From Bacteroidales bacterium (GTDB lineage: Bacteria; Bacteroidota; Bacteroidia; Bacteroidales; JAAYJT01), in assembly GCA_012522795.1 (NCBI GenBank), contig JAAYJT010000005.1:1-55466 (forward strand): DNA of 55,466 bases, given 5' to 3'. Below, in pieces: positions 1 through 55,466 of this stretch (position 1 is the stretch's first letter; the number at the start of each line of letters is the position of its first letter). The position numbers and the translations under genes were made by a program. The notes beneath the pieces are model-generated. The model did no database searches, was not told the origin of the DNA, and saw only the letters and a program-made list of their open reading frames with translations.

Positions 1-51
1 ATCAAAGAAAAGTACCAAAACTGGATTTTGAATAAAAGAAATTTAAATGGG

Positions 52-108
52 ATGACTAATGGGCAGTTCTGCTTAAGCTACGCCTTTTCTTCACTCCCCA
101 CTAGTCAT
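52..108. repeat. Imperfect inverted repeat left of the glycan cassette
   Basis: ATGACTAATGGG (52-63) and CCCACTAGTCAT (97-108) can pair over 12 bases with one G.T-type position, around a loop of about 33 bases. It lies just before the first gene of the GT4/GH130 cassette. It could be the terminator of a gene left of the window, but no clear T-tract follows, so the function is unknown. Confidence 0.4.
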
Positions 109-220
109 AATTATAAAAAAAGACAAAAAAATTGATTAACTTTGTGACAAATCAAAATAAAAATCACGCACTTTTTGGGATACTACTAATTTATTCACAA
201 GTTTATAAAAATTATACCAA

Positions 221-2455
221 ATGAAAAATGCTTACATATCAACATATCCTCCCCGTCAATGTGGAATTGGAACTTTTACAGAAAATTTATACAGATCTAT
301 GATTGGTTCCGATCCATTAGAAGCAAATAATAAAAGAAGCTTCATTGTGGCTTTGAAAGACACCGATGAGGAACTGAACTATCCGGAAGAAGTAAGGTTT
401 ACCATAAGACAGGATTTTCAGGAAGATTATCTCTCGGCAGCGAAATATATAAACATGAGCGGTGCTGAGTGTTGTATATTACAACATGAGTTTGGTATTT
501 TCGGGGGTACCGATGGTGTTTATATACTACCACTGCTCAACCAACTTAAAATACCTCTTGTGGTAACTTTGCATACAGTTTTGCAGACACCTTCCTACTC
601 ACAAAAGGAGATTATGCAGCGCATCTGTAAAATGGCCAACCAAGTGGTGGTAATGAGCAAGAAAGCTATTGAGATGCTAATCGGAATATACGAAGTGCCG
701 GAATCTAAGATTGCCCTCGTTGAGCATGGTGTTCCAGAATATAAATATGTTCGGGAAGAAGCTAAAAAAGAATTCAGGTTCAATGAAAAAAAGATATTGC
801 TAACATTCGGATTCGTAAGCCGAAATAAAGGGATTGAAATTGCTATAAAAGCAATGTCTGAAGTAGTTAAAAAACATCCAGATGTCTTGTATATTATTCT
901 TGGGAAAACCCATCCTGCTGTTATGCGACATTTAGGAGAGGAATATCGTTTGTACCTGACTCAACTTATAGAAGATTTACAACTTGAAGAAAATGTAGTC
1001 TTACTCAATGAATTTACCACACAAAAAGAATTGTTTAAATATCTGTATGCATCCGATATTTATATTACACCATATCTGAATGAACAACAGGTGACAAGCG
1101 GAACGCTGACATATGCTCTGGGAGCAGGATTACCAGTAGTATCAACTCCTTATTGGCATGCAGCTGAATTGCTTAACGATAGCAGAGGTGTTCTTTTTGA
1201 TTTTGGAAATACCGGCGAACTGTCACGAATATTGATTGACCTCCTTGACAATCCGGACAAAAGGATGGAAATACAGAGAAAGGCATTGGAATATGGGAAA
1301 AATATAAGCTGGTCTAAAATTGGCGCTATATACAATGATGTGGTTAAAACTGTTGTTGAAAAAGATAGTAAATCAGAAAAAAAAGGACTTATTCCTTTCG
1401 ATATTTCCCTATTACCTGCATATTCCATAGAACATGTGAATAGACTAACTGATGATTTTGGAATTATCCAGCACGGATATTTTGGAATACCAAACCTTAA
1501 AGAAGGATATTGTCTTGACGATAATGCCAGAGCACTGCTTACGGCTCTGATGGCCTATAAGGTTAAAAAAGACACAACGGCACTCAGGCTGTGTTCAACA
1601 TATCTAAGTTATATCCATTACATGCAGAATGATGACGGCAGATTCAGAAACCTGGTAAGTTTTAACCGGCAGTTTCTTGAAGGGGTGGGATCAGAAGATT
1701 CTTTCGGAAGAGCAATATGGGCTTTAGGGTATATGATGAGCAATTCACCCACCGATTATTACTATAAGAGTAGTAGCCACATGTTTTTTAAAGCCATACC
1801 ACATTCCGAAAAATTGAAATCAATAAGAAGTATTGCAAACACAATAATCGGGATTTCCTATTATTTGAGAAGCCATATGTCGGATGATATCATGATTGAA
1901 AGACTGAAAAAGTTGACAAAAGTTTTAATGAAAGAATACCAGCTTAACTCCCATGATAATTGGAACTGGTATGAAGAACTACTGGCCTATGACAATGCCA
2001 TATTACCCTTGGCTATGCTTCATGCCGCTGAGATACTGAACGAAAAGAAAATCAAACATATTGCTTTTGAATCAATGCATTTTTTAACGAAGCATACTAT
2101 GGGCAATGGATATTTGTCAATCATAGGTAATCAGGAATGGTACAATAAGAAAGGCAATCGCTCGTCATTTGCACAGCAGCCGGTTGATGCAATGGGGATG
2201 GTTCTTATGTTCCGACAGGCTTACAATATTTCAAACAACATGGAGTATCTAAGTAAACTTTTCAGATCATTTGAATGGTTTCTTGGAGAAAACGACTTGA
2301 GAATGAGCCTTTTTAATCATGAAACCCATGGATGTTTCGACGGACTCGAAAGTTATGGAGTAAACCAGAATCAAGGAGCTGAAAGTATTTTAGCTTACCT
2401 AATCTCTTATTTAAACGTGCTAAAAGCTCATGATGATTATTACCGTAAAAAATAG
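221..2455 (+). CDS. Two-domain GT4-type glycosyltransferase with C-terminal helical-toroid-like domain
   Basis: Residues 1 to about 370 look like a GT-B, GT4-family retaining glycosyltransferase: a glycine-rich N-terminal loop (PPRQCGIGTFTENL) and a nucleotide-binding half around residues 285-320. The usual E-x7-E motif is altered: E288 is present but the second glutamate position is L296 (EQQVTSGTL). Residues about 390-744 form a second domain rich in helices, with YCLDDNARALL near residue 430 and repeated W/Y-rich helices, resembling an (alpha/alpha)6 toroid. There is no signal peptide, so it should act in the cytoplasm. It is first in a run with a GH130 protein 21 bases downstream, then another GT4 and another GH130. 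A sugar-nucleotide-dependent transfer, possibly of mannose, is inferred from the neighbours; the acceptor is unknown. A weak -7 box (TAACTTTG, 137-144) lies upstream. Confidence 0.75.
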   Translation: MKNAYISTYPPRQCGIGTFTENLYRSMIGSDPLEANNKRSFIVALKDTDEELNYPEEVRFTIRQDFQEDYLSAAKYINMSGAECCILQHEFGIFGGTDGVYILPLLNQLKIPLVVTLHTVLQTPSYSQKEIMQRICKMANQVVVMSKKAIEMLIGIYEVPESKIALVEHGVPEYKYVREEAKKEFRFNEKKILLTFGFVSRNKGIEIAIKAMSEVVKKHPDVLYIILGKTHPAVMRHLGEEYRLYLTQLIEDLQLEENVVLLNEFTTQKELFKYLYASDIYITPYLNEQQVTSGTLTYALGAGLPVVSTPYWHAAELLNDSRGVLFDFGNTGELSRILIDLLDNPDKRMEIQRKALEYGKNISWSKIGAIYNDVVKTVVEKDSKSEKKGLIPFDISLLPAYSIEHVNRLTDDFGIIQHGYFGIPNLKEGYCLDDNARALLTALMAYKVKKDTTALRLCSTYLSYIHYMQNDDGRFRNLVSFNRQFLEGVGSEDSFGRAIWALGYMMSNSPTDYYYKSSSHMFFKAIPHSEKLKSIRSIANTIIGISYYLRSHMSDDIMIERLKKLTKVLMKEYQLNSHDNWNWYEELLAYDNAILPLAMLHAAEILNEKKIKHIAFESMHFLTKHTMGNGYLSIIGNQEWYNKKGNRSSFAQQPVDAMGMVLMFRQAYNISNNMEYLSKLFRSFEWFLGENDLRMSLFNHETHGCFDGLESYGVNQNQGAESILAYLISYLNVLKAHDDYYRKK

Positions 2456-2476
2456 CAAAAATCTAAAATTAAAAAA

Positions 2477-3403
2477 ATGCTAATAAAAAGGTATCACGGC
2501 AATCCAATTCTTACAAAATCAGATATTCCCTATCCTGTTGCAACAGTTCACAATGCTGGTATGATAAAATACCACAATAAATACATAATGCTCTTTAGAT
2601 CACACATACTGAACGGACGAAGTATTATTGGTAAAGCTGTGAGCACAGATGGTTTTAATTTCAAGGTGGACCCTGAACCATTCTTAACATCTGCCTCAGA
2701 GGGAGTTTTTAAGAAATATGAAGCCTGGGGAGTGGAAGATCCTCGCATTGCGCTTATTGATGATGAATACCTGATCACCTATAGTGCTTATTCACAGTAC
2801 GGAGTACGAATCGGGCTGGCTAAAACCAGCGATTTTCGTTCTGTTGAGAGATTCTCTCTGATAACCCAGGCCGATTACAGAAATGTAGTACTCTTTCCTG
2901 AGAAGTTTAATGGATTATACGCACGACTGGATCGCCCGCATTCCGATATTTCACCATGGAGTATCTGGATATCCTATTCACCTGATTTGAGATACTGGGG
3001 AGATTCTGAAATGATAATAAAACCAGTGCAGTACCATTGGGATGAAATGAAAATTGGACCCGGTGCAACACCAATTAAAACCTCCCGCGGATGGCTGAAT
3101 ATATACCACGGAGTATTCCAAACCATGGCAGGAAGTGTATACAGGCTGGGAGTCGCTTTACATGATTTAGAAAATCCGACAAAAATAATTGCAGTAGGCG
3201 ATAAATGGATCCTTCAACCTGAAGAAACTTATGAGATTACAGGCTATGTGCCAAATGTTGTTTTTTCTTGTGGTACAATACCAGAGAATGATGGAAGCAT
3301 AAAAATTTATTGGGGAGCAGCTGATACAGTAATGTGTGTTGGAACTGCCATTATAGATGAACTTGTAGAGCATTGCCTTAAAAACAGCAGAAATGCACTG
3401 TAA
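2477..3403 (+). CDS. GH130-family glycoside phosphorylase, short form
   Basis: The 308-residue protein has the GH130 (beta-mannoside phosphorylase) pattern. It starts with RYHGNPIL, has a repeated five-bladed beta-propeller rhythm, and carries the family signature WGVEDPRI with E87-D88-P89-R90; the aspartate is the expected proton donor region. Family members phosphorolyse beta-1,2- or beta-1,4-mannosides to mannose-1-phosphate, or run the reverse reaction. No signal peptide is visible, consistent with a cytoplasmic enzyme that uses inorganic phosphate. It starts 21 bases after the GT fusion gene and is probably co-transcribed. The subfamily and linkage cannot be told by eye. It could work as a synthase, as the GH130-related Leishmania enzymes do. 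Confidence 0.85.
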   Translation: MLIKRYHGNPILTKSDIPYPVATVHNAGMIKYHNKYIMLFRSHILNGRSIIGKAVSTDGFNFKVDPEPFLTSASEGVFKKYEAWGVEDPRIALIDDEYLITYSAYSQYGVRIGLAKTSDFRSVERFSLITQADYRNVVLFPEKFNGLYARLDRPHSDISPWSIWISYSPDLRYWGDSEMIIKPVQYHWDEMKIGPGATPIKTSRGWLNIYHGVFQTMAGSVYRLGVALHDLENPTKIIAVGDKWILQPEETYEITGYVPNVVFSCGTIPENDGSIKIYWGAADTVMCVGTAIIDELVEHCLKNSRNAL

Positions 3404-3494
3404 AGAATTGATGTTTAATATAGTACAATTATCTCTTCCTGTTTGATTCAATAAAAAAATAACAGGTATAGCGGTATTAAAACAAAATAAATAG

Positions 3495-4514
3495 ATGAAA
3501 ATTGGAATTTTATCTCCTTTAGCATGGCGAACGCCACCCCTGAAATATGGACCATGGGAACAGGTGACGTCAAATATTGCTGAAGGACTGGTGAAAAAAG
3601 GAATAGATGTAACACTCTTTGCAACAGGCAATTCCCGTACAAATGCAAAACTGAAATATGTATCGCAAACAGCATACTCCGAAGACAAGTCACTTGATCC
3701 TAAAGTATGGGAATGCTTGCATATTAGCAATATAATGGAACATGCATCCGATTTTGACATAATTCATAATAATTACGATTTCCTTCCTCTCACCTACTCC
3801 CGCCTGATTAAAACTCCGATTGTTACCACGATTCACGGATTCTCGTCAAAGAAAATAATACCTGTTTACAAAAAATATAACAGCAACACTTTTTACGTAT
3901 CAATTAGCAATTCCGATCGCAGTCCTGAGCTTGATTATATTGCAACCGTATATAACGGCATAAACACTAATGACTTCACCTATAATCCAAGTCCTGAAGA
4001 CTATTTGCTGTTCTTTGGCAGAATACACCCTGAAAAAGGCACTTTGGAATCGATTGAAATAGCAAAAAAATCAGGAAGAAGATTAATAATTTCAGGGCTT
4101 ATTCAGGATCAGGTTTATTTCGAAGAAAAAATAAAACCCCATATTAATAACAAAGAAATTGTTTATGTTGGTAATTCAGGACCAAAAGAAAGAGATAAAC
4201 TAATAGGGAATGCGTATGCGTTGCTACATCCCATACACTTTGACGAACCCTTTGGTCTGAGTGTAGCCGAATCCATGATGTGTGGAACACCAGTAGTGGC
4301 ATTTAACAGAGGATCTATGCCCGAATTGATCAAGCCAGGCAAAACGGGTTTTTTAGTAAATACTATTGATGAAGCAGCCAGATCAATGAATAAAATAAAC
4401 ACTATCAACAGACAACATTGTCGTGAATGGGCATTGAACGAGTTCAGCCTGGAAAAAATGGTGAACGGCTATATTGCTGTTTATGAACAAATTAAAAGAA
4501 TCAAGAACAACTAA
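3495..4514 (+). CDS. GT4-family glycosyltransferase
   Basis: This 339-residue protein is a typical GT4 enzyme. It has an N-terminal KIGILSPLAWRTPP loop with a glycine-rich GPWEQV segment, TIHGF near residue 113, the FGRIHPEKG hinge near residue 174, and an intact E-x7-E motif (E251 to E259, DEPFGLSVAE) followed by CGTPVVAF. GT4 enzymes transfer sugars from nucleotide donors with retention. It sits between two GH130 genes, 91 bases after the first, and its end abuts the next gene. The conserved glutamates suggest this is the fully active transferase of the cassette, in contrast to the altered motif in the 744-residue protein. Donor and acceptor are not known. Confidence 0.88.
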   Translation: MKIGILSPLAWRTPPLKYGPWEQVTSNIAEGLVKKGIDVTLFATGNSRTNAKLKYVSQTAYSEDKSLDPKVWECLHISNIMEHASDFDIIHNNYDFLPLTYSRLIKTPIVTTIHGFSSKKIIPVYKKYNSNTFYVSISNSDRSPELDYIATVYNGINTNDFTYNPSPEDYLLFFGRIHPEKGTLESIEIAKKSGRRLIISGLIQDQVYFEEKIKPHINNKEIVYVGNSGPKERDKLIGNAYALLHPIHFDEPFGLSVAESMMCGTPVVAFNRGSMPELIKPGKTGFLVNTIDEAARSMNKINTINRQHCREWALNEFSLEKMVNGYIAVYEQIKRIKNN

Positions 4515-4530
4515 TTGCAAAAAACCTATT

Positions 4531-5991
4531 ATGAGCATTAAACAAATTGTAAAACGCAAAAAACTAAAGATCGTTGGGGACAATTCACGGGTAATCGCAT
4601 TACCGCATATTCCACAAGAATTGGAACGAATAGGAAATTTAACACTCAGAGTCATAAACCTTGGCGAAAAAGAAGCTAGGAAGCTTTTAACAAAAACCTT
4701 GGAGAATTTTGCCGATCGTCACCGGGATATAAAACTACAATTGATAAGAAATTATGATAAGGTCGCTGAATATATTCCAAATGTATTCAACCTTAGCAAA
4801 ACTCAAAAATTGCTTATCGGAGCATATCTTACTATGGAATATTCAATTGAGTCTGCTGCACTTTTCAATCCGTCCATTGTTCCTCATCCTGATCAATCTC
4901 TGCTACCTGAAGGAAGCATCAGGTTTATTATGAGTCTTAGAGCAACAGGTGAAGGACATATTTCCACTATTGTCTTCAGAAGTGGAATAATTGATAAAAA
5001 TTTCACGTTTAATTTTGACAGTGTTTCAGAACATGTTGAAACTCCTGAACTTGTTCATGATCCGTTTTATGACAATGTTTTATTTCGGCTAAAGCTTAAA
5101 GATCTGAAAGCCTGGAATGAAACCAGTATGAACATTGTGAATAAACTGCCCGGCTTTTTTACACATGAGGAATTAAAACAAAGTATACAGGAAGTATATA
5201 TGAATCCCGGAATAAAGGCAGATAACTGGACAATTAACGTAGCAAATTGGCTGGCCGACTCAAACTATAGGATAAGATTTGATGATAGAACAGCTCTTAG
5301 TGAACGCGTTATCTATCCTGTTTCATCCAATGAAAGCAAGGGACTTGAAGATGCCCGCTTTGTTAAATTTACTCACGATAGCGGAGAAGAGACCTACTAT
5401 GCAACCTACACTGCATTTAACGGGCACAGCATTTTGTCTCAACTTATAGAAACAAAGGATTTTCAAACTTTCAACATTATTACTCTAAACGGTGATGGAG
5501 TAAGAGGAAAAGGAATGGCACTCTTCCCTCGGAAAGTGAACGGAAAATACGTAATGCTTTCAAGACAGGACGGAGTAAATAACTATATCATGTTCTCCGA
5601 CAACCTGCATTTCTGGTATACAGCCAAACTCATTCAAAAACCCGAACATCCCTGGGAATTTGTCCAGATAGGGAATTGCGGATCACCTCTAGAAACTGAA
5701 AAAGGATGGTTGGTACTCACCCACGGTGTAGGAAATATGCGGCAATACTCAATCGGTGCTATTCTTCTGGATTTGAATGACCCTTCTAAGATCATAGCCC
5801 GACTCAACGAACCCCTGCTGTCAGCAAACGAAGAGGAACGTGAAGGATATGTTCCAAATGTTATTTATTCATGTGGCGGAATGATATACAATGACACACT
5901 GATACTACCCTATGCCATGTCAGATATAGCATCAAGGATTGCTATTGTAAACGTGGAATCTCTATTAAAAAAAATGAAGTTCGTTACATGA
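4531..5991 (+). CDS. GH130-family protein, long form with N-terminal extension
   Basis: I place the start at the ATG at 4531 (MSIKQIVKRKK), 16 bases after the preceding stop. An in-frame ATG at 4474 would add 19 residues inside the previous gene and looks spurious. The 486-residue product has about 220 residues of N-terminal sequence before a GH130 propeller with the signature GLEDARF (E273-D274-A275-R276), where the usual proline is replaced by alanine. Further propeller motifs include FPRKVNGKYVMLSRQDG and GNCGSPLETEKGW. Long-form GH130 proteins are less studied than the short phosphorylases, so substrate and even direction of reaction are open. It closes the four-gene cassette; the next gene is 300 bases away and unrelated. 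Confidence 0.8.
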   Translation: MSIKQIVKRKKLKIVGDNSRVIALPHIPQELERIGNLTLRVINLGEKEARKLLTKTLENFADRHRDIKLQLIRNYDKVAEYIPNVFNLSKTQKLLIGAYLTMEYSIESAALFNPSIVPHPDQSLLPEGSIRFIMSLRATGEGHISTIVFRSGIIDKNFTFNFDSVSEHVETPELVHDPFYDNVLFRLKLKDLKAWNETSMNIVNKLPGFFTHEELKQSIQEVYMNPGIKADNWTINVANWLADSNYRIRFDDRTALSERVIYPVSSNESKGLEDARFVKFTHDSGEETYYATYTAFNGHSILSQLIETKDFQTFNIITLNGDGVRGKGMALFPRKVNGKYVMLSRQDGVNNYIMFSDNLHFWYTAKLIQKPEHPWEFVQIGNCGSPLETEKGWLVLTHGVGNMRQYSIGAILLDLNDPSKIIARLNEPLLSANEEEREGYVPNVIYSCGGMIYNDTLILPYAMSDIASRIAIVNVESLLKKMKFVT

Positions 5992-6291
5992 AAAATTCAT
6001 AGCATTTAAAGCACGTCCGAAATAAATAGTCTCGAGCAGTTACCAAAGAAATTGAAATGACTTGTAGCATAAGAGAGGCATTCACAACATCAATAAACAG
6101 AGCCTGTCAATGACCAAATAAATAGCATCAAACTATATTTTTTCTGTTCTGAATATCCTTTAAAACACCATAGTTCTTACATCAGTATTTTATCTTCAAA
6201 TTAACAAATGTTGTATATTTGTTTCGTGGATAAGATATTGCGATTAATACTACCACTAACATATGTATAACTAATTATTAAACAGCATGGT
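5992..6291. other. Intergenic region with one promoter-like box
   Basis: No gene is visible in this 300-base AT-rich gap. It contains a good Bacteroidota -7 box near its right end, which separates the glycan cassette from the following lipoprotein gene. Confidence 0.5.
6214..6221 (+). promoter_or_regulatory. -7 box TATATTTG
   Basis: TATATTTG matches the Bacteroidota TAnnTTTG consensus and lies 71 bases before the lipoprotein ATG at 6292. No clear -33 TTTG is seen. Confidence 0.45.
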
Positions 6292-6930
6292 ATGAAAAGA
6301 ATTTGCTACTTATTACTTCTTGTATTCATGATGACAAGCTGCATGACATATCAAGGCTTATATAATATTGGTCTTAAAAATGTTGAACGGCCTGAAGATG
6401 CTAAAGAAAGATACGGAGAATCTAAAATCATAAGTTTTCCGGAAGGAGATAAAACAAAGTACAGTTACGAAGATGATATGATCAGAATTGTTTGGTATCC
6501 ATCAACTACCCAATTCGATTTTACAATGCATAATAAGACAGACCATTCAATTAAAATTATTTGGGACGAAGCTGTTTATGTAAACGAAAATGGTTCAAGC
6601 GGAAGGGTCATACATACCGGTGTAAGATTTATTGACAAAAATTATCCGCAACCACCATCTGTGATAGCAAAAAACACTGATATTGAAGATTTGATCATAC
6701 CGGCTGATAATATTAAAAGCGAAAGCGGACCATATTCTGGTTGGATAATTGCACCATTGTTCCCTTATAAAGCTAATACTAAAAAAGAATTAGGACATCT
6801 AACAGAAAAATATATAGGAAAAGAAGTTAAAGTGCTTTTGCCACTGGAAATTCAAGGAATAATTAATGAGTATATTTTTGAATTCGAAATAGAAGATTTT
6901 GAAGTTGAAGATATTTGGCAAAGCCCATAA
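6292..6930 (+). CDS. Hypothetical lipoprotein, 212 aa
   Basis: The N-terminus has a short basic stretch, a leucine-rich hydrophobic core and a lipobox MTSC with Cys17, so the mature protein should be a lipid-anchored periplasmic or surface protein. The rest is soluble and beta-strand rich (MIRIVWYPSTTQFDFTMHNKT). The segment WDEAVYVNENG near residue 90 resembles domains in other Bacteroidota lipoproteins of unknown role. I do not recognise a family. It stands alone, with a promoter-like box upstream and a hairpin terminator downstream. Confidence 0.7.
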   Translation: MKRICYLLLLVFMMTSCMTYQGLYNIGLKNVERPEDAKERYGESKIISFPEGDKTKYSYEDDMIRIVWYPSTTQFDFTMHNKTDHSIKIIWDEAVYVNENGSSGRVIHTGVRFIDKNYPQPPSVIAKNTDIEDLIIPADNIKSESGPYSGWIIAPLFPYKANTKKELGHLTEKYIGKEVKVLLPLEIQGIINEYIFEFEIEDFEVEDIWQSP

Positions 6931-6990
6931 TGAAGTTTAGTATCAATCAATATCAAACATAGACTTTTTAGCTCAATAAACAAAAGAGTA

Positions 6991-7022
6991 AATGCCAGTA
7001 TTCCCGGCATTGGGGTTTTTTG
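6991..7022 (+). terminator. Rho-independent-type terminator
   Basis: AATGCC (6991-6996) pairs with GGCATT (7006-7011) around a 9-base loop. GGGG and a T-tract (7016-7021) follow. It lies 60 bases after the lipoprotein stop. Confidence 0.6.
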
Positions 7023-7115
7023 CTTTAACAGCTTATATCAACTCCTAAACCAACTCGCCAGCTTTATTCACTACTTTTGGTGCGCAAAAACAATTTAAAT
7101 TCCTACAATAAATCT

Positions 7116-7484
7116 ATGAAAGGTCTTTATACAATCGGATTGCTTATATTGTCAAATATCTTTATGACTTTTGCATGGTATGGTCACTTGAAATTCAAAG
7201 ATATGACCTGGTTCAACACTCTGCCCTTACCCTATATAGTTCTGATAAGCTGGGGTATTGCCCTATTTGAATATTCATTTCAGGTTCCTGCCAACAGGAT
7301 TGGTTTCAACGAAAATGGCGGAGTATTTAATTTATGGCAACTTAAAGTCATACAAGAAGTTATAACTCTGATTGTGTTTACTTTCTTCACTATTTTGGTT
7401 TTCAAAAACGAAACCTTCAGAGTAAATCATGCTATAGGATTTTCTTTTTTGATCCTTGCAGTTTATTTTATTTTCAAAAAGTAG
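7116..7484 (+). CDS. DUF486 family small membrane protein
   Basis: The likely start is the ATG at 7116 (MKGLYTIGLLILSNIF); a TTG start 39 bases upstream would add a polar tail absent from the family. The 122-residue product has four hydrophobic segments (about residues 4-22, 34-52, 73-92 and 100-118) and the DUF486 pattern: TFAWYGHLK, FEYSFQVPANRIG and QLKVIQEVITL. DUF486 proteins are related in topology to small multidrug/DMT transporters, but no substrate is established. The gene is isolated, with no obvious operon partner. Confidence 0.85.
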   Translation: MKGLYTIGLLILSNIFMTFAWYGHLKFKDMTWFNTLPLPYIVLISWGIALFEYSFQVPANRIGFNENGGVFNLWQLKVIQEVITLIVFTFFTILVFKNETFRVNHAIGFSFLILAVYFIFKK

Positions 7485-7770
7485 GGAATCTGGTATTCTG
7501 AGCATATTATTCAGATTTTTTAGAACCAAGAATTTGTTTTTTACAGACAGAGACTCCTGAACTCAGGAATATTTTAAGAACAGGAAGAAAGGTTGTCTAA
7601 AAAAAATGTACGTAAATTTACCAATTATACGATTTGTATTAATTGAAAGTTCTTTCTTTGATTGAAGTTAATTTGAAAAGATCAGTACAGCGTCAAGCTG
7701 CGGAACGGTTGTGCACACTGTAAAATAACAAATACATAATTCATCTAATAAATCTTTAGGAAAACAGATT

Positions 7771-8340
7771 ATGTCAATTCCAACATCCAGAGTAAAAGAA
7801 AGTGGCGAAATAAAAACAGACAAGGACTTATGCACAGGCTGTGCAAAATGTGTTGAAGTATGCAAAGATTTTAGTCTTACAATCAAAGACCATAAAGCAT
7901 GTATGAGCGATAATCCTATCTTTGGATGTATTGGATGCCGGCATTGTATGGCAGTTTGTCCGACAGGTGCAATTCAAATCAATGGAAGAACGATTTCACC
8001 CGTGGATCTGTTTGACCTGCCGGATGTAAAAGAGGCAGCCAATTATGAACAATTGCATAACTTATTCTCAAGACGCAGAAGCATAAGGGAATTTATTGAC
8101 AAACCGGTGGAATCCGAAGCAGAGAAAAAATATTGGATTGACGCAAATGAAAGAGAAGGAAAAAAACTAAGAGTGAAAATGAAAATTGTAAAAAATCTAT
8201 TAAACAGACCACTTTTAAAAGAGGGAATCCTTAAGACAAATGGACTACAGATGATGAGGATAATTCGCAACCCAAGAGGAGCAAATTTTTATGTGACACC
8301 AGACGAGTGGAATATAATTAAGGGACTAATTAGCCAATGA
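7771..8340 (+). pseudogene. Truncated ferredoxin/nitroreductase chimera
   Basis: Residues about 10-75 hold two 4Fe-4S cluster motifs (CTGCAKCVEVC and CIGCRHCMAVCPTG), as in the ferredoxin-nitroreductase fusion family. Residues about 98-112 are the start of the nitroreductase domain (RRRSIREFIDKPV). The expected FMN-binding body of about 170 residues is then missing. It is replaced by a short basic tail (KKLRVKMKIVKNLLNRPLL) ending VTPDEWNIIKGLIS. This looks like a deletion that joined the front of the gene to foreign or frameshifted DNA. The reading frame is open for 189 codons, so a ferredoxin-like product may still be made, but nitroreductase activity is not expected. Confidence 0.65.
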
Positions 8341-8546
8341 CAAAAAACTTAACACAACATAACTTTGGATATAAATAATAAAGATAATATAGCCCAGGTT
8401 TTTCATCAGGCCAGTCAAACGATTTCGGTTAAAAGATAGTGAAAAAATCTTACCATTAGTCATATTGCCAGTCTTTAGCTATAATTTCCGGAGATAGAAA
8501 ATGTAAACAGACAAAAGGTTATTATATTTGCATAAATCATTTTAAA

Positions 8547-8843
8547 ATGACAAATAAAGAACATATTCTCAGCATCATAAAGTCCAAAGAATCAGAAATT
8601 TACAGACTTGGAATCAAATCAATTGGGTTATTTGGCTCATATGCCAGAGACGAACAGTCGGAAAACAGTGATATTGACATATTGATTGATTTTGAACCTG
8701 AGAAGGAAAATTTTGACAACTATATGGCAGTATATGACCTTATTGAAAAATTATTTAAAGATCACAAAGTTGATATTGCTACAAAAAATGGATTAAGTCC
8801 TTATATAGTACCAAAGATTTTAAATGAAGTAAGATATGTATAA
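8547..8843 (+). CDS. mntA: MntA-type minimal nucleotidyltransferase antitoxin
   Basis: This 98-residue protein is a minimal nucleotidyltransferase. It has a perfect GS-x10-DxD motif (GSYARDEQSENSDID) and a third acidic position at KVDIA. In MntA/HepT (HEPN/MNT) modules, MntA adds AMP to a tyrosine of the HepT RNase and so neutralises it. The following reading frame overlaps it by 8 bases, the usual layout, but that HepT frame is truncated (see next entry). An intact antitoxin is thus left with a broken toxin. It could still modify a HepT encoded elsewhere; this is inference. Confidence 0.85.
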   Translation: MTNKEHILSIIKSKESEIYRLGIKSIGLFGSYARDEQSENSDIDILIDFEPEKENFDNYMAVYDLIEKLFKDHKVDIATKNGLSPYIVPKILNEVRYV

Positions 8844-8928
8844 AGAGCCTGTAGAATATCTGAAACACATCCGTGATGAAAGTTCTTATATACCCTCTGT
8901 AATAAAATCAGATAAAACCCCTGAACAA
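8836..8928 (+). pseudogene. Truncated HepT (HEPN RNase toxin) remnant
   Basis: The first 31 codons read MYKEPVEYLKHIRDESSYI and onward, which fits the N-terminus of HepT-family HEPN toxins, including the 8-base overlap with mntA. The frame then runs directly into a lipoprotein signal sequence, and the Rx4-6H catalytic motif and the tyrosine modified by MntA are absent. The toxin cannot be functional. The junction with the lipoprotein suggests a deletion. Confidence 0.65.
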
Positions 8929-9321
8929 ATGAAAAATTCAATGTGGTTCCTATTATTACCGTTACTTCTCATTGGCTGTAAAAAAGAAAACAATGTTATT
9001 CCTGATTACAGAGATAAATTCATTGGTGATTATAAATGTAGTAAAACTGGTGTTTATCATTGTGGAGATTCAACGTTTTATTACGATACAACTGTCATTA
9101 TCGCCATAACAAAAGCAAATGACTCTTTAATCAATATTCTTGATGTAGCCTTAAATATAAGTGCAAATGGTGAATTTGGAGGTGGTCTGTATCCGGTTCC
9201 TGCATATCATGGTTTTGGAGGCTATTTCATTAATGATAGTGTTTTCTTTAATACATATATTGGTGGATTGGGCTGTTTCACTTCACTTAATTATAAAGGA
9301 AAGAAAATATCACAAGATTAA
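8929..9321 (+). CDS. Hypothetical small lipoprotein
   Basis: The frame opened by the HepT remnant continues, without a stop, into a protein with a clear lipoprotein signal: start at 8929 or 8941, a core FLLLPLLLIG and the lipobox cysteine. The mature part of about 113 residues is beta-rich and glycine-rich (GEFGGGLYPVPAYHGFGGYF), similar in style to Bacteroidota surface lipoproteins. A standalone start at 8929 gives 130 residues. No family is recognised. Because the upstream frame is fused in, transcription may come from the mntA promoter. Confidence 0.6.
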   Translation: MKNSMWFLLLPLLLIGCKKENNVIPDYRDKFIGDYKCSKTGVYHCGDSTFYYDTTVIIAITKANDSLINILDVALNISANGEFGGGLYPVPAYHGFGGYFINDSVFFNTYIGGLGCFTSLNYKGKKISQD

Positions 9322-9463
9322 TAAATCCGGGCAAAATACCCCCTGTTAAAATCTTTTGTCTGGCATAAGCGCTGCATTACCGGATTTATCAACAACTGCT
9401 TCAATAGTTCATAAGATTTTAAAAATAATAAATCAAAAGCGCATAAAACACGGTATGTTTTAT

Positions 9464-9471
9464 TACCTTTG
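9464..9471 (+). promoter_or_regulatory. -7 box TACCTTTG
   Basis: TACCTTTG fits TAnnTTTG and lies 57 bases before the DUF4332 start. No convincing -33 element is seen. Confidence 0.4.
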
Positions 9472-9528
9472 GCAACCAGTGTAATAACACCTCCGAAAAC
9501 CAATAGAAACCAAGTAAATATATAAATC

Positions 9529-10203
9529 ATGGGATATTATATTGACCTGGAAAAAATTACAATTGATGATTATCGGATAAAGCTGGGATCAGTATATTTA
9601 CCTCCGGGCAGGATGATCTTTAAAGAGAAATTGGATGAGCGGTTCGGATATTTTAAGAGTGTTGGGATTAAAAATGTCAAAGAACTGATTGAGGTACTCA
9701 GGAAAAAGGACAAGTACGCAGAACTCTCAAAAGTTGATTGCCTGTCGGGAGATTATTTAACTATTTTGTTCAAAGAATTAAACAGCACTCTGCCAAAGCC
9801 AAACAAGCTTGCTGATTTTGTCGGGATTTCAAAAAACACATTTGATAAGTTGGAGAAAACAGGAATTACAAATACAGAAAAGATATATAACAAGGTCATA
9901 AAAAAGTCCGACAGACAGAAACTTGCAGATTCGTTAGGGATTGATCTTCAGGACATAATTGAATTAACCAGACTGACTGATTTGTCAAGAATAAAATGGG
10001 TTGGAGTGACTTACGCACAGATGCTATATGCTTTAGGAGTTGATACAGTAAAGAAAGTATCAGGATCTGACCCGATTGATTTACATGCAAGGATTAACCA
10101 AATGATAAAAGAGAATAATATTTTCAAAGGTGCAAAAGGATTAAATGACGTAAAAATATTAATAGAATCTGCGAATGAATTACCTTTGGACATTGAATAT
10201 TGA
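9529..10203 (+). CDS. DUF4332 (helix-hairpin-helix-like) protein
   Basis: This 224-residue soluble protein matches the DUF4332 style: helix-hairpin-helix-like repeats such as FGYFKSVGIKNVKELI near residue 40, FVGISKNTFDKLEKTGI near residue 106, and a C-terminal WVGVTYAQMLYALGVDTV near residue 155. Such repeats usually bind nucleic acid or act as protein modules, but no activity is established for this family. There is no signal peptide. It lies 176 bases before the ABC transporter genes and is probably a separate unit. Confidence 0.7.
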   Translation: MGYYIDLEKITIDDYRIKLGSVYLPPGRMIFKEKLDERFGYFKSVGIKNVKELIEVLRKKDKYAELSKVDCLSGDYLTILFKELNSTLPKPNKLADFVGISKNTFDKLEKTGITNTEKIYNKVIKKSDRQKLADSLGIDLQDIIELTRLTDLSRIKWVGVTYAQMLYALGVDTVKKVSGSDPIDLHARINQMIKENNIFKGAKGLNDVKILIESANELPLDIEY

Positions 10204-10379
10204 TAGTTGAATAAACAACAGTTGCCAACAAGATGTGTAATCATTTGCTACTGTTATATATATCCGGGCTGCACATCCAGTATTAGAAACAGTTGTAATC
10301 TGGGATAAAATGCTTCGGTATGCCAAACGTTTCAAATATTCATACGTTAAACTCAATAAAAAAACACTCTGCAGAAAAC

Positions 10380-11303
10380 ATGATAGAGGTAAAAAATTTA
10401 AAAAAATCCTTTGGAGACAGAGAGGTCCTTAAAGGAATTAACTTTTCAATTAAAAAAGGGGAATTGTATGGGTTGTTGGGACCCAACGGAGCAGGAAAAA
10501 CTACTACAATATCCATTTTAAGCTCCCTGCTAATTGCAGATTCCGGAGAAGTTTTCATTGAAAACCTCAACTTAAGAACGGATACAAACGCAATAAAAAG
10601 AATAACGGGTGTCGTGCCTCAGGAGATTGCTTTATACAATGATCTTACAGCTTTGGAAAATTTAATGTTTTGGGGCGGGATTTATAATGTTCCAAAACAG
10701 GAATTATCGCAAAAAGCAAATGAATTACTGCAACTATTTGGGCTTGAAGACAGAAAGAACGACAGGATAAAGAATTATTCCGGTGGCATGAAACGCAGGA
10801 TAAACATAGCAGCAGCCTTGCTGCACAAGCCTAAAATTCTGTTTTTAGACGAACCAACCGTTGGAATAGACCCGCAAAGCAGAAATTTAATTTTTGAGGT
10901 CATTGAAAAATTACATCATGAAAGGATAACGATCATCTATACTACTCATTATATGGAAGAAGCAGAAAGGCTTTGCGATCGGATAGGCATAATTGATAAC
11001 GGAGAAATTATTGCGGAGGGTACACTGGAAGAGCTAAAGAAAAACAGCCCTGTAAAAGAGATTATTTCCATTACTTTCTCGGGTATGAACAACGATAACT
11101 ATAAAAAGCTGAGATCTTTCCGGAGCGATATAAAACTAACTGAGAACATTGTTCATTTCTATACCTCTGATGCTAAAACTGAACTGCCCAAACTGGTGTC
11201 TTTCTGCAATCAGGCAGGACTGGAGTTCAACAATATCGAAATATTAAAAACCAATGTTGAAACAATTTTTCTGAATTTAACAGGAAAACAATTAAGAGAT
11301 TAA
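10380..11303 (+). CDS. ABC transporter ATP-binding protein
   Basis: The start is placed at the ATG at 10380 (MIEVKNLKKSFGDREV), where family homology begins; an ATG at 10320 would add 20 non-homologous residues. All ABC motifs are visible: Walker A GPNGAGKTT, the Q-loop in VPQEIALY, signature YSGGMKRR, Walker B ILFLDEPTVGID and H-loop TTHYMEEAE. It belongs to the ABC-2/DrrA-type exporters. The permease follows 4 bases later, so the two genes form one export system. The substrate is unknown; drug, lipid or antimicrobial export is typical. Confidence 0.92.
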   Translation: MIEVKNLKKSFGDREVLKGINFSIKKGELYGLLGPNGAGKTTTISILSSLLIADSGEVFIENLNLRTDTNAIKRITGVVPQEIALYNDLTALENLMFWGGIYNVPKQELSQKANELLQLFGLEDRKNDRIKNYSGGMKRRINIAAALLHKPKILFLDEPTVGIDPQSRNLIFEVIEKLHHERITIIYTTHYMEEAERLCDRIGIIDNGEIIAEGTLEELKKNSPVKEIISITFSGMNNDNYKKLRSFRSDIKLTENIVHFYTSDAKTELPKLVSFCNQAGLEFNNIEILKTNVETIFLNLTGKQLRD

Positions 11304-11307
11304 TAGT

Positions 11308-12585
11308 ATGATTAAAATTGTTATAAAAGATCTTAAACTCTTCTTTAACGACAAAGGCTCAATGCTTATGGCGTTTGCTGTTCCCATTGCACTTATTACT
11401 TTGTTCGCATTTGCATATGGCGGCGTTGGAAAAGGGAATAAAAGCAATAAAATCGTTCTGCAGGTCAGTGACCTGGACAACACAACAGAATCCAAAGAAG
11501 CTATTGAACAGCTTGATTCCTTAAAGTCAATACAAATTAAATTAAAAGACCTTGAAGATGCTGAAAATGCCATAAAAACAGGTGAGGCAAGTAGTGTGCT
11601 GATCATTCATAAAGGTTTTTCAGATTCTTTGATGGCAGGTAATGTATTGCCTCTGGAATTAAAATATGATGAAGCCAGAGAAATTGAAATCGGACTAATA
11701 CAACAATCCCTTATTCCAACTATCTCAATGTTGCCATTTCGTCTGAAAGGTTCAAAAAATGTGATAGGGAAAAGACTTGTCAAAATGACAGGAACTACAG
11801 ATCTGCAAACTCAGCAATCAATTCAGAACCAGTCAGACAACCTTTATGATGTTATTGCCAAAAGCATTGTTGAAAGTAGCCAAGGCAATGATAAAATAAA
11901 GAATCCTTCATCCGGTTTTTTTGGAGAAGATATGAAAATGACCAAAATAATAAAAGCAGAACATAGCAACAGGATAGGATTAGTTCAGGCAGTAGCCGGG
12001 ACTTCCGTGATGATGCTTTTATTTTCAGTTGTTGGTATTGGATTGGGATTACTGGATGAAAAAAAGGAAGGCACACTTAAACGTTTAATATACAGCCCGA
12101 TAAAACCCGGAAACATCTTATTGGGCAAAATGATTTCTGCCAATATCATGTCCATTTTACAGCTTTTCATAATGTTCCTCTTTGCCTGGCTAGCCTTTGG
12201 ACTGAAAATTGGCTCACAATTACCCGGAATGATCATAACTATTGTTGCTACTTCTTTTGCATGTTCTGCCTTTGGAGTGTTCATAGCTTCCTTTGCAAAG
12301 AAAAGAGAACAGATACAGGGACTTTCTATTTTAATAATATTAGCAATGAGTGCCATTGGGGGGAGCATGATGCCCCTGTTTTTCATGCCTGCTTTTATGC
12401 AGAAGTTAGCCGCAATATCTGTAAACTACTGGAGCATCCAGGCATTCTTCGATGTTTTCTGGAGGAACCTGTCTGTAACCGATTCGGTCTTTCTCTCCAG
12501 AATCCTTATACTTCTTTTAATTGGAGGAATATTAAATACCATAGCAGTAGTACTATTCAGGAAAAACATCCTGAAACTGGTATAG
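11308..12585 (+). CDS. ABC-2 type transporter permease
   Basis: This 425-residue protein has one N-terminal membrane helix (about residues 19-37), a large extracytoplasmic domain (about 40-225) and five C-terminal helices, the YhgE/ABC-2 arrangement. Motifs include KEGTLKRLIYSPIKPG before the second helix and IGGSMMPLFFMP near the end, both typical of ABC-2 permeases. It starts 4 bases after the ATPase stop and should form the membrane part of that exporter. Confidence 0.9.
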   Translation: MIKIVIKDLKLFFNDKGSMLMAFAVPIALITLFAFAYGGVGKGNKSNKIVLQVSDLDNTTESKEAIEQLDSLKSIQIKLKDLEDAENAIKTGEASSVLIIHKGFSDSLMAGNVLPLELKYDEAREIEIGLIQQSLIPTISMLPFRLKGSKNVIGKRLVKMTGTTDLQTQQSIQNQSDNLYDVIAKSIVESSQGNDKIKNPSSGFFGEDMKMTKIIKAEHSNRIGLVQAVAGTSVMMLLFSVVGIGLGLLDEKKEGTLKRLIYSPIKPGNILLGKMISANIMSILQLFIMFLFAWLAFGLKIGSQLPGMIITIVATSFACSAFGVFIASFAKKREQIQGLSILIILAMSAIGGSMMPLFFMPAFMQKLAAISVNYWSIQAFFDVFWRNLSVTDSVFLSRILILLLIGGILNTIAVVLFRKNILKLV

Positions 12586-12863
12586 AATATCAATAAACAG
12601 TGTGGGATTTAACAAGCAGTTTGAACACAAAACGAGCGAATCCCTCAATTCTATAGGATATTCTGCTTCACTACCTGACTGTACGGGTAAGTATTGAACA
12701 TTATCGGTAAATTGAATGTTCGTTTTTAGATTGAAGTTTATTGGTAATAGTTAGCTACTTTGGCAAGCTGATCATTCATTGTGCAACACACAAAGCCTAC
12801 CACTAAAAAAACAAAAGGACTTCTTATTCAGCTTTAAAACAGAAAAACAAAAATTGTTGAAAT
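12586..12863. other. Gene-free spacer
   Basis: No open frame of note. A possible -7 box TACTTTGG occurs near 12760, but no clear promoter is defined. Confidence 0.4.
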
Positions 12864-13733
12864 ATGAAAAACCAAATTGTAACAGTTTTAGGAAGCACTG
12901 GAACCATTGGCAGTGAATTGGTTGATTTACTATCAATATCAAGTGTAACTTTTCGTGCAGTATTGAGAAATGTAAGCCGTATCAGAAAAATTCCCGGAGT
13001 GGTTTGGATTCAAACTGATGTTAGCGACACATCAACGTTAAAAGCGACTTTGGCAGGAACTGATAGTTTATTTTTATTAACCGGCAATCAACCGGGATTT
13101 GGAAAAATTCAAATTGAAATTATTAAAATTGCAGATTCATTGGGTGTTAAACACGCTGTAAAACTATCTGCTTTGGGAGCTAGTCCACGAACTAAGTCGG
13201 GATTAACATTAGAACATTGGGAAGCAGAACAGGTATTGGAGAGTACAAAGATGACGTGGACAATTTTAAGACCTCACGCTTTTATGCAAAATTGGTTAGG
13301 AGAAGAGGCAAAAACAGTTCGCGAAGAAAATGCGATCTACAGTGCAGTTGGCGATGGAATAGTTCCGTTTATTGATGCTCGTGATATTTCTGCCGTAGCT
13401 GTTGAAACTTTATTGAATCCGGAACTTCATCACGGACAACGATATATATTAACCGGTGGCGAGGCTTTTGGCTTCAAAAGGTTAGCAAATACTCTTTCTC
13501 AAGTAACAGGAAGAACAATTGTTTACAAACCATTATCGATGGATGAAATGCGAATTAGAATAGAAAAACAAGGTATCCCTTCTGAATCAATAGATTCGCT
13601 ACTGGCGTTGGCTGCATATCAAAAAGCTGGTGGAGCAACCGAAAAGGTATCAGAAAGTGTACAAGAAATTTTGAAACGCCCACCACGATCAGTAGAAGAT
13701 TTCGCAAAAGATTATCAGGAATATTTTTTGTAA
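12864..13733 (+). CDS. NmrA-like NAD(P)-binding oxidoreductase
   Basis: The 289-residue protein opens with a Rossmann nucleotide-binding motif (VLGSTGTIGSELVD, GxxGxxG). It then has ILRPHAFMQNW near residue 137 and DARDISAVAVE near residue 172, the pattern of NmrA/atypical short-chain dehydrogenase proteins. Such proteins act as quinone reductases, redox sensors or isoflavone-reductase-like enzymes; the substrate here is not known. A SnoaL-like gene follows 21 bases downstream and is probably in the same operon. Confidence 0.87.
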   Translation: MKNQIVTVLGSTGTIGSELVDLLSISSVTFRAVLRNVSRIRKIPGVVWIQTDVSDTSTLKATLAGTDSLFLLTGNQPGFGKIQIEIIKIADSLGVKHAVKLSALGASPRTKSGLTLEHWEAEQVLESTKMTWTILRPHAFMQNWLGEEAKTVREENAIYSAVGDGIVPFIDARDISAVAVETLLNPELHHGQRYILTGGEAFGFKRLANTLSQVTGRTIVYKPLSMDEMRIRIEKQGIPSESIDSLLALAAYQKAGGATEKVSESVQEILKRPPRSVEDFAKDYQEYFL

Positions 13734-13754
13734 ATAATCAATTTAACATAAAAG

Positions 13755-14216
13755 ATGAAAACACCAGTAAGCCCGGAAGATGTTCCTAAATTATTTGTAA
13801 AATATTGGAATCTTCGCAGAGCTGATCTGATGGCTGATCTTTTTGATGAAGATGCTGATTTTATCAATGTAGTTGGTCTATGGTGGAACAACAGACGAGA
13901 TATTTTGAAAGCCCACGATTACGGGTTAAAAGTAATTTTTAAAGATTCCACTCTGACAATCATCAAGCTCAAGATTAAAATGCTTTCCGAAAATTTTTCC
14001 ATTGTTCATGTAAAGATGAAACTAGAAGGACAAACACCCGTTAAAGGAGAAAAAGGCGGAATAAGAAGAACTGTATTGACATTTATTGTCAGAAAGGATG
14101 AAGAAAATTGTTGGCGGGCTGTTTCAGCACAAAATACAGATATTGTAGGTGGTGTGGAAACCAATATCAGAACCGAAGATGGAGGACTAAAACCGGTGGA
14201 CTATCGTAAAAAATAA
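13755..14216 (+). CDS. SgcJ/EcaC-type SnoaL-like protein
   Basis: This 153-residue protein has a cystatin-like fold pattern of the SnoaL/DUF4440 superfamily. It shows an N-terminal helix pair with FVKYWNLRRADLMADLFDEDADF, then W-W-N-N and a beta sheet ending in FIVRKDEENCWRAVSAQNTDI. SgcJ/EcaC members are small enzymes or binding proteins of uncertain reaction. It is the second gene of a pair with the NmrA-like protein, which supports a redox or detoxification role by context only. Confidence 0.75.
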   Translation: MKTPVSPEDVPKLFVKYWNLRRADLMADLFDEDADFINVVGLWWNNRRDILKAHDYGLKVIFKDSTLTIIKLKIKMLSENFSIVHVKMKLEGQTPVKGEKGGIRRTVLTFIVRKDEENCWRAVSAQNTDIVGGVETNIRTEDGGLKPVDYRKK

Positions 14217-14690
14217 TTACATTTAGCACAAATTTTCATTTAATTCTGTCATCCCTACAGCTCCATCTTAAATCCGTCCAACGCATTTTCAATACTACTA
14301 AAGTTAGAAATAAATTATTCGAACATCCTTTTGTCCGATAGATTAGAATTGCTGGGCAGATCAAGAGTGAAAATCCTGTATGTATTATAAGCGATGGGAT
14401 TGATATGGATATGTTAATAATCGTCAAAAGTATACCTCGAATAATCATTAAAAGTGCACCTCCGTTTCTGCACTATTGCAGATGAGAGAGCGTAGTTAAA
14501 CGAAGAAATTAGAGCGCCGGAAAGTTTATTATTAACCTACCTCTTGTATTATCTTAAACTGAGTCCTTTATAAGACAAGCAGTTTTCAACACTCTGATTG
14601 TTAATAGCTTAAAAAACATTTTGTGTTGTTTCCTTAATAATTATTTATAATTTTCCAATATGAAAAAATCAAAAGCACAATTTTAATCTT
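14217..14690. other. Gene-free accessory spacer with decayed mobile-element sequence
   Basis: No intact gene is visible. The stretch contains two tandem 24-base units (14416-14463) that look like an insertion-sequence end, a small hairpin (CTGCA/TGCAG near 14470), and otherwise AT-rich DNA. Together with the pseudogene to its right it suggests an old insertion/deletion site. Confidence 0.5.
14412..14463 (+). mobile_element. Possible IS21-family end remnant (tandem 24-bp units)
   Basis: From TGTT at 14412 follow two 24-base units, 14416-14439 and 14440-14463. They share AATAATC, AAAAGT and ACCTC with about five differences. Terminal TG plus repeated AAAAGTnnACC units is how ends of IS21-family elements look in Bacteroidota. 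No istA/istB reading frame is present, so this would be a solo end. The identification is from memory of the motif. Confidence 0.35.
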
Positions 14691-14971
14691 GACAATATTG
14701 AAGTTAAACCTAAAAAATTATTTTTGCTCTTGTTGCAGGCTCAAATATTACTGATATCCGAATTCAAAAAAGTAGCCTTAAAATATGGATCAATCTGCAA
14801 CAAAGACAACTTGAAGACCCAAAAGGAATTTGTCTTGATGTTTCATAAAAAGGACATTAGGGAAATGGCAACTATGAATTACTTGTAAACTCTGGCGACA
14901 ATCTTGAATATATAATCAGCTTAATAATGCAATCATTAAAAAGAACAGAAAACAGAGGTTTACACCAATAA
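14691..14971 (+). pseudogene. Decayed DUF5655-like C-terminal domain
   Basis: Translated in frame from 14750, the DNA reads TDIRIQKSSLKIWINL, then LEDPKGICLDVS, a TAA, KGH, a TAG, then GNGNYELLVNSGDNLEYI and ISLIMQSL, ending at a TAA at 14969. This follows the DUF5655 domain (often at the end of restriction-like or DUF262 proteins), where the family has GHWGNGDYE: the TAG replaces the tryptophan. A frameshift near 14722 separates an upstream piece (DNIEVKPKK). Two in-frame stops and a frameshift mark it as dead. Confidence 0.65.
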
Positions 14972-15100
14972 ATTGACAGGCTCACATAAAAATCCATACG
15001 ATCAAAAAGCTTTTCATTTTTTTAATCTTATATTCCAACCTCGTTAACAATAATTGCTTAAAACATTCATTCCTGCAGGCGGTTCAGAAATCACCCCCTC

Positions 15101-15403
15101 TCAGCTATTGTACAACTGATCTGTGATTTCCCATACAAAAGCCCTCACTCCTACTTCTGTGTTTATCTTATCAAGCTTCCTGACTTTGTCAAGTAGCTCT
15201 TCTACCAGCTTATCAGGGATTATCGTTAGCAATGCAGAATTCATTTCAGGCCATGTATGAGTTCCCAGGCGTGGATCACCGCTTTCTGAACCACGTCCTT
15301 TTACATCGCCCCACAATGTATAACCTCTTATTTCAAGCATGTCGAGAATATATTCAACCCTCTCGGTATGTGCCTGATTAAAAACTATAAAAACTGCTTT
15401 CAT
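15101..15403 (-). CDS. PG0541-family transporter-associated protein
   Basis: This 100-residue protein lies last in the RND operon, 45 bases after the pump gene. It has a PII-like ferredoxin fold pattern: MKAVFIVFNQAHTERVEYIL, a glycine-rich loop GRGSESGDPRLGTHTWPEMN, and VRAFVWEI at the end. Proteins of this type (PG0541 family) are regularly found next to RND pumps in Bacteroidota, and their role is not settled. A PII-like regulatory or ligand-sensing role in efflux is plausible but inferred. Confidence 0.8.
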   Translation of the reverse strand: MKAVFIVFNQAHTERVEYILDMLEIRGYTLWGDVKGRGSESGDPRLGTHTWPEMNSALLTIIPDKLVEELLDKVRKLDKINTEVGVRAFVWEITDQLYNS

Positions 15404-15448
15404 ATCGGAAAAAATAATATCTTTTAATTCAAAACACTTATCATCAGG

Positions 15449-18400
15449 CTAGTCAAGAAACTGAAATTTCTGCCTGAGTTTCATTATCTTGTCACGTTCG
15501 CCGCTTCGGGCAATAATACCATACATAACCGGAATAAGCACCATAGTAACAATGGTAGAGAACACCAGTCCGCCAATTACGCTTATACCCATAGGGCTCC
15601 ATATTTCCGAGCCTTCGCCGGTACTCAGTGCAAGTGGCAGCATACCCAGCATGGTAGTAAAGGCGGTCATTAATACGGGACGAAGTCGTGAGCGGCCCGA
15701 AACAACAATTGCATCATAAAGTTTTATACCTCGGTCGCGCATTAGGTTGGTATAGTCCACCAGCACAATACCATTTTTCACAACTATACCTATGAGCAAT
15801 ACCGCCCCAAGCGCTGCAACCACGCTGAGAGTGGTTCCGGTGATGAGCAGGGCAAGTATAACGCCCGTAAAGGCAAAAGGTATTGAAAACATGATTATAA
15901 ACGGCATCTTGAACGATTCAAACTGCGATGCCATTACCAGAAATACAAGAATCAGACTGATGACCATCAGCAAAGCCAGGTCCTGAAACGCCTCCTGCTG
16001 GTCTTTATAGGCTCCTCCTACAGCTATCATCACTCCTCTTGGCAATTCAAGATCTTCAAGTTCCTTGTTAACGCTTTTTGCCAGATCGCCAAGCGAAACC
16101 TTGTTTGGTTTTGCCGAAACCACTACTATCCTCTCCTTACGTTTATGCTGTATTGACGGTGGTCCCCAGTATTCTTCCACCTGCCCTATTTCCTTGAGTT
16201 TTATCATCTTACCCATACCATTACGTATGGTGATGTTTTCAATATCGGTAAGCGAACTTCTGAACTCTTCGGCAAATCGTATACTTATATCATATTCATC
16301 GCCTTCTTCTTTAAATTTTGAAGCCACCATCCCGCTCACCCGGTTTCGTATCATACTCGAAACCATAGTTGTGGTAAGTCCGTGGGTAGAAAGTTTCTCA
16401 CGATCGAAAATTATCTGAAGTTCAGGTTTATCATTCTTACGACTTATTGAAATATCGGTAGCGCCCTCTATTGACTTTAGCCTTTCCTGAATCTCCATAG
16501 CCAGAGCATTTGTTGTATTGAAGTCATAACCATAAATCTCAACATCCACATTGTTCGAACCCATACCCATACCTGCGCCTGAAGTATTTATGTTGAAAGT
16601 AACGACTTCGGGCAACTGGTTAATTTGCTCCCTGAGGTCATCAGCTATTTCCCACACAGTTCTGTCGCGCTCGTCAATATCTTTCATTCTAACCATCATA
16701 TTAATTATGTTCGAACCGGTAGCCGAAAACAACGAGAACATGCTTCCTTCATCATCAGCTCCCGAAGAAGTAGCCATTAAGGTAACTTCAGGATAGCGCT
16801 CCGTAATTATCTCTTCAACCTTACGGGCTGTTTTCATAGTTTCCTCAACTCTGGTACCGGTTTGAAGCTCAATAGAGATACTCATCCTCGACTGGTCAGT
16901 TTCGGGCATGAAATCAGTTCCTATAAACCTGAACAAGTACACAGAAATACCAAATACTATGAAAGTAAGGATGATCACAAAAGTTTTATGATGCAATGAC
17001 CATTTGAGTGTGGAAACATAGATATCGTCAACTTTATCAAGGAAAACCCTGATGGTCTTGTCATAACTGAAGCGACGAATCTTTTTCCCTGCATTCTGCA
17101 TACGCAGCAAACGGGACGACAACATAGGTGTCAGCGATATAGCAGCAAGGGTTGATGTGGTAATTGTAATGGTTACTATCCATCCAAGTTGTTTGAACAA
17201 TACCCCTGTCATTCCACCAACCAGAGTTAAGGGAAGGAATACCGCCACTACTACCAGAGTGGTAATGATAACCGAAAGCCACACCTCGTTGGTAGCATAT
17301 TTTGCTGCTTCGCGCGGGTTCACACCCCTCTCGATATGATGTGAAATATTTTCCAGTACAACAATGGCATCATCCACTACCATACCTATGGCTATTGAGA
17401 GTGAAGTAAGAGAAATGACATTTATGGAATTGCCAGTTATAAAAAGGTATACGAAAGCAACAATAAGCGAGACCGGAATAGTAAGTGCAATGATAAAAGT
17501 TGCCCTCCACTGACCCAGAAAGAACAATACTACCAAAACTACAAAAAGAAAAGCCCACATCAGTGTTTCCGACAGGTTGTTTATTGAGTTCTTAATGAAA
17601 TCGGAGGTGTCCATTATCAGATTTATTTTGATATCGATCGGAAGCTCTTTTTCAAGCATTGCCAGTTCTTTGCGAACACCTTTTGCCACTCTTAATGTAT
17701 TTGCCCCCGACTGTTTCATAACGAACATCCTCAGTCCTGGCTTTCCGCCAATTTTTTCATCCAGTGAGTGGTCCTTGAGGGTATCTTTGACCATGGCAAC
17801 ATCATGAAGATAGATAAGTTTACCATTGAAATTCCCAACCACCAGGTCATTCAACTCTGAACTCTCAACAAACTCACCCTGGATACGCAACTGATAGTCC
17901 ATTTCTCCCATCTTAATATTTCCTGACGGAAGATTTCGGTTCTCACTTGCTATAATATTCCCAATCTGTTCAATGGTAAGGTTATATGCGTCAAGGCGCT
18001 GAGGGTCAACTTCCACATAAATAACACGGCGTGGCACCCCTATCATCCCGACAGAGCCAACTCCATCAATTCTGTTAAGCGGGTTTATTATCTTTTCGTC
18101 AAGTATTTTATCCAGTCCTGGATAACTCTCATCGGCAGTAACGGCAAAAAATACTATCGGCATCATATTGGTGTTGAACTTAAAAATAGCCGGTCTGTCA
18201 ACACCATCGGGCAAATTGCCATAAATCCTGTCAATAACGTCCCTGATATCGTTGGTTGCTTCATCAAGATTAACTTCCCAGTCAAACTCAAGATTTATTA
18301 CTGAAAGGTTATCACTTGTGGTAGAAACTACTTCCTTTACTTTATCAACCGTATGAAGAGCATTTTCAAGCGGTTTGGTAACATTAGTCTCAATATCGGC

Positions 18401-18568
18401 TGCATTGGCACCGGGATATGTGGTCAACACAGAGATAAAGGGCGGGTCCATTTCCGGATATAGGTCTACGGGGATGCGTATTAAAGAGTAAATACCCATT
18501 ACCATTAATACCGTAAATATCATTAGGGTTGTGATAGGCTTATTGACAGCGCTTTTATATATGCTCAT
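15449..18568 (-). CDS. RND efflux pump inner-membrane transporter (AcrB/MexF-like)
   Basis: The 1039-residue length, the N-terminus (KPITTLMIFTVLMVMGIYSL) and two sets of six membrane helices with large periplasmic loops identify an HAE/RND family proton-driven exporter. The proton-relay motif SIAIGMVVDDAIVVLENI in helix 4 keeps the paired aspartates near residue 400. The C-terminal half has GIVVKNGIVLVDY. It works as a trimer, with the adaptor and the TolC-like channel encoded just upstream in the same operon. Substrates cannot be told; drugs, bile acids or lipids are usual. Confidence 0.95.
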   Translation of the reverse strand: MSIYKSAVNKPITTLMIFTVLMVMGIYSLIRIPVDLYPEMDPPFISVLTTYPGANAADIETNVTKPLENALHTVDKVKEVVSTTSDNLSVINLEFDWEVNLDEATNDIRDVIDRIYGNLPDGVDRPAIFKFNTNMMPIVFFAVTADESYPGLDKILDEKIINPLNRIDGVGSVGMIGVPRRVIYVEVDPQRLDAYNLTIEQIGNIIASENRNLPSGNIKMGEMDYQLRIQGEFVESSELNDLVVGNFNGKLIYLHDVAMVKDTLKDHSLDEKIGGKPGLRMFVMKQSGANTLRVAKGVRKELAMLEKELPIDIKINLIMDTSDFIKNSINNLSETLMWAFLFVVLVVLFFLGQWRATFIIALTIPVSLIVAFVYLFITGNSINVISLTSLSIAIGMVVDDAIVVLENISHHIERGVNPREAAKYATNEVWLSVIITTLVVVAVFLPLTLVGGMTGVLFKQLGWIVTITITTSTLAAISLTPMLSSRLLRMQNAGKKIRRFSYDKTIRVFLDKVDDIYVSTLKWSLHHKTFVIILTFIVFGISVYLFRFIGTDFMPETDQSRMSISIELQTGTRVEETMKTARKVEEIITERYPEVTLMATSSGADDEGSMFSLFSATGSNIINMMVRMKDIDERDRTVWEIADDLREQINQLPEVVTFNINTSGAGMGMGSNNVDVEIYGYDFNTTNALAMEIQERLKSIEGATDISISRKNDKPELQIIFDREKLSTHGLTTTMVSSMIRNRVSGMVASKFKEEGDEYDISIRFAEEFRSSLTDIENITIRNGMGKMIKLKEIGQVEEYWGPPSIQHKRKERIVVVSAKPNKVSLGDLAKSVNKELEDLELPRGVMIAVGGAYKDQQEAFQDLALLMVISLILVFLVMASQFESFKMPFIIMFSIPFAFTGVILALLITGTTLSVVAALGAVLLIGIVVKNGIVLVDYTNLMRDRGIKLYDAIVVSGRSRLRPVLMTAFTTMLGMLPLALSTGEGSEIWSPMGISVIGGLVFSTIVTMVLIPVMYGIIARSGERDKIMKLRQKFQFLD

Positions 18569-18664
18569 ATCTTATATTGTAATTCCTGGTTTATATTTAA
18601 TAGAATTAAAATCTGTACTTCAGAACCTTGATCTGTCAGTTCTCAATTGATCAGGATAAATACT

Positions 18665-19717
18665 TTATTTTACAACTGTTACCTGCGTTCCATCCTGAAG
18701 CCTTGCCTGTCCGCTAACTATTATATTATCGCCTTCATGTAATCCTTCGGCTATTACTTCCACATTTTCATCGTATCGCTTTCCAATGGTAACACCTATT
18801 CTTCTGGCTATACCATCTTTTTCAACAAACAGGTAACGTTCGTTCGAACCTTGCAGCTTAAGTACTGCAATAGCGGGTACTATCATTGCATCGAACCTGT
18901 CGAGGCTGAATCTTACACGGCTGAACATTCCGGGTCTTAATGATTGGCTACGATTATCAATCGAAATTTCAACATTAAATGTACGGCTTGCAGGATCAAC
19001 CGTAGGATGTATCCTGAAGACTCTTCCGGTAAATTCTTTATCGGGATAAATATCAGTAGTGATTATTACTTCCATTCCGTTTTTCACCAACGGGAAAAAC
19101 TTTTCCGAGACCGGCACAATGGTTTTAAGCATATCAATCTGAGCCAAAGAAACTATAGCAGCCTTACCCACAGTTGGAACTGGAGTTCCTGAGAACATCT
19201 CGCCCGATTCAAAATATTTTCCTGTAATGACCCCGCTGAAAGGTGCCAGTAAACGGGTGTTATCGCGCAAGAATGCAATATTGTTCTTTGCAATTTCTAC
19301 CTGAGCCTCAAGCTGGTCGTATTGTTGCTGGGCTATACTTCCTGCTTTCTGAAGGGTATCAAAGCGTTTCAGGTCGGTTTCTATGGTCCTTAATTGAACC
19401 TCAGCCTGATGCAACTGGGTCCTGTCCATCTGAACAAGTATATCGCCTTTGGAAACTCTTGCACCAACTTCAACATAAATTTTTTCAATTCTTCCGGGAG
19501 TGGCAGGTGTCATGTGAATTTCTTCGTATGCCTGCAGGTTGGCAGTATAGTCCACATCGCGGGCAACTGTCTGATAATCAAGAGGGGCTATTCTTACCGG
19601 CTCAATACGGGCTTGGGTATCAGAAGCTTCCTGATCTTTTTTCTCTGTATTGCAGGCTGAAAAAACAACAGCTACCATCACTGCAATTAAAAATCTTGAC
19701 TTTGACATATATTTCAA
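18665..19717 (-). CDS. RND efflux periplasmic adaptor (membrane fusion) lipoprotein
   Basis: This 350-residue protein has a lipoprotein signal (MKYMSKSRFLIAVMVAVVFSAC, shown in part by VVFSAC) and the adaptor layout: a lipoyl half-motif with GRIEKIYVEVGARVSKGD, a coiled-coil hairpin (about residues 100-150), a second lipoyl half LLAPFSGVITGKYFESGE, then beta-barrel and membrane-proximal domains ending GLHEGDNIIVSGQARLQDG. It bridges the pump and the outer-membrane channel. It lies between the tolC-like gene (114 bases upstream) and the pump (96 bases downstream). Confidence 0.93.
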   Translation of the reverse strand: MKYMSKSRFLIAVMVAVVFSACNTEKKDQEASDTQARIEPVRIAPLDYQTVARDVDYTANLQAYEEIHMTPATPGRIEKIYVEVGARVSKGDILVQMDRTQLHQAEVQLRTIETDLKRFDTLQKAGSIAQQQYDQLEAQVEIAKNNIAFLRDNTRLLAPFSGVITGKYFESGEMFSGTPVPTVGKAAIVSLAQIDMLKTIVPVSEKFFPLVKNGMEVIITTDIYPDKEFTGRVFRIHPTVDPASRTFNVEISIDNRSQSLRPGMFSRVRFSLDRFDAMIVPAIAVLKLQGSNERYLFVEKDGIARRIGVTIGKRYDENVEVIAEGLHEGDNIIVSGQARLQDGTQVTVVK

Positions 19718-19831
19718 TATTATGGTTTCTAAAATTCCGTGTTTTATATTTCTATTCTTAAAATCCTAAAAAATTATGCCGGATATGTACTGCCTGTCAT
19801 TAATTCCACGACATGCAGAAAACCGGGCACA

Positions 19832-21142
19832 TTAATTATTTATCTCTCCATACAGCTTATCCAGTTCCAGCCGCGACCGTAATACCTGAAGCATGGCGGA
19901 TATATGATCGGTTTCAGCTTTCAGATAGTTATTATCGGCATTTATCATATCAAGGCCCGAGATCAGACCCTGTTCATATTTTAGTTTCAGACTTTCATAA
20001 ACTTTTCTTGAGACTTCCACATTGTTTTTCTGATTGTTATATGTATCAATTGCATTGTTCAGGTTGAATCTCAGTTGTTTTTCCTGAATATTAAGCTGAT
20101 CGTTGAGCAAAGCAATATTGTTCTGAATGGTTTGCAGGTCTATCTTAGCCTGTTTGGTTTGAAAATGTCTGACCCCACTCGAAACTATTGGAATATTCAT
20201 CTGTAAGCCAACAATATTTTTTGGCGTCATATCAAAATTAGGCATGATAAGCTTATGAGTATATCGGTAAAAAGCTGCAACATTAGGCAATGCATTAGCA
20301 CGCTTCATGTTTACCATCTTCTCCCCTATCAGTTCCTGATGTTGCAACATCCGGGAATCAATATTCTGACTTGCCACAAACTGTTTTGTAAGGTCATTTT
20401 CAACGCCGGCTTCGGCAAGCAATTCATCAATGGTTTCAGTAAGCTCAATTTCAGTATCAACCGTAACACCCAACTGAAGCCGCAAAAGATTTGTTGCAAG
20501 CTCTAATTGCCGCTCTGACGATGTCAAAGCATTCTGCAGGTTGTTCACCTGTATCCAAAGCTGGTCGAGATCGGTTTTCTCAATAATACCAACATGTTCA
20601 AGAACCGAAGTTTTATCATACAGCTTGTTCAGATTGCCCAGATTTTGCTGTAGGAACCCGTTCAGGTATTCTGATATCAAAACCAGATAATAGGCATCAG
20701 TAACCTGGGCAATAACTTCAATTTCGGTTTTCTGACGTCCCAGCGAACTAAACTGATTGTAAAGTTTGGCAGTTTGCACCCCTACAATGTAGTTTCCGCT
20801 AAAAATCAACTGACTGACATTAAGGTACAGATTACTCTGAGGTTTAATATCAATTTCGGTAGCAGGCATATTCTCATTGAACTGAATGCTCATTTTTGCT
20901 CCAAGCGCATTTGAATAGTCAACTGATGCATTCACCTGAGGCAATCCGTTTAAAATAGCTTCGTTCAAAGCCATTTTCGATTTCTCATAAGCGTAGTTTG
21001 AATTGAGCATTACCTTATTATGTTCAAGAGCGTATTTTCGTGCCGCCTCAAGGTCTAGGGTCAGTTTAGTCTGAGCCGGCAGCATAAGGCTCTCGCACAT
21101 AAACAAAATCATTAAAACAAGATGTTTTATTTTCATATTCAT
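19832..21142 (-). CDS. TolC-family outer membrane efflux channel
   Basis: This 436-residue protein has a signal peptide (MKIKHLVLMILFMCES...LPAQ) and the duplicated OEP pattern: long amphipathic helices with N-A-L repeats and small beta strands, including PQVNASVDYSNALG near residue 63 and NIVGLQMNIPIVSSG near residue 290. It forms the outer-membrane exit duct for the RND pump in this operon. The gene starts 3 bases after the tetR stop, so the regulator and the channel are translated from the same message. Confidence 0.92.
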   Translation of the reverse strand: MNMKIKHLVLMILFMCESLMLPAQTKLTLDLEAARKYALEHNKVMLNSNYAYEKSKMALNEAILNGLPQVNASVDYSNALGAKMSIQFNENMPATEIDIKPQSNLYLNVSQLIFSGNYIVGVQTAKLYNQFSSLGRQKTEIEVIAQVTDAYYLVLISEYLNGFLQQNLGNLNKLYDKTSVLEHVGIIEKTDLDQLWIQVNNLQNALTSSERQLELATNLLRLQLGVTVDTEIELTETIDELLAEAGVENDLTKQFVASQNIDSRMLQHQELIGEKMVNMKRANALPNVAAFYRYTHKLIMPNFDMTPKNIVGLQMNIPIVSSGVRHFQTKQAKIDLQTIQNNIALLNDQLNIQEKQLRFNLNNAIDTYNNQKNNVEVSRKVYESLKLKYEQGLISGLDMINADNNYLKAETDHISAMLQVLRSRLELDKLYGEINN

Positions 21143-21145
21143 TAA

Positions 21146-21766
21146 TTAATTATAATCTGACGACTCGTTAAAATATTTATCCATAAGTTTAAGACCCTTC
21201 ATCGTACAAATCCCCCTGAGATATGGTATGAATATACTGCAGGCGATCTCTCTGTCAGTAGGTTTAAGGTGACGTACCCGCTCACTTGTATGTATCATAG
21301 AGATGATCTCATGAATGAAATTATCAACCAGATCAATTCTTAGGTCTTTACGAAATATCTCCTCCTTTAATCCTTTTTCAAGCAAGGTGTAAGAAGCCGA
21401 AAACTGTTTAAGCCCGTCCTTGCCAGAATAAAATGTTGCCTGTACAATGGGGAAATATTTTTTAATATCTTCCACAAAAACTTTTGGAAATTCCCTACGA
21501 TGAATCTCTTCCCGCATTGTTATCTGATAAATTGCCTCAACAACATTTTCAGTGCTTTCAATTATTTTAACCAGCTCCTTGTTGTGCTCAATTATCATGT
21601 AGCGTATGCTTTCAATTACCAGCTCTTCCTTATCCCTGAAGTGTTCATAAATCGTTCGTTTCGACATTCCAAGTGATGCCGATAATGCATCCATCGTAAC
21701 ATTGCGTACTCCAAGACTCATGAGCATTTCGCTGGCTTTAGCCAATATCCTTTCTCTTGTTTCCAT
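21146..21766 (-). CDS. TetR/AcrR-family transcriptional regulator
   Basis: I place the start at the ATG at 21766 (METRERILAKASEMLM). An ATG at 21787 would begin inside the predicted -7 box and upstream of the likely transcription start. The N-terminal helix-turn-helix is clear: NVTMDALSASLGMSKRTIYEHFRDKEEL, shown by the DALSASLGMSKRTIYEHF core. The C-terminal ligand-binding domain is unlike better-known members. Being first in the efflux operon, with an inverted repeat over the promoter, it most likely represses its own operon until an inducer binds. Confidence 0.9.
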   Translation of the reverse strand: METRERILAKASEMLMSLGVRNVTMDALSASLGMSKRTIYEHFRDKEELVIESIRYMIIEHNKELVKIIESTENVVEAIYQITMREEIHRREFPKVFVEDIKKYFPIVQATFYSGKDGLKQFSASYTLLEKGLKEEIFRKDLRIDLVDNFIHEIISMIHTSERVRHLKPTDREIACSIFIPYLRGICTMKGLKLMDKYFNESSDYN

Positions 21767-21783
21767 AATATTATTTTCTGGCT

Positions 21784-21820
21784 GCAAAACTATAAAACTT
21801 TTTTGGTTTAAAAGTTTTGC
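21784..21820 (-). promoter_or_regulatory. Operator-like inverted repeats over the efflux operon promoter
   Basis: GCAAAACT (21784-21791) mirrors AGTTTTGC (21813-21820), and inside it AAAACTTTT (21794-21802) mirrors AAAAGTTTT (21810-21818). On the minus strand TAGTTTTG (21785-21792) fits the -7 consensus, so the repeat overlaps the promoter. This is the expected layout for self-repression by the TetR protein. Confidence 0.6.
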
Positions 21821-21897
21821 AAAAAAAAGAAATTAAAAAGACAATTCTGTTTTATTCCTTTAAACCATTGGGTGTTGAATTGATAATCAAATTATTA

Positions 21898-21905
21898 TAT
21901 ATTTG
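21898..21905 (+). promoter_or_regulatory. -7 box TATATTTG
   Basis: TATATTTG lies 141 bases before the DUF3784-like gene. GTTG at 21874-21877 sits 20 bases upstream as a weak -33. Confidence 0.45.
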
Positions 21906-22045
21906 TCAAGATTTATTTCAAGCCAGAAAGTCTTAGATAAACACTTCGAAATTTAAGAATAATTAAGAATTTTACAAAAACTGTAGTTTCTATGCTCTTA
22001 ATCAAAATAAATGAATTATAAATAATTATAATACACTGACAAACA

Positions 22046-22759
22046 ATGGATATAAGTATTTTAATAGTTGGATTTTCAATGATTGGAGTAGGTTTTTTGG
22101 TAAAATATGCTCCTTACCTGATTGCAGGATACAATACCATGTTTAAGGATAAAAAGAAAAATGTTGACATTAAAGGATTGGCAACTTTTATACGTAATGG
22201 ACTGATTGCTATGGGCTTAGCAATTATCACAGGGTACTATTTGTTCAAATGGCTGGGTTTCATATCCATTGCCAATTCAATGATACCGCTAATTACTTTG
22301 ATCGGAATACCTGTTTTATTGATAAGATCACAAAAATTTGATCATAATAAAGAAAAGAAATCAAAATTCATTTTTATAAGTCTGGGATTGGTTACATTGT
22401 TTGTGGTCGGATTAATATCTTATACTTTCATTACCTCAAAGGTAAGTTATGATAATGATGTAGTTAAGTTTTCAGGAATGTATGGATTCAAAGTTAAAAT
22501 CAGCGAGATTGAAACCATTGAACTTACTGATGAATTACCTCCGATTCGGATGCGGGTAAACGGGTTTAGTATTGGTTCGGTAAACAAAGGATTCTTCAAC
22601 GTTGATAATTATGGAAGGACACGGCTTATTCTGCATTCAGCCAATCCGCCTTTTCTGATACTCAAAAAAACCAATGGTGAAAAAGTTATTATTAATTTCA
22701 CTGACAGAACAAATACAGAAAACACATACAATAGGCTCAACAAACTGTTAAACAATTAA
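22046..22759 (+). CDS. Membrane protein with DUF3784-like N-terminus and PH-like C-terminus
   Basis: The 237-residue protein has about four hydrophobic helices in the first 135 residues, with YLIAGYNTM followed by a lysine-rich loop, the hallmark of DUF3784. After a fifth-helix region near residue 120 comes a soluble domain of about 95 residues (VVKFSGMYGFKVKISEIETIEL ... GEKVIINFTDR) that reads like a bacterial PH domain. It is a likely inner-membrane protein of unknown function. It is separated by about 100 bases from the following esterase, and the two may not be linked. Confidence 0.65.
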   Translation: MDISILIVGFSMIGVGFLVKYAPYLIAGYNTMFKDKKKNVDIKGLATFIRNGLIAMGLAIITGYYLFKWLGFISIANSMIPLITLIGIPVLLIRSQKFDHNKEKKSKFIFISLGLVTLFVVGLISYTFITSKVSYDNDVVKFSGMYGFKVKISEIETIELTDELPPIRMRVNGFSIGSVNKGFFNVDNYGRTRLILHSANPPFLILKKTNGEKVIINFTDRTNTENTYNRLNKLLNN

Positions 22760-22855
22760 TTATGAGTTTTATTTTTTACTGAGCAACAGAATCTCAAATC
22801 ATTAACTAAGTGTAAAACAAACTGAAGTTGTCTTTCTTAAACATACATCATTCCA

Positions 22856-24505
22856 ATGAAAACCATGGATCAAGCTCAGGCATTCAATTTCAAACAATCG
22901 TTATATCCTGAAAAGAACAGGATTTTTATTTTGCTACTGTCATTACTGTTTATTTTATCTGCCTGTAAAGTCAGATTACCTTCTGAAGAGATAGCTGAAA
23001 ATATTTGGTATATAAACAATGAACTTAACATTGCCCTTAAATTTGATTCATTCAGCAAAGGGCAATACATCTCCACACAAAAAGCTATTGCTGAGGAACA
23101 ATCATTTACAAAAAAACAATCGGGTAAGAAAGTGGTGTTTAAATTCAAAGATCTGCCTCAGATCCGCGGGAAGATCACAACATTATATGGTAAATTTTAT
23201 ATTCAAACAAAAGATCAGATTTTTGAATTCCGTCAATACTCTACAAAAGCTTTTCCAAAACCACCCTACCGTTACAAAAACATATTGTTTTCGGAGCATG
23301 AGATTAATGAAGTGGAATATGGCAGGGCTTCAGGTTATTATTCTTCAAAACCAATTGAGAAACGAGAGAATAAAAACTATACTCAGGTTATTTTCAATGT
23401 TGCCGAAGGTATAACCACCAATATTTCAAAAAAAATAATACCACTATCAATGGATATCTATGAGCCAAAGGATGATACTGTACTAAATAGACCATTGATA
23501 GTTCTGTTACATGCCGGTGCTTTTATTGCTGGTGATAAACGCGATGAACTGGTTTCAAAGCTTGCTATGGAATATGCCCAAAGGGGCTTTGTAGTGGCAT
23601 CGGTGAATTACAGGCTTGGATATATATTCCTGCCGGGAATGTATTCAAATCTTGAACGTGCTATATATAGCGCTGTTCAGGATGTTCGTGCAGCACTGCG
23701 ATATCTTTCCCATAACCAAGACACGTACAGAATTGACCCTGATATGATATTTATTGGTGGAAACAGTGCTGGTGGATTTCTGTCGTTATACACAGCATTT
23801 ATGGATGATACCGAGATCTGGCCGAGTGTTGCAGGAAGTACCATACGTATGCAATCTGATCTGGGCTGCCTTGATTGCTCAACTAACGATCTTACAGGCC
23901 CTTTTAAAATCATGGGCGCAATCAATATGTGGGGTGCCATTGACGATCTGGCTATTATAAAACCTCAGGATCAAATTCCTGTTTTGTCCATTCATGGCGA
24001 TCATGACCAGGTGGTAGCCTATGGATATGATTTCCCGTTTGCAAATGTCAGCACCAGGGTTTCTTCATTTTTCTCAAAGAAAATGTACGGATCAGCAAGC
24101 ATCGATGAATATGCCGAATCAATCGGTATGAATCATTCACTTTTTACATTCAAAGGACTTGAGCATGAGCCGCATTTTGACGAAAATAATCAACTGATTG
24201 ACGAAAATTATGAGATTATCAAAAACCTGATCTTAAATTTCATTAATGAACAGTTTATACCACCAACCAAGATTGTTCACGGACCACAGTACCTCTCCCG
24301 GTATGATCTGGCTGCTGAATATTGGATTGAACAAGAACAATACAAAGAACATTATTTTTCATGCGAAAACTGTCTTATACTAAGCCAGACTCCTAACTCT
24401 GCAAAGATCGTATGGATTGCCGGCAGTGATAAACATCAGTTATTTATTGCAGGCATAGGCAAATATGGGCAGGTTTATATTGATACTTTAAACGTAAGGT
24501 TTTAA
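22856..24505 (+). CDS. Lipoprotein alpha/beta-hydrolase (carboxylesterase-like)
   Basis: A hydrophobic segment near residues 22-37 ends in a lipobox (ILSAC), preceded by a longer than usual n-region. After a domain of about 150 residues with no recognised family, an esterase domain begins near residue 200. It has an oxyanion-type HAGAFIAGDKRD, nucleophile GGNSAGG with Ser304, an acid residue in SIHGDHDQVV, and a histidine in FKGLEHEPH. The triad is complete. The C-terminal 80 residues are again of unknown type. It is likely an outer-surface or periplasmic esterase acting on acylated sugars or similar esters; the substrate is unknown. Confidence 0.82.
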   Translation: MKTMDQAQAFNFKQSLYPEKNRIFILLLSLLFILSACKVRLPSEEIAENIWYINNELNIALKFDSFSKGQYISTQKAIAEEQSFTKKQSGKKVVFKFKDLPQIRGKITTLYGKFYIQTKDQIFEFRQYSTKAFPKPPYRYKNILFSEHEINEVEYGRASGYYSSKPIEKRENKNYTQVIFNVAEGITTNISKKIIPLSMDIYEPKDDTVLNRPLIVLLHAGAFIAGDKRDELVSKLAMEYAQRGFVVASVNYRLGYIFLPGMYSNLERAIYSAVQDVRAALRYLSHNQDTYRIDPDMIFIGGNSAGGFLSLYTAFMDDTEIWPSVAGSTIRMQSDLGCLDCSTNDLTGPFKIMGAINMWGAIDDLAIIKPQDQIPVLSIHGDHDQVVAYGYDFPFANVSTRVSSFFSKKMYGSASIDEYAESIGMNHSLFTFKGLEHEPHFDENNQLIDENYEIIKNLILNFINEQFIPPTKIVHGPQYLSRYDLAAEYWIEQEQYKEHYFSCENCLILSQTPNSAKIVWIAGSDKHQLFIAGIGKYGQVYIDTLNVRF

Positions 24506-24674
24506 CTTTGCCCTGAGTAAAATACAAACCCGGATGACGCATTGGTTTTCTAAATAAGAACATGGTTCGTTAAAAGTTATTAAAAAAATTAAAACAAATT
24601 GAACGTATTAAAATTTTCCGGAACTCAGTTATAAAGCACTAAAATCAAATTATTACCAAATAATCTAATCCACC

Positions 24675-25499
24675 ATGAGAACAAATATTTCAGGCTTTCT
24701 TTTCATAATGCTTGCTGCAGGAATGATTTTTATAAGTGGATGTAAAAAAGATGATCCTCCTTTTGATCCTCCAACCATGAAAAACATCAGCATTTCGGCT
24801 GATAACCAACTAATTACTGTTACCTTCAGCGAAGGCGTTTACAGCAAAAACGACATGAGCGGCAGTCTTAAAGGTGAATCCTTTGAGGTGATCATTTCAG
24901 GAGGTGTTGCAAGTTATGGTGGGCATTATTTTGTTGAACACACTGAAGGCTCAGATGAGGCTATCATTAAACTAATCCTTAACGGAGTTGCCACAGGTAA
25001 GGAAAGTATTACCATTAAACCCAAAACCGCTTCAAGTATTTACAATGCTGATGGTGTAGCCATGGAAACATCGCAATCGCTTTCAAGTGGTTTGTTTGAT
25101 ACTGGAATACTCGGGAAATGGTATTCAACAGGTTCAAATATAGCGCCGGCAATACAAGCCACCGGAGTTGATTCGGTTTTCGCGGAATTCAAAGCCAATA
25201 AAACTTATATCATTGAAACGTTTTCAGCAAAACAACTAAAAACCACCCATAAAGGTACTTTTAACCAGGCAAGATCAAAAACCGGAGAAATATGGGACCT
25301 TGCCTTAAGCCAGAATTCTCCGGCTGCAGCTACTCATGAAGGTATTTTTGAGATAACTTCAGGTCAGACCACTACAATGATCTATGAAATAGTACAGGTT
25401 CCTGACCTTGTGCCTCCAACTGCGGAGGCAGGATTTGGAAGCACCGCCGGTGGCGCTCACGGAGCTGCTTATGTTCAAAACTTTGTCAGAGTAAACTGA
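24675..25499 (+). CDS. Hypothetical surface lipoprotein, 274 aa
   Basis: The signal peptide ends in a lipobox (IFISGC, Cys near residue 23), followed by KKDDPPFDPPT, a linker typical of exported Bacteroidota lipoproteins. The first part of the mature protein (ITVTFSEGVYSKNDMSG) looks like an Ig-like domain with a calcium-binding flavour. The second half (LGKWYSTGS, then TYIIETF and GTFNQARS) resembles a lipocalin-like barrel. The function is unknown. It is followed at once by the repeat region upstream of glyA. Confidence 0.65.
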   Translation: MRTNISGFLFIMLAAGMIFISGCKKDDPPFDPPTMKNISISADNQLITVTFSEGVYSKNDMSGSLKGESFEVIISGGVASYGGHYFVEHTEGSDEAIIKLILNGVATGKESITIKPKTASSIYNADGVAMETSQSLSSGLFDTGILGKWYSTGSNIAPAIQATGVDSVFAEFKANKTYIIETFSAKQLKTTHKGTFNQARSKTGEIWDLALSQNSPAAATHEGIFEITSGQTTTMIYEIVQVPDLVPPTAEAGFGSTAGGAHGAAYVQNFVRVN

Positions 25500-25540
25500 T
25501 TGATTTCTCAATAACGGATATAATTTCCTTTAACAGTTTT

Positions 25541-25835
25541 TTATACGATTTGTATTTACAATCGCCAATGCCGATGGTTTAAATATATAGAACAATCGGG
25601 CAGAGCTATTATACGAATTGTATTTACAATCGTTAATGCCGGTGGTTAAAACATTAAGAACAATTGAGCGGAGCGATAATTGGTCTGTTATATTTTGCCA
25701 TCCGGTATAATTAGTCTGTTATATTTTGCCATCCGGTATAATTAGTCTGTTATATTTTGCCATCCGGTATAATTGGTCTGTTATATTTTACCAACCGGTA
25801 AAATTAGTATATTATATTTTTCCAATCGGTATAAA
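25541..25835 (+). repeat. Composite repeat, locus 1: two 68-70 bp heads plus five 31-bp units
   Basis: Head 1 is 25541-25608 and head 2 is 25609-25678; each starts TTATACGA(A/T)TTGTATTTACAATCG, a near-palindrome, and ends near GAGC(G)GAGC. After head 2 come five tandem units with a period of exactly 31 bases, at 25681, 25712, 25743, 25774 and 25805. The consensus begins T(A/G)GTCTGTTATATTTTGCC and ends with CCGGTATAAT; each unit has an inner TTATA/TATAA inverted pair. The last copy is the most diverged. No reading frame of note overlaps it. The intervening spacer 25836-25983 before glyA is plain AT-rich DNA. Confidence 0.9.
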
Positions 25836-25983
25836 TAATAATTTTAGAATACTGTATAAAACTAAAATCCGTTTATACTTGTTTGATTTATGAACATTAG
25901 GTGGGGAGTTTTTTAAAACTAAATCTTCCATAAATGTAACTCTTTGAATTCCATATCATAGCAAATATTAAATTTCAATAATC

Positions 25984-27261
25984 ATGAAAAAAGACAAACA
26001 AACTTTCGATTTGATTGAGCAGGAATACGATCGGCAAATGCATGGACTTGAATTAATTGCATCTGAAAATTTTGTAAGCAGTCAGGTTTTGAAAGCAATG
26101 GGATCGGTTCTGACAAATAAATATGCCGAAGGTTATCCGGGTCGCAGATATTATGGAGGCTGTATGATAGTTGATGAAGTTGAACTATTGGCAATTGATC
26201 GCGCAAAAGCATTGTTTGGTGCAGAATGGGTCAATGTTCAACCTCATTCCGGTGCTCAGGCAAATATGGCAATATTAATGACTGTTCTCAAACCGGGCGA
26301 TACATTCCTTGGACTTGAATTGTCGCATGGCGGACATCTTACCCACGGATCACCGGTCAATTCTTCAGGAATCATATACAATCCTGTTGCTTACATGGTT
26401 AAGCGCGATACCGGCACAATTGATTACAATCAAATGGAAAAAATAGCTATGCAGCAGAAACCAAAACTGATCATTGCCGGTGCATCAGCTTACAGCCGTG
26501 ACTGGGATTATAAACGTATGCGTGATATTGCTGACCAGATCGGAGCTATTCTCATGGCTGATATAGCCCATCCTGCAGGTCTTATTGCCAAAGGTTTGCT
26601 TAACGATCCTCTCATTCATTGCCATGTCGTAACCACTACCACTCATAAAACATTGCGCGGACCTCGTGGCGGAATGATAATGATGGGTAAGGATTTTGAA
26701 AATCCCTGGGGTCTAAAAACTCCCAAAGGTGAGTTGAAAAAGATGTCGGCTTTACTCGATTCTGCTGTTTTCCCGGGTGTTCAGGGTGGACCACATGAGC
26801 ACACAATTGCGGCTAAGGCTGTTGCATATCATGAAGCTCTCAGCGATGATTTTATGGAATATGCAATACAGATAAAGAAAAATGCAAAGGCAATGACAAA
26901 AGCATTCATTAACAGGGGTTATCATGTGGTTTCAGAAGACACCGACAATCATCTTATGCTCATTGACCTGCGTTCCAAATTTCCGAATATTACCGGAAAA
27001 CTTGTGGAAAACACTCTTGAACAAGCCAGCATTACCATAAATAAGAATATGGTTCCTTTTGATAGCCGCTCACCATTTCAAACTTCTGGAATACGTCTTG
27101 GAACACCTGCTATAACTACCCGCGGATTAAAAGAAAATCATATGGAAGCAATAGTGGATATGATTGACGAGATCATTTCAAATATCGAAAATGAAACTGT
27201 AATTGCTGCCGTTCGAAAAAGAGTAAATACCATGATGGAAGAATTTCCGCTTTTTGTATAA
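25984..27261 (+). CDS. glyA: Serine hydroxymethyltransferase
   Basis: The 425-residue protein is a type I-fold PLP enzyme with SHMT hallmarks: ASENFVS near residue 22, [20 protein letters not shown], and the PLP lysine K222 in [13 protein letters not shown]. It interconverts serine and glycine with tetrahydrofolate and supplies one-carbon units. The ATG at 25984 gives the normal length. Copies of the composite repeat lie both upstream and downstream in the same orientation. The gene is monocistronic as far as seen. Confidence 0.97.
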
Positions 27262-27316
27262 AATCCTTAACCAGGCTATAAAAATTGATCTCAAAGGAGA
27301 ATTTAGAAAAAAGAAA

Positions 27317-27480
27317 TTATACGAATTGTATTTACAATCGTTAATGCCGGTGGTTAAAATATTCAGAACAATTGAGCGGAGCGATAATTGGTCTGTTATA
27401 TTTTGCCATCCGGTATAATTAGTCTGTTATATTTTGCCATCCGGTAAAATTCTTCTATTATATTTTTCCAATCAGTATAA
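27317..27480 (+). repeat. Composite repeat, locus 2: one head plus three 31-bp units
   Basis: The head 27317-27386 matches head 2 of locus 1 at all but about two positions. Units start at 27389, 27420 and 27451, again with a 31-base period; the last is diverged. It is a direct repeat of locus 1 across glyA. Confidence 0.9.
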
Positions 27481-27649
27481 AACATCCATTTAATATTTTC
27501 AGGACAGATGTTGGTATCCGCTTTCAGGCTTTTCTTTATCGTTTTCGACTATTGCTCTATATTGTAGGCAGTAATTTTTATAGAGGCTACAAAATAAATC
27601 ATTGCCTAAATAAGCGCTGACAAGGATTATTTTCAAATGGCTAAAACAC

Positions 27650-27683
27650 AAGAGCCTGAATATCGTACGACATTCAGGCTCTT
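27650..27683 (-). terminator. Terminator hairpin of the initiator tRNA
   Basis: AAGAGCCTGAAT (27650-27661) pairs perfectly with ATTCAGGCTCTT (27672-27683), a 12-bp stem with a 10-base loop. Read on the minus strand it directly follows the tRNA 3' end and is followed by a T-rich run. Confidence 0.75.
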
Positions 27684-27687
27684 TTAG

Positions 27688-27759
27688 TAGCGGGGGCAGG
27701 ATTCGAACCTACGGCCTTTGGGTTATGAGCCCAACGAGCTACCTCTGCTCCACCCCGCA
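27688..27759 (-). tRNA. Initiator tRNA-fMet (CAU)
   Basis: Read on the minus strand this is a 72-nt tRNA: acceptor TGCGGGG...CCCCGCT plus A73, D-arm, anticodon loop CTCATAA, and TTCGAAT T-loop. The anticodon stem TTGGG/CCCAA has the three consecutive G-C pairs of initiator tRNAs. The first pair is U1.U72 instead of the usual C1.A72 mismatch, so it still lacks a normal first pair. CCA is not encoded; CTA follows. A terminator and a promoter flank it. Confidence 0.92.
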
Positions 27760-27799
27760 ATATATTGTTACTTTTGTTAGTTTTTTATAAAACGGACTG

Positions 27800-27831
27800 C
27801 AAAGGTAATTTTTGTTTCTTTGCTAACCAAA
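27800..27831 (-). promoter_or_regulatory. Promoter of the initiator tRNA
   Basis: On the minus strand TTTG (27828-27831) and TACCTTTG (27800-27807) are separated by 20 bases, a good Bacteroidota -33/-7 pair. The -7 box is 41 bases before the tRNA 5' end. The promoter overlaps the leader of the divergent era gene. Confidence 0.7.
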
Positions 27832-27846
27832 TTTTTTTGCAAGAAA

Positions 27847-28722
27847 ATGACACATAAATCAGGATTTGTTAGTATTATTGGTAAGCCCAATGTAGGAAAG
27901 TCTACTCTTATGAACGCAATAGTAGGCGAAAGACTCTCAATAATTACACCAAAAGCTCAGACTACCCGCCACCGGATTCGTGGAATTATCAGCGATGAAG
28001 ATTTCCAGATAGTCTTTTCTGATACCCCCGGGCTATTACAATCGCATTATAAATTGCACGAATTTATGATGAGTGCGGTAAATGAATCGCTTGAAGATGC
28101 TGATATAGTGCTATTTATGACTGAGTTAACTGAAAAACCGGAATCATCAGATGTTATTGAAATTCTTAATAATATTGATATTCCGGTAATAGTAGTTATA
28201 AATAAAGCCGATCTCGCTAAGGATGATGAGTTATTGCTTGCCGAAGAAGTTTGGAGTAATGCCATTCCCAAAGCTACCGTTATTTTAGTATCGGCATTGC
28301 AGGGTTTGAATCTTGGAAAACTAATGCAAATCATACTCGATCTGCTTCCCGAAGCTCCTGCATTTTTTCCTAAGGAAGAATTAACTGATCGTACCATTCG
28401 GTTTATTGTTGCAGAAATCATCAGGGAGAAAATTTTTATGAACTATAAAAAAGAGATCCCATATTCTACAACAGTTATTGTTGACAGTTACAAAGAAGAT
28501 GAAAATATTGATCGCATTCATGCTCTTATCTTTGTTGAACGTGAAACTCAAAAAGCTATTATTCTTGGGCATCAGGGCAGGGCAATCAAGAAAGTGGGAA
28601 TAGAAGCCAGACAAGATATTGAGGAATTTATTGACAAGCAGGTATATCTGGAACTAACAGTTAAAGTCAGCAAAGATTGGCGAAATAAACCCGAAATGCT
28701 TAGAAGATACGGATATTTATAA
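27847..28722 (+). CDS. era: GTPase Era
   Basis: The start is the ATG at 27847; a TTG at 27820 would overlap the tRNA promoter and adds nine unconserved residues. The 291-residue protein has the G1 motif GKPNVGKST (residues 12-20), G3 DTPG, G4 NKAD and a C-terminal KH domain (GHQGRAIKKVGIEARQDIEEF in part). Era is a ribosome-assembly GTPase that binds 16S rRNA near its 3' end. It is transcribed divergently from the initiator tRNA and followed 10 bases later by deoC. Confidence 0.97.
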   Translation: MTHKSGFVSIIGKPNVGKSTLMNAIVGERLSIITPKAQTTRHRIRGIISDEDFQIVFSDTPGLLQSHYKLHEFMMSAVNESLEDADIVLFMTELTEKPESSDVIEILNNIDIPVIVVINKADLAKDDELLLAEEVWSNAIPKATVILVSALQGLNLGKLMQIILDLLPEAPAFFPKEELTDRTIRFIVAEIIREKIFMNYKKEIPYSTTVIVDSYKEDENIDRIHALIFVERETQKAIILGHQGRAIKKVGIEARQDIEEFIDKQVYLELTVKVSKDWRNKPEMLRRYGYL

Positions 28723-28732
28723 AATTTTAACC

Positions 28733-29566
28733 ATGAATTATTTTTTAAACTCCGAACTAATAAATAAGACAATCAAAGAATGTGAACTACCTCATATCAC
28801 TGGATTGTCACGCACTGAAAGCCTCAGACTAATTCTCTCCTGTCTTGATCTCACAAGCCTTGAAGGCAGCGATCATGATGAAAAAATTATTGATTTCTGC
28901 ATAAAAGCCAAAAGTTTTAACAATTTTAATTTGCCCAATGTGGCTGCTGTTTGCGTTTATCCTGTTTTTGCGCGTCTGGTTCGCAAAAATCTGGAAAACA
29001 GCAATATAAAAACCGCATGTGTTGCGGGAGCCTTTCCTGCAGGCCAATCGCCGCTGAATATCAGGCTTGATGAAGTAAAATTTGCAGTTGATGAAGGCGC
29101 TCAGGAGATTGACATGGTTATTTCTCGTGGTAGATTTTTGCAGGGCGATTACGATTATATTACCAAAGAAATTGATTTAACAAAAAAAGCCTGTGGAAAT
29201 GCGCATTTAAAAGTTATTCTGGAAACCGGCGAACTTGGTTCTAATGAAAATATCAGAAAAGCAAGTAATCTTGCCATTGAAGCAGGTGCTGATTTCATTA
29301 AAACCTCCACCGGTAAAATTAAGCCTGCTGCTACTTTTGAAGCTGTTGTGGTTATGCTTGAAACCATTAAAGAACATTATTTGAAGACAGGAAAAATGAT
29401 TGGAATCAAACCGGCAGGAGGAATTTCAGAACCTGATCAGGCTATTTTATATGCAAACCTCGTTGAACGTATCCTCGGAAAATCGTGGCTTAATAACCAT
29501 TATTTCAGAATAGGAGCCAGCAGGCTAACTGATAATATTGTCAAAGAATTTCAAACAAACCAATGA
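28733..29566 (+). CDS. deoC: Deoxyribose-phosphate aldolase
   Basis: This 277-residue class I aldolase has the DeoC signatures: VCVYPVF near residue 79, the Schiff-base lysine K190 in DFIKTSTGK, and the second lysine K226 in GIKPAGGI. It splits 2-deoxyribose-5-phosphate to glyceraldehyde-3-phosphate and acetaldehyde in nucleoside catabolism. It is 11 bases from era and is probably co-transcribed; the pairing has no obvious functional meaning. Confidence 0.95.
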   Translation: MNYFLNSELINKTIKECELPHITGLSRTESLRLILSCLDLTSLEGSDHDEKIIDFCIKAKSFNNFNLPNVAAVCVYPVFARLVRKNLENSNIKTACVAGAFPAGQSPLNIRLDEVKFAVDEGAQEIDMVISRGRFLQGDYDYITKEIDLTKKACGNAHLKVILETGELGSNENIRKASNLAIEAGADFIKTSTGKIKPAATFEAVVVMLETIKEHYLKTGKMIGIKPAGGISEPDQAILYANLVERILGKSWLNNHYFRIGASRLTDNIVKEFQTNQ

Positions 29567-29669
29567 GGAACATTATAAACATCTCATTATAAATCAATTA
29601 GCAAGCAAATACATAGCGATTATATCTGTGTTACAAATGCAGGTCGATTTCCTTATTTTCAAAAATACC

Positions 29670-29677
29670 TAACTTTG
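29670..29677 (+). promoter_or_regulatory. -7 box TAACTTTG before der
   Basis: TAACTTTG ends 20 bases before the der ATG at 29697, giving a very short leader. The -33 element is weak. Confidence 0.55.
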
Positions 29678-29696
29678 CCCCTAAATTCTTGATTTT

Positions 29697-31001
29697 ATGA
29701 GTAATATCCTTGCTATAGTTGGTAGACCCAACGTAGGAAAATCCACCTTGTTCAATCGCCTTACAGGTATGCGCCAGGCAATTGTTGACCCTACTTCGGG
29801 AGTAACACGTGATCGCCATTATGGGCGGTCTGACTGGAATGGTGTAGAATTTTCAATTATTGACACAGGAGGCTATGTTATAGGTTCAGATGATATTTTC
29901 GAAAGCGAGATACGCCGCCAGGTTGAACTGGCACTTGAAGAGGCTGATGTTATACTTTTCATGGTTGACACACGCCAGGGGCTTATGGGTATGGATCAGG
30001 ACATTTCTGAATTGCTCCGGCGTTCAGAAAAAAAGACATTCGTTGCTGCCAATAAAGCTGACAGCTCAGAACATTATCACGAAGCAAGTGAGTTTTATTC
30101 TCTTGGGATAGACCAGATTTTCCCTATTTCAGCAATGAATGGTAGCGGAACCGGCGAACTACTTGACGCTATAGTTAAAGAATTTAAATCACCTGTAATT
30201 GAAGACATTCCGGATATTCCAAAAATTGCAGTAATTGGCAGACCTAACGTTGGAAAATCATCACTGGTAAATGCCTTGCTTGGTAAAGAACAAAACATTG
30301 TTACTCCCATCCCCGGCACTACCCGCGACTCGGTATACACAAGACATAAAGGTTATGGATTTGATTATTTTCTGGTTGACACGGCAGGGGTAAGAAAAAA
30401 AAGCAGAGTTTCAGAGAATATTGAGTTTTACTCTGTGATGCGCAGCATTAGAACCATCGAAAATAGTGATGTTTGTTTATTGATGGTAGATGCAGAACAA
30501 GGCTTTGAATCACAAGATACCAATATTTTTTCGTTGGCTCAGAAAAATCATAAAGGCATTATAATTGTCGTAAATAAATGGGATCTGATTGTTAAATCAT
30601 CAAATACACATAAAGAATTTGAAGCTTTGATCCGGCAAAAAATCTCTCCGTTTTCCGATGTTCCTATTGTTTTTACTTCAGTACTAAACAAACAAAGAAT
30701 ACATAAAACAATTGAACTGGCTCATAAGGTTTATGAAAATCGCCGACAAAAAATAACAACATCTAAATTAAATGAACTTTTGCTGCCGATCATCCATAAC
30801 ACTCCACCACCTGTTACCAAAGGAAAAGTTGTGAAAATAAAATATATCACCCAGCTTAAAACCCCGTTCCCTGCTTTTGTTTTCTTTTGCAATCTGCCGA
30901 AATATATTAAAGAACCATATAAACGTTTTATTGAGAATCAGATACGAAAAATGTTCGACTTTTCAGGAGCACCAATTGAGCTGTATTTCAGAGATAAATA
31001 A
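29697..31001 (+). CDS. der: Ribosome biogenesis GTPase Der
   Basis: The 434-residue protein has two tandem GTPase domains. The first has GRPNVGKST near residue 8 and DTGG; the second has GRPNVGKSS near residue 180, DTAG and NKWD. A C-terminal KH-like domain follows (TPFPAFVFFCN). Der (EngA) is needed for maturation of the 50S subunit. It has its own -7 box and lies 79 bases before the S4 protein gene. Confidence 0.97.
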   Translation: MSNILAIVGRPNVGKSTLFNRLTGMRQAIVDPTSGVTRDRHYGRSDWNGVEFSIIDTGGYVIGSDDIFESEIRRQVELALEEADVILFMVDTRQGLMGMDQDISELLRRSEKKTFVAANKADSSEHYHEASEFYSLGIDQIFPISAMNGSGTGELLDAIVKEFKSPVIEDIPDIPKIAVIGRPNVGKSSLVNALLGKEQNIVTPIPGTTRDSVYTRHKGYGFDYFLVDTAGVRKKSRVSENIEFYSVMRSIRTIENSDVCLLMVDAEQGFESQDTNIFSLAQKNHKGIIIVVNKWDLIVKSSNTHKEFEALIRQKISPFSDVPIVFTSVLNKQRIHKTIELAHKVYENRRQKITTSKLNELLLPIIHNTPPPVTKGKVVKIKYITQLKTPFPAFVFFCNLPKYIKEPYKRFIENQIRKMFDFSGAPIELYFRDK

Positions 31002-31079
31002 CGGAGTTTTTTGCTGATTGTGGAAAATAAAGTAGGTTGAACATTAATTAATAATACAATTCATTAAAATCAGGATTAT

Positions 31080-31460
31080 ATGTCCGATACTGTTAGAATA
31101 GATAAGTGGTTATGGTCTATAAGGATTTATAAGACCCGGAATAAGGCATCGGAAGCGTGCAGGGCAGGCAAGGTGAAAATAAACGGAATTGCAGTAAAAC
31201 CTTCACGGGAAGTTAAAGCCGGAGATATCATAGTAATAAATTTATCGCCTCTTATAAAAACGGTAGAGGTTGTTGAAGCAATAAAAAACCGGGTTGGAGC
31301 CAAATTAGTACCCCAATTTGCAAACGATCTTACCCCGCAGGAAGAATACGACAAAGTAAAATTGATAAATGAGATGAATTTCGAACGCCGTGATCGTGGT
31401 TCGGGACGTCCAACAAAAAAACAAAGACGTTTGATTGACTATCTGAAAGATGAAATCTAG
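31080..31460 (+). CDS. S4-domain RNA-binding protein, HslR-like
   Basis: This 126-residue protein starts with the S4 RNA-binding domain (VRIDKWLWSIRIYKTRNKASEACRAGKV in part, KINGIAVKPS) and ends with a basic tail (GSGRPTKKQRR). It is Hsp15/HslR-like, a family that binds stalled 50S subunits carrying nascent chains. It lies after der, and its stop is 3 bases from the converging stop of the MerR gene. Confidence 0.88.
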   Translation: MSDTVRIDKWLWSIRIYKTRNKASEACRAGKVKINGIAVKPSREVKAGDIIVINLSPLIKTVEVVEAIKNRVGAKLVPQFANDLTPQEEYDKVKLINEMNFERRDRGSGRPTKKQRRLIDYLKDEI

Positions 31461-31463
31461 AGA

Positions 31464-31832
31464 TCAGGGCTGTTTCAACATTTGTTTTGCTTCTTTATCT
31501 AACCCTTCCCTGATTTCAGCCAGAAATTCACGAACACTTTTAAGGGTTTTTATCAGTTCAAACTCGTCAAATGAGTCCTGAGGATTATTCCTGAGCTTGT
31601 CTTTAGCGCCCTGAATGGTGTATCCTCTCTCTTTGACCAGATTATAAATCAAATGGAAATTATCAACATCAGCACGGGTAAAAAGGCGATTCCCTTTTTT
31701 ATTACGCTGAGGTTTTATTATGTCAAACTCATTTTCCCAGAAACGTATAAGACTGGTGTTCACATCAAAAATTCTGGCCACCTCTCCTATTGAGTAATAC
31801 AGTTTTTCAGTTTTTATTCCTGAACCTGCCAT
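31464..31832 (-). CDS. MerR-family transcriptional regulator
   Basis: I start it at the ATG at 31832 (MAGSGIKTEKLYYSIGE), 5 bases after the M23 peptidase stop; an ATG at 31871 would overlap that gene. The 122-residue product has the MerR helix-turn-helix (SIGEVARIFDVNTSLIRFWENEF) and a short coiled coil, without cysteines for metal binding. The ligand is not known. This MerR/M23/alaS order is common in Bacteroidota. Confidence 0.9.
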   Translation of the reverse strand: MAGSGIKTEKLYYSIGEVARIFDVNTSLIRFWENEFDIIKPQRNKKGNRLFTRADVDNFHLIYNLVKERGYTIQGAKDKLRNNPQDSFDEFELIKTLKSVREFLAEIREGLDKEAKQMLKQP

Positions 31833-31837
31833 AAATA

Positions 31838-32809
31838 TCAATCCAGAGTTTGTCCCGGACGTGATGACCATTCAATAAGCTGATCATACTCTTCGGGGGT
31901 TATATCATTATAGAAATAGTGAATTGGATTAACCGGTTTACCATGGTGCCTGACTTCATAATGCAGATGAGGTGAAGTTGATTTTCCGGTATTGCCAACA
32001 TATCCTATAACCTCACCGCGCTTTACCTTTTGACCCCGCTTAACATTGAATTTTGACAAATGGGCATATAAAGTCTCATAGTTAAAACCATGATTCACAA
32101 CAATGTAGTTACCATATCCCACTCTATGCCTTTCAACACTAGTAACAACTCCATCACCGGTAGCATATATCTCTGTTCCAACGGGAGCTGTAAAATCCAT
32201 ACCTTCATGGAATTTCTGAATTTTATAAAATGGGTCAGTACGATAGCCAAAATACGAACCTATACGACGAAGGTCACGATTGCTCAAAGGCTGAATGGCA
32301 GGAAGTGCAGCAAGGAGTTTTTCCTTATTCTTAGCCAGTTTAAAAACCTCATCAAATGATTTTGACTGAATATACAACTGCCTTGAAATTTCATCAACCC
32401 TGCGGGTTGTGCTTATCATTATTTCAGAATTCAAAAACCCGCTAAGGCTTGCATAACGGTCAGTACCACCAATACCCGCTTTTCTCACAGAACTTGGAAT
32501 AGGCTCTGCTTCAAAAATCACACGATAAATATTGTCATCCCTCTCCTGAAGATCGTTTATTACCATCTGCAACTGATCAAGACGGTCGTTCAGAACCTTA
32601 TAATTATGCCTGAGGCTCTCAATTTCTCTGTGCTGCATCTTTTCTTTGGGTGACTCCAGAAAATTATAAGCAAGGAAAATTACTACAGCAGCAAACACAA
32701 TGCCAGTGAGCAAATGAGAAAGAAATTTAAATAAACGCTCCTTTGCGGTAACCAGAATTTTCTCAAATTCAAGAGTTTTACTGTTAAAACGAAATCTGTT
32801 CTTTGCCAT
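31838..32809 (-). CDS. M23-family (LytM) metallopeptidase, membrane-anchored
   Basis: The 323-residue protein has one membrane helix (about residues 32-52, FLSHLLTGIVFAAVVIFLAYNF), a coiled coil (about 60-115), and a C-terminal LytM/M23 domain with HEGMDF (HxxxD), GNYIVVNHG and SPHLHYEV (HxH). These are the zinc ligands, so it should be an active peptidoglycan endopeptidase or a divisome activator. It is followed by MerR and is divergent from alaS. TATTTTTG on the minus strand (32872-32879) is a possible -7 box. Confidence 0.92.
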   Translation of the reverse strand: MAKNRFRFNSKTLEFEKILVTAKERLFKFLSHLLTGIVFAAVVIFLAYNFLESPKEKMQHREIESLRHNYKVLNDRLDQLQMVINDLQERDDNIYRVIFEAEPIPSSVRKAGIGGTDRYASLSGFLNSEIMISTTRRVDEISRQLYIQSKSFDEVFKLAKNKEKLLAALPAIQPLSNRDLRRIGSYFGYRTDPFYKIQKFHEGMDFTAPVGTEIYATGDGVVTSVERHRVGYGNYIVVNHGFNYETLYAHLSKFNVKRGQKVKRGEVIGYVGNTGKSTSPHLHYEVRHHGKPVNPIHYFYNDITPEEYDQLIEWSSRPGQTLD

Positions 32810-32871
32810 TTAATAAAAACAATTAATTAACGTTTAACCGGTAAATATACCAGATTTGGTTTTTCAGTCTG

Positions 32872-32879
32872 CAAAAATA
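32872..32879 (-). promoter_or_regulatory. -7 box TATTTTTG for the M23 peptidase gene
   Basis: On the minus strand it is TATTTTTG, 62 bases before the M23 start. No clear -33. Confidence 0.4.
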
Positions 32880-32889
32880 ATAATTAAAC

Positions 32890-32897
32890 TAACTTTG
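32890..32897 (+). promoter_or_regulatory. -7 box TAACTTTG before alaS
   Basis: TAACTTTG is 57 bases before the alaS ATG. It lies back to back with the box for the divergent peptidase gene. Confidence 0.5.
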
Positions 32898-32954
32898 TCG
32901 GCTTTTTAAGATGTTAGTTTTATTAACAAAATTACCTGAAATATTAAAAATTGT

Positions 32955-35570
32955 ATGAAAGCATCAGAGATAAGGAAAAGATTTTTGACTTTTTTTGAAT
33001 CCAAAGGACATCATTTAGTTCCATCGGCACCAATGGTTATCAAGGACGATCCTACGTTAATGTTTACCAATGCCGGTATGAACCAGTTTAAAGATATTTT
33101 CCTTGGGAACACACCTATATTACACTCACGTATTGCCAATACCCAGAAATGTTTGCGTGTTTCAGGCAAACATAACGATCTTGAAGAAGTCGGACATGAC
33201 ACATATCATCACACAATGTTTGAAATGCTCGGCAACTGGTCATTTGGCGATTATTTTAAAAAAGAGGCAATTGCATGGGCATGGGAATTATTGACCACAG
33301 TATATAAGCTAAACGCTGAAGATCTGTATGTTACTGTATTTGGCGGAGATAAAACCGATGGTCTTCCCTGGGATGAAGAAGCTTATAATTACTGGAATGA
33401 GATAATTGATGGGTCCAGAATACTGAAAGGAAGCAAAAAAGATAATTTTTGGGAAATGGGCGATACCGGTCCCTGCGGACCATGTTCCGAAATACATATT
33501 GACCTTCGCAATTCTGAAGAAAAAGCATTAATCCCAGGTGCGGAACTTATCAATGCCAATCATCCGCTGGTTATTGAAATATGGAATCTGGTATTCATAC
33601 AGTTCAACAGGCAGGCAAGCGGAAAGCTTGTAACACTGCCTTCTCAGCATGTTGATACAGGCATGGGACTTGAACGTCTTTGTATGGCAATACAGCATAA
33701 ACAATCAAATTACGATACTGATGTGTTCCAGCCCATTATTCATCAGATTGAACTAAATACAGGTTTCAGATATGGTCAAAAACCTGAAATTGATATTGCA
33801 ATGCGGGTAATTGCCGATCACTTAAGAGCTGTTTCATTTGCTATCGCCGACGGACAACTGCCATCAAATAACAAAGCCGGTTACGTCATTCGCAGGATTT
33901 TGCGCAGAGCTGTCAGATATGGCTACAGTTACCTTGATCAAAAAGAACCTTTTATTCATGAACTTGTGCCCGTGCTGGTAAAAGAAATGGGTGATTATTT
34001 TCATGAACTGAAATCGCAACAGCAAAGCATCACAAAAGTGATACATGAAGAAGAAACCTCATTTATAAGAACTCTTGCAACTGGTATAAACCGTTTTAAA
34101 CATTATGTCACCGAACATAAAAAATCCAGCATTATTGACGGCGTTTTTGCTTTCGAACTCTATGATACCTATGGTTTCCCTATTGACCTGACCCAGCTCA
34201 TGGCAAAAGAAAAAGGTATGACTGTTGATATGCCTCAGTTTGAAGCCGAACTCAACAAACAAAAGGACAGATCGAGAAAGGATGCGGAAATTGCTACCGG
34301 CGACTGGATAATTGTGAATTCAGGAACCGAAACGTTTTTCACAGGATGGGACGAAACTTCGGCAAAAGTAGCCTTGTTGCGGTATCGAAAAGTAAAATCA
34401 AAAGGCAAGGACTTTTATCATGTGGTTACGAACAAAACCCCATTTTATCCTGAAAGTGGCGGTCAGGTTGGTGATACAGGTTTTTTTGAACAAAATAAGA
34501 CTAAATATCAGGTTTTAGACACGCGCAAAGAAAATAATCTGATAATTCATATCCTGCAAGAATTCCCCAACAAACCTGATTTCTTCTTTACCGCCTCGGT
34601 TAATACTGAAAAGCGCCAGCTAACAGCAAATAACCATTCAGCTACTCACCTGATGCACGAAGCATTAAGAAAGATTTTAGGAGCCCATGTTGAGCAAAAA
34701 GGCTCATTTGTTGGTCCAGATTATTTACGTTTCGATTTCTCTCATTTCGGCAAAATGTCAAAGGAAGAAATAAAACAGGTGGAAGCCTTTGTAAATGAGA
34801 AGATAAGGATGAATATCATTGTTGATGAAAAGCGTAGTATTCCCTTTTCTGATGCAAAAAAAATAGGAGCGCTGATGTTCTTTGGCGATAAATACGATGA
34901 AAATGTACGCGTAATTACATTTGGCAATTCAATAGAGCTTTGCGGAGGCACCCATGTAAATGCTACAGGGCAGATCGGTATGTTCAAGATAGTTTCAGAA
35001 GGTGCGATAGCAGCAGGAATAAGACGTATTGAAGCTGTTACATCCAGAAAAGCTGATGAATACATTGAGAAAAAACTCGAACTTCTTGCTCAAATGACCG
35101 AACTTGTCAAAACTCCTGCCGACCCTTTGAAAGGGCTGAAAAACATTATTGAGCAAAACAATATTCTGCAAAAACAAATAGCAGAAAAAAATGCACTTCT
35201 GGCAAGATTCGAAAAGGAAAAAATCCTTGCCGAAGTTAAAAAAGTCGGCGAAATAAGATATCATTCAAAAATCACCACACTCGACAGCAATATTATCAAG
35301 GACCTTGCATTTAATCTTAAGGAAACTGAAAAACAACTTGTTATTTTACTTGGCTCAGTCGGTGACGGTAAAGCGAGCTTAAGTCTTTTTATCAGCAACG
35401 ACCTGGTTGAGAACGCAAAACTTGATGCTGCAAAAATTATCCGTGAGCTTGCTAAAGAAATTCAGGGTGGCGGAGGCGGACAAGCATTCTTTGCTACAGC
35501 TGGTGGAAAAAACCCGGCAGGCATAGAAGCTGCTTTTGAAAAAATGCACGAACTGCTGAAAAAGAACTAA
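32955..35570 (+). CDS. alaS: Alanyl-tRNA synthetase
   Basis: The 871-residue length and layout are normal for AlaRS: a class II catalytic core from the N-terminus (FFESKGHHLVPSAPMV, GMNQFKDIFLG), an editing domain with the zinc ligands H561, H565, C663 and H667 (NHSATHLMH and CGGTHVN), and a C-terminal GGGGGQ-type region (GGGGGQAFFATAGGK). It charges tRNA-Ala and edits mischarged serine and glycine. Confidence 0.98.
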   Translation: MKASEIRKRFLTFFESKGHHLVPSAPMVIKDDPTLMFTNAGMNQFKDIFLGNTPILHSRIANTQKCLRVSGKHNDLEEVGHDTYHHTMFEMLGNWSFGDYFKKEAIAWAWELLTTVYKLNAEDLYVTVFGGDKTDGLPWDEEAYNYWNEIIDGSRILKGSKKDNFWEMGDTGPCGPCSEIHIDLRNSEEKALIPGAELINANHPLVIEIWNLVFIQFNRQASGKLVTLPSQHVDTGMGLERLCMAIQHKQSNYDTDVFQPIIHQIELNTGFRYGQKPEIDIAMRVIADHLRAVSFAIADGQLPSNNKAGYVIRRILRRAVRYGYSYLDQKEPFIHELVPVLVKEMGDYFHELKSQQQSITKVIHEEETSFIRTLATGINRFKHYVTEHKKSSIIDGVFAFELYDTYGFPIDLTQLMAKEKGMTVDMPQFEAELNKQKDRSRKDAEIATGDWIIVNSGTETFFTGWDETSAKVALLRYRKVKSKGKDFYHVVTNKTPFYPESGGQVGDTGFFEQNKTKYQVLDTRKENNLIIHILQEFPNKPDFFFTASVNTEKRQLTANNHSATHLMHEALRKILGAHVEQKGSFVGPDYLRFDFSHFGKMSKEEIKQVEAFVNEKIRMNIIVDEKRSIPFSDAKKIGALMFFGDKYDENVRVITFGNSIELCGGTHVNATGQIGMFKIVSEGAIAAGIRRIEAVTSRKADEYIEKKLELLAQMTELVKTPADPLKGLKNIIEQNNILQKQIAEKNALLARFEKEKILAEVKKVGEIRYHSKITTLDSNIIKDLAFNLKETEKQLVILLGSVGDGKASLSLFISNDLVENAKLDAAKIIRELAKEIQGGGGGQAFFATAGGKNPAGIEAAFEKMHELLKKN

Positions 35571-35863
35571 AACTACTTCTTATTTGCTTTGATTACTTTC
35601 TCTTACCGGGATTTCTTAACCGTTAAAGCCATTACAGATTCGCTATACTTAATTTGTAACCAATTGCCATTATATAAGGAACTTCAATAGTTCAGGAAAA
35701 ATTCTGAACCCTGGATTATGATTGGAATAAAATCAGCGTTTAAACTTTTTTTTAAGTCTGTTGTTTACCTATCAGTTCACAGAAAACACATAGTAATTAA
35801 ATTTGCTCTTAGTTGGAAATCACCTGTAGCAAGTAGTTAACAACCAAAATTATTATTACATCA
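35571..35863. other. Gene-free spacer before the B12-type MerR gene
   Basis: No gene is visible. A -7 box TAAATTTG lies at 35798-35805, with only a weak -33 (GTTC, 19 bases upstream). Confidence 0.4.
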
Positions 35864-36748
35864 ATGGTAAGCTATTCCATAACTGATTTGGAAAAAATTA
35901 CTGGTATTAAAGCTCATACTATCAGAATATGGGAGAAGCGTTATAAGGTATTTAACCCAAAACGCACTGCTACCAATATCCGATGCTATACAGATGATGA
36001 CCTTAAGCTCCTTATGAATATTTCGCTGCTCAATCGCTATGGACTGCGGATCTCGAACATTGTAACTATGTCGCAGGAAGAACTGAATCAGAAGGTAATG
36101 GATATCACTGAAAACACATCAAGCCATAATATGATGATTGAGCAGATGATTGTTGCTATGATGGAGTTTAATGAAGATAAATTTGAAAAAGTACTTACCA
36201 ACTCACTGATAAAATCAAATTTTGAGCAAACTGTTACCAATGTGATATATCCATTCCTTGAACGAATAGGTATATTATGGCTTGTTGGCACAATTACTCC
36301 GGCACAGGAACATTTTATAGTGAACCTGATCAGACAAAAAATAATTGCTGCTATTGACGGCTTAATTGAAACACCTGGTAATGATGCAAAGAAGTTTTTA
36401 TTATTTCTTCCTGCCGGCGAATTTCATGAACTAAGTCTGCTTTTTTACTGGTATAATCTGAAAAAGATGGGTCATAAGGTTATATATCTGGGTCAATCGC
36501 TGCCTGTTAACAATCTCAAACTCTTCAGTAAAGTACAACAGCCTGATTATATTATCACTGTACTCACAAATGCTTTAAATTTAGAACAATATGAATCATT
36601 GATTTCAACTTTTGCCAATGATTTCAGTAAACAGACTGTTCTAATCTCTGGTTTACAAATTAAGGAGCATACAATAGATCTTCCTTCAAATATTTCAATT
36701 TTGGAGTGTCCGGATGATCTTTACAACATTTTGAACTGCAAAAATTAA
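35864..36748 (+). CDS. MerR-type regulator with B12-binding domain (CarH/LitR-like)
   Basis: Residues 1-70 are a MerR helix-turn-helix (SITDLEKITGIKAHTIRIWEKRY). Residues about 90-180 are the helical cap, with the W-x9-EH motif (W139, E149, H150) used by light-sensing CarH/LitR proteins to hold adenosylcobalamin. Residues about 180-290 are a Rossmann-like B12 domain; H188 in GEFHELS matches the DxHxxG lower-ligand histidine, but the glycine is S191. It may bind cobalamin and act as a light-dependent repressor, or be a paralogue that does not. It precedes an ECF sigma gene on the same strand, 614 bases away. Confidence 0.85.
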   Translation: MVSYSITDLEKITGIKAHTIRIWEKRYKVFNPKRTATNIRCYTDDDLKLLMNISLLNRYGLRISNIVTMSQEELNQKVMDITENTSSHNMMIEQMIVAMMEFNEDKFEKVLTNSLIKSNFEQTVTNVIYPFLERIGILWLVGTITPAQEHFIVNLIRQKIIAAIDGLIETPGNDAKKFLLFLPAGEFHELSLLFYWYNLKKMGHKVIYLGQSLPVNNLKLFSKVQQPDYIITVLTNALNLEQYESLISTFANDFSKQTVLISGLQIKEHTIDLPSNISILECPDDLYNILNCKN

Positions 36749-36888
36749 CCGTACCTTCAGTATAAATCCGGGATTCAAAAGATTTAACCATAATTTAACA
36801 CCTGAAACCGACTTTCTAACGTTAACATAATGTAAAATATCGCATTTAATCTGAAGCGTTGTTCTTAATAACCCTACCGGTTCACAAA

Positions 36889-37011
36889 TTATAAGATTTG
36901 TATTTACAAAATAGTCCAAACTGTTTTGTAAATTTATGTTTATGGCTTAAATATTTAGAACAATCGAGCAAAACGAAGATTAGTCTTTATATTTTTCCAA
37001 TCGGTATTAGT
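36889..37011 (+). repeat. Composite repeat, locus 3 (diverged, single 31-bp unit)
   Basis: TTATAAGATTTGTATTTACA at 36889 and AGAACAATCGAGC near 36957 match the heads of loci 1 and 2. One 31-base unit starts at 36981. An extra inverted pair, TTTACAAAA and TTTTGTAAA, sits inside the head. Confidence 0.7.
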
Positions 37012-37284
37012 TTTGGTTAATGGTTAAATCAAGATTAGGAATAATGCAATTCAGGTAGTATTAAAATAAAATTCAGTATGGCAGCTTACTTATTTCCAGT
37101 TAAACTTTGTTTAAGTAATCCTAACCCATTAATAAACAGAAATATATGGATACTTCTACATATTTCATGTTTAATATATCATTTTATTTTTTAAACGATT
37201 TATAATTTATTTAAATAAAGCATCTTTTTATATATGCCTGATTCTCTGCCTATTACAGAATTTAACATATTTTTAACAATTAGT

Positions 37285-37318
37285 TTTGTTGTTTTAATCA
37301 TTTTTGTGTTTAACTTTG
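37285..37318 (+). promoter_or_regulatory. Promoter of the ECF sigma gene
   Basis: TTTG (37285-37288) and TAACTTTG (37311-37318) are 22 bases apart, close to the Bacteroidota -33/-7 spacing. The start codon is 45 bases downstream of the -7 box. Confidence 0.55.
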
Positions 37319-37362
37319 CAGCGATTCAATTTAAACAAAATAATAATTAAACACAAGCCATT

Positions 37363-37869
37363 ATGACAGCAATTGAATTCAACAAGCAACTTATCAGCTT
37401 ACACAACAGCCTTAAATTTTTTGCAAACACTCTTACCTCAAATGCTGAAGAAGCTGACGATCTCATTCAGGATACTTATCTGAAAGCCCTGACCAACAGA
37501 GACAAATTTGCTGACAATACAAATTTGAAAGCATGGACATATACTATCATGAAAAACACCTTTATAAATAATTACAGGCGTAATGTTAAGGCGAGTACTA
37601 TTGTTGACTCTACAAAAGATCTGTATTACCTAAATATTCCTCGTAAAGAACAACAATATACTCCCGAAAGCGTATTATCAACCAAGGAAATCAATGCAAG
37701 CATCCTTGAACTGGATGAAGAGCAAAGATTACCATTCGAAATGCATACAGCAGGTTATAAATATAAAGAAATTGCTGAAGAGCTTAACTTATCAATAGGT
37801 ACTGTTAAAAGCCGGATATTTTTTACCCGTAAAAAACTTATGGCTGCGCTTAAAGAATTTCAAAATTAA
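37363..37869 (+). CDS. ECF-type RNA polymerase sigma factor
   Basis: The 168-residue protein has sigma region 2 (EEADDLIQDTYLKAL, WTYTIMKNTFINNYRR) and region 4 (QRLPFEMHTAGYKYKEIAEEL, then LSIGTVKSRIFFTRKKL), with no region 1 or 3. It should recruit RNA polymerase to a small regulon. No anti-sigma gene is adjacent. In other Bacteroidota a B12-type MerR gene and such a sigma gene precede carotenoid genes; here none follow. A bidirectional-type terminator lies 41 bases downstream. Confidence 0.92.
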   Translation: MTAIEFNKQLISLHNSLKFFANTLTSNAEEADDLIQDTYLKALTNRDKFADNTNLKAWTYTIMKNTFINNYRRNVKASTIVDSTKDLYYLNIPRKEQQYTPESVLSTKEINASILELDEEQRLPFEMHTAGYKYKEIAEELNLSIGTVKSRIFFTRKKLMAALKEFQN

Positions 37870-37909
37870 AACCTACTGTATGTAATTCACAATTTCTCAT
37901 ACTTTCTTT

Positions 37910-37943
37910 AAAAATCCGGCCACAAAAAAGCCGGATTTTTTTT
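37910..37943 (+). terminator. Terminator hairpin between convergent genes
   Basis: AAAATCCGGC pairs with GCCGGATTTT around CACAAAAAA, followed by a T-tract. The A/T flanks on both sides let it serve the sigma gene and the converging EamA gene. Confidence 0.8.
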
Positions 37944-38070
37944 GCAAATGCCAGAATTAAAGGGGATTTCAGCAAAAAACACTCAGCTGAATATTCAGCA
38001 TTCCATTTTATTAGCATAAAGATAAAATACAATTTTACAAAACCCGGGTTTGAACAAAAGACAAAACGTC

Positions 38071-39030
38071 TTAGCTTTTCGCAGTTTTTCGGTTCTGATT
38101 GCCCGGACTTGCTTGTCTGAGATTCAGCATAACTATTGCAAACAACAGGGTAGCAGCACTTAACCACTGAACCGGTTTAAGATGCTGTTTATTGATAGTA
38201 TAATCAAGCAGGATAGCTACCAGCGGAAAACAAAGCTCACAGATTGTGGATACCATAGCACTCACATTTTTTAGACCGTAATAATATAGAAAAATAGCTC
38301 CCGAGCCGGTGGTAAATGCAATTATCAAGAATATCAACCAATTAAGGGGAGTCGTAATAAAGATCTGCCTTATGCTACCAGTACCTATCACGTAAATCAA
38401 CATTAATAAAGTAGTGAACCCATAACGATAAAAGGTAGCTGTGTGAAATGAATAGCGGTTTAATATTTTTTTACTAAGTACTGTACCGCTCCCAAACGAA
38501 GCAGCAGCGATCAGCGAAAACACAGAAGCATAAATAGTTTTTATATTTGATTCGATATGCGGAATATTAAACCCGAAAGCAAGAAAATAGCCGGCAGCAA
38601 TTGCCACGGTAGCCCACAGATAATATCCCTTTCGGGGGCGTTCGCGCAAAATTATTGCAGCTAAAGCAATGGCAAACACAGGCTGGGTTTTCTGTAAAAG
38701 GATTACAATGCTTAATTTTTTGAACTCAACTAAAAATAATGCCTTTACAATGGAAAGTGTTCCCAGGGCGCCTCCCAGTAATGCAACGAGCAAAAAGATA
38801 AATATATCTGATTTTGTGAAATTCCTAACATATCTGTACTCCCTGTATAAAAATATATTCATTATCACAAAAGGTATCAGATGCAGCATAAATACCACGT
38901 ATCCAATCTCAAGATTGAAAAGATTGGGTGTCAGAACAACTCCGTCAAACCCCCATAGTGATGCCGATATACAAATTGCAAGAGCTCCTGTAATTGCAGC
39001 ACGCCGGTTGTTTATAATTTGCTTTATCAT
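38071..39030 (-). CDS. EamA/DMT-family transporter
   Basis: The 319-residue protein has ten hydrophobic segments in two EamA halves, with the inverted-repeat style of the drug/metabolite transporter superfamily (LWGFDGVVLTP near the start, FRYGFTTLLMLIYV near residue 200). Substrates range from amino acids to nucleotide sugars and are not told by sequence. It lies 43 bases downstream of the DUF7935 gene on the same strand. Confidence 0.85.
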   Translation of the reverse strand: MIKQIINNRRAAITGALAICISASLWGFDGVVLTPNLFNLEIGYVVFMLHLIPFVIMNIFLYREYRYVRNFTKSDIFIFLLVALLGGALGTLSIVKALFLVEFKKLSIVILLQKTQPVFAIALAAIILRERPRKGYYLWATVAIAAGYFLAFGFNIPHIESNIKTIYASVFSLIAAASFGSGTVLSKKILNRYSFHTATFYRYGFTTLLMLIYVIGTGSIRQIFITTPLNWLIFLIIAFTTGSGAIFLYYYGLKNVSAMVSTICELCFPLVAILLDYTINKQHLKPVQWLSAATLLFAIVMLNLRQASPGNQNRKTAKS

Positions 39031-39073
39031 CTTATTTTTAGTGAATCTTAACTAAACCTTTAATCCATAATGT

Positions 39074-39595
39074 TTAAAACAAGCCCCTTGCTTCCTGCTT
39101 TACAAATTCAATTGCTCTTATAACCGGATCAATCTCCAGCCCTGTAAACAATTCAAGGATTTTTGCAGCAAGAACAGTTGAAGGCTCATCATTATCAATA
39201 TCCACTGCAGCAGTATTAATAAGCCTTATCATTTCTTCTCTGGCAGATTTTGTCAGATCCCAAGCCTTTGACGAAATATAAACCTGCTGCGATAAATTAT
39301 GGTCAAATTCATCCCTTATGGTTTGAATCAACAAAGGTTGTAACTGCCCTGTAGTCATGCCTTGTTTGTTCAGCCTCAGGATCAATTGATTTGGCGAAAT
39401 GCGCTCAAGCAGCAGAACAATGCGTTCATAAGCCTGCATCCGAACCGAAAAAACGTCATGACGGATGATTTGCATACGTTCATTTTTCGAACGCAAAATT
39501 TCATGCTGAAAAAAACGTCTAATGATCAGATAAACCCCGCCAATTATAATGATAACAGGTAATGTATATTTTAATATTTCAAGCAATGCTTCCAT
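39074..39595 (-). CDS. DUF7935-type single-pass membrane protein
   Basis: One N-terminal membrane helix (about residues 8-27, LKYTLPVIIIIGGVYLII) is followed by a soluble helical domain of about 140 residues (QAYERIVLLLERISPNQLILRL). The family is common in Bacteroidota and its role is unknown. It is divergent from the Rel gene. Confidence 0.75.
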   Translation of the reverse strand: MEALLEILKYTLPVIIIIGGVYLIIRRFFQHEILRSKNERMQIIRHDVFSVRMQAYERIVLLLERISPNQLILRLNKQGMTTGQLQPLLIQTIRDEFDHNLSQQVYISSKAWDLTKSAREEMIRLINTAAVDIDNDEPSTVLAAKILELFTGLEIDPVIRAIEFVKQEARGLF

Positions 39596-39729
39596 TGAGT
39601 GTTTTTTTCAAAAATATAGTTTTTCGGCAGCAAAGGTCGTAAATAAGTTGTAATGCAACAAAAAATCAAAAATTGTCGTCTTAACCACAGATTAACATCC
39701 CAATAATCGCATATTGGCTCTAAAAAGAT

Positions 39730-39737
39730 TAATTTTG
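39730..39737 (+). promoter_or_regulatory. -7 box TAATTTTG before the Rel gene
   Basis: TAATTTTG ends 17 bases before the ATG at 39755, implying a near-leaderless message. The -33 is weak. Confidence 0.5.
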
Positions 39738-39754
39738 CATCACAAAGTAGTTTC

Positions 39755-41962
39755 ATGCAGGGTAAAACAGAAATAGCAGATAAGTTCAGTTTGTCAAATA
39801 AATACCGTGAACTTTATGAAGCCTCGGGTGTGATTTTGAACAGCCGTGATGCCAAATTACTAAAGTCAGCAGTAAAATTATTAATGGAAGCACATCAGGA
39901 CAAGGCTGATGAAATTAAGAATTACCACTTAAGTCATTCAATTGAAGTAGCAATTATTGTTGCCCGGGAAATGGAATTGCACTTTAATGCAATTATCTGT
40001 GCTTTATTGCAATATGTTTTAAAAGATGCTGATATCAAACCTGATAAGATTGAAAAACTGTTTGGACCATCGGTTCGGCAAATGTTGGAAACTCTGACAA
40101 AAATTGCCAGACTCCACACCGATCGTATTTCAATGAATGCCGGAAATTTCATTAATCTCTTATTGACTATTACTGACGATGTAAGGATAATCCTCATACG
40201 TCTTGCTGACCGTTTGCACTATATGCGAACCCTTAATCAGATGAATACAGAAGATAAAATTCGAATATCATCTGAAACATCTATTTTATATGCTCCTTTG
40301 GCTCATCGGCTTGGGCTGTACAATATAAAAACTGAGCTTGAAGAACTTTCAATGCGGTTTTCGCAGAAAGAAATGTATGAAACCATTGAAAAAAAATTAA
40401 AAGAGACCGAAGAAGAACATAGCCAGTTTTTAAATAATTTTATGATACCTATAAGAAGGGTACTACATGAAGCCGGTTTCAAATTTGAGTTAAAAGGAAG
40501 AACAAAATCCGTTAATTCCATTCACGCCAAAATGGTAAAGCAAAATGTTGAGTTTCATGAGGTTTACGATTTATTTGCTGTACGGGTAATTCTGAATAAC
40601 ACAATTGAAAATGAACTTGCTGATTGCTGGAAAGTTTACTCAATGATTTCCAATATCTATCAGCCAGACCCCAAAAGGCTGCGCGACTGGATTACCACTC
40701 CAAAAGAAAATGGATATGAATCGCTGCATACTACTGTTTTAGGTCCGCATAAACGTTTTGTGGAAGTTCAGATCCGAACTAAACGAATGAATGCAAATGC
40801 TGAAAAAGGTTATGCAGCACACTGGAGATATAAGGGTAGGGGTAAACAGCAAAAAATGGATGAGTGGCTAAACCATTTAAGAAATTTACTTGAAAGACCG
40901 GAAGATTATATATTTCATGGAGATGCCGGCACAAAAATAAAAGAAGCCAGTTATATATTTGTTTTTACCCCTCAGGGCGATTTAAAAAAACTTCCAGCCA
41001 AAGCTTCAGTTTTAGATTTTGCTTATGAGGTTCATTCAGGTTTGGGTGAAAAATGTACCGGCGCAAAAATTAATGGTAAAATTGTTCCAATTAAACATGA
41101 GCTAAAAAATGGCGATCAAGTCGAAATCTTGAGTTCACGAAATCAAAAACCTAACCTTGACTGGCTAGATTGGGTAATTACAGGCAAAGCACGTAATAAA
41201 ATAAAACGGTATCTGAGAGAAGCACGCTATAACAGAAGCGAGGAAGGTAAAGACATATTGCGTCGCAAATTATCGCAACTGGATATACCATTTAATGATG
41301 AAGTGCTTAACAAACTAATGTTGCACTTTACAACCGAAGACCCTTTGGAGTTTTATCAACAGCTTGCTGAGGGAAAAATTGAACCGGCAAATATCAAAGA
41401 AGTTTTATTGGGAGTGCCGCAAAGATCAGATCAGGAATTACGTGAAAAAATAATTGAAAAAATAATTTCAAAAACCTCGGGTACTCCTGCCGATGAATAT
41501 ATATTGCTTATTGAGGAAAACCCTGAAATAAGAGATTATAAACTGGCCAAATGCTGTATGCCTTCTGTAGGTGACGAAGTTTTTGGGTTCATAACTGTAA
41601 GTGACGGAATAAAGATCCATAATGTTAACTGTCCGAACGCTCATGAAATGAGAAAAAAGTATGCTTATAGGATAGTTAAGGCACAATGGGTAAGAAAATC
41701 TAATATCAAAGGAAGAATTTCAAAAATTCATATTAGCGGCACTGATCGTTCAGGCCTTCTGAACAGCATTACCAGAATAATAGAAGACATGAAAGAAAAT
41801 AATGCAGACCTGAAAATAAATCTGGAATCAGTTTCATTTAATTCAAGATACGGTGATTTTGAAGGCACACTTAGGCTTTTTATCAATGACGACAAACACC
41901 TTAAAAACCTGATTCACAAGATCAAAGAAGTTGAAGGGGTGTCAAAAGTAGCAAACTACTGA
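39755..41962 (+). CDS. relA: RelA-type (p)ppGpp synthetase with inactive hydrolase domain
   Basis: The 735-residue protein has the long RSH order: HD-type hydrolase region (about residues 30-200), synthetase (about 240-370, with YDLFAVRVI, RDWITTPKENGYESLHT and VEVQIRTKRM), TGS (about 400-465, TPQGDLKKLPA), a zinc-finger/helical part and a C-terminal ACT domain. In the hydrolase, the essential His-Asp pair in ALLHDVVEDT is replaced by Gln86-Tyr87 (ALLQYVLKD), so ppGpp hydrolysis is not expected. The synthetase motifs look intact. Bacteroidota usually carry a second, bifunctional enzyme elsewhere. A conserved unknown gene starts 10 bases after its stop. Confidence 0.95.
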   Translation: MQGKTEIADKFSLSNKYRELYEASGVILNSRDAKLLKSAVKLLMEAHQDKADEIKNYHLSHSIEVAIIVAREMELHFNAIICALLQYVLKDADIKPDKIEKLFGPSVRQMLETLTKIARLHTDRISMNAGNFINLLLTITDDVRIILIRLADRLHYMRTLNQMNTEDKIRISSETSILYAPLAHRLGLYNIKTELEELSMRFSQKEMYETIEKKLKETEEEHSQFLNNFMIPIRRVLHEAGFKFELKGRTKSVNSIHAKMVKQNVEFHEVYDLFAVRVILNNTIENELADCWKVYSMISNIYQPDPKRLRDWITTPKENGYESLHTTVLGPHKRFVEVQIRTKRMNANAEKGYAAHWRYKGRGKQQKMDEWLNHLRNLLERPEDYIFHGDAGTKIKEASYIFVFTPQGDLKKLPAKASVLDFAYEVHSGLGEKCTGAKINGKIVPIKHELKNGDQVEILSSRNQKPNLDWLDWVITGKARNKIKRYLREARYNRSEEGKDILRRKLSQLDIPFNDEVLNKLMLHFTTEDPLEFYQQLAEGKIEPANIKEVLLGVPQRSDQELREKIIEKIISKTSGTPADEYILLIEENPEIRDYKLAKCCMPSVGDEVFGFITVSDGIKIHNVNCPNAHEMRKKYAYRIVKAQWVRKSNIKGRISKIHISGTDRSGLLNSITRIIEDMKENNADLKINLESVSFNSRYGDFEGTLRLFINDDKHLKNLIHKIKEVEGVSKVANY

Positions 41963-41972
41963 TCAACAACTC

Positions 41973-42494
41973 ATGCTGATGGGAGCATATAGAGAAAGAT
42001 ACGAAAACCAACTCAATAGTATATCAATTTACGGTGAAGAATATATAGTCGGCGAGTGGTATGACTTTTTGGTTCTGAAAACATTTAAAATGCCCGGCAC
42101 TGATGAATATTTTGTGCTAAAAAGCCGGAATGGAAATCATTTCCTAATCCCTGCAGCTTACTATAAAGGTTATGGATTAACACCCGGCACTATGATAAAA
42201 TGCACGGTTGACAAGATCAATTGCTCAGGCAGGATCTTTCTTGAACCTGAACATCCGTATTTTACAATTGGAAAAGAATACGTTTTCAGGCTAACAGATA
42301 AAACCCAAAGGACAAGTAGTAAATTCAGGGTAATAAAACAATACAAGCTTAAAGACGAACAGGATAATGAAGTACTTGCTGAATATGTGAGTAACTTTCA
42401 TTTACCACTGCATTCATTGTTTCAGGCTGAAGTCAGAAGGATCCGTAAAGGAGCTCTGATACTGGGCAATGTGCGGGTTATTAACAATTGTTAA
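41973..42494 (+). CDS. Conserved unknown protein downstream of rel
   Basis: This 173-residue soluble protein has an alternating strand pattern (GEWYDFLVLKTFKMPGTDEYFVLKS, in part YDFLVLKTFKMPGTDEYF) that could be one or two OB-like barrels, ending with EVRRIRKGALILGNVRVI. No catalytic motif or signal is seen. It starts only 10 bases after rel and is likely translated from the same message, so a role tied to the stringent response or to RNA is plausible but unproven. A weak hairpin (42509-42528) follows. Confidence 0.6.
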   Translation: MLMGAYRERYENQLNSISIYGEEYIVGEWYDFLVLKTFKMPGTDEYFVLKSRNGNHFLIPAAYYKGYGLTPGTMIKCTVDKINCSGRIFLEPEHPYFTIGKEYVFRLTDKTQRTSSKFRVIKQYKLKDEQDNEVLAEYVSNFHLPLHSLFQAEVRRIRKGALILGNVRVINNC

Positions 42495-42785
42495 ACATGA
42501 ATGTTAGCATCCTGTTGATAATCAGGATCACAAAAACCATTAGCAAAGTTTTTTAGTGCTAAAAACCATTAAACAAGGGATAAGCTGAGGTCTGTTAAAA
42601 TTTCCCGCAACAACCTGGCAAGAACCATAGCTGTTTATGTAAATCAGGAAACACATCATTTTTTTCGCATTTCATAACTTTAAAAATCAAATAACACCCT
42701 TTAGCTTCTATTGAAAATTCCATAATCATTTTTACTTTTACAGCCCGAAAATTGAATCCCGGTTTGATAACTTATCGCATTTATT

Positions 42786-43730
42786 ATGAACAAATTAGCT
42801 GTTGTTGCTTTTGGAGGAAATGCTCTTCTTCGCTGTGATCAGAAAGGAACTATTGATGAACAGGAGGCAAATGCATATATTACAAGTAATCAGTTACTTA
42901 CTCTTATTAAGAAAGATTATGACCTTGTAATAACTCATGGAAACGGTCCTCAGGTAGGTAATATTCTGCTTGCAAATTCAGCTGGTGCTATACTACACGG
43001 GCTTCCTGATATGCCAATTGATGTAAGTGTGGCATATTCGCAGGGGTTCATCGGCTATGTTATCGAGCAACAGCTCAGGAATGTACTGAATGTCAATAAC
43101 ATCAATCGTGATATCATAACTGTTGTTACTCAGGTTTTAGTTGACAAGGATGATCCGGCTTTTAAAAATCCGACAAAACCGGTTGGTCCGTTTTATTCAA
43201 GTGAAGAAGCTGAACGAATTGCTTCTGAAACAAATTCTGTTTTTAAAGCTGATCCTCGTGGACGCGGCTTCCGAAAAGTAGTTGCCTCACCACAACCCCT
43301 GTCTGTTTTTAATATAAAAACTATTGAAAAACTGGCTCGTGCCCATGAAATTGTGATCGCGGTTGGTGGAGGCGGAATACCAGTGTTTGAAGTTGATGAA
43401 AATAAGTTTCAGGGAACTAATGCAGTCATTGACAAAGATCTTGCTTCTGCTTTACTTGCCGTTGGGATCAATGCTGATGAATTTTATATTCTGACCGATG
43501 TTCCTAAAGCATGCCTTTATTATAATACTCTTCAGCCAACTTCAATTGATCGGATGAGTGTGAAAGAAGCAAGGCAATATATTGAAGAAGGACATTTTGC
43601 CGATGGAAGTATGAGGCCAAAAGTTAAAGCAGCAGTATATTTTACCACTCAAACGGGTAGAGATTCCTTAATAACCTGTGCCGAATTACTTGGTTCAGAC
43701 AATGAAGGAACAAGAATAACAAAATCGTAA
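42786..43730 (+). CDS. arcC: Carbamate kinase
   Basis: The 314-residue protein is an amino-acid-kinase-fold carbamate kinase: AFGGNALL at the start, THGNGPQVGN near residue 51, VGGGGIPV near residue 198, IDKDLASALLA near residue 216 and the C-terminal SMRPKVKAA. It makes ATP from carbamoyl phosphate and ADP, or the reverse. No other arginine-deiminase genes are next to it, but a CtlX-type enzyme is encoded 11 kb downstream. The gap on its left (42495-42785) has no gene. Confidence 0.95.
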   Translation: MNKLAVVAFGGNALLRCDQKGTIDEQEANAYITSNQLLTLIKKDYDLVITHGNGPQVGNILLANSAGAILHGLPDMPIDVSVAYSQGFIGYVIEQQLRNVLNVNNINRDIITVVTQVLVDKDDPAFKNPTKPVGPFYSSEEAERIASETNSVFKADPRGRGFRKVVASPQPLSVFNIKTIEKLARAHEIVIAVGGGGIPVFEVDENKFQGTNAVIDKDLASALLAVGINADEFYILTDVPKACLYYNTLQPTSIDRMSVKEARQYIEEGHFADGSMRPKVKAAVYFTTQTGRDSLITCAELLGSDNEGTRITKS

Positions 43731-43847
43731 ATTCAGACAATATATTCAGAACCTATATTCATCACATATTCAGCAATTTACTGCAGGAACCAACTGTCAA
43801 AATTACACCTCTTTAGCGTATTTCATGAAAACCCGGGTTTAGTTTTG

Positions 43848-43855
43848 TAACTTTG
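43848..43855 (+). promoter_or_regulatory. -7 box TAACTTTG before yggS
   Basis: TAACTTTG is 12-21 bases before the two candidate ATGs (43867 and 43876); expected transcription would begin near 43862. Confidence 0.5.
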
Positions 43856-43866
43856 CTCTTTCAAAA

Positions 43867-44547
43867 ATGTATTTTATGACTGCTGTTGATAACCTAAAAA
43901 GACTAAGAAATGAAATCCCGGAACATGTTAAGATAGTTGCAATTTCAAAAACACATACCGAGCAGGAAATTCTTGAGGTTTATAATGCCGGTCTTCGTTG
44001 TTTTGGTGAAAATAGAGCTCAGGAACTAATTAACAAACAGCCTCTCCTGCCCAATGATATGGAATGGCATTTTGTTGGTCATCTTCAAACTAATAAGGTA
44101 AAGTATATTGCACCCTATATTTCTGTGATTCAAAGCATTGACAGTTTAAGATTACTGAATGAAGTAAACAAACAGGCACAAAAACACAATAGGGTGATAG
44201 ATTGTTTGTTACAATTTTTCATAGCCAGGGAAGAAACCAAATATGGGCTCGACTTGCAGGAAGCCCATGTTTTGTTGAACTCAGATGCATACAAAAGCAT
44301 GAAAAACATCAAGATCAGAGGTGTTATGGGAATGGCAACATATACCGATAATACTGACAGGGTCAGAAATGAATTCAAAGAACTTAAGCAAATTTTTGAT
44401 TCGTTGAAAAACGATTTCTTTTCTCACAATGCTGATTTCAGTGAAATATCAATGGGAATGTCGGGCGATTATAAAATAGCCATTGAAGAAGGCAGCACCA
44501 TTGTAAGAATAGGTACGGCAATCTTTGGTGAAAGGAACGGTCGCTAA
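43867..44547 (+). CDS. yggS: YggS-family PLP homeostasis protein
   Basis: The 226-residue protein is a monomeric alanine-racemase-like PLP binder: the PLP lysine lies in VAISKTH near residue 28, followed by CFGENRAQEL, HFVGHLQTNK and SMGMSGDYKIAIEEGSTIVRIG in part. These proteins buffer pyridoxal phosphate and have no known enzymatic reaction. The start could be 43867 or 43876. Confidence 0.95.
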   Translation: MYFMTAVDNLKRLRNEIPEHVKIVAISKTHTEQEILEVYNAGLRCFGENRAQELINKQPLLPNDMEWHFVGHLQTNKVKYIAPYISVIQSIDSLRLLNEVNKQAQKHNRVIDCLLQFFIAREETKYGLDLQEAHVLLNSDAYKSMKNIKIRGVMGMATYTDNTDRVRNEFKELKQIFDSLKNDFFSHNADFSEISMGMSGDYKIAIEEGSTIVRIGTAIFGERNGR

Positions 44548-44685
44548 TCAAAACAGAATCTATAAGACCTTGTTTAACAACATTTCAAACCATCATTAAA
44601 CCATTTTCGATTAAGAACAAAATTTCAAGAATCCGGCAAATTTAAGGTATAGTAAAATATCATATTTGATTATCATAAAAACATG

Positions 44686-44693
44686 TAGTTTTG
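44686..44693 (+). promoter_or_regulatory. -7 box TAGTTTTG before the PLP lyase gene
   Basis: TAGTTTTG lies 27 bases before the ATG at 44721. TTTG at 44665-44668 is 17 bases upstream, slightly short for a -33. Confidence 0.45.
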
Positions 44694-44720
44694 CACATCA
44701 ACTTATCAATACTTTAACAC

Positions 44721-45917
44721 ATGAATACAAAGAAAGATCCCGCAACAAGAATTCAGGAACTGAAAAAATTTGGCGAGTTTGGAGATGTAAATCCTTCGAT
44801 ATCCGACTCAGCAACATTTACTTTCATGAAAGCGCAAACTATGCTTGACACTTTCAAAGGTGAAACCGAAGGTTGTTTTCTTTATTCAAGACATTGGAAC
44901 CCAACGAACAAGTATCTTGCTGATGCACTTGCTGCCATGGAAGGCACTGAAGCAGCCTGGGTTACAGCCTCGGGCATGGGTGCTATAACCAGCGCTATAC
45001 TTCAACTGGTAAACAGTGGCGACCATATTGTAACGAGCCGGACTACCTATGGTGGTACTTTTGCATTCTTGAAAAACTACCTGCCAAAATTCAATATTGA
45101 TGTAACTTTTGTGAATATTTCCGACCTTGATGCTGTTAAAGCTGCAATACGTCCTAACACAAAAATTATTTATACTGAATCGCTAACCAATCCCATGTTG
45201 CAGGTTTCAGATATCCCGGCATTAGCAGATATTGCCAACAAAAATGGTTGCAAACTGATTGTTGATAACACTTTTACACCTATGATAATTTTGCCCACTG
45301 ATCTTGGAGCACATATTACTGTGTACAGCCTGACAAAATTCATCAATGGTAAGAACGATTGCGTTGCCGGTGCTATTTGCGGGACCGAAGAATATATAGC
45401 CTCATTGATTGATGTTAATGATGGAACTGCCATGTTATTAGGACCGGTTCTTGACCCTCTGCGTTCTTCAAGTATTTTAAAAAACCTTCATACCCTTCAT
45501 ATAAGAATGAAACAGCATAGTGCAAATGCTATGTTCCTTTCAAAAAAATTCAAAGAAATAGGATTGAGAGTAACTTATCCAGGTCTTCCTGATCATCCTG
45601 ATCACGAGCTGATGAAAAAATTAATGCATCCTGATTTTGGGTTTGGCGGTATTTTATCAATTGACATGGAGACTTTTGAAAGAGCTGCTTCACTAATGGA
45701 AAAAATGGAGCTGGAAGGCGTAGGATATCTGGCTGTCAGTCTCGGTTATTTTAAAACTTTATTCAGCAATTCCGGTAAAAGTACTTCAAGCGAAGTACCG
45801 GAAGAAACTCAGCGCGAAATGGGTATGAGTGAGGGACTTATTCGTTTCTCAGTAGGTTTGGATCATAGTATTGAGAACACATGGGAGATCATAAAAAAAT
45901 GCCTCAATGAAATTTGA
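44721..45917 (+). CDS. Cys/Met-metabolism PLP enzyme (methionine gamma-lyase-like)
   Basis: The 398-residue protein has the type I PLP fold of the trans-sulfuration family: YSRHWNPTNKYLADALAAMEG near residue 53 (in part RHWNPTN), the PLP lysine K206 in SLTKFINGKND, and the C-terminal LIRFSVGLDHSIEN. The family covers methionine gamma-lyase, cystathionine gamma-synthase/lyase and O-acetylhomoserine sulfhydrylase. The lysine motif STKYxxGHSD is altered to LTKFINGKND, so the exact reaction is uncertain. It converges on the MATE gene. Confidence 0.88.
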   Translation: MNTKKDPATRIQELKKFGEFGDVNPSISDSATFTFMKAQTMLDTFKGETEGCFLYSRHWNPTNKYLADALAAMEGTEAAWVTASGMGAITSAILQLVNSGDHIVTSRTTYGGTFAFLKNYLPKFNIDVTFVNISDLDAVKAAIRPNTKIIYTESLTNPMLQVSDIPALADIANKNGCKLIVDNTFTPMIILPTDLGAHITVYSLTKFINGKNDCVAGAICGTEEYIASLIDVNDGTAMLLGPVLDPLRSSSILKNLHTLHIRMKQHSANAMFLSKKFKEIGLRVTYPGLPDHPDHELMKKLMHPDFGFGGILSIDMETFERAASLMEKMELEGVGYLAVSLGYFKTLFSNSGKSTSSEVPEETQREMGMSEGLIRFSVGLDHSIENTWEIIKKCLNEI

Positions 45918-45984
45918 TGCCTTTTAATTGACTTTCTGATATATTTGACAAACAAGTTTACTGATCTTTGTAATCAAAATTGTA

Positions 45985-46013
45985 ATATATTGGTTCTCTG
46001 AACACCAATATAT
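45985..46013. terminator. Hairpin between convergent genes
   Basis: ATATATTGGT (45985-45994) pairs with ACCAATATAT (46004-46013) over 10 bases around a 9-base loop. It lies between two converging genes, but lacks a clear T-tract. Confidence 0.4.
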
Positions 46014-46042
46014 AAGTGATGGTTTTAATCCAAACCTCTGGT

Positions 46043-47371
46043 TCAAATCACAACTTTACTTCTCCAGTTTCCTTTTAAGTAGTAAAGCCATGATAAAATG
46101 GCTCCGATTATCCATCCCAACGGGATAGCCCACCATATTCCAACTGAACCAAACATACCGGAAAACCAGATTGAAGCCGGGATCCGTATTATCCAAAGTG
46201 CGAGCAGGGTAATGAACATTGGAATTACTGTTGCACCTGCTCCGCGAAGTAAACCACCAATAACAAACATTGCTGAAAAAACAATATAAAACGAACAAAC
46301 CACCAGTAAATACTCTGCCCCAATTCGTATTACCTCAGGATCGGACGAAAATATAGTTATTAGATTGTGCCTGAATAATATTACCAGCAATGTTACTGCC
46401 ACTGAAACCGAAGATGACATTTTAAGTGTGGCGATCAGCCCTGAATAAACTCTTTCAGGCTTTCCGGCACCTAAATTTTGACCAGTAAAAGTAGACAAAG
46501 CGGCACCAAAGTTCATAGCTACCAGTGAAGCAAGAGAATCAATACGCATTGCAACGCTATAAGCAGCTACTGTATCGGTTCCGAAATTATTGACTATACG
46601 AAATAAAGCCAGTGCTCCAAGCGAAACAAAAGTTTGCTGTAATCCAGATGGCAATCCTATACGCAGGCTCTTACGGAAAATATGGCGGTCGAACTCATAT
46701 TTGCGCCAGGAAATATTAAAAATCTCATGGGAACGGTTCAGATAGAAGACTGCCGTTATAAAAGCCCCGCCCTGAGAAATGATTGTAGCAATGGCTGCTC
46801 CGGCAATCCCCCATTTAAAAACAAGAATAAAAAGCAGATCAAGTAAAGTATTGGTTAAGGTGGCAATTATCAAAAAGTACAAAGGAGTTTTTGAATCGCC
46901 TAAACCACGCAAAATGGAACTGACAGCATTGAACCCAAAAAACAAAACAATCCCGCTAATATAAATATTGAAATATAAACGAGCCTGTGGAACAACCTCT
47001 TCAGGGAGTTTTATCAACTGAAAAATCTTACCGCTAAAACACAAACCAGCCAAAGTAACAATGATAGACGCAAAAAATAAGAAGATCAGCATAGTATCGA
47101 TTGAACGCCGGATTTTCTTCATATTTTTAGCTCCGAAATACTGTGATATAATTATCGCTGCCCCATTGGCAATACCAACAATAAAAGAAATAAGCATGAA
47201 CATTATTGGGAATGAAGCCCCCACAGCTGCAAGTGCTTCCTTACCAATAAAATTCCCAACAATAACACTATCTACAATATTATAAAGCTGCTGGAAGACA
47301 TTTCCAACAAGCATGGGAGTTGCAAACTGAAGTATAAGCAATGAGGGTTTCCCCTTTGTGAGGTCTTTCAT
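46043..47371 (-). CDS. MATE-family efflux transporter
   Basis: The 442-residue protein has twelve hydrophobic helices in two halves, with the MATE start (LLILQFATPMLVGNVFQQLYNIVDSVIVGNF in part, NVFQQLYNIVDSVIVG). Helix pairs include RIDSLASLVAMNFGAALSTFTGQNLGA near residue 275 (in part FTGQNLGAG). MATE proteins export drugs or metabolites using sodium or proton gradients. It stands alone on the minus strand. Confidence 0.92.
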   Translation of the reverse strand: MKDLTKGKPSLLILQFATPMLVGNVFQQLYNIVDSVIVGNFIGKEALAAVGASFPIMFMLISFIVGIANGAAIIISQYFGAKNMKKIRRSIDTMLIFLFFASIIVTLAGLCFSGKIFQLIKLPEEVVPQARLYFNIYISGIVLFFGFNAVSSILRGLGDSKTPLYFLIIATLTNTLLDLLFILVFKWGIAGAAIATIISQGGAFITAVFYLNRSHEIFNISWRKYEFDRHIFRKSLRIGLPSGLQQTFVSLGALALFRIVNNFGTDTVAAYSVAMRIDSLASLVAMNFGAALSTFTGQNLGAGKPERVYSGLIATLKMSSSVSVAVTLLVILFRHNLITIFSSDPEVIRIGAEYLLVVCSFYIVFSAMFVIGGLLRGAGATVIPMFITLLALWIIRIPASIWFSGMFGSVGIWWAIPLGWIIGAILSWLYYLKGNWRSKVVI

Positions 47372-47423
47372 TTAGAGACAGCAAATATGAACCAGATGCA
47401 AAGAAAAGAAACATTTCATGTAT

Positions 47424-47630
47424 TTATTGTTCATTCATCAATAATTCCTGAACGAGAAACTATAAGTTCCTGTATGGATGGCTTGTACGAAACACTTCAA
47501 TAAATTCACGATATAGTTTTAAATGCTCACTAAAAATACGAACATCACCGCGTATAATCTAAAATGTAAATTTTTCGCCGGGAATCTCAAAGAAAAGTAT
47601 TTCATAAGCCTATTCATTTTTGTCTATCAT
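47424..47630 (-). pseudogene. Decayed short reading frame in the gap before rsmG
   Basis: On the minus strand from an ATG at 47630 the frame reads MIDKNE, stop, AYEILFFEIPGEKFTF, stop, IIRGDVRIFSEHLKLYREF and on to RTSHPYRNL, stop, FLVQELLMNEQ, stop. The stretches between stops look protein-like. Family unknown. The rest of the gap 47372-47848 has no gene. Confidence 0.35.
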
Positions 47631-47813
47631 ATGCACTCTCGTATATTTGGTATACCCCCTTGCTAACCAGACCTGCATTGCAAATTGGAAACAAATAATT
47701 GTTTTATAGAGAATCATTATTTTAAGGCACCTAATTAGCAAATAAAGATCCAATAAAAATCAGTAATTTTCTTAATCCTATTGAAAATTTCTTAAAAAAA
47801 ACTGAAACTACAC

Positions 47814-47821
47814 TATTTTTG
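47814..47821 (+). promoter_or_regulatory. -7 box TATTTTTG before rsmG
   Basis: TATTTTTG is 27 bases before the ATG at 47849; no clear -33. Confidence 0.45.
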
Positions 47822-47848
47822 CCTCAGTAATTATTAAAAGAGTGATCC

Positions 47849-48469
47849 ATGGAACTGATAAAAAAGTATTTTCCAGACCTAGATCCTGATCAATACAGGA
47901 AATATGAGCAATTGCGCCCATTATATCAGGAATGGAATAATAAGATAAACCTGATATCGCGAAAAGATTTTCAGTTTCTGTACGAACGCCATGTATTACA
48001 TTCACTTGCAATAGCAAAAGCTTTTAATTTTCCTAATAATACTGCTATTATGGATGCTGGCACCGGTGGTGGATTTCCTGGAATTCCGCTTGCCATTTAT
48101 TTTCCAAATGTTAATTTTCATCTGGTAGATTCAACAGGTAAAAAAATCAGAGCAGTGGAAAATATTGCTCAAAATCTGGATCTTAAAAATGTACGAACCG
48201 AAATAAACAGAGCAGAGCTGATAAACAACAAATATGATTATGTTGTAAGCCGTGCTGTAGCACCTTTAAAAGACATTATCAAATGGACATGGAAAAAAAT
48301 CCTCACCGGCAAAAATGCAGACCCAAAACCCGGTATCATATATTTAAAAGGTGGTGAAGTACATGAAGAATTAAACCAAATAGATTATAACTACCGGATT
48401 ATCAGAATTAAACATTTATTTAAAGAAGAGTTTTTTGAACACAAACTTATTATCCATATATTCCGATAG
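47849..48469 (+). CDS. rsmG: 16S rRNA (guanine-527-N7)-methyltransferase RsmG
   Basis: The 206-residue protein has the RsmG pattern: WNNKINLISRKD near residue 31, the S-adenosylmethionine loop MDAGTGGGFPGIPLAI near residue 70, and VVSRAVAPLKDI near residue 132. It methylates G527 of 16S rRNA; loss confers low-level streptomycin resistance in other bacteria. Usual length. Confidence 0.95.
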   Translation: MELIKKYFPDLDPDQYRKYEQLRPLYQEWNNKINLISRKDFQFLYERHVLHSLAIAKAFNFPNNTAIMDAGTGGGFPGIPLAIYFPNVNFHLVDSTGKKIRAVENIAQNLDLKNVRTEINRAELINNKYDYVVSRAVAPLKDIIKWTWKKILTGKNADPKPGIIYLKGGEVHEELNQIDYNYRIIRIKHLFKEEFFEHKLIIHIFR

Positions 48470-48647
48470 TTTGGTAAATCTGTACAGTTACCCTGCATTT
48501 AAGTGTTGTATGAACCAATGAATTAACAACAAATACAAATATTGTTAATATTATCAGTATGCCGGATTTATGAGAATATCAAAATTTTTCTTTACTTAGC
48601 GCATCAGAAAGCTATACTGATCAAATATTAACTAAAAACATTTAATT

Positions 48648-50699
48648 ATGTCACAACCAAAAAAGTTTGTGCCTTTTATTTCGTCTGAGACAAATATGGC
48701 TGAGTTTACTATGCGAGCACTTATAATAGGTTTGATTATGTGTGTGGTATTAGGTGCTGCCAATGCTTATCTGGGATTGAAAGCAGGGATGACAATTGCA
48801 GCAACTTATCCTGCAGCAGTAATTGGAATGGCTATTTTAAGAGCTTTCAAAGGAACCATTCTTGAAGAAAATTTCGCCCGTACCGTAGGTTCTATTGGCG
48901 AGTCAGTTGCTGCCGGTGCAATTTTTACATTACCGGCATTTTTTATTGCCGGCATCTGGAAAGACTTTTATACTCCGGGGAACTATGTTGTTTCTGCTCT
49001 GATCATGATTGTTGGCGGGGTTCTTGGTATCATGTTCGTTGCATTGCTTCGCCGTATTATGGTTGAAGATGCTGAACTCCCCTACCCTGAATCAGTAGCT
49101 GCTGCCGAAATCCATAAAGCTGCTCAGCATGGATCGGGTGGAAGTAAATTCCTGTTTCTGGCTATGATTAGCGGAGCTGTTATTAAAGCTTTGGGCGAAC
49201 TCAAATTTTTTGCATCAGCATGGAGTAAGTTTTACACTTTCATTAAACAAACTATCCCAGGAAGTAATTTCGTGGGCGAAGGCGGATTATTGGTCAATTC
49301 ACCAAAAATCAGTCCGGCATATATGGGAGTTGGTTATATTATCGGACCTAAACTTGCATCTCTGGCTTTTGGAGGCGGATTAATCGCCTGGGGTTTGTTA
49401 ACTCCAATAATTCTATATTTTCTTTCAAGCGGTTATGACGTTCAGGGTCTAATAGCTTCAATAATGGCAGAAAAAAGTATTTCCGTGCAAGCTGCCACCA
49501 ACGAAGCGTGGGTGACTCTTGCAAACAATGTATGGGGCAGGATTGTAAGACCTATTGCAATTGGCGGTATGCTTGTAGGAGCTTCATATACATTGTATCG
49601 TATGCGCAAAAGCTTGTTTGCCGGTATTTCACGTTCGATCAGTGATGTAAAAAAAGCCGCTGCAGGAACTGCTACTGATATTGAACGTACTGAAAAAGAC
49701 ATCAGTTTTTCATGGATAATGATAGGAATTGGATTGGTAGCTATTGCAACTTTCCTGATCACCCTGTTAATCTTCAAAACTTCAGTATTGATAGCCTTCG
49801 TTGCTGCAACAGTAATGATAATTCTAGCGTTTTTCTTTGCTGCTGTATCTGGCTATCTTGTAGGTATCATGGGTTCAAGCAATAATCCAATCAGCGGACT
49901 TACACTTACTGCTTTGGTTGTAACTGCACTTATTCTGGTTGCTCTAGGTGCAAAAGGTCAGGAGGGGATTGCTGCAGTACTTGGTGTTGCTGCAATTGTT
50001 TGCGTTTCGGCTGCTGTAGCCGGCGAAATGCTTCAGGATCTGAAGGTAGGTCATATTCTGGGTGGAACACCCTGGAAAATGCAGATTGGAGATATTATCG
50101 GAGTGGTATTAGCGGCTGCTGTATTGTTCATTCCATTGTTCATTTTGCATGAAGGCGACGTGGCTACAGGAATCCGCGAAGGTTATGAAGGTGGTTTTGG
50201 AAGTAAAGAACTGCCTGCACCTCAGGCCAGCCTGATGGCTATGCTGGCACGAGGAATTGTTGGCGGAGATATGACTTGGCCACTTATCATCGTTGGCATG
50301 CTGATGGGATTTGCATTTATACTTATTCAGGCTGGTAGCCCTATGCTTATAAGTGTGGGCATGTACCTTCCTTTTGGGACAGTTTTTGCAATTTTTACCG
50401 GTGGCATTATTAAAGGAATATTGAATATGGTTTCCAAATCACGAAAAATGAATGAAGCACAAAATGTCAAAATTGAAAACGTGGGCGTTCTCCTCGCTGC
50501 AGGATTTATAGCAGGAGAGGCACTGATTGGATTATTATTTGCCGGTTTTGCATTTGCCAATATGGAATTGTTCGCTTTCTTCAAGGAGCCACCATTCAGC
50601 ATAAGCTCAATTATTCTTGTTCTTGTTGCTTTAGCATTGATCTTTGTTCCTTTGCGTAATGCAGGAAAACCCGATGAACCAGCACCACCATCGGCATGA
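48648..50699 (+). CDS. OPT-family oligopeptide/metal transporter
   Basis: The 683-residue protein has some 15 hydrophobic helices and the OPT start (EFTMRALIIGLIMCVVLGAANAYLGLKAGM, in part NAYLGLKAGMTIA). It has the conserved GSNNPISGLT motif near residue 410, and GAKGQEGIAA follows. Members import peptides or metal chelates with protons. It stands alone; the PqqD-like gene is 90 bases downstream. Confidence 0.93.
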   Translation: MSQPKKFVPFISSETNMAEFTMRALIIGLIMCVVLGAANAYLGLKAGMTIAATYPAAVIGMAILRAFKGTILEENFARTVGSIGESVAAGAIFTLPAFFIAGIWKDFYTPGNYVVSALIMIVGGVLGIMFVALLRRIMVEDAELPYPESVAAAEIHKAAQHGSGGSKFLFLAMISGAVIKALGELKFFASAWSKFYTFIKQTIPGSNFVGEGGLLVNSPKISPAYMGVGYIIGPKLASLAFGGGLIAWGLLTPIILYFLSSGYDVQGLIASIMAEKSISVQAATNEAWVTLANNVWGRIVRPIAIGGMLVGASYTLYRMRKSLFAGISRSISDVKKAAAGTATDIERTEKDISFSWIMIGIGLVAIATFLITLLIFKTSVLIAFVAATVMIILAFFFAAVSGYLVGIMGSSNNPISGLTLTALVVTALILVALGAKGQEGIAAVLGVAAIVCVSAAVAGEMLQDLKVGHILGGTPWKMQIGDIIGVVLAAAVLFIPLFILHEGDVATGIREGYEGGFGSKELPAPQASLMAMLARGIVGGDMTWPLIIVGMLMGFAFILIQAGSPMLISVGMYLPFGTVFAIFTGGIIKGILNMVSKSRKMNEAQNVKIENVGVLLAAGFIAGEALIGLLFAGFAFANMELFAFFKEPPFSISSIILVLVALALIFVPLRNAGKPDEPAPPSA

Positions 50700-50789
50700 G
50701 GACACTAAACTGAAGCAACATAAAAGAAAAAGACAAAGACTGATATTAATAAACAGCTTATTATCAATCACTTAATTTAAATATTTTCT

Positions 50790-51188
50790 GTGGGACTTAA
50801 TATCTTTCAGCGCCGCCGCATTCTTAAAGGTGCCAATTATCTTGAACTGACTCCGGTACGCACTCAGGCTTTTGAAATTGACGATGACGGGAAAGTAGTA
50901 CTGCTGATTCCTAAATTCTCAAATAAAAAGCTTAGTAATTTTTTATTACCTAAAGGCAAGCCTACTCTTTTCAAAATCCATTTCGATGAGTTGGGAAGTG
51001 CAACCTGGCTTACGATTGATGATAAAATGAATGTAAATCAGCTTTGTATGTTGCTGACAGAAAAATTTGGAGAGCAGATACATCCGGTTTATGAAAGGGT
51101 TACCAAATTTCTGACCCTGATGTATGAACAAAGGTATATCACTTTTAAAGAACTGAGCGATGCTGAAAAAAGGCTCAGAAATACTTAA
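50790..51188 (+). CDS. PqqD-family protein
   Basis: The start is a GTG at 50790. The 132-residue product has a PqqD-like winged-helix pattern: FEIDDDGKVVLLIPKF, then GSATWLTIDDKMNVNQLCMLLTEKFG (in part ATWLTIDDKMNVNQL) and a C-terminal helix LTLMYEQRYITF. PqqD proteins bind precursor peptides in RiPP pathways, but no radical SAM enzyme or precursor peptide is seen here, so the partner is unknown. Bacteroidota have many such isolated copies. Confidence 0.75.
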   Translation: MGLNIFQRRRILKGANYLELTPVRTQAFEIDDDGKVVLLIPKFSNKKLSNFLLPKGKPTLFKIHFDELGSATWLTIDDKMNVNQLCMLLTEKFGEQIHPVYERVTKFLTLMYEQRYITFKELSDAEKRLRNT

Positions 51189-51277
51189 CCCTGTGAATAA
51201 CAAATCTTTTTATAAAACGTTTTAGCATAATTATACAGCAAGTCACAATTTGCAAAAGATTAAAAAAAACTGTCAAA

Positions 51278-51694
51278 ATGAAGGCTAACATCACAATAAT
51301 ATTAGTTCCCGTAATATCCGGAATTTTGGCTGTGCTTGTAGTCCTGTTTTTGTTTAATTTATTAGTGTACGGTGGAGACATTTTTAAGTCGCCGGACAAC
51401 GGGTTTTTAACCCTGTTTGTTCCAATAACGACTCTTTTTGCATTAGCTGTCCAATATTTGCTAACAATTCCTTTCTGGAAAAAATTTAAAATGAGAACAA
51501 AGGTTTGGGGGCTGAATCTTATTCAGTTTACCGGGCTTCTTTCTATTATTTCAGGAGCAATTTTCGGTTTGGTATTTTGGGAAAGGAACTTTGGACTAAA
51601 AGAACTGATTCTGGTAACACCTACAGGCATAGTTGCGTTCGCAATATACTGGACAGTTAATCTGCTAATATTAAAACGCTTAGATAAGCAATGA
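51278..51694 (+). CDS. Hypothetical four-helix membrane protein
   Basis: The 138-residue protein has four hydrophobic segments (about residues 6-26, 48-66, 82-100 and 112-132) and no recognisable motif. Short, positive loops suggest an inner-membrane protein. It lies 43 bases before pepD. Confidence 0.65.
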   Translation: MKANITIILVPVISGILAVLVVLFLFNLLVYGGDIFKSPDNGFLTLFVPITTLFALAVQYLLTIPFWKKFKMRTKVWGLNLIQFTGLLSIISGAIFGLVFWERNFGLKELILVTPTGIVAFAIYWTVNLLILKRLDKQ

Positions 51695-51737
51695 AGAATC
51701 AATTTTATAATATAAATCTTAATCAAATTAATTACGT

Positions 51738-53207
51738 ATGAAAAAATCAATTTTGGATCTCGAACCAAAACTTGTCTGGAAGCATTTCCACAGTCTGACT
51801 CAAATACCCCGACCTTCAAAAAAAGAAGAAAAAATAATCCGGTTTATGAAAGAATTTGGTGAAAGCCTTGATCTTGAAACCATTGTTGACGAAGTAGGTA
51901 ATGTAATCATTCGCAAACCAGCTTCTGCCGGAATGGAAAACCGAATTGGCATTGTTCTTCAAGGTCATATTGACATGGTACCACAAAAAAACAGTGATAA
52001 AATCCATGATTTTGAGAAAGATCCCATTGAAACCATTATTGATGGCGACTGGGTAAAAGCTAACGGCACTACACTTGGAGCAGATAATGGTATGGGTGTG
52101 GCAGCAGCAATGGCTGTGCTAGAAGATAAAACTCTGGTTCACGGACCAGTAGAAGCATTATTCACTGTTGATGAAGAAAGTGGAATGACTGGTGCTTTCA
52201 ATCTGCAACCCGATATTCTAAAGGGTGATATTCTCATTAACCTTGATAGTGAAGATGAAGGCGAACTATACATAGGCTGCGCTGGCGGAATTAATGGTAA
52301 TTTCAGGTTTACCTATAAAGAAGAAGCTGTTCCTAAAAATATGAAAGCCTATAAAATTGGCATTTCAGGTTTAAAAGGAGGTCATTCCGGGCTTGATATT
52401 GCCCTTGGAAGAGGTAACTCTTGCAAAATAATGATACGCCTACTGCATCATGGAATTGAAAAACACGATATGCTCCTCGCCTCAATTGATGCCGGCAATA
52501 TGCGCAATGCCATACCACGCGAAGCCAATGCTGTTGTGGTAATCCCTAACGAAGAAGAGGAGAAGTTCCTGAATTGCTTTAAAAAATTCACAGCCACAAT
52601 TAAAGCTGAACTGTCAGTTACTGAACCGGATCTGAAAATCACAGCCGAATCCACCGATACCCCATCATTCGTAATAGATGCTGATACCCAGAACCGCATG
52701 ATAAGAGCTACATATGGATGCCCTAACGGAGTTATAAGAATGAGTGATGCAATGCCTGGATTGGTTGAAACTTCAACCAACCTTTCAATCATTAGCTCCG
52801 GAAAAGGGGAAATTAAAGTTATCTGTTTGTTGCGTAGCTCTGTTGATTCAGCAAAATTCGACCTTGTTAATATGATGGGAAGTATTTTTGAACTTGCTGG
52901 AGCTGAAGTAGTTTTTGAAGGTGAATATCCGGGATGGAAACCTAATCCCGATTCTATGATCCTGAAACTTATGCAAGAAGTCTACCATAAAAATTATGGC
53001 AAGATCCCTGAAGTTAAAGCTATTCACGCCGGACTTGAATGTGGAATACTTGGTTCAGCCTATCCAAACTGGGATATGATCTCCTTTGGACCAACCATAC
53101 GTTTCCCTCACTCTCCGGATGAAAAAGTAAATATACCATCAGTGGGAAAATTCTATGATTTTCTATTGGAAACATTAAAAGATGCTCCAGTAAAACCAAA
53201 CGTTTAG
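51738..53207 (+). CDS. pepD: Aminoacyl-histidine dipeptidase (PepD, M20 family)
   Basis: The 489-residue protein starts with LEPKLVWKHFHSLTQIPRPSKKEE (in part FHSLTQIPRPSKKEE). Metal-binding motifs are GHIDMVPQ near residue 78, GADNGMGVA near residue 115, DEESGMTGA near residue 140 and AIHAGLECG near residue 427. It is a zinc di-metal M20C peptidase that hydrolyses dipeptides such as carnosine. A strong long inverted repeat lies just after its stop. Confidence 0.93.
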   Translation: MKKSILDLEPKLVWKHFHSLTQIPRPSKKEEKIIRFMKEFGESLDLETIVDEVGNVIIRKPASAGMENRIGIVLQGHIDMVPQKNSDKIHDFEKDPIETIIDGDWVKANGTTLGADNGMGVAAAMAVLEDKTLVHGPVEALFTVDEESGMTGAFNLQPDILKGDILINLDSEDEGELYIGCAGGINGNFRFTYKEEAVPKNMKAYKIGISGLKGGHSGLDIALGRGNSCKIMIRLLHHGIEKHDMLLASIDAGNMRNAIPREANAVVVIPNEEEEKFLNCFKKFTATIKAELSVTEPDLKITAESTDTPSFVIDADTQNRMIRATYGCPNGVIRMSDAMPGLVETSTNLSIISSGKGEIKVICLLRSSVDSAKFDLVNMMGSIFELAGAEVVFEGEYPGWKPNPDSMILKLMQEVYHKNYGKIPEVKAIHAGLECGILGSAYPNWDMISFGPTIRFPHSPDEKVNIPSVGKFYDFLLETLKDAPVKPNV

Positions 53208-53223
53208 GAATTATAGAATAAGA

Positions 53224-53311
53224 GTCGTGGTCGGTGATTTGAAGATATCTATTTATCAATAATGTGAGAACCACAAGCCAAATTTATCAGAATCAGATTA
53301 CCGACCATGAC
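53224..53311 (+). repeat. 18-bp inverted repeat with G.U-compatible arms
   Basis: GTCGTGGTCGGTGATTTG (53224-53241) and CAGATTACCGACCATGAC (53294-53311) can form an 18-bp stem; the three non-identical pairs are all G.T type. The 52-base loop has a smaller TGTG/CACA hairpin (53263-53275). It lies between pepD and rpmH and does not look like a simple terminator. Confidence 0.7.
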
Positions 53312-53374
53312 ATTTGATTTTTCAGCTATCCACTTCTGGCAAGAAAATTATTTTTAATGTTTTTTAGATAAAGG

Positions 53375-53405
53375 CTTGCTGATATCAAAAAAAGCACTAC
53401 TTTTG
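53375..53405 (+). promoter_or_regulatory. Promoter of rpmH
   Basis: CTTG (53375-53378) and TACTTTTG (53398-53405) are 19 bases apart. The start codon is 24 bases downstream. Confidence 0.7.
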
Positions 53406-53428
53406 CAGACTCAAAAAGTCAGACGATC

Positions 53429-53587
53429 ATGAAACGTACATTTCAACCATCCAACAGGAAAAGAAACAACAAGCATGGATTCAGGAAAAGGATGTCAACT
53501 GCTAAAGGCAGGCAAATTATTTCTGCCCGCAGAGCTAAAGGGCGTAAAAAACTCTCCGTTTCTGATGAAGTATTAGACAAACGTTAA
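53429..53587 (+). CDS. rpmH: 50S ribosomal protein L34
   Basis: The ATG at 53429 opens a 52-codon gene, [18 protein letters not shown], then [25 protein letters not shown] (in part [18 protein letters not shown]), ending in DKR. This is L34: very basic, with the N-terminal MKRTFQPS signature and the GFRxRMSTxxGR core. The C-terminus ([10 protein letters not shown]) is slightly longer than in E. coli, as is usual in Bacteroidota. It has its own promoter and terminator and lies alone, not next to dnaA or rnpA. Confidence 0.97.
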
Positions 53588-53623
53588 AAAATCCTGGTAT
53601 TTTAACTATAGAAGATTTTCTAT

Positions 53624-53649
53624 AAGCCGCCCATCAGCGGCTTTTTGTT
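53624..53649 (+). terminator. Rho-independent terminator of rpmH
   Basis: AAGCCGC (53624-53630) pairs with GCGGCTT (53637-53643) around CCATCA, followed by a T-tract. Confidence 0.8.
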
Positions 53650-54157
53650 TTTATATAAAATAACTTTACAAAGATCATTCTGTATCTCTCTAAGCAACAA
53701 AGGCATAAGAAACCTTCCTGGCTACAAAATGATTACGTACTTTTTATATCCAAAATGCAGGAATTAGTTTTGAAATACTGATAAATAAGCTCATTATATA
53801 TTGTATTTCCAGTTACCCAATACTTGCAACATGAGAAAGTCAAAAATAATTACTAAATTTGCAAACTATTGGAATTTATATTCAAAGTTGAGGAAATGTG
53901 TGCTCAAAAGTTGTTATAGTATAAAGTTTGACTGGGAGTTATTAAAATAGAATATATAATAAATAAGCATATTAAATCAATGTAACATATAGATAATTAG
54001 TAGTTTTTATATCGTTTTCAACAACTCTTAATCAACTTTATTAGTTTATTTTCATTAATTATAAAAACATCTTAAAGAAATAGTAGCACATAAATAATTA
54101 ACAAAATATAAAAGATAAGTTAAATCAATTATAAACTAAATTTTTTAAATTACTAGT
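53650..54157. other. AT-rich gene-free region
   Basis: No gene is visible in about 500 bases. A -7-like TAAATTTG at 53854-53861 has no -33 and is far from the next start. Runs of A and T increase toward the right. Confidence 0.45.
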
Positions 54158-55096
54158 ATGGAAAATAAAAAACAGATGACTGGCTACACTGACACGGTAT
54201 TTATGATTGAACCCGTAGCTTTTGACTACAATCCCGAAACAGCGGTAAATAATCTTTTTCAGAAAACCGCCGATAAGCAAAGCACCGAAACACAAAAACT
54301 GGCGTTGGCTGAGTTCAATAATATGGTTAACTTGCTTAAAAATGAAGGGGTTAAAGTAATTACAATAAAAGACACACCACAACCACATAAACCCGATTCA
54401 ATTTTCCCGAACAACTGGGTGTCATTCCATGAAAACAACCAGGTGGTACTCTACCCCATGTTTGCAGAAAACAGACGTGTAGAGCGCAGAATGGATATTT
54501 TGGAAGAAATTGAAAAACAATTGGGTCGTAAATTCAAGATTACTGATTATTCTGACTTTGAAGCAAAGAATGTTTTTCTTGAAGGTACTGGCAGCTATGT
54601 GCCTGATAGAAAAAATAAAATAGCTTATGCAAGTATTTCGCAAAGGACCCATGAAGTACTGTTTAAAAAGTTTTGTGAAGAGAATAATTTCAAACCAGTG
54701 ATTTACAATGCTTCGCAAAAAGTAAACGGAGAGTTACATCCTATTTATCATACCAATGTTATAATGTGTGATGCTGCAAAACATACAATAATCTGTCTTG
54801 AAGTTATCAGAGATGAACAAGAACGTAAAATGGTAGTGAGTGAGATAGAAAAATCAGGAAAAAAAGTTTTTGAAATCTCAGAGCATCAGATGAATAACTT
54901 TGCAGGCAATATGCTTCTTGTAAAAAACAAATCAGAAGAATTGATATTAGTTATGTCAAAATCAGCATTTGACTCGCTAACCAAAGAACAGATCAGTGAA
55001 CTTGAAAGTAATTATAAATTACTGGTTTGTCCGATACCAACCATTGAAAAATATGGTGGCGGAAGCGCAAGATGCATGATTGCAGAAATTTTCTAA
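54158..55096 (+). CDS. ctlX: CtlX-type citrulline hydrolase (arginine deiminase-related)
   Basis: The 312-residue protein has the guanidine-modifying-enzyme fold: DSIFPNNWVSFH near residue 79, FLEGTGSYV near residue 145, a catalytic histidine region IYHTNVIM near residue 198, and catalytic Cys306 in GGGSARCMIAEIF at the end. It matches the citrulline utilisation hydrolase CtlX described in Francisella, which splits citrulline to ornithine. True arginine deiminase or agmatine deiminase activity is less likely but not excluded. Confidence 0.85.
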   Translation: MENKKQMTGYTDTVFMIEPVAFDYNPETAVNNLFQKTADKQSTETQKLALAEFNNMVNLLKNEGVKVITIKDTPQPHKPDSIFPNNWVSFHENNQVVLYPMFAENRRVERRMDILEEIEKQLGRKFKITDYSDFEAKNVFLEGTGSYVPDRKNKIAYASISQRTHEVLFKKFCEENNFKPVIYNASQKVNGELHPIYHTNVIMCDAAKHTIICLEVIRDEQERKMVVSEIEKSGKKVFEISEHQMNNFAGNMLLVKNKSEELILVMSKSAFDSLTKEQISELESNYKLLVCPIPTIEKYGGGSARCMIAEIF

Positions 55097-55163
55097 GAAA
55101 AGCATTTTTTTGTCTATACCTAAATAAACGTTACAGATTTTAGTATTAATTTGGTACAAATCT

Positions 55164-55204
55164 AACAAGAAAGTTCTCTTTTGGGAGGACTTTCTTGTTT
55201 GTTA
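55164..55204 (+). terminator. Strong terminator hairpin after ctlX
   Basis: AACAAGAAAGTTCTC (55164-55178) pairs with GAGGACTTTCTTGTT (55185-55199), 15 bp with one G.U, with a 6-base loop, then TTGTT. Confidence 0.75.
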
Positions 55205-55298
55205 TAGATTTTAATTTTTATTTCACATTGTCTGAGCATAGTATTTGGTGTTTTCTTAAAGCAAGACACTATCCCATTAAGACTGCCTCTTTAACATG

Positions 55299-55330
55299 TC
55301 GGAGCGGTGAGACTCGAACTCACGACCTTC
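55299..55330 (-). other. tRNA 3' fragment, possible integration site
   Basis: On the minus strand the DNA reads GGTC, a perfect T-arm (GTGAG TTCGAGT CTCAC, 55307-55323) and acceptor CGCTCCG plus A73. No matching 5' half (it would start CGGAGCG) or anticodon arm is present within the next 80 bases. Only the tRNA 3' end remains, as at att sites left by tyrosine integrases. Confidence 0.5.
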
Positions 55331-55466
55331 CCGAACCTACCTAAAATCCGCATGTCTTTCTAAAATTTTAAAATCTTGATTTTTTCAATGACTTTTATAG
55401 CTTATGAGCTAGTTTTTTTGATGCTTTCAGTAATTTCATTATAAAATATCTGCTTATTACATAAAA

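Follow-up and report, generated by a model that had tools for sequence, protein, structure and literature searches.

The window analysed here, a stretch of 55,466 nucleotides from a Bacteroidales bacterium (contig JAAYJT010000005.1 of assembly GCA_012522795.1), contains five tandem units of 31 bp ahead of a glyA gene, which raises the question what this array is, how it arose and what sets its period. A preliminary description, made from the letters of the sequence, had considered an expanding array, a phased protein-binding site or a hairpin-forming RNA, and had proposed a genome-wide search with the 31-mer. It missed that the repeat belongs to a transposable element with target-site duplications. 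The array is no independent satellite. Its units each correspond to the right end of an approximately 125-bp MITE, i.e., a non-autonomous DNA transposon moved by a trans-acting transposase, and the array as a whole is in all likelihood the multiplied right end of this element. This reading is founded on the dispersed copies, their defined ends, target duplication and intergenic sites, the two-hairpin fold, the high identity between copies and the patchy distribution of the family.

Organization of the repeat loci in the window

Tandem repeats finder output (TRF) places an array of period 31 with 5.1 copies and 91% match at 25676-25834, and a second one of period 31 with 2.8 copies at 27384-27470, the three units of which occupy 27385-27477. 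A 24-mer from the unit has six matches in the window at three mismatches or fewer, vs. none in 100 shuffles, and BLAST with the unit places the third locus, one unit at about 36979-37006 behind a head that starts at 36889. TRF and BLAST together confirm the 31-bp array and the 5, 3, and 1 units that had been counted at loci 1, 2, and 3. The same head had been assigned to all three loci. This holds for a shortened head (TTATACGAATTGTATTTACAATCGTTAATGCC...) common to loci 1 and 2, but locus 1 carries an extra, different head ahead of it (25541-25608) and the head of locus 3 is full-length and diverged. CRISPR was rejected as an identity of the array, since the units abut with no unique spacers between them. 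The features are as follows:

25541-25834, + strand: composite MITE copy 1, outer head A', inner head A and five 31-bp units; flanks TTA left, TAA right
25541-25608, + strand: outer head A' (TTA + TACGATTTG..., alpha subfamily, H1 shortened by an internal deletion)
25609-25676, + strand: inner head A (TTA + TACGAATTG..., beta subfamily, same H1 deletion, ends GGAGCGA)
25677-25800, + strand: four internal 31-bp units of beta type, TAATT[G/A]GTCTGTTATATTTT[G/A]CCA[T/A]CCGGTA
25801-25831, + strand: terminal 31-bp unit of alpha type, AAATTAGTATATTATATTTTTCCAATCGGTA, carrying the right terminal inverted repeat
25832-25834, + strand: TAA, right boundary at the target-site position, discordant with the left TTA
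25984-27261, + strand: glyA (serine hydroxymethyltransferase), between MITE copies 1 and 2; context
27317-27480, + strand: composite MITE copy 2, head 27317-27384, units 27385-27415, 27416-27446 and 27447-27477; flanks TTA/TAA
27687-27759, - strand: tRNA-Met, downstream of MITE copy 2; context
36889-37009, + strand: MITE copy 3, one head and one unit (about 36979-37006), target duplication TTA/TTA

A short intergenic element with defined ends

The genome-wide search was performed in the element's own assembly, which comprises 2.88 Mb in 100 contigs and is 97% complete, and yielded 53-54 dispersed matches, the best copies being 94-99% identical. About 45 full or partial copies of the MITE are present, which are short and non-coding as is general for MITEs; this number is a lower bound, since more than a dozen contig ends fall within a copy or next to one. 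The unit element of about 125 bp comprises, in order, the left end TACSAATTG (TAC[G/C]AATTG), hairpin H1, hairpin H2, and the right end CAATCGGTA. Including the flanking triplets, its basic form measures 131 bp and reads TWA-TACGAATTGTATTTACAAAATAGTCCAAGCTGTTTTGTAAATTACAATCG-TTAATGCCGGTGGTTAAAACATTCAGAACAATTGAGCGGAGCGA (head A) followed by TAATTGGTCTGTTATATTTTTCCAATCGGTA-TWA (unit B). The terminal inverted repeats are TACGAATTG / TACCGATTG in this genome (7/9 matching) and TACCAATTG / TACCGATTG in relatives (8/9 matching). Every copy whose context could be read, 27 in all, lies between genes, and the orientation of the copies to their neighbours is not fixed (11 ++, 5 --, 5 +-, 4 -+). Most of the approximately 45 copies carry one unit, many carry two and the largest three, four, or five, and some copies are two-headed. 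The array had been described as expanding, which stands as variation between loci and is backed by identical neighbouring units in locus 1.

Two kinds of reduced forms were also seen. A minimal copy of 59 bp (L108; G000 C31:52109-52167) consists of H1 alone with both ends and TAA/TAA flanks, which suggests that H1 and the ends may suffice for movement. In G462, two pairs of opposed ends of about 30 bp with almost nothing between them (C83:650-679 and C307:12869-12898) appear in the pattern list only.

The target-site duplication is a TNA triplet

In the own genome, the flanks of the element are TTA/TTA in 12 copies, TAA/TAA in 8, TTA/TAA in 4, and the reverse in none, so that 20 of 24 agree (Fisher p = 0.0013). 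The flank pairs of delimited elements from other genomes are identical in 22 of 22 cases (p = 1.5e-6), in a search of public genomes whose patterns favoured TWA at both ends without forcing agreement between them; own and other genomes combined give p = 2.6e-9. A further set of matches was chosen blind to the flanks with a covariance model, R1, built from 12 elements. It has TNA on both sides in 33 of 40 fetched matches, and 30 of these 33 are identical, including TGA/TGA twice and TCA/TCA once, an agreement reached by 0 of 100,000 permutations; three of the seven remaining matches (L246, L247, L257) ended at contig ends, where the flanks were mis-sliced. Because TGA/TGA and TCA/TCA pairs occur besides TTA and TAA in this set, the target duplication is TNA, 3 bp in length. 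Both arrays of the window are among the few discordant copies (TTA/TAA), which counts against the MITE account. A look-up of an empty site at the glyA region in two congeners and in the MAG Bact_23 returned nothing alignable, the sequences being too diverged and synteny not extending past glyA.

Patchy distribution in the order Bacteroidales

Of 198 genomes sampled from the order, 21 contain the family by the covariance model, in a patchy distribution, and no copies were found in two genomes of the same genus. The pattern search of public genomes revealed the same kind of element in Bacteroidota MAGs, and matches obtained by pattern or BLAST also occur in MAGs named Flavobacteriales and Chitinophagales, the phylum-wide BLAST scan being insensitive with two candidates scored per genome. 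None was found in the viral contigs searched. Bact_23 yielded 46 matches in one search, two of which are host sequence such as glyA. Most of its elements are 76-95% identical, vs. only 72% DNA identity between its glyA and that of the window, and this comparison of sequence identities suggests lateral spread.

Origin of the tandem array

Two subfamilies are distinguished, alpha with head TACGATTTG...GAGCAGAGCGA and unit AAATTGGTCTATT..., and beta with head TACGAATTG...GAGCGGAGCGA and unit TAATTGGTCTGTT..., and the unit of single-unit elements matches its own subfamily in both. The 15 multi-unit arrays show a different composition at their two positions: internal units are beta in 21 of 21 cases, while 10 of the 15 terminal units bear alpha marks, fully in 8 and partially in 2 (p = 1.2e-5). 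The arrays do not each represent a separate event, as elements with two units also transpose in that form. Copy C11 and copy 1 of the window read A'(alpha)-A(beta)-B(beta)-B'(alpha), with several beta units in copy 1, as if a beta element sat within an alpha element at the head/unit boundary. Copies C78 and C57 have hybrid heads, alpha on the left and beta on the right, which would be the expected product of recombination between tandem heads.

We infer nesting plus recombination as the most likely origin of the array, with confidence somewhat better than even. An element of the beta subfamily would have become lodged within one of the alpha subfamily, at the head/unit boundary that lies 31 bp short of the right end, to give head-head-unit-unit; the long heads would recombine back to one, sometimes hybrid, and the short units would persist, a few of them duplicating locally. 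The junctions constrain this route. Copy C39 reads A-TAA-A-B-TAA-B, with TAA at both inner junctions, and matches a nested insertion exactly. Head-head junctions carry TTA in seven of eight cases and unit-unit junctions TAA/AAA. A simple nested insertion fits exactly only C39, because the other seven head-head junctions are TTA, unlike the inner right junction; for these, one founder event followed by spread, or else a microhomology-driven duplication, would be needed, the latter being the main rival to nesting.

In locus 1, unit 2 is identical to unit 3, and such identical neighbours suggest that local duplication occurred too. The same observation speaks for a plain minisatellite, in which replication slippage, or unequal exchange between the bounding 3-bp TAA repeats, would multiply the 31-bp unit of the MITE with no nesting at all. 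The TAA boundaries common to unit and flank permit slippage, and the four units of the C67 array are all beta. However, slippage makes neighbours alike and puts no foreign unit at one end, whereas many arrays end in a unit of the other subfamily (none of the 21 internal units bears alpha marks) and the heads are duplicated at the matching boundary. We regard the plain minisatellite as a credible but less probable account than nesting with recombination. On either account of origin, the period of 31 bp corresponds to the span between the head/unit boundary and the right end, and the extra units are most likely without a dedicated function.

A conserved two-hairpin fold

The element folds as two adjacent hairpins, H1 formed by the left end and H2 by the right end, with the 31-bp unit as the 3' arm of H2. 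The suggestion of a hairpin-forming sequence was borne out in this form, the unit being one arm of a conserved predicted hairpin. The TTATA...TATAA pair pointed out earlier is present in the units but is not the main hairpin: two units by themselves fold weakly (-7.6 kcal/mol), and the stable hairpin is that of a unit paired with the head. Among 12 diverse elements, 17 of the 45 predicted pairs are changed on both sides and 95.4% of cells pair; 0 of 500 shuffles reach the covariation score, and sliding the partners destroys the signal. A wider set, with an alignment that was fitted to the model, has double changes in 33 of 45 pairs. Ten more distant representatives, folded alignment-free as single sequences, likewise gave two hairpins, with z-scores of -4.2 to -11.6 vs. 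mononucleotide shuffles. The predicted two-hairpin architecture is conserved across the order Bacteroidales, with extensive compensatory change.

The + strand folds better in 21 of 21 own copies, in 14 of 21 others, and in 9 of the 10 distant representatives. G-U outnumbers A-C in the stems by 93 to 34, in a test inflated by the non-independence of copies from the same genome, and one G-U pair is retained in 12 of 12 elements. These data hint at a strand-specific fold, the copies being related and the test inflated. Together with the compensatory change in both hairpins, they would fit a fold selected as RNA or single-stranded DNA, where the transcribed element acts as a structured RNA, e.g., as stabiliser, processing site, or terminator for flanking transcripts; in a further part of this reading, which we consider just as doubtful, extra units would serve as alternative 3' arms. 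Against this, the orientation relative to neighbouring genes varies as given above, the Rfam search of the window found only a tRNA and no family matching the element above the gathering threshold, transposase recognition could instead keep hairpin ends, and the G-U excess is inflated as stated. We therefore consider a structured RNA possible but rather unlikely. A broader proposal is similarly tentative in all its parts taken jointly: in an order-wide superfamily, selection would maintain the strand-specific fold of the two end hairpins, be it in RNA or in single-stranded DNA, with turnover of most of the stem sequence; a TNA-targeting transposase would recognise the folded ends and move the elements, which could seed minisatellites by self-insertion.

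Two further peculiarities of the fold were observed. In L177 and L175 of Bact_23, the H2 loop (GAGCAGAGCGAT) runs opposite to the remainder of the element, as though it had been flipped between its inverted arms. Moreover, five elements (L085, L088, L099, L131, L084) contain small palindromes of unrelated sequence (CCCGATTAATCGGG, CCTGCCTGCCGCAGGCAGG, others) repeatedly in the same spacer between H1 and H2, which are perhaps nested mini-elements.

Candidate mechanism of mobilization

The element would be mobilised by a DDE transposase cutting a 3-bp TNA target. TNA targets occur in the IS1031 group of the IS5 family; the 3-bp TNA target of the element thus makes an IS1031-like enzyme of this family plausible, and it is our best guess. 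The ends of the element were absent at all 11 DDE_Tnp_1 loci examined in four genomes, and the element is not filed as an IS5 derivative. A search for an autonomous partner with the pattern TWATACSNATTG turned up nothing beyond MITE ends and isolated sites in the own genome, and none was found by terminal-repeat pattern searches of the incomplete assemblies of Bact_23 and G576/G468. The sole pair of terminal repeats at transposon distance, 1,276 bp apart in G468 with TTA/TTA flanks, was rejected as a chance pair lying inside ordinary genes. In G576, a 5.6-Mb genome of the same order, the pattern TNATACCRATTK has about 200 end-like sites, many of them in 130-bp pairs and near-identical; they would represent a recent burst, which makes this genome the best place to seek the active transposase.

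A REP/REPIN-type element moved by a RAYT (Y1 HUH) transposase would share the fold-back hairpin at each end and the dispersed, intergenic copies, but HUH single-strand transposition is not known to make a target duplication and the clear 3-bp duplication contradicts it, so that we judge this very improbable. The phased binding site of the preliminary description, i.e., a helically phased array for a chromosomal protein, is least credible of all: 31 bp is close to three helical turns and one locus has up to five units, but most copies have a single unit, as do nearly all copies read in Bact_23 (exception L199, with two), and as the period follows from element geometry, its nearness to three turns needs no functional reading.

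Relation to known elements

The nearest described case is BrickBuilt of Porphyromonas gingivalis, an intergenic Bacteroidales MITE present in tens of copies, with predicted stem loops, whose leader and tail enclose a 23-bp minisatellite repeated 1 to 22.8 times (Klein et al., 2015, PMC4596501). It has IS5-like GAGACCTTTGCA ends and inconsistent target duplications, and was reported only in P. gingivalis and P. gulae (PMC4596501). The likeness lies in the intergenic Bacteroidales MITE with a variable-copy minisatellite and predicted stem loops. However, the BrickBuilt repeat lies between leader and tail, whereas here the repeat itself carries the right end, and the present element differs by its TACSAATTG/CAATCGGTA ends, 31-bp unit, consistent TNA duplication, and order-wide family. 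Membership in BrickBuilt was rejected on the 31-bp unit and TACSAATTG ends vs. the 23-bp unit and GAGACCTTTGCA-type ends; given the differences in ends, unit, target duplications, and host range, BrickBuilt is the same kind of thing but another family. The 464/PgRS element of P. gingivalis is likewise a Bacteroidales MITE with internal tandem repeats (41 bp), set apart by description through its GAGACTGTTGCA ends and other unit length (PMC4596501). MITECca01 of Cardinium is a Bacteroidota MITE too, about 240 bp long and in many copies, but it is derived from IS982, a known parent, and no tandem unit is reported there (PMC9769881). Foldback-type transposons such as Tetris of Drosophila virilis, parts of which gave tandem repeats (PMC4079207), are eukaryotic and offer an analogy only. 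A literature search by sequence strings did not find the family described among the papers listed, nor do the available parts of a review on prokaryotic MITEs (PMC10969869) and of the Cardinium MITE paper (PMC9769881) describe it.

Significance of the element

The element is ordinary in kind, being a MITE; less ordinary are its order-wide conserved two-hairpin architecture and the readable record of a transposon end turning into a tandem repeat. In practice, MITE copies break short-read assemblies, and here more than a dozen contig ends are affected. In the window, glyA is flanked by two direct-repeat copies in the same orientation (25541-27480), and recombination between copies 1 and 2 would excise the gene. 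The analysis defines a MITE superfamily for which no description was found in the searchable literature and whose two-hairpin architecture is conserved across the order. Should the strand-specific folding prove true, one would have to ask if the hairpins function in transposition or for host transcripts. Finally, the arrays offer a concrete sequence-level route by which a transposon end may become a tandem repeat in bacteria.
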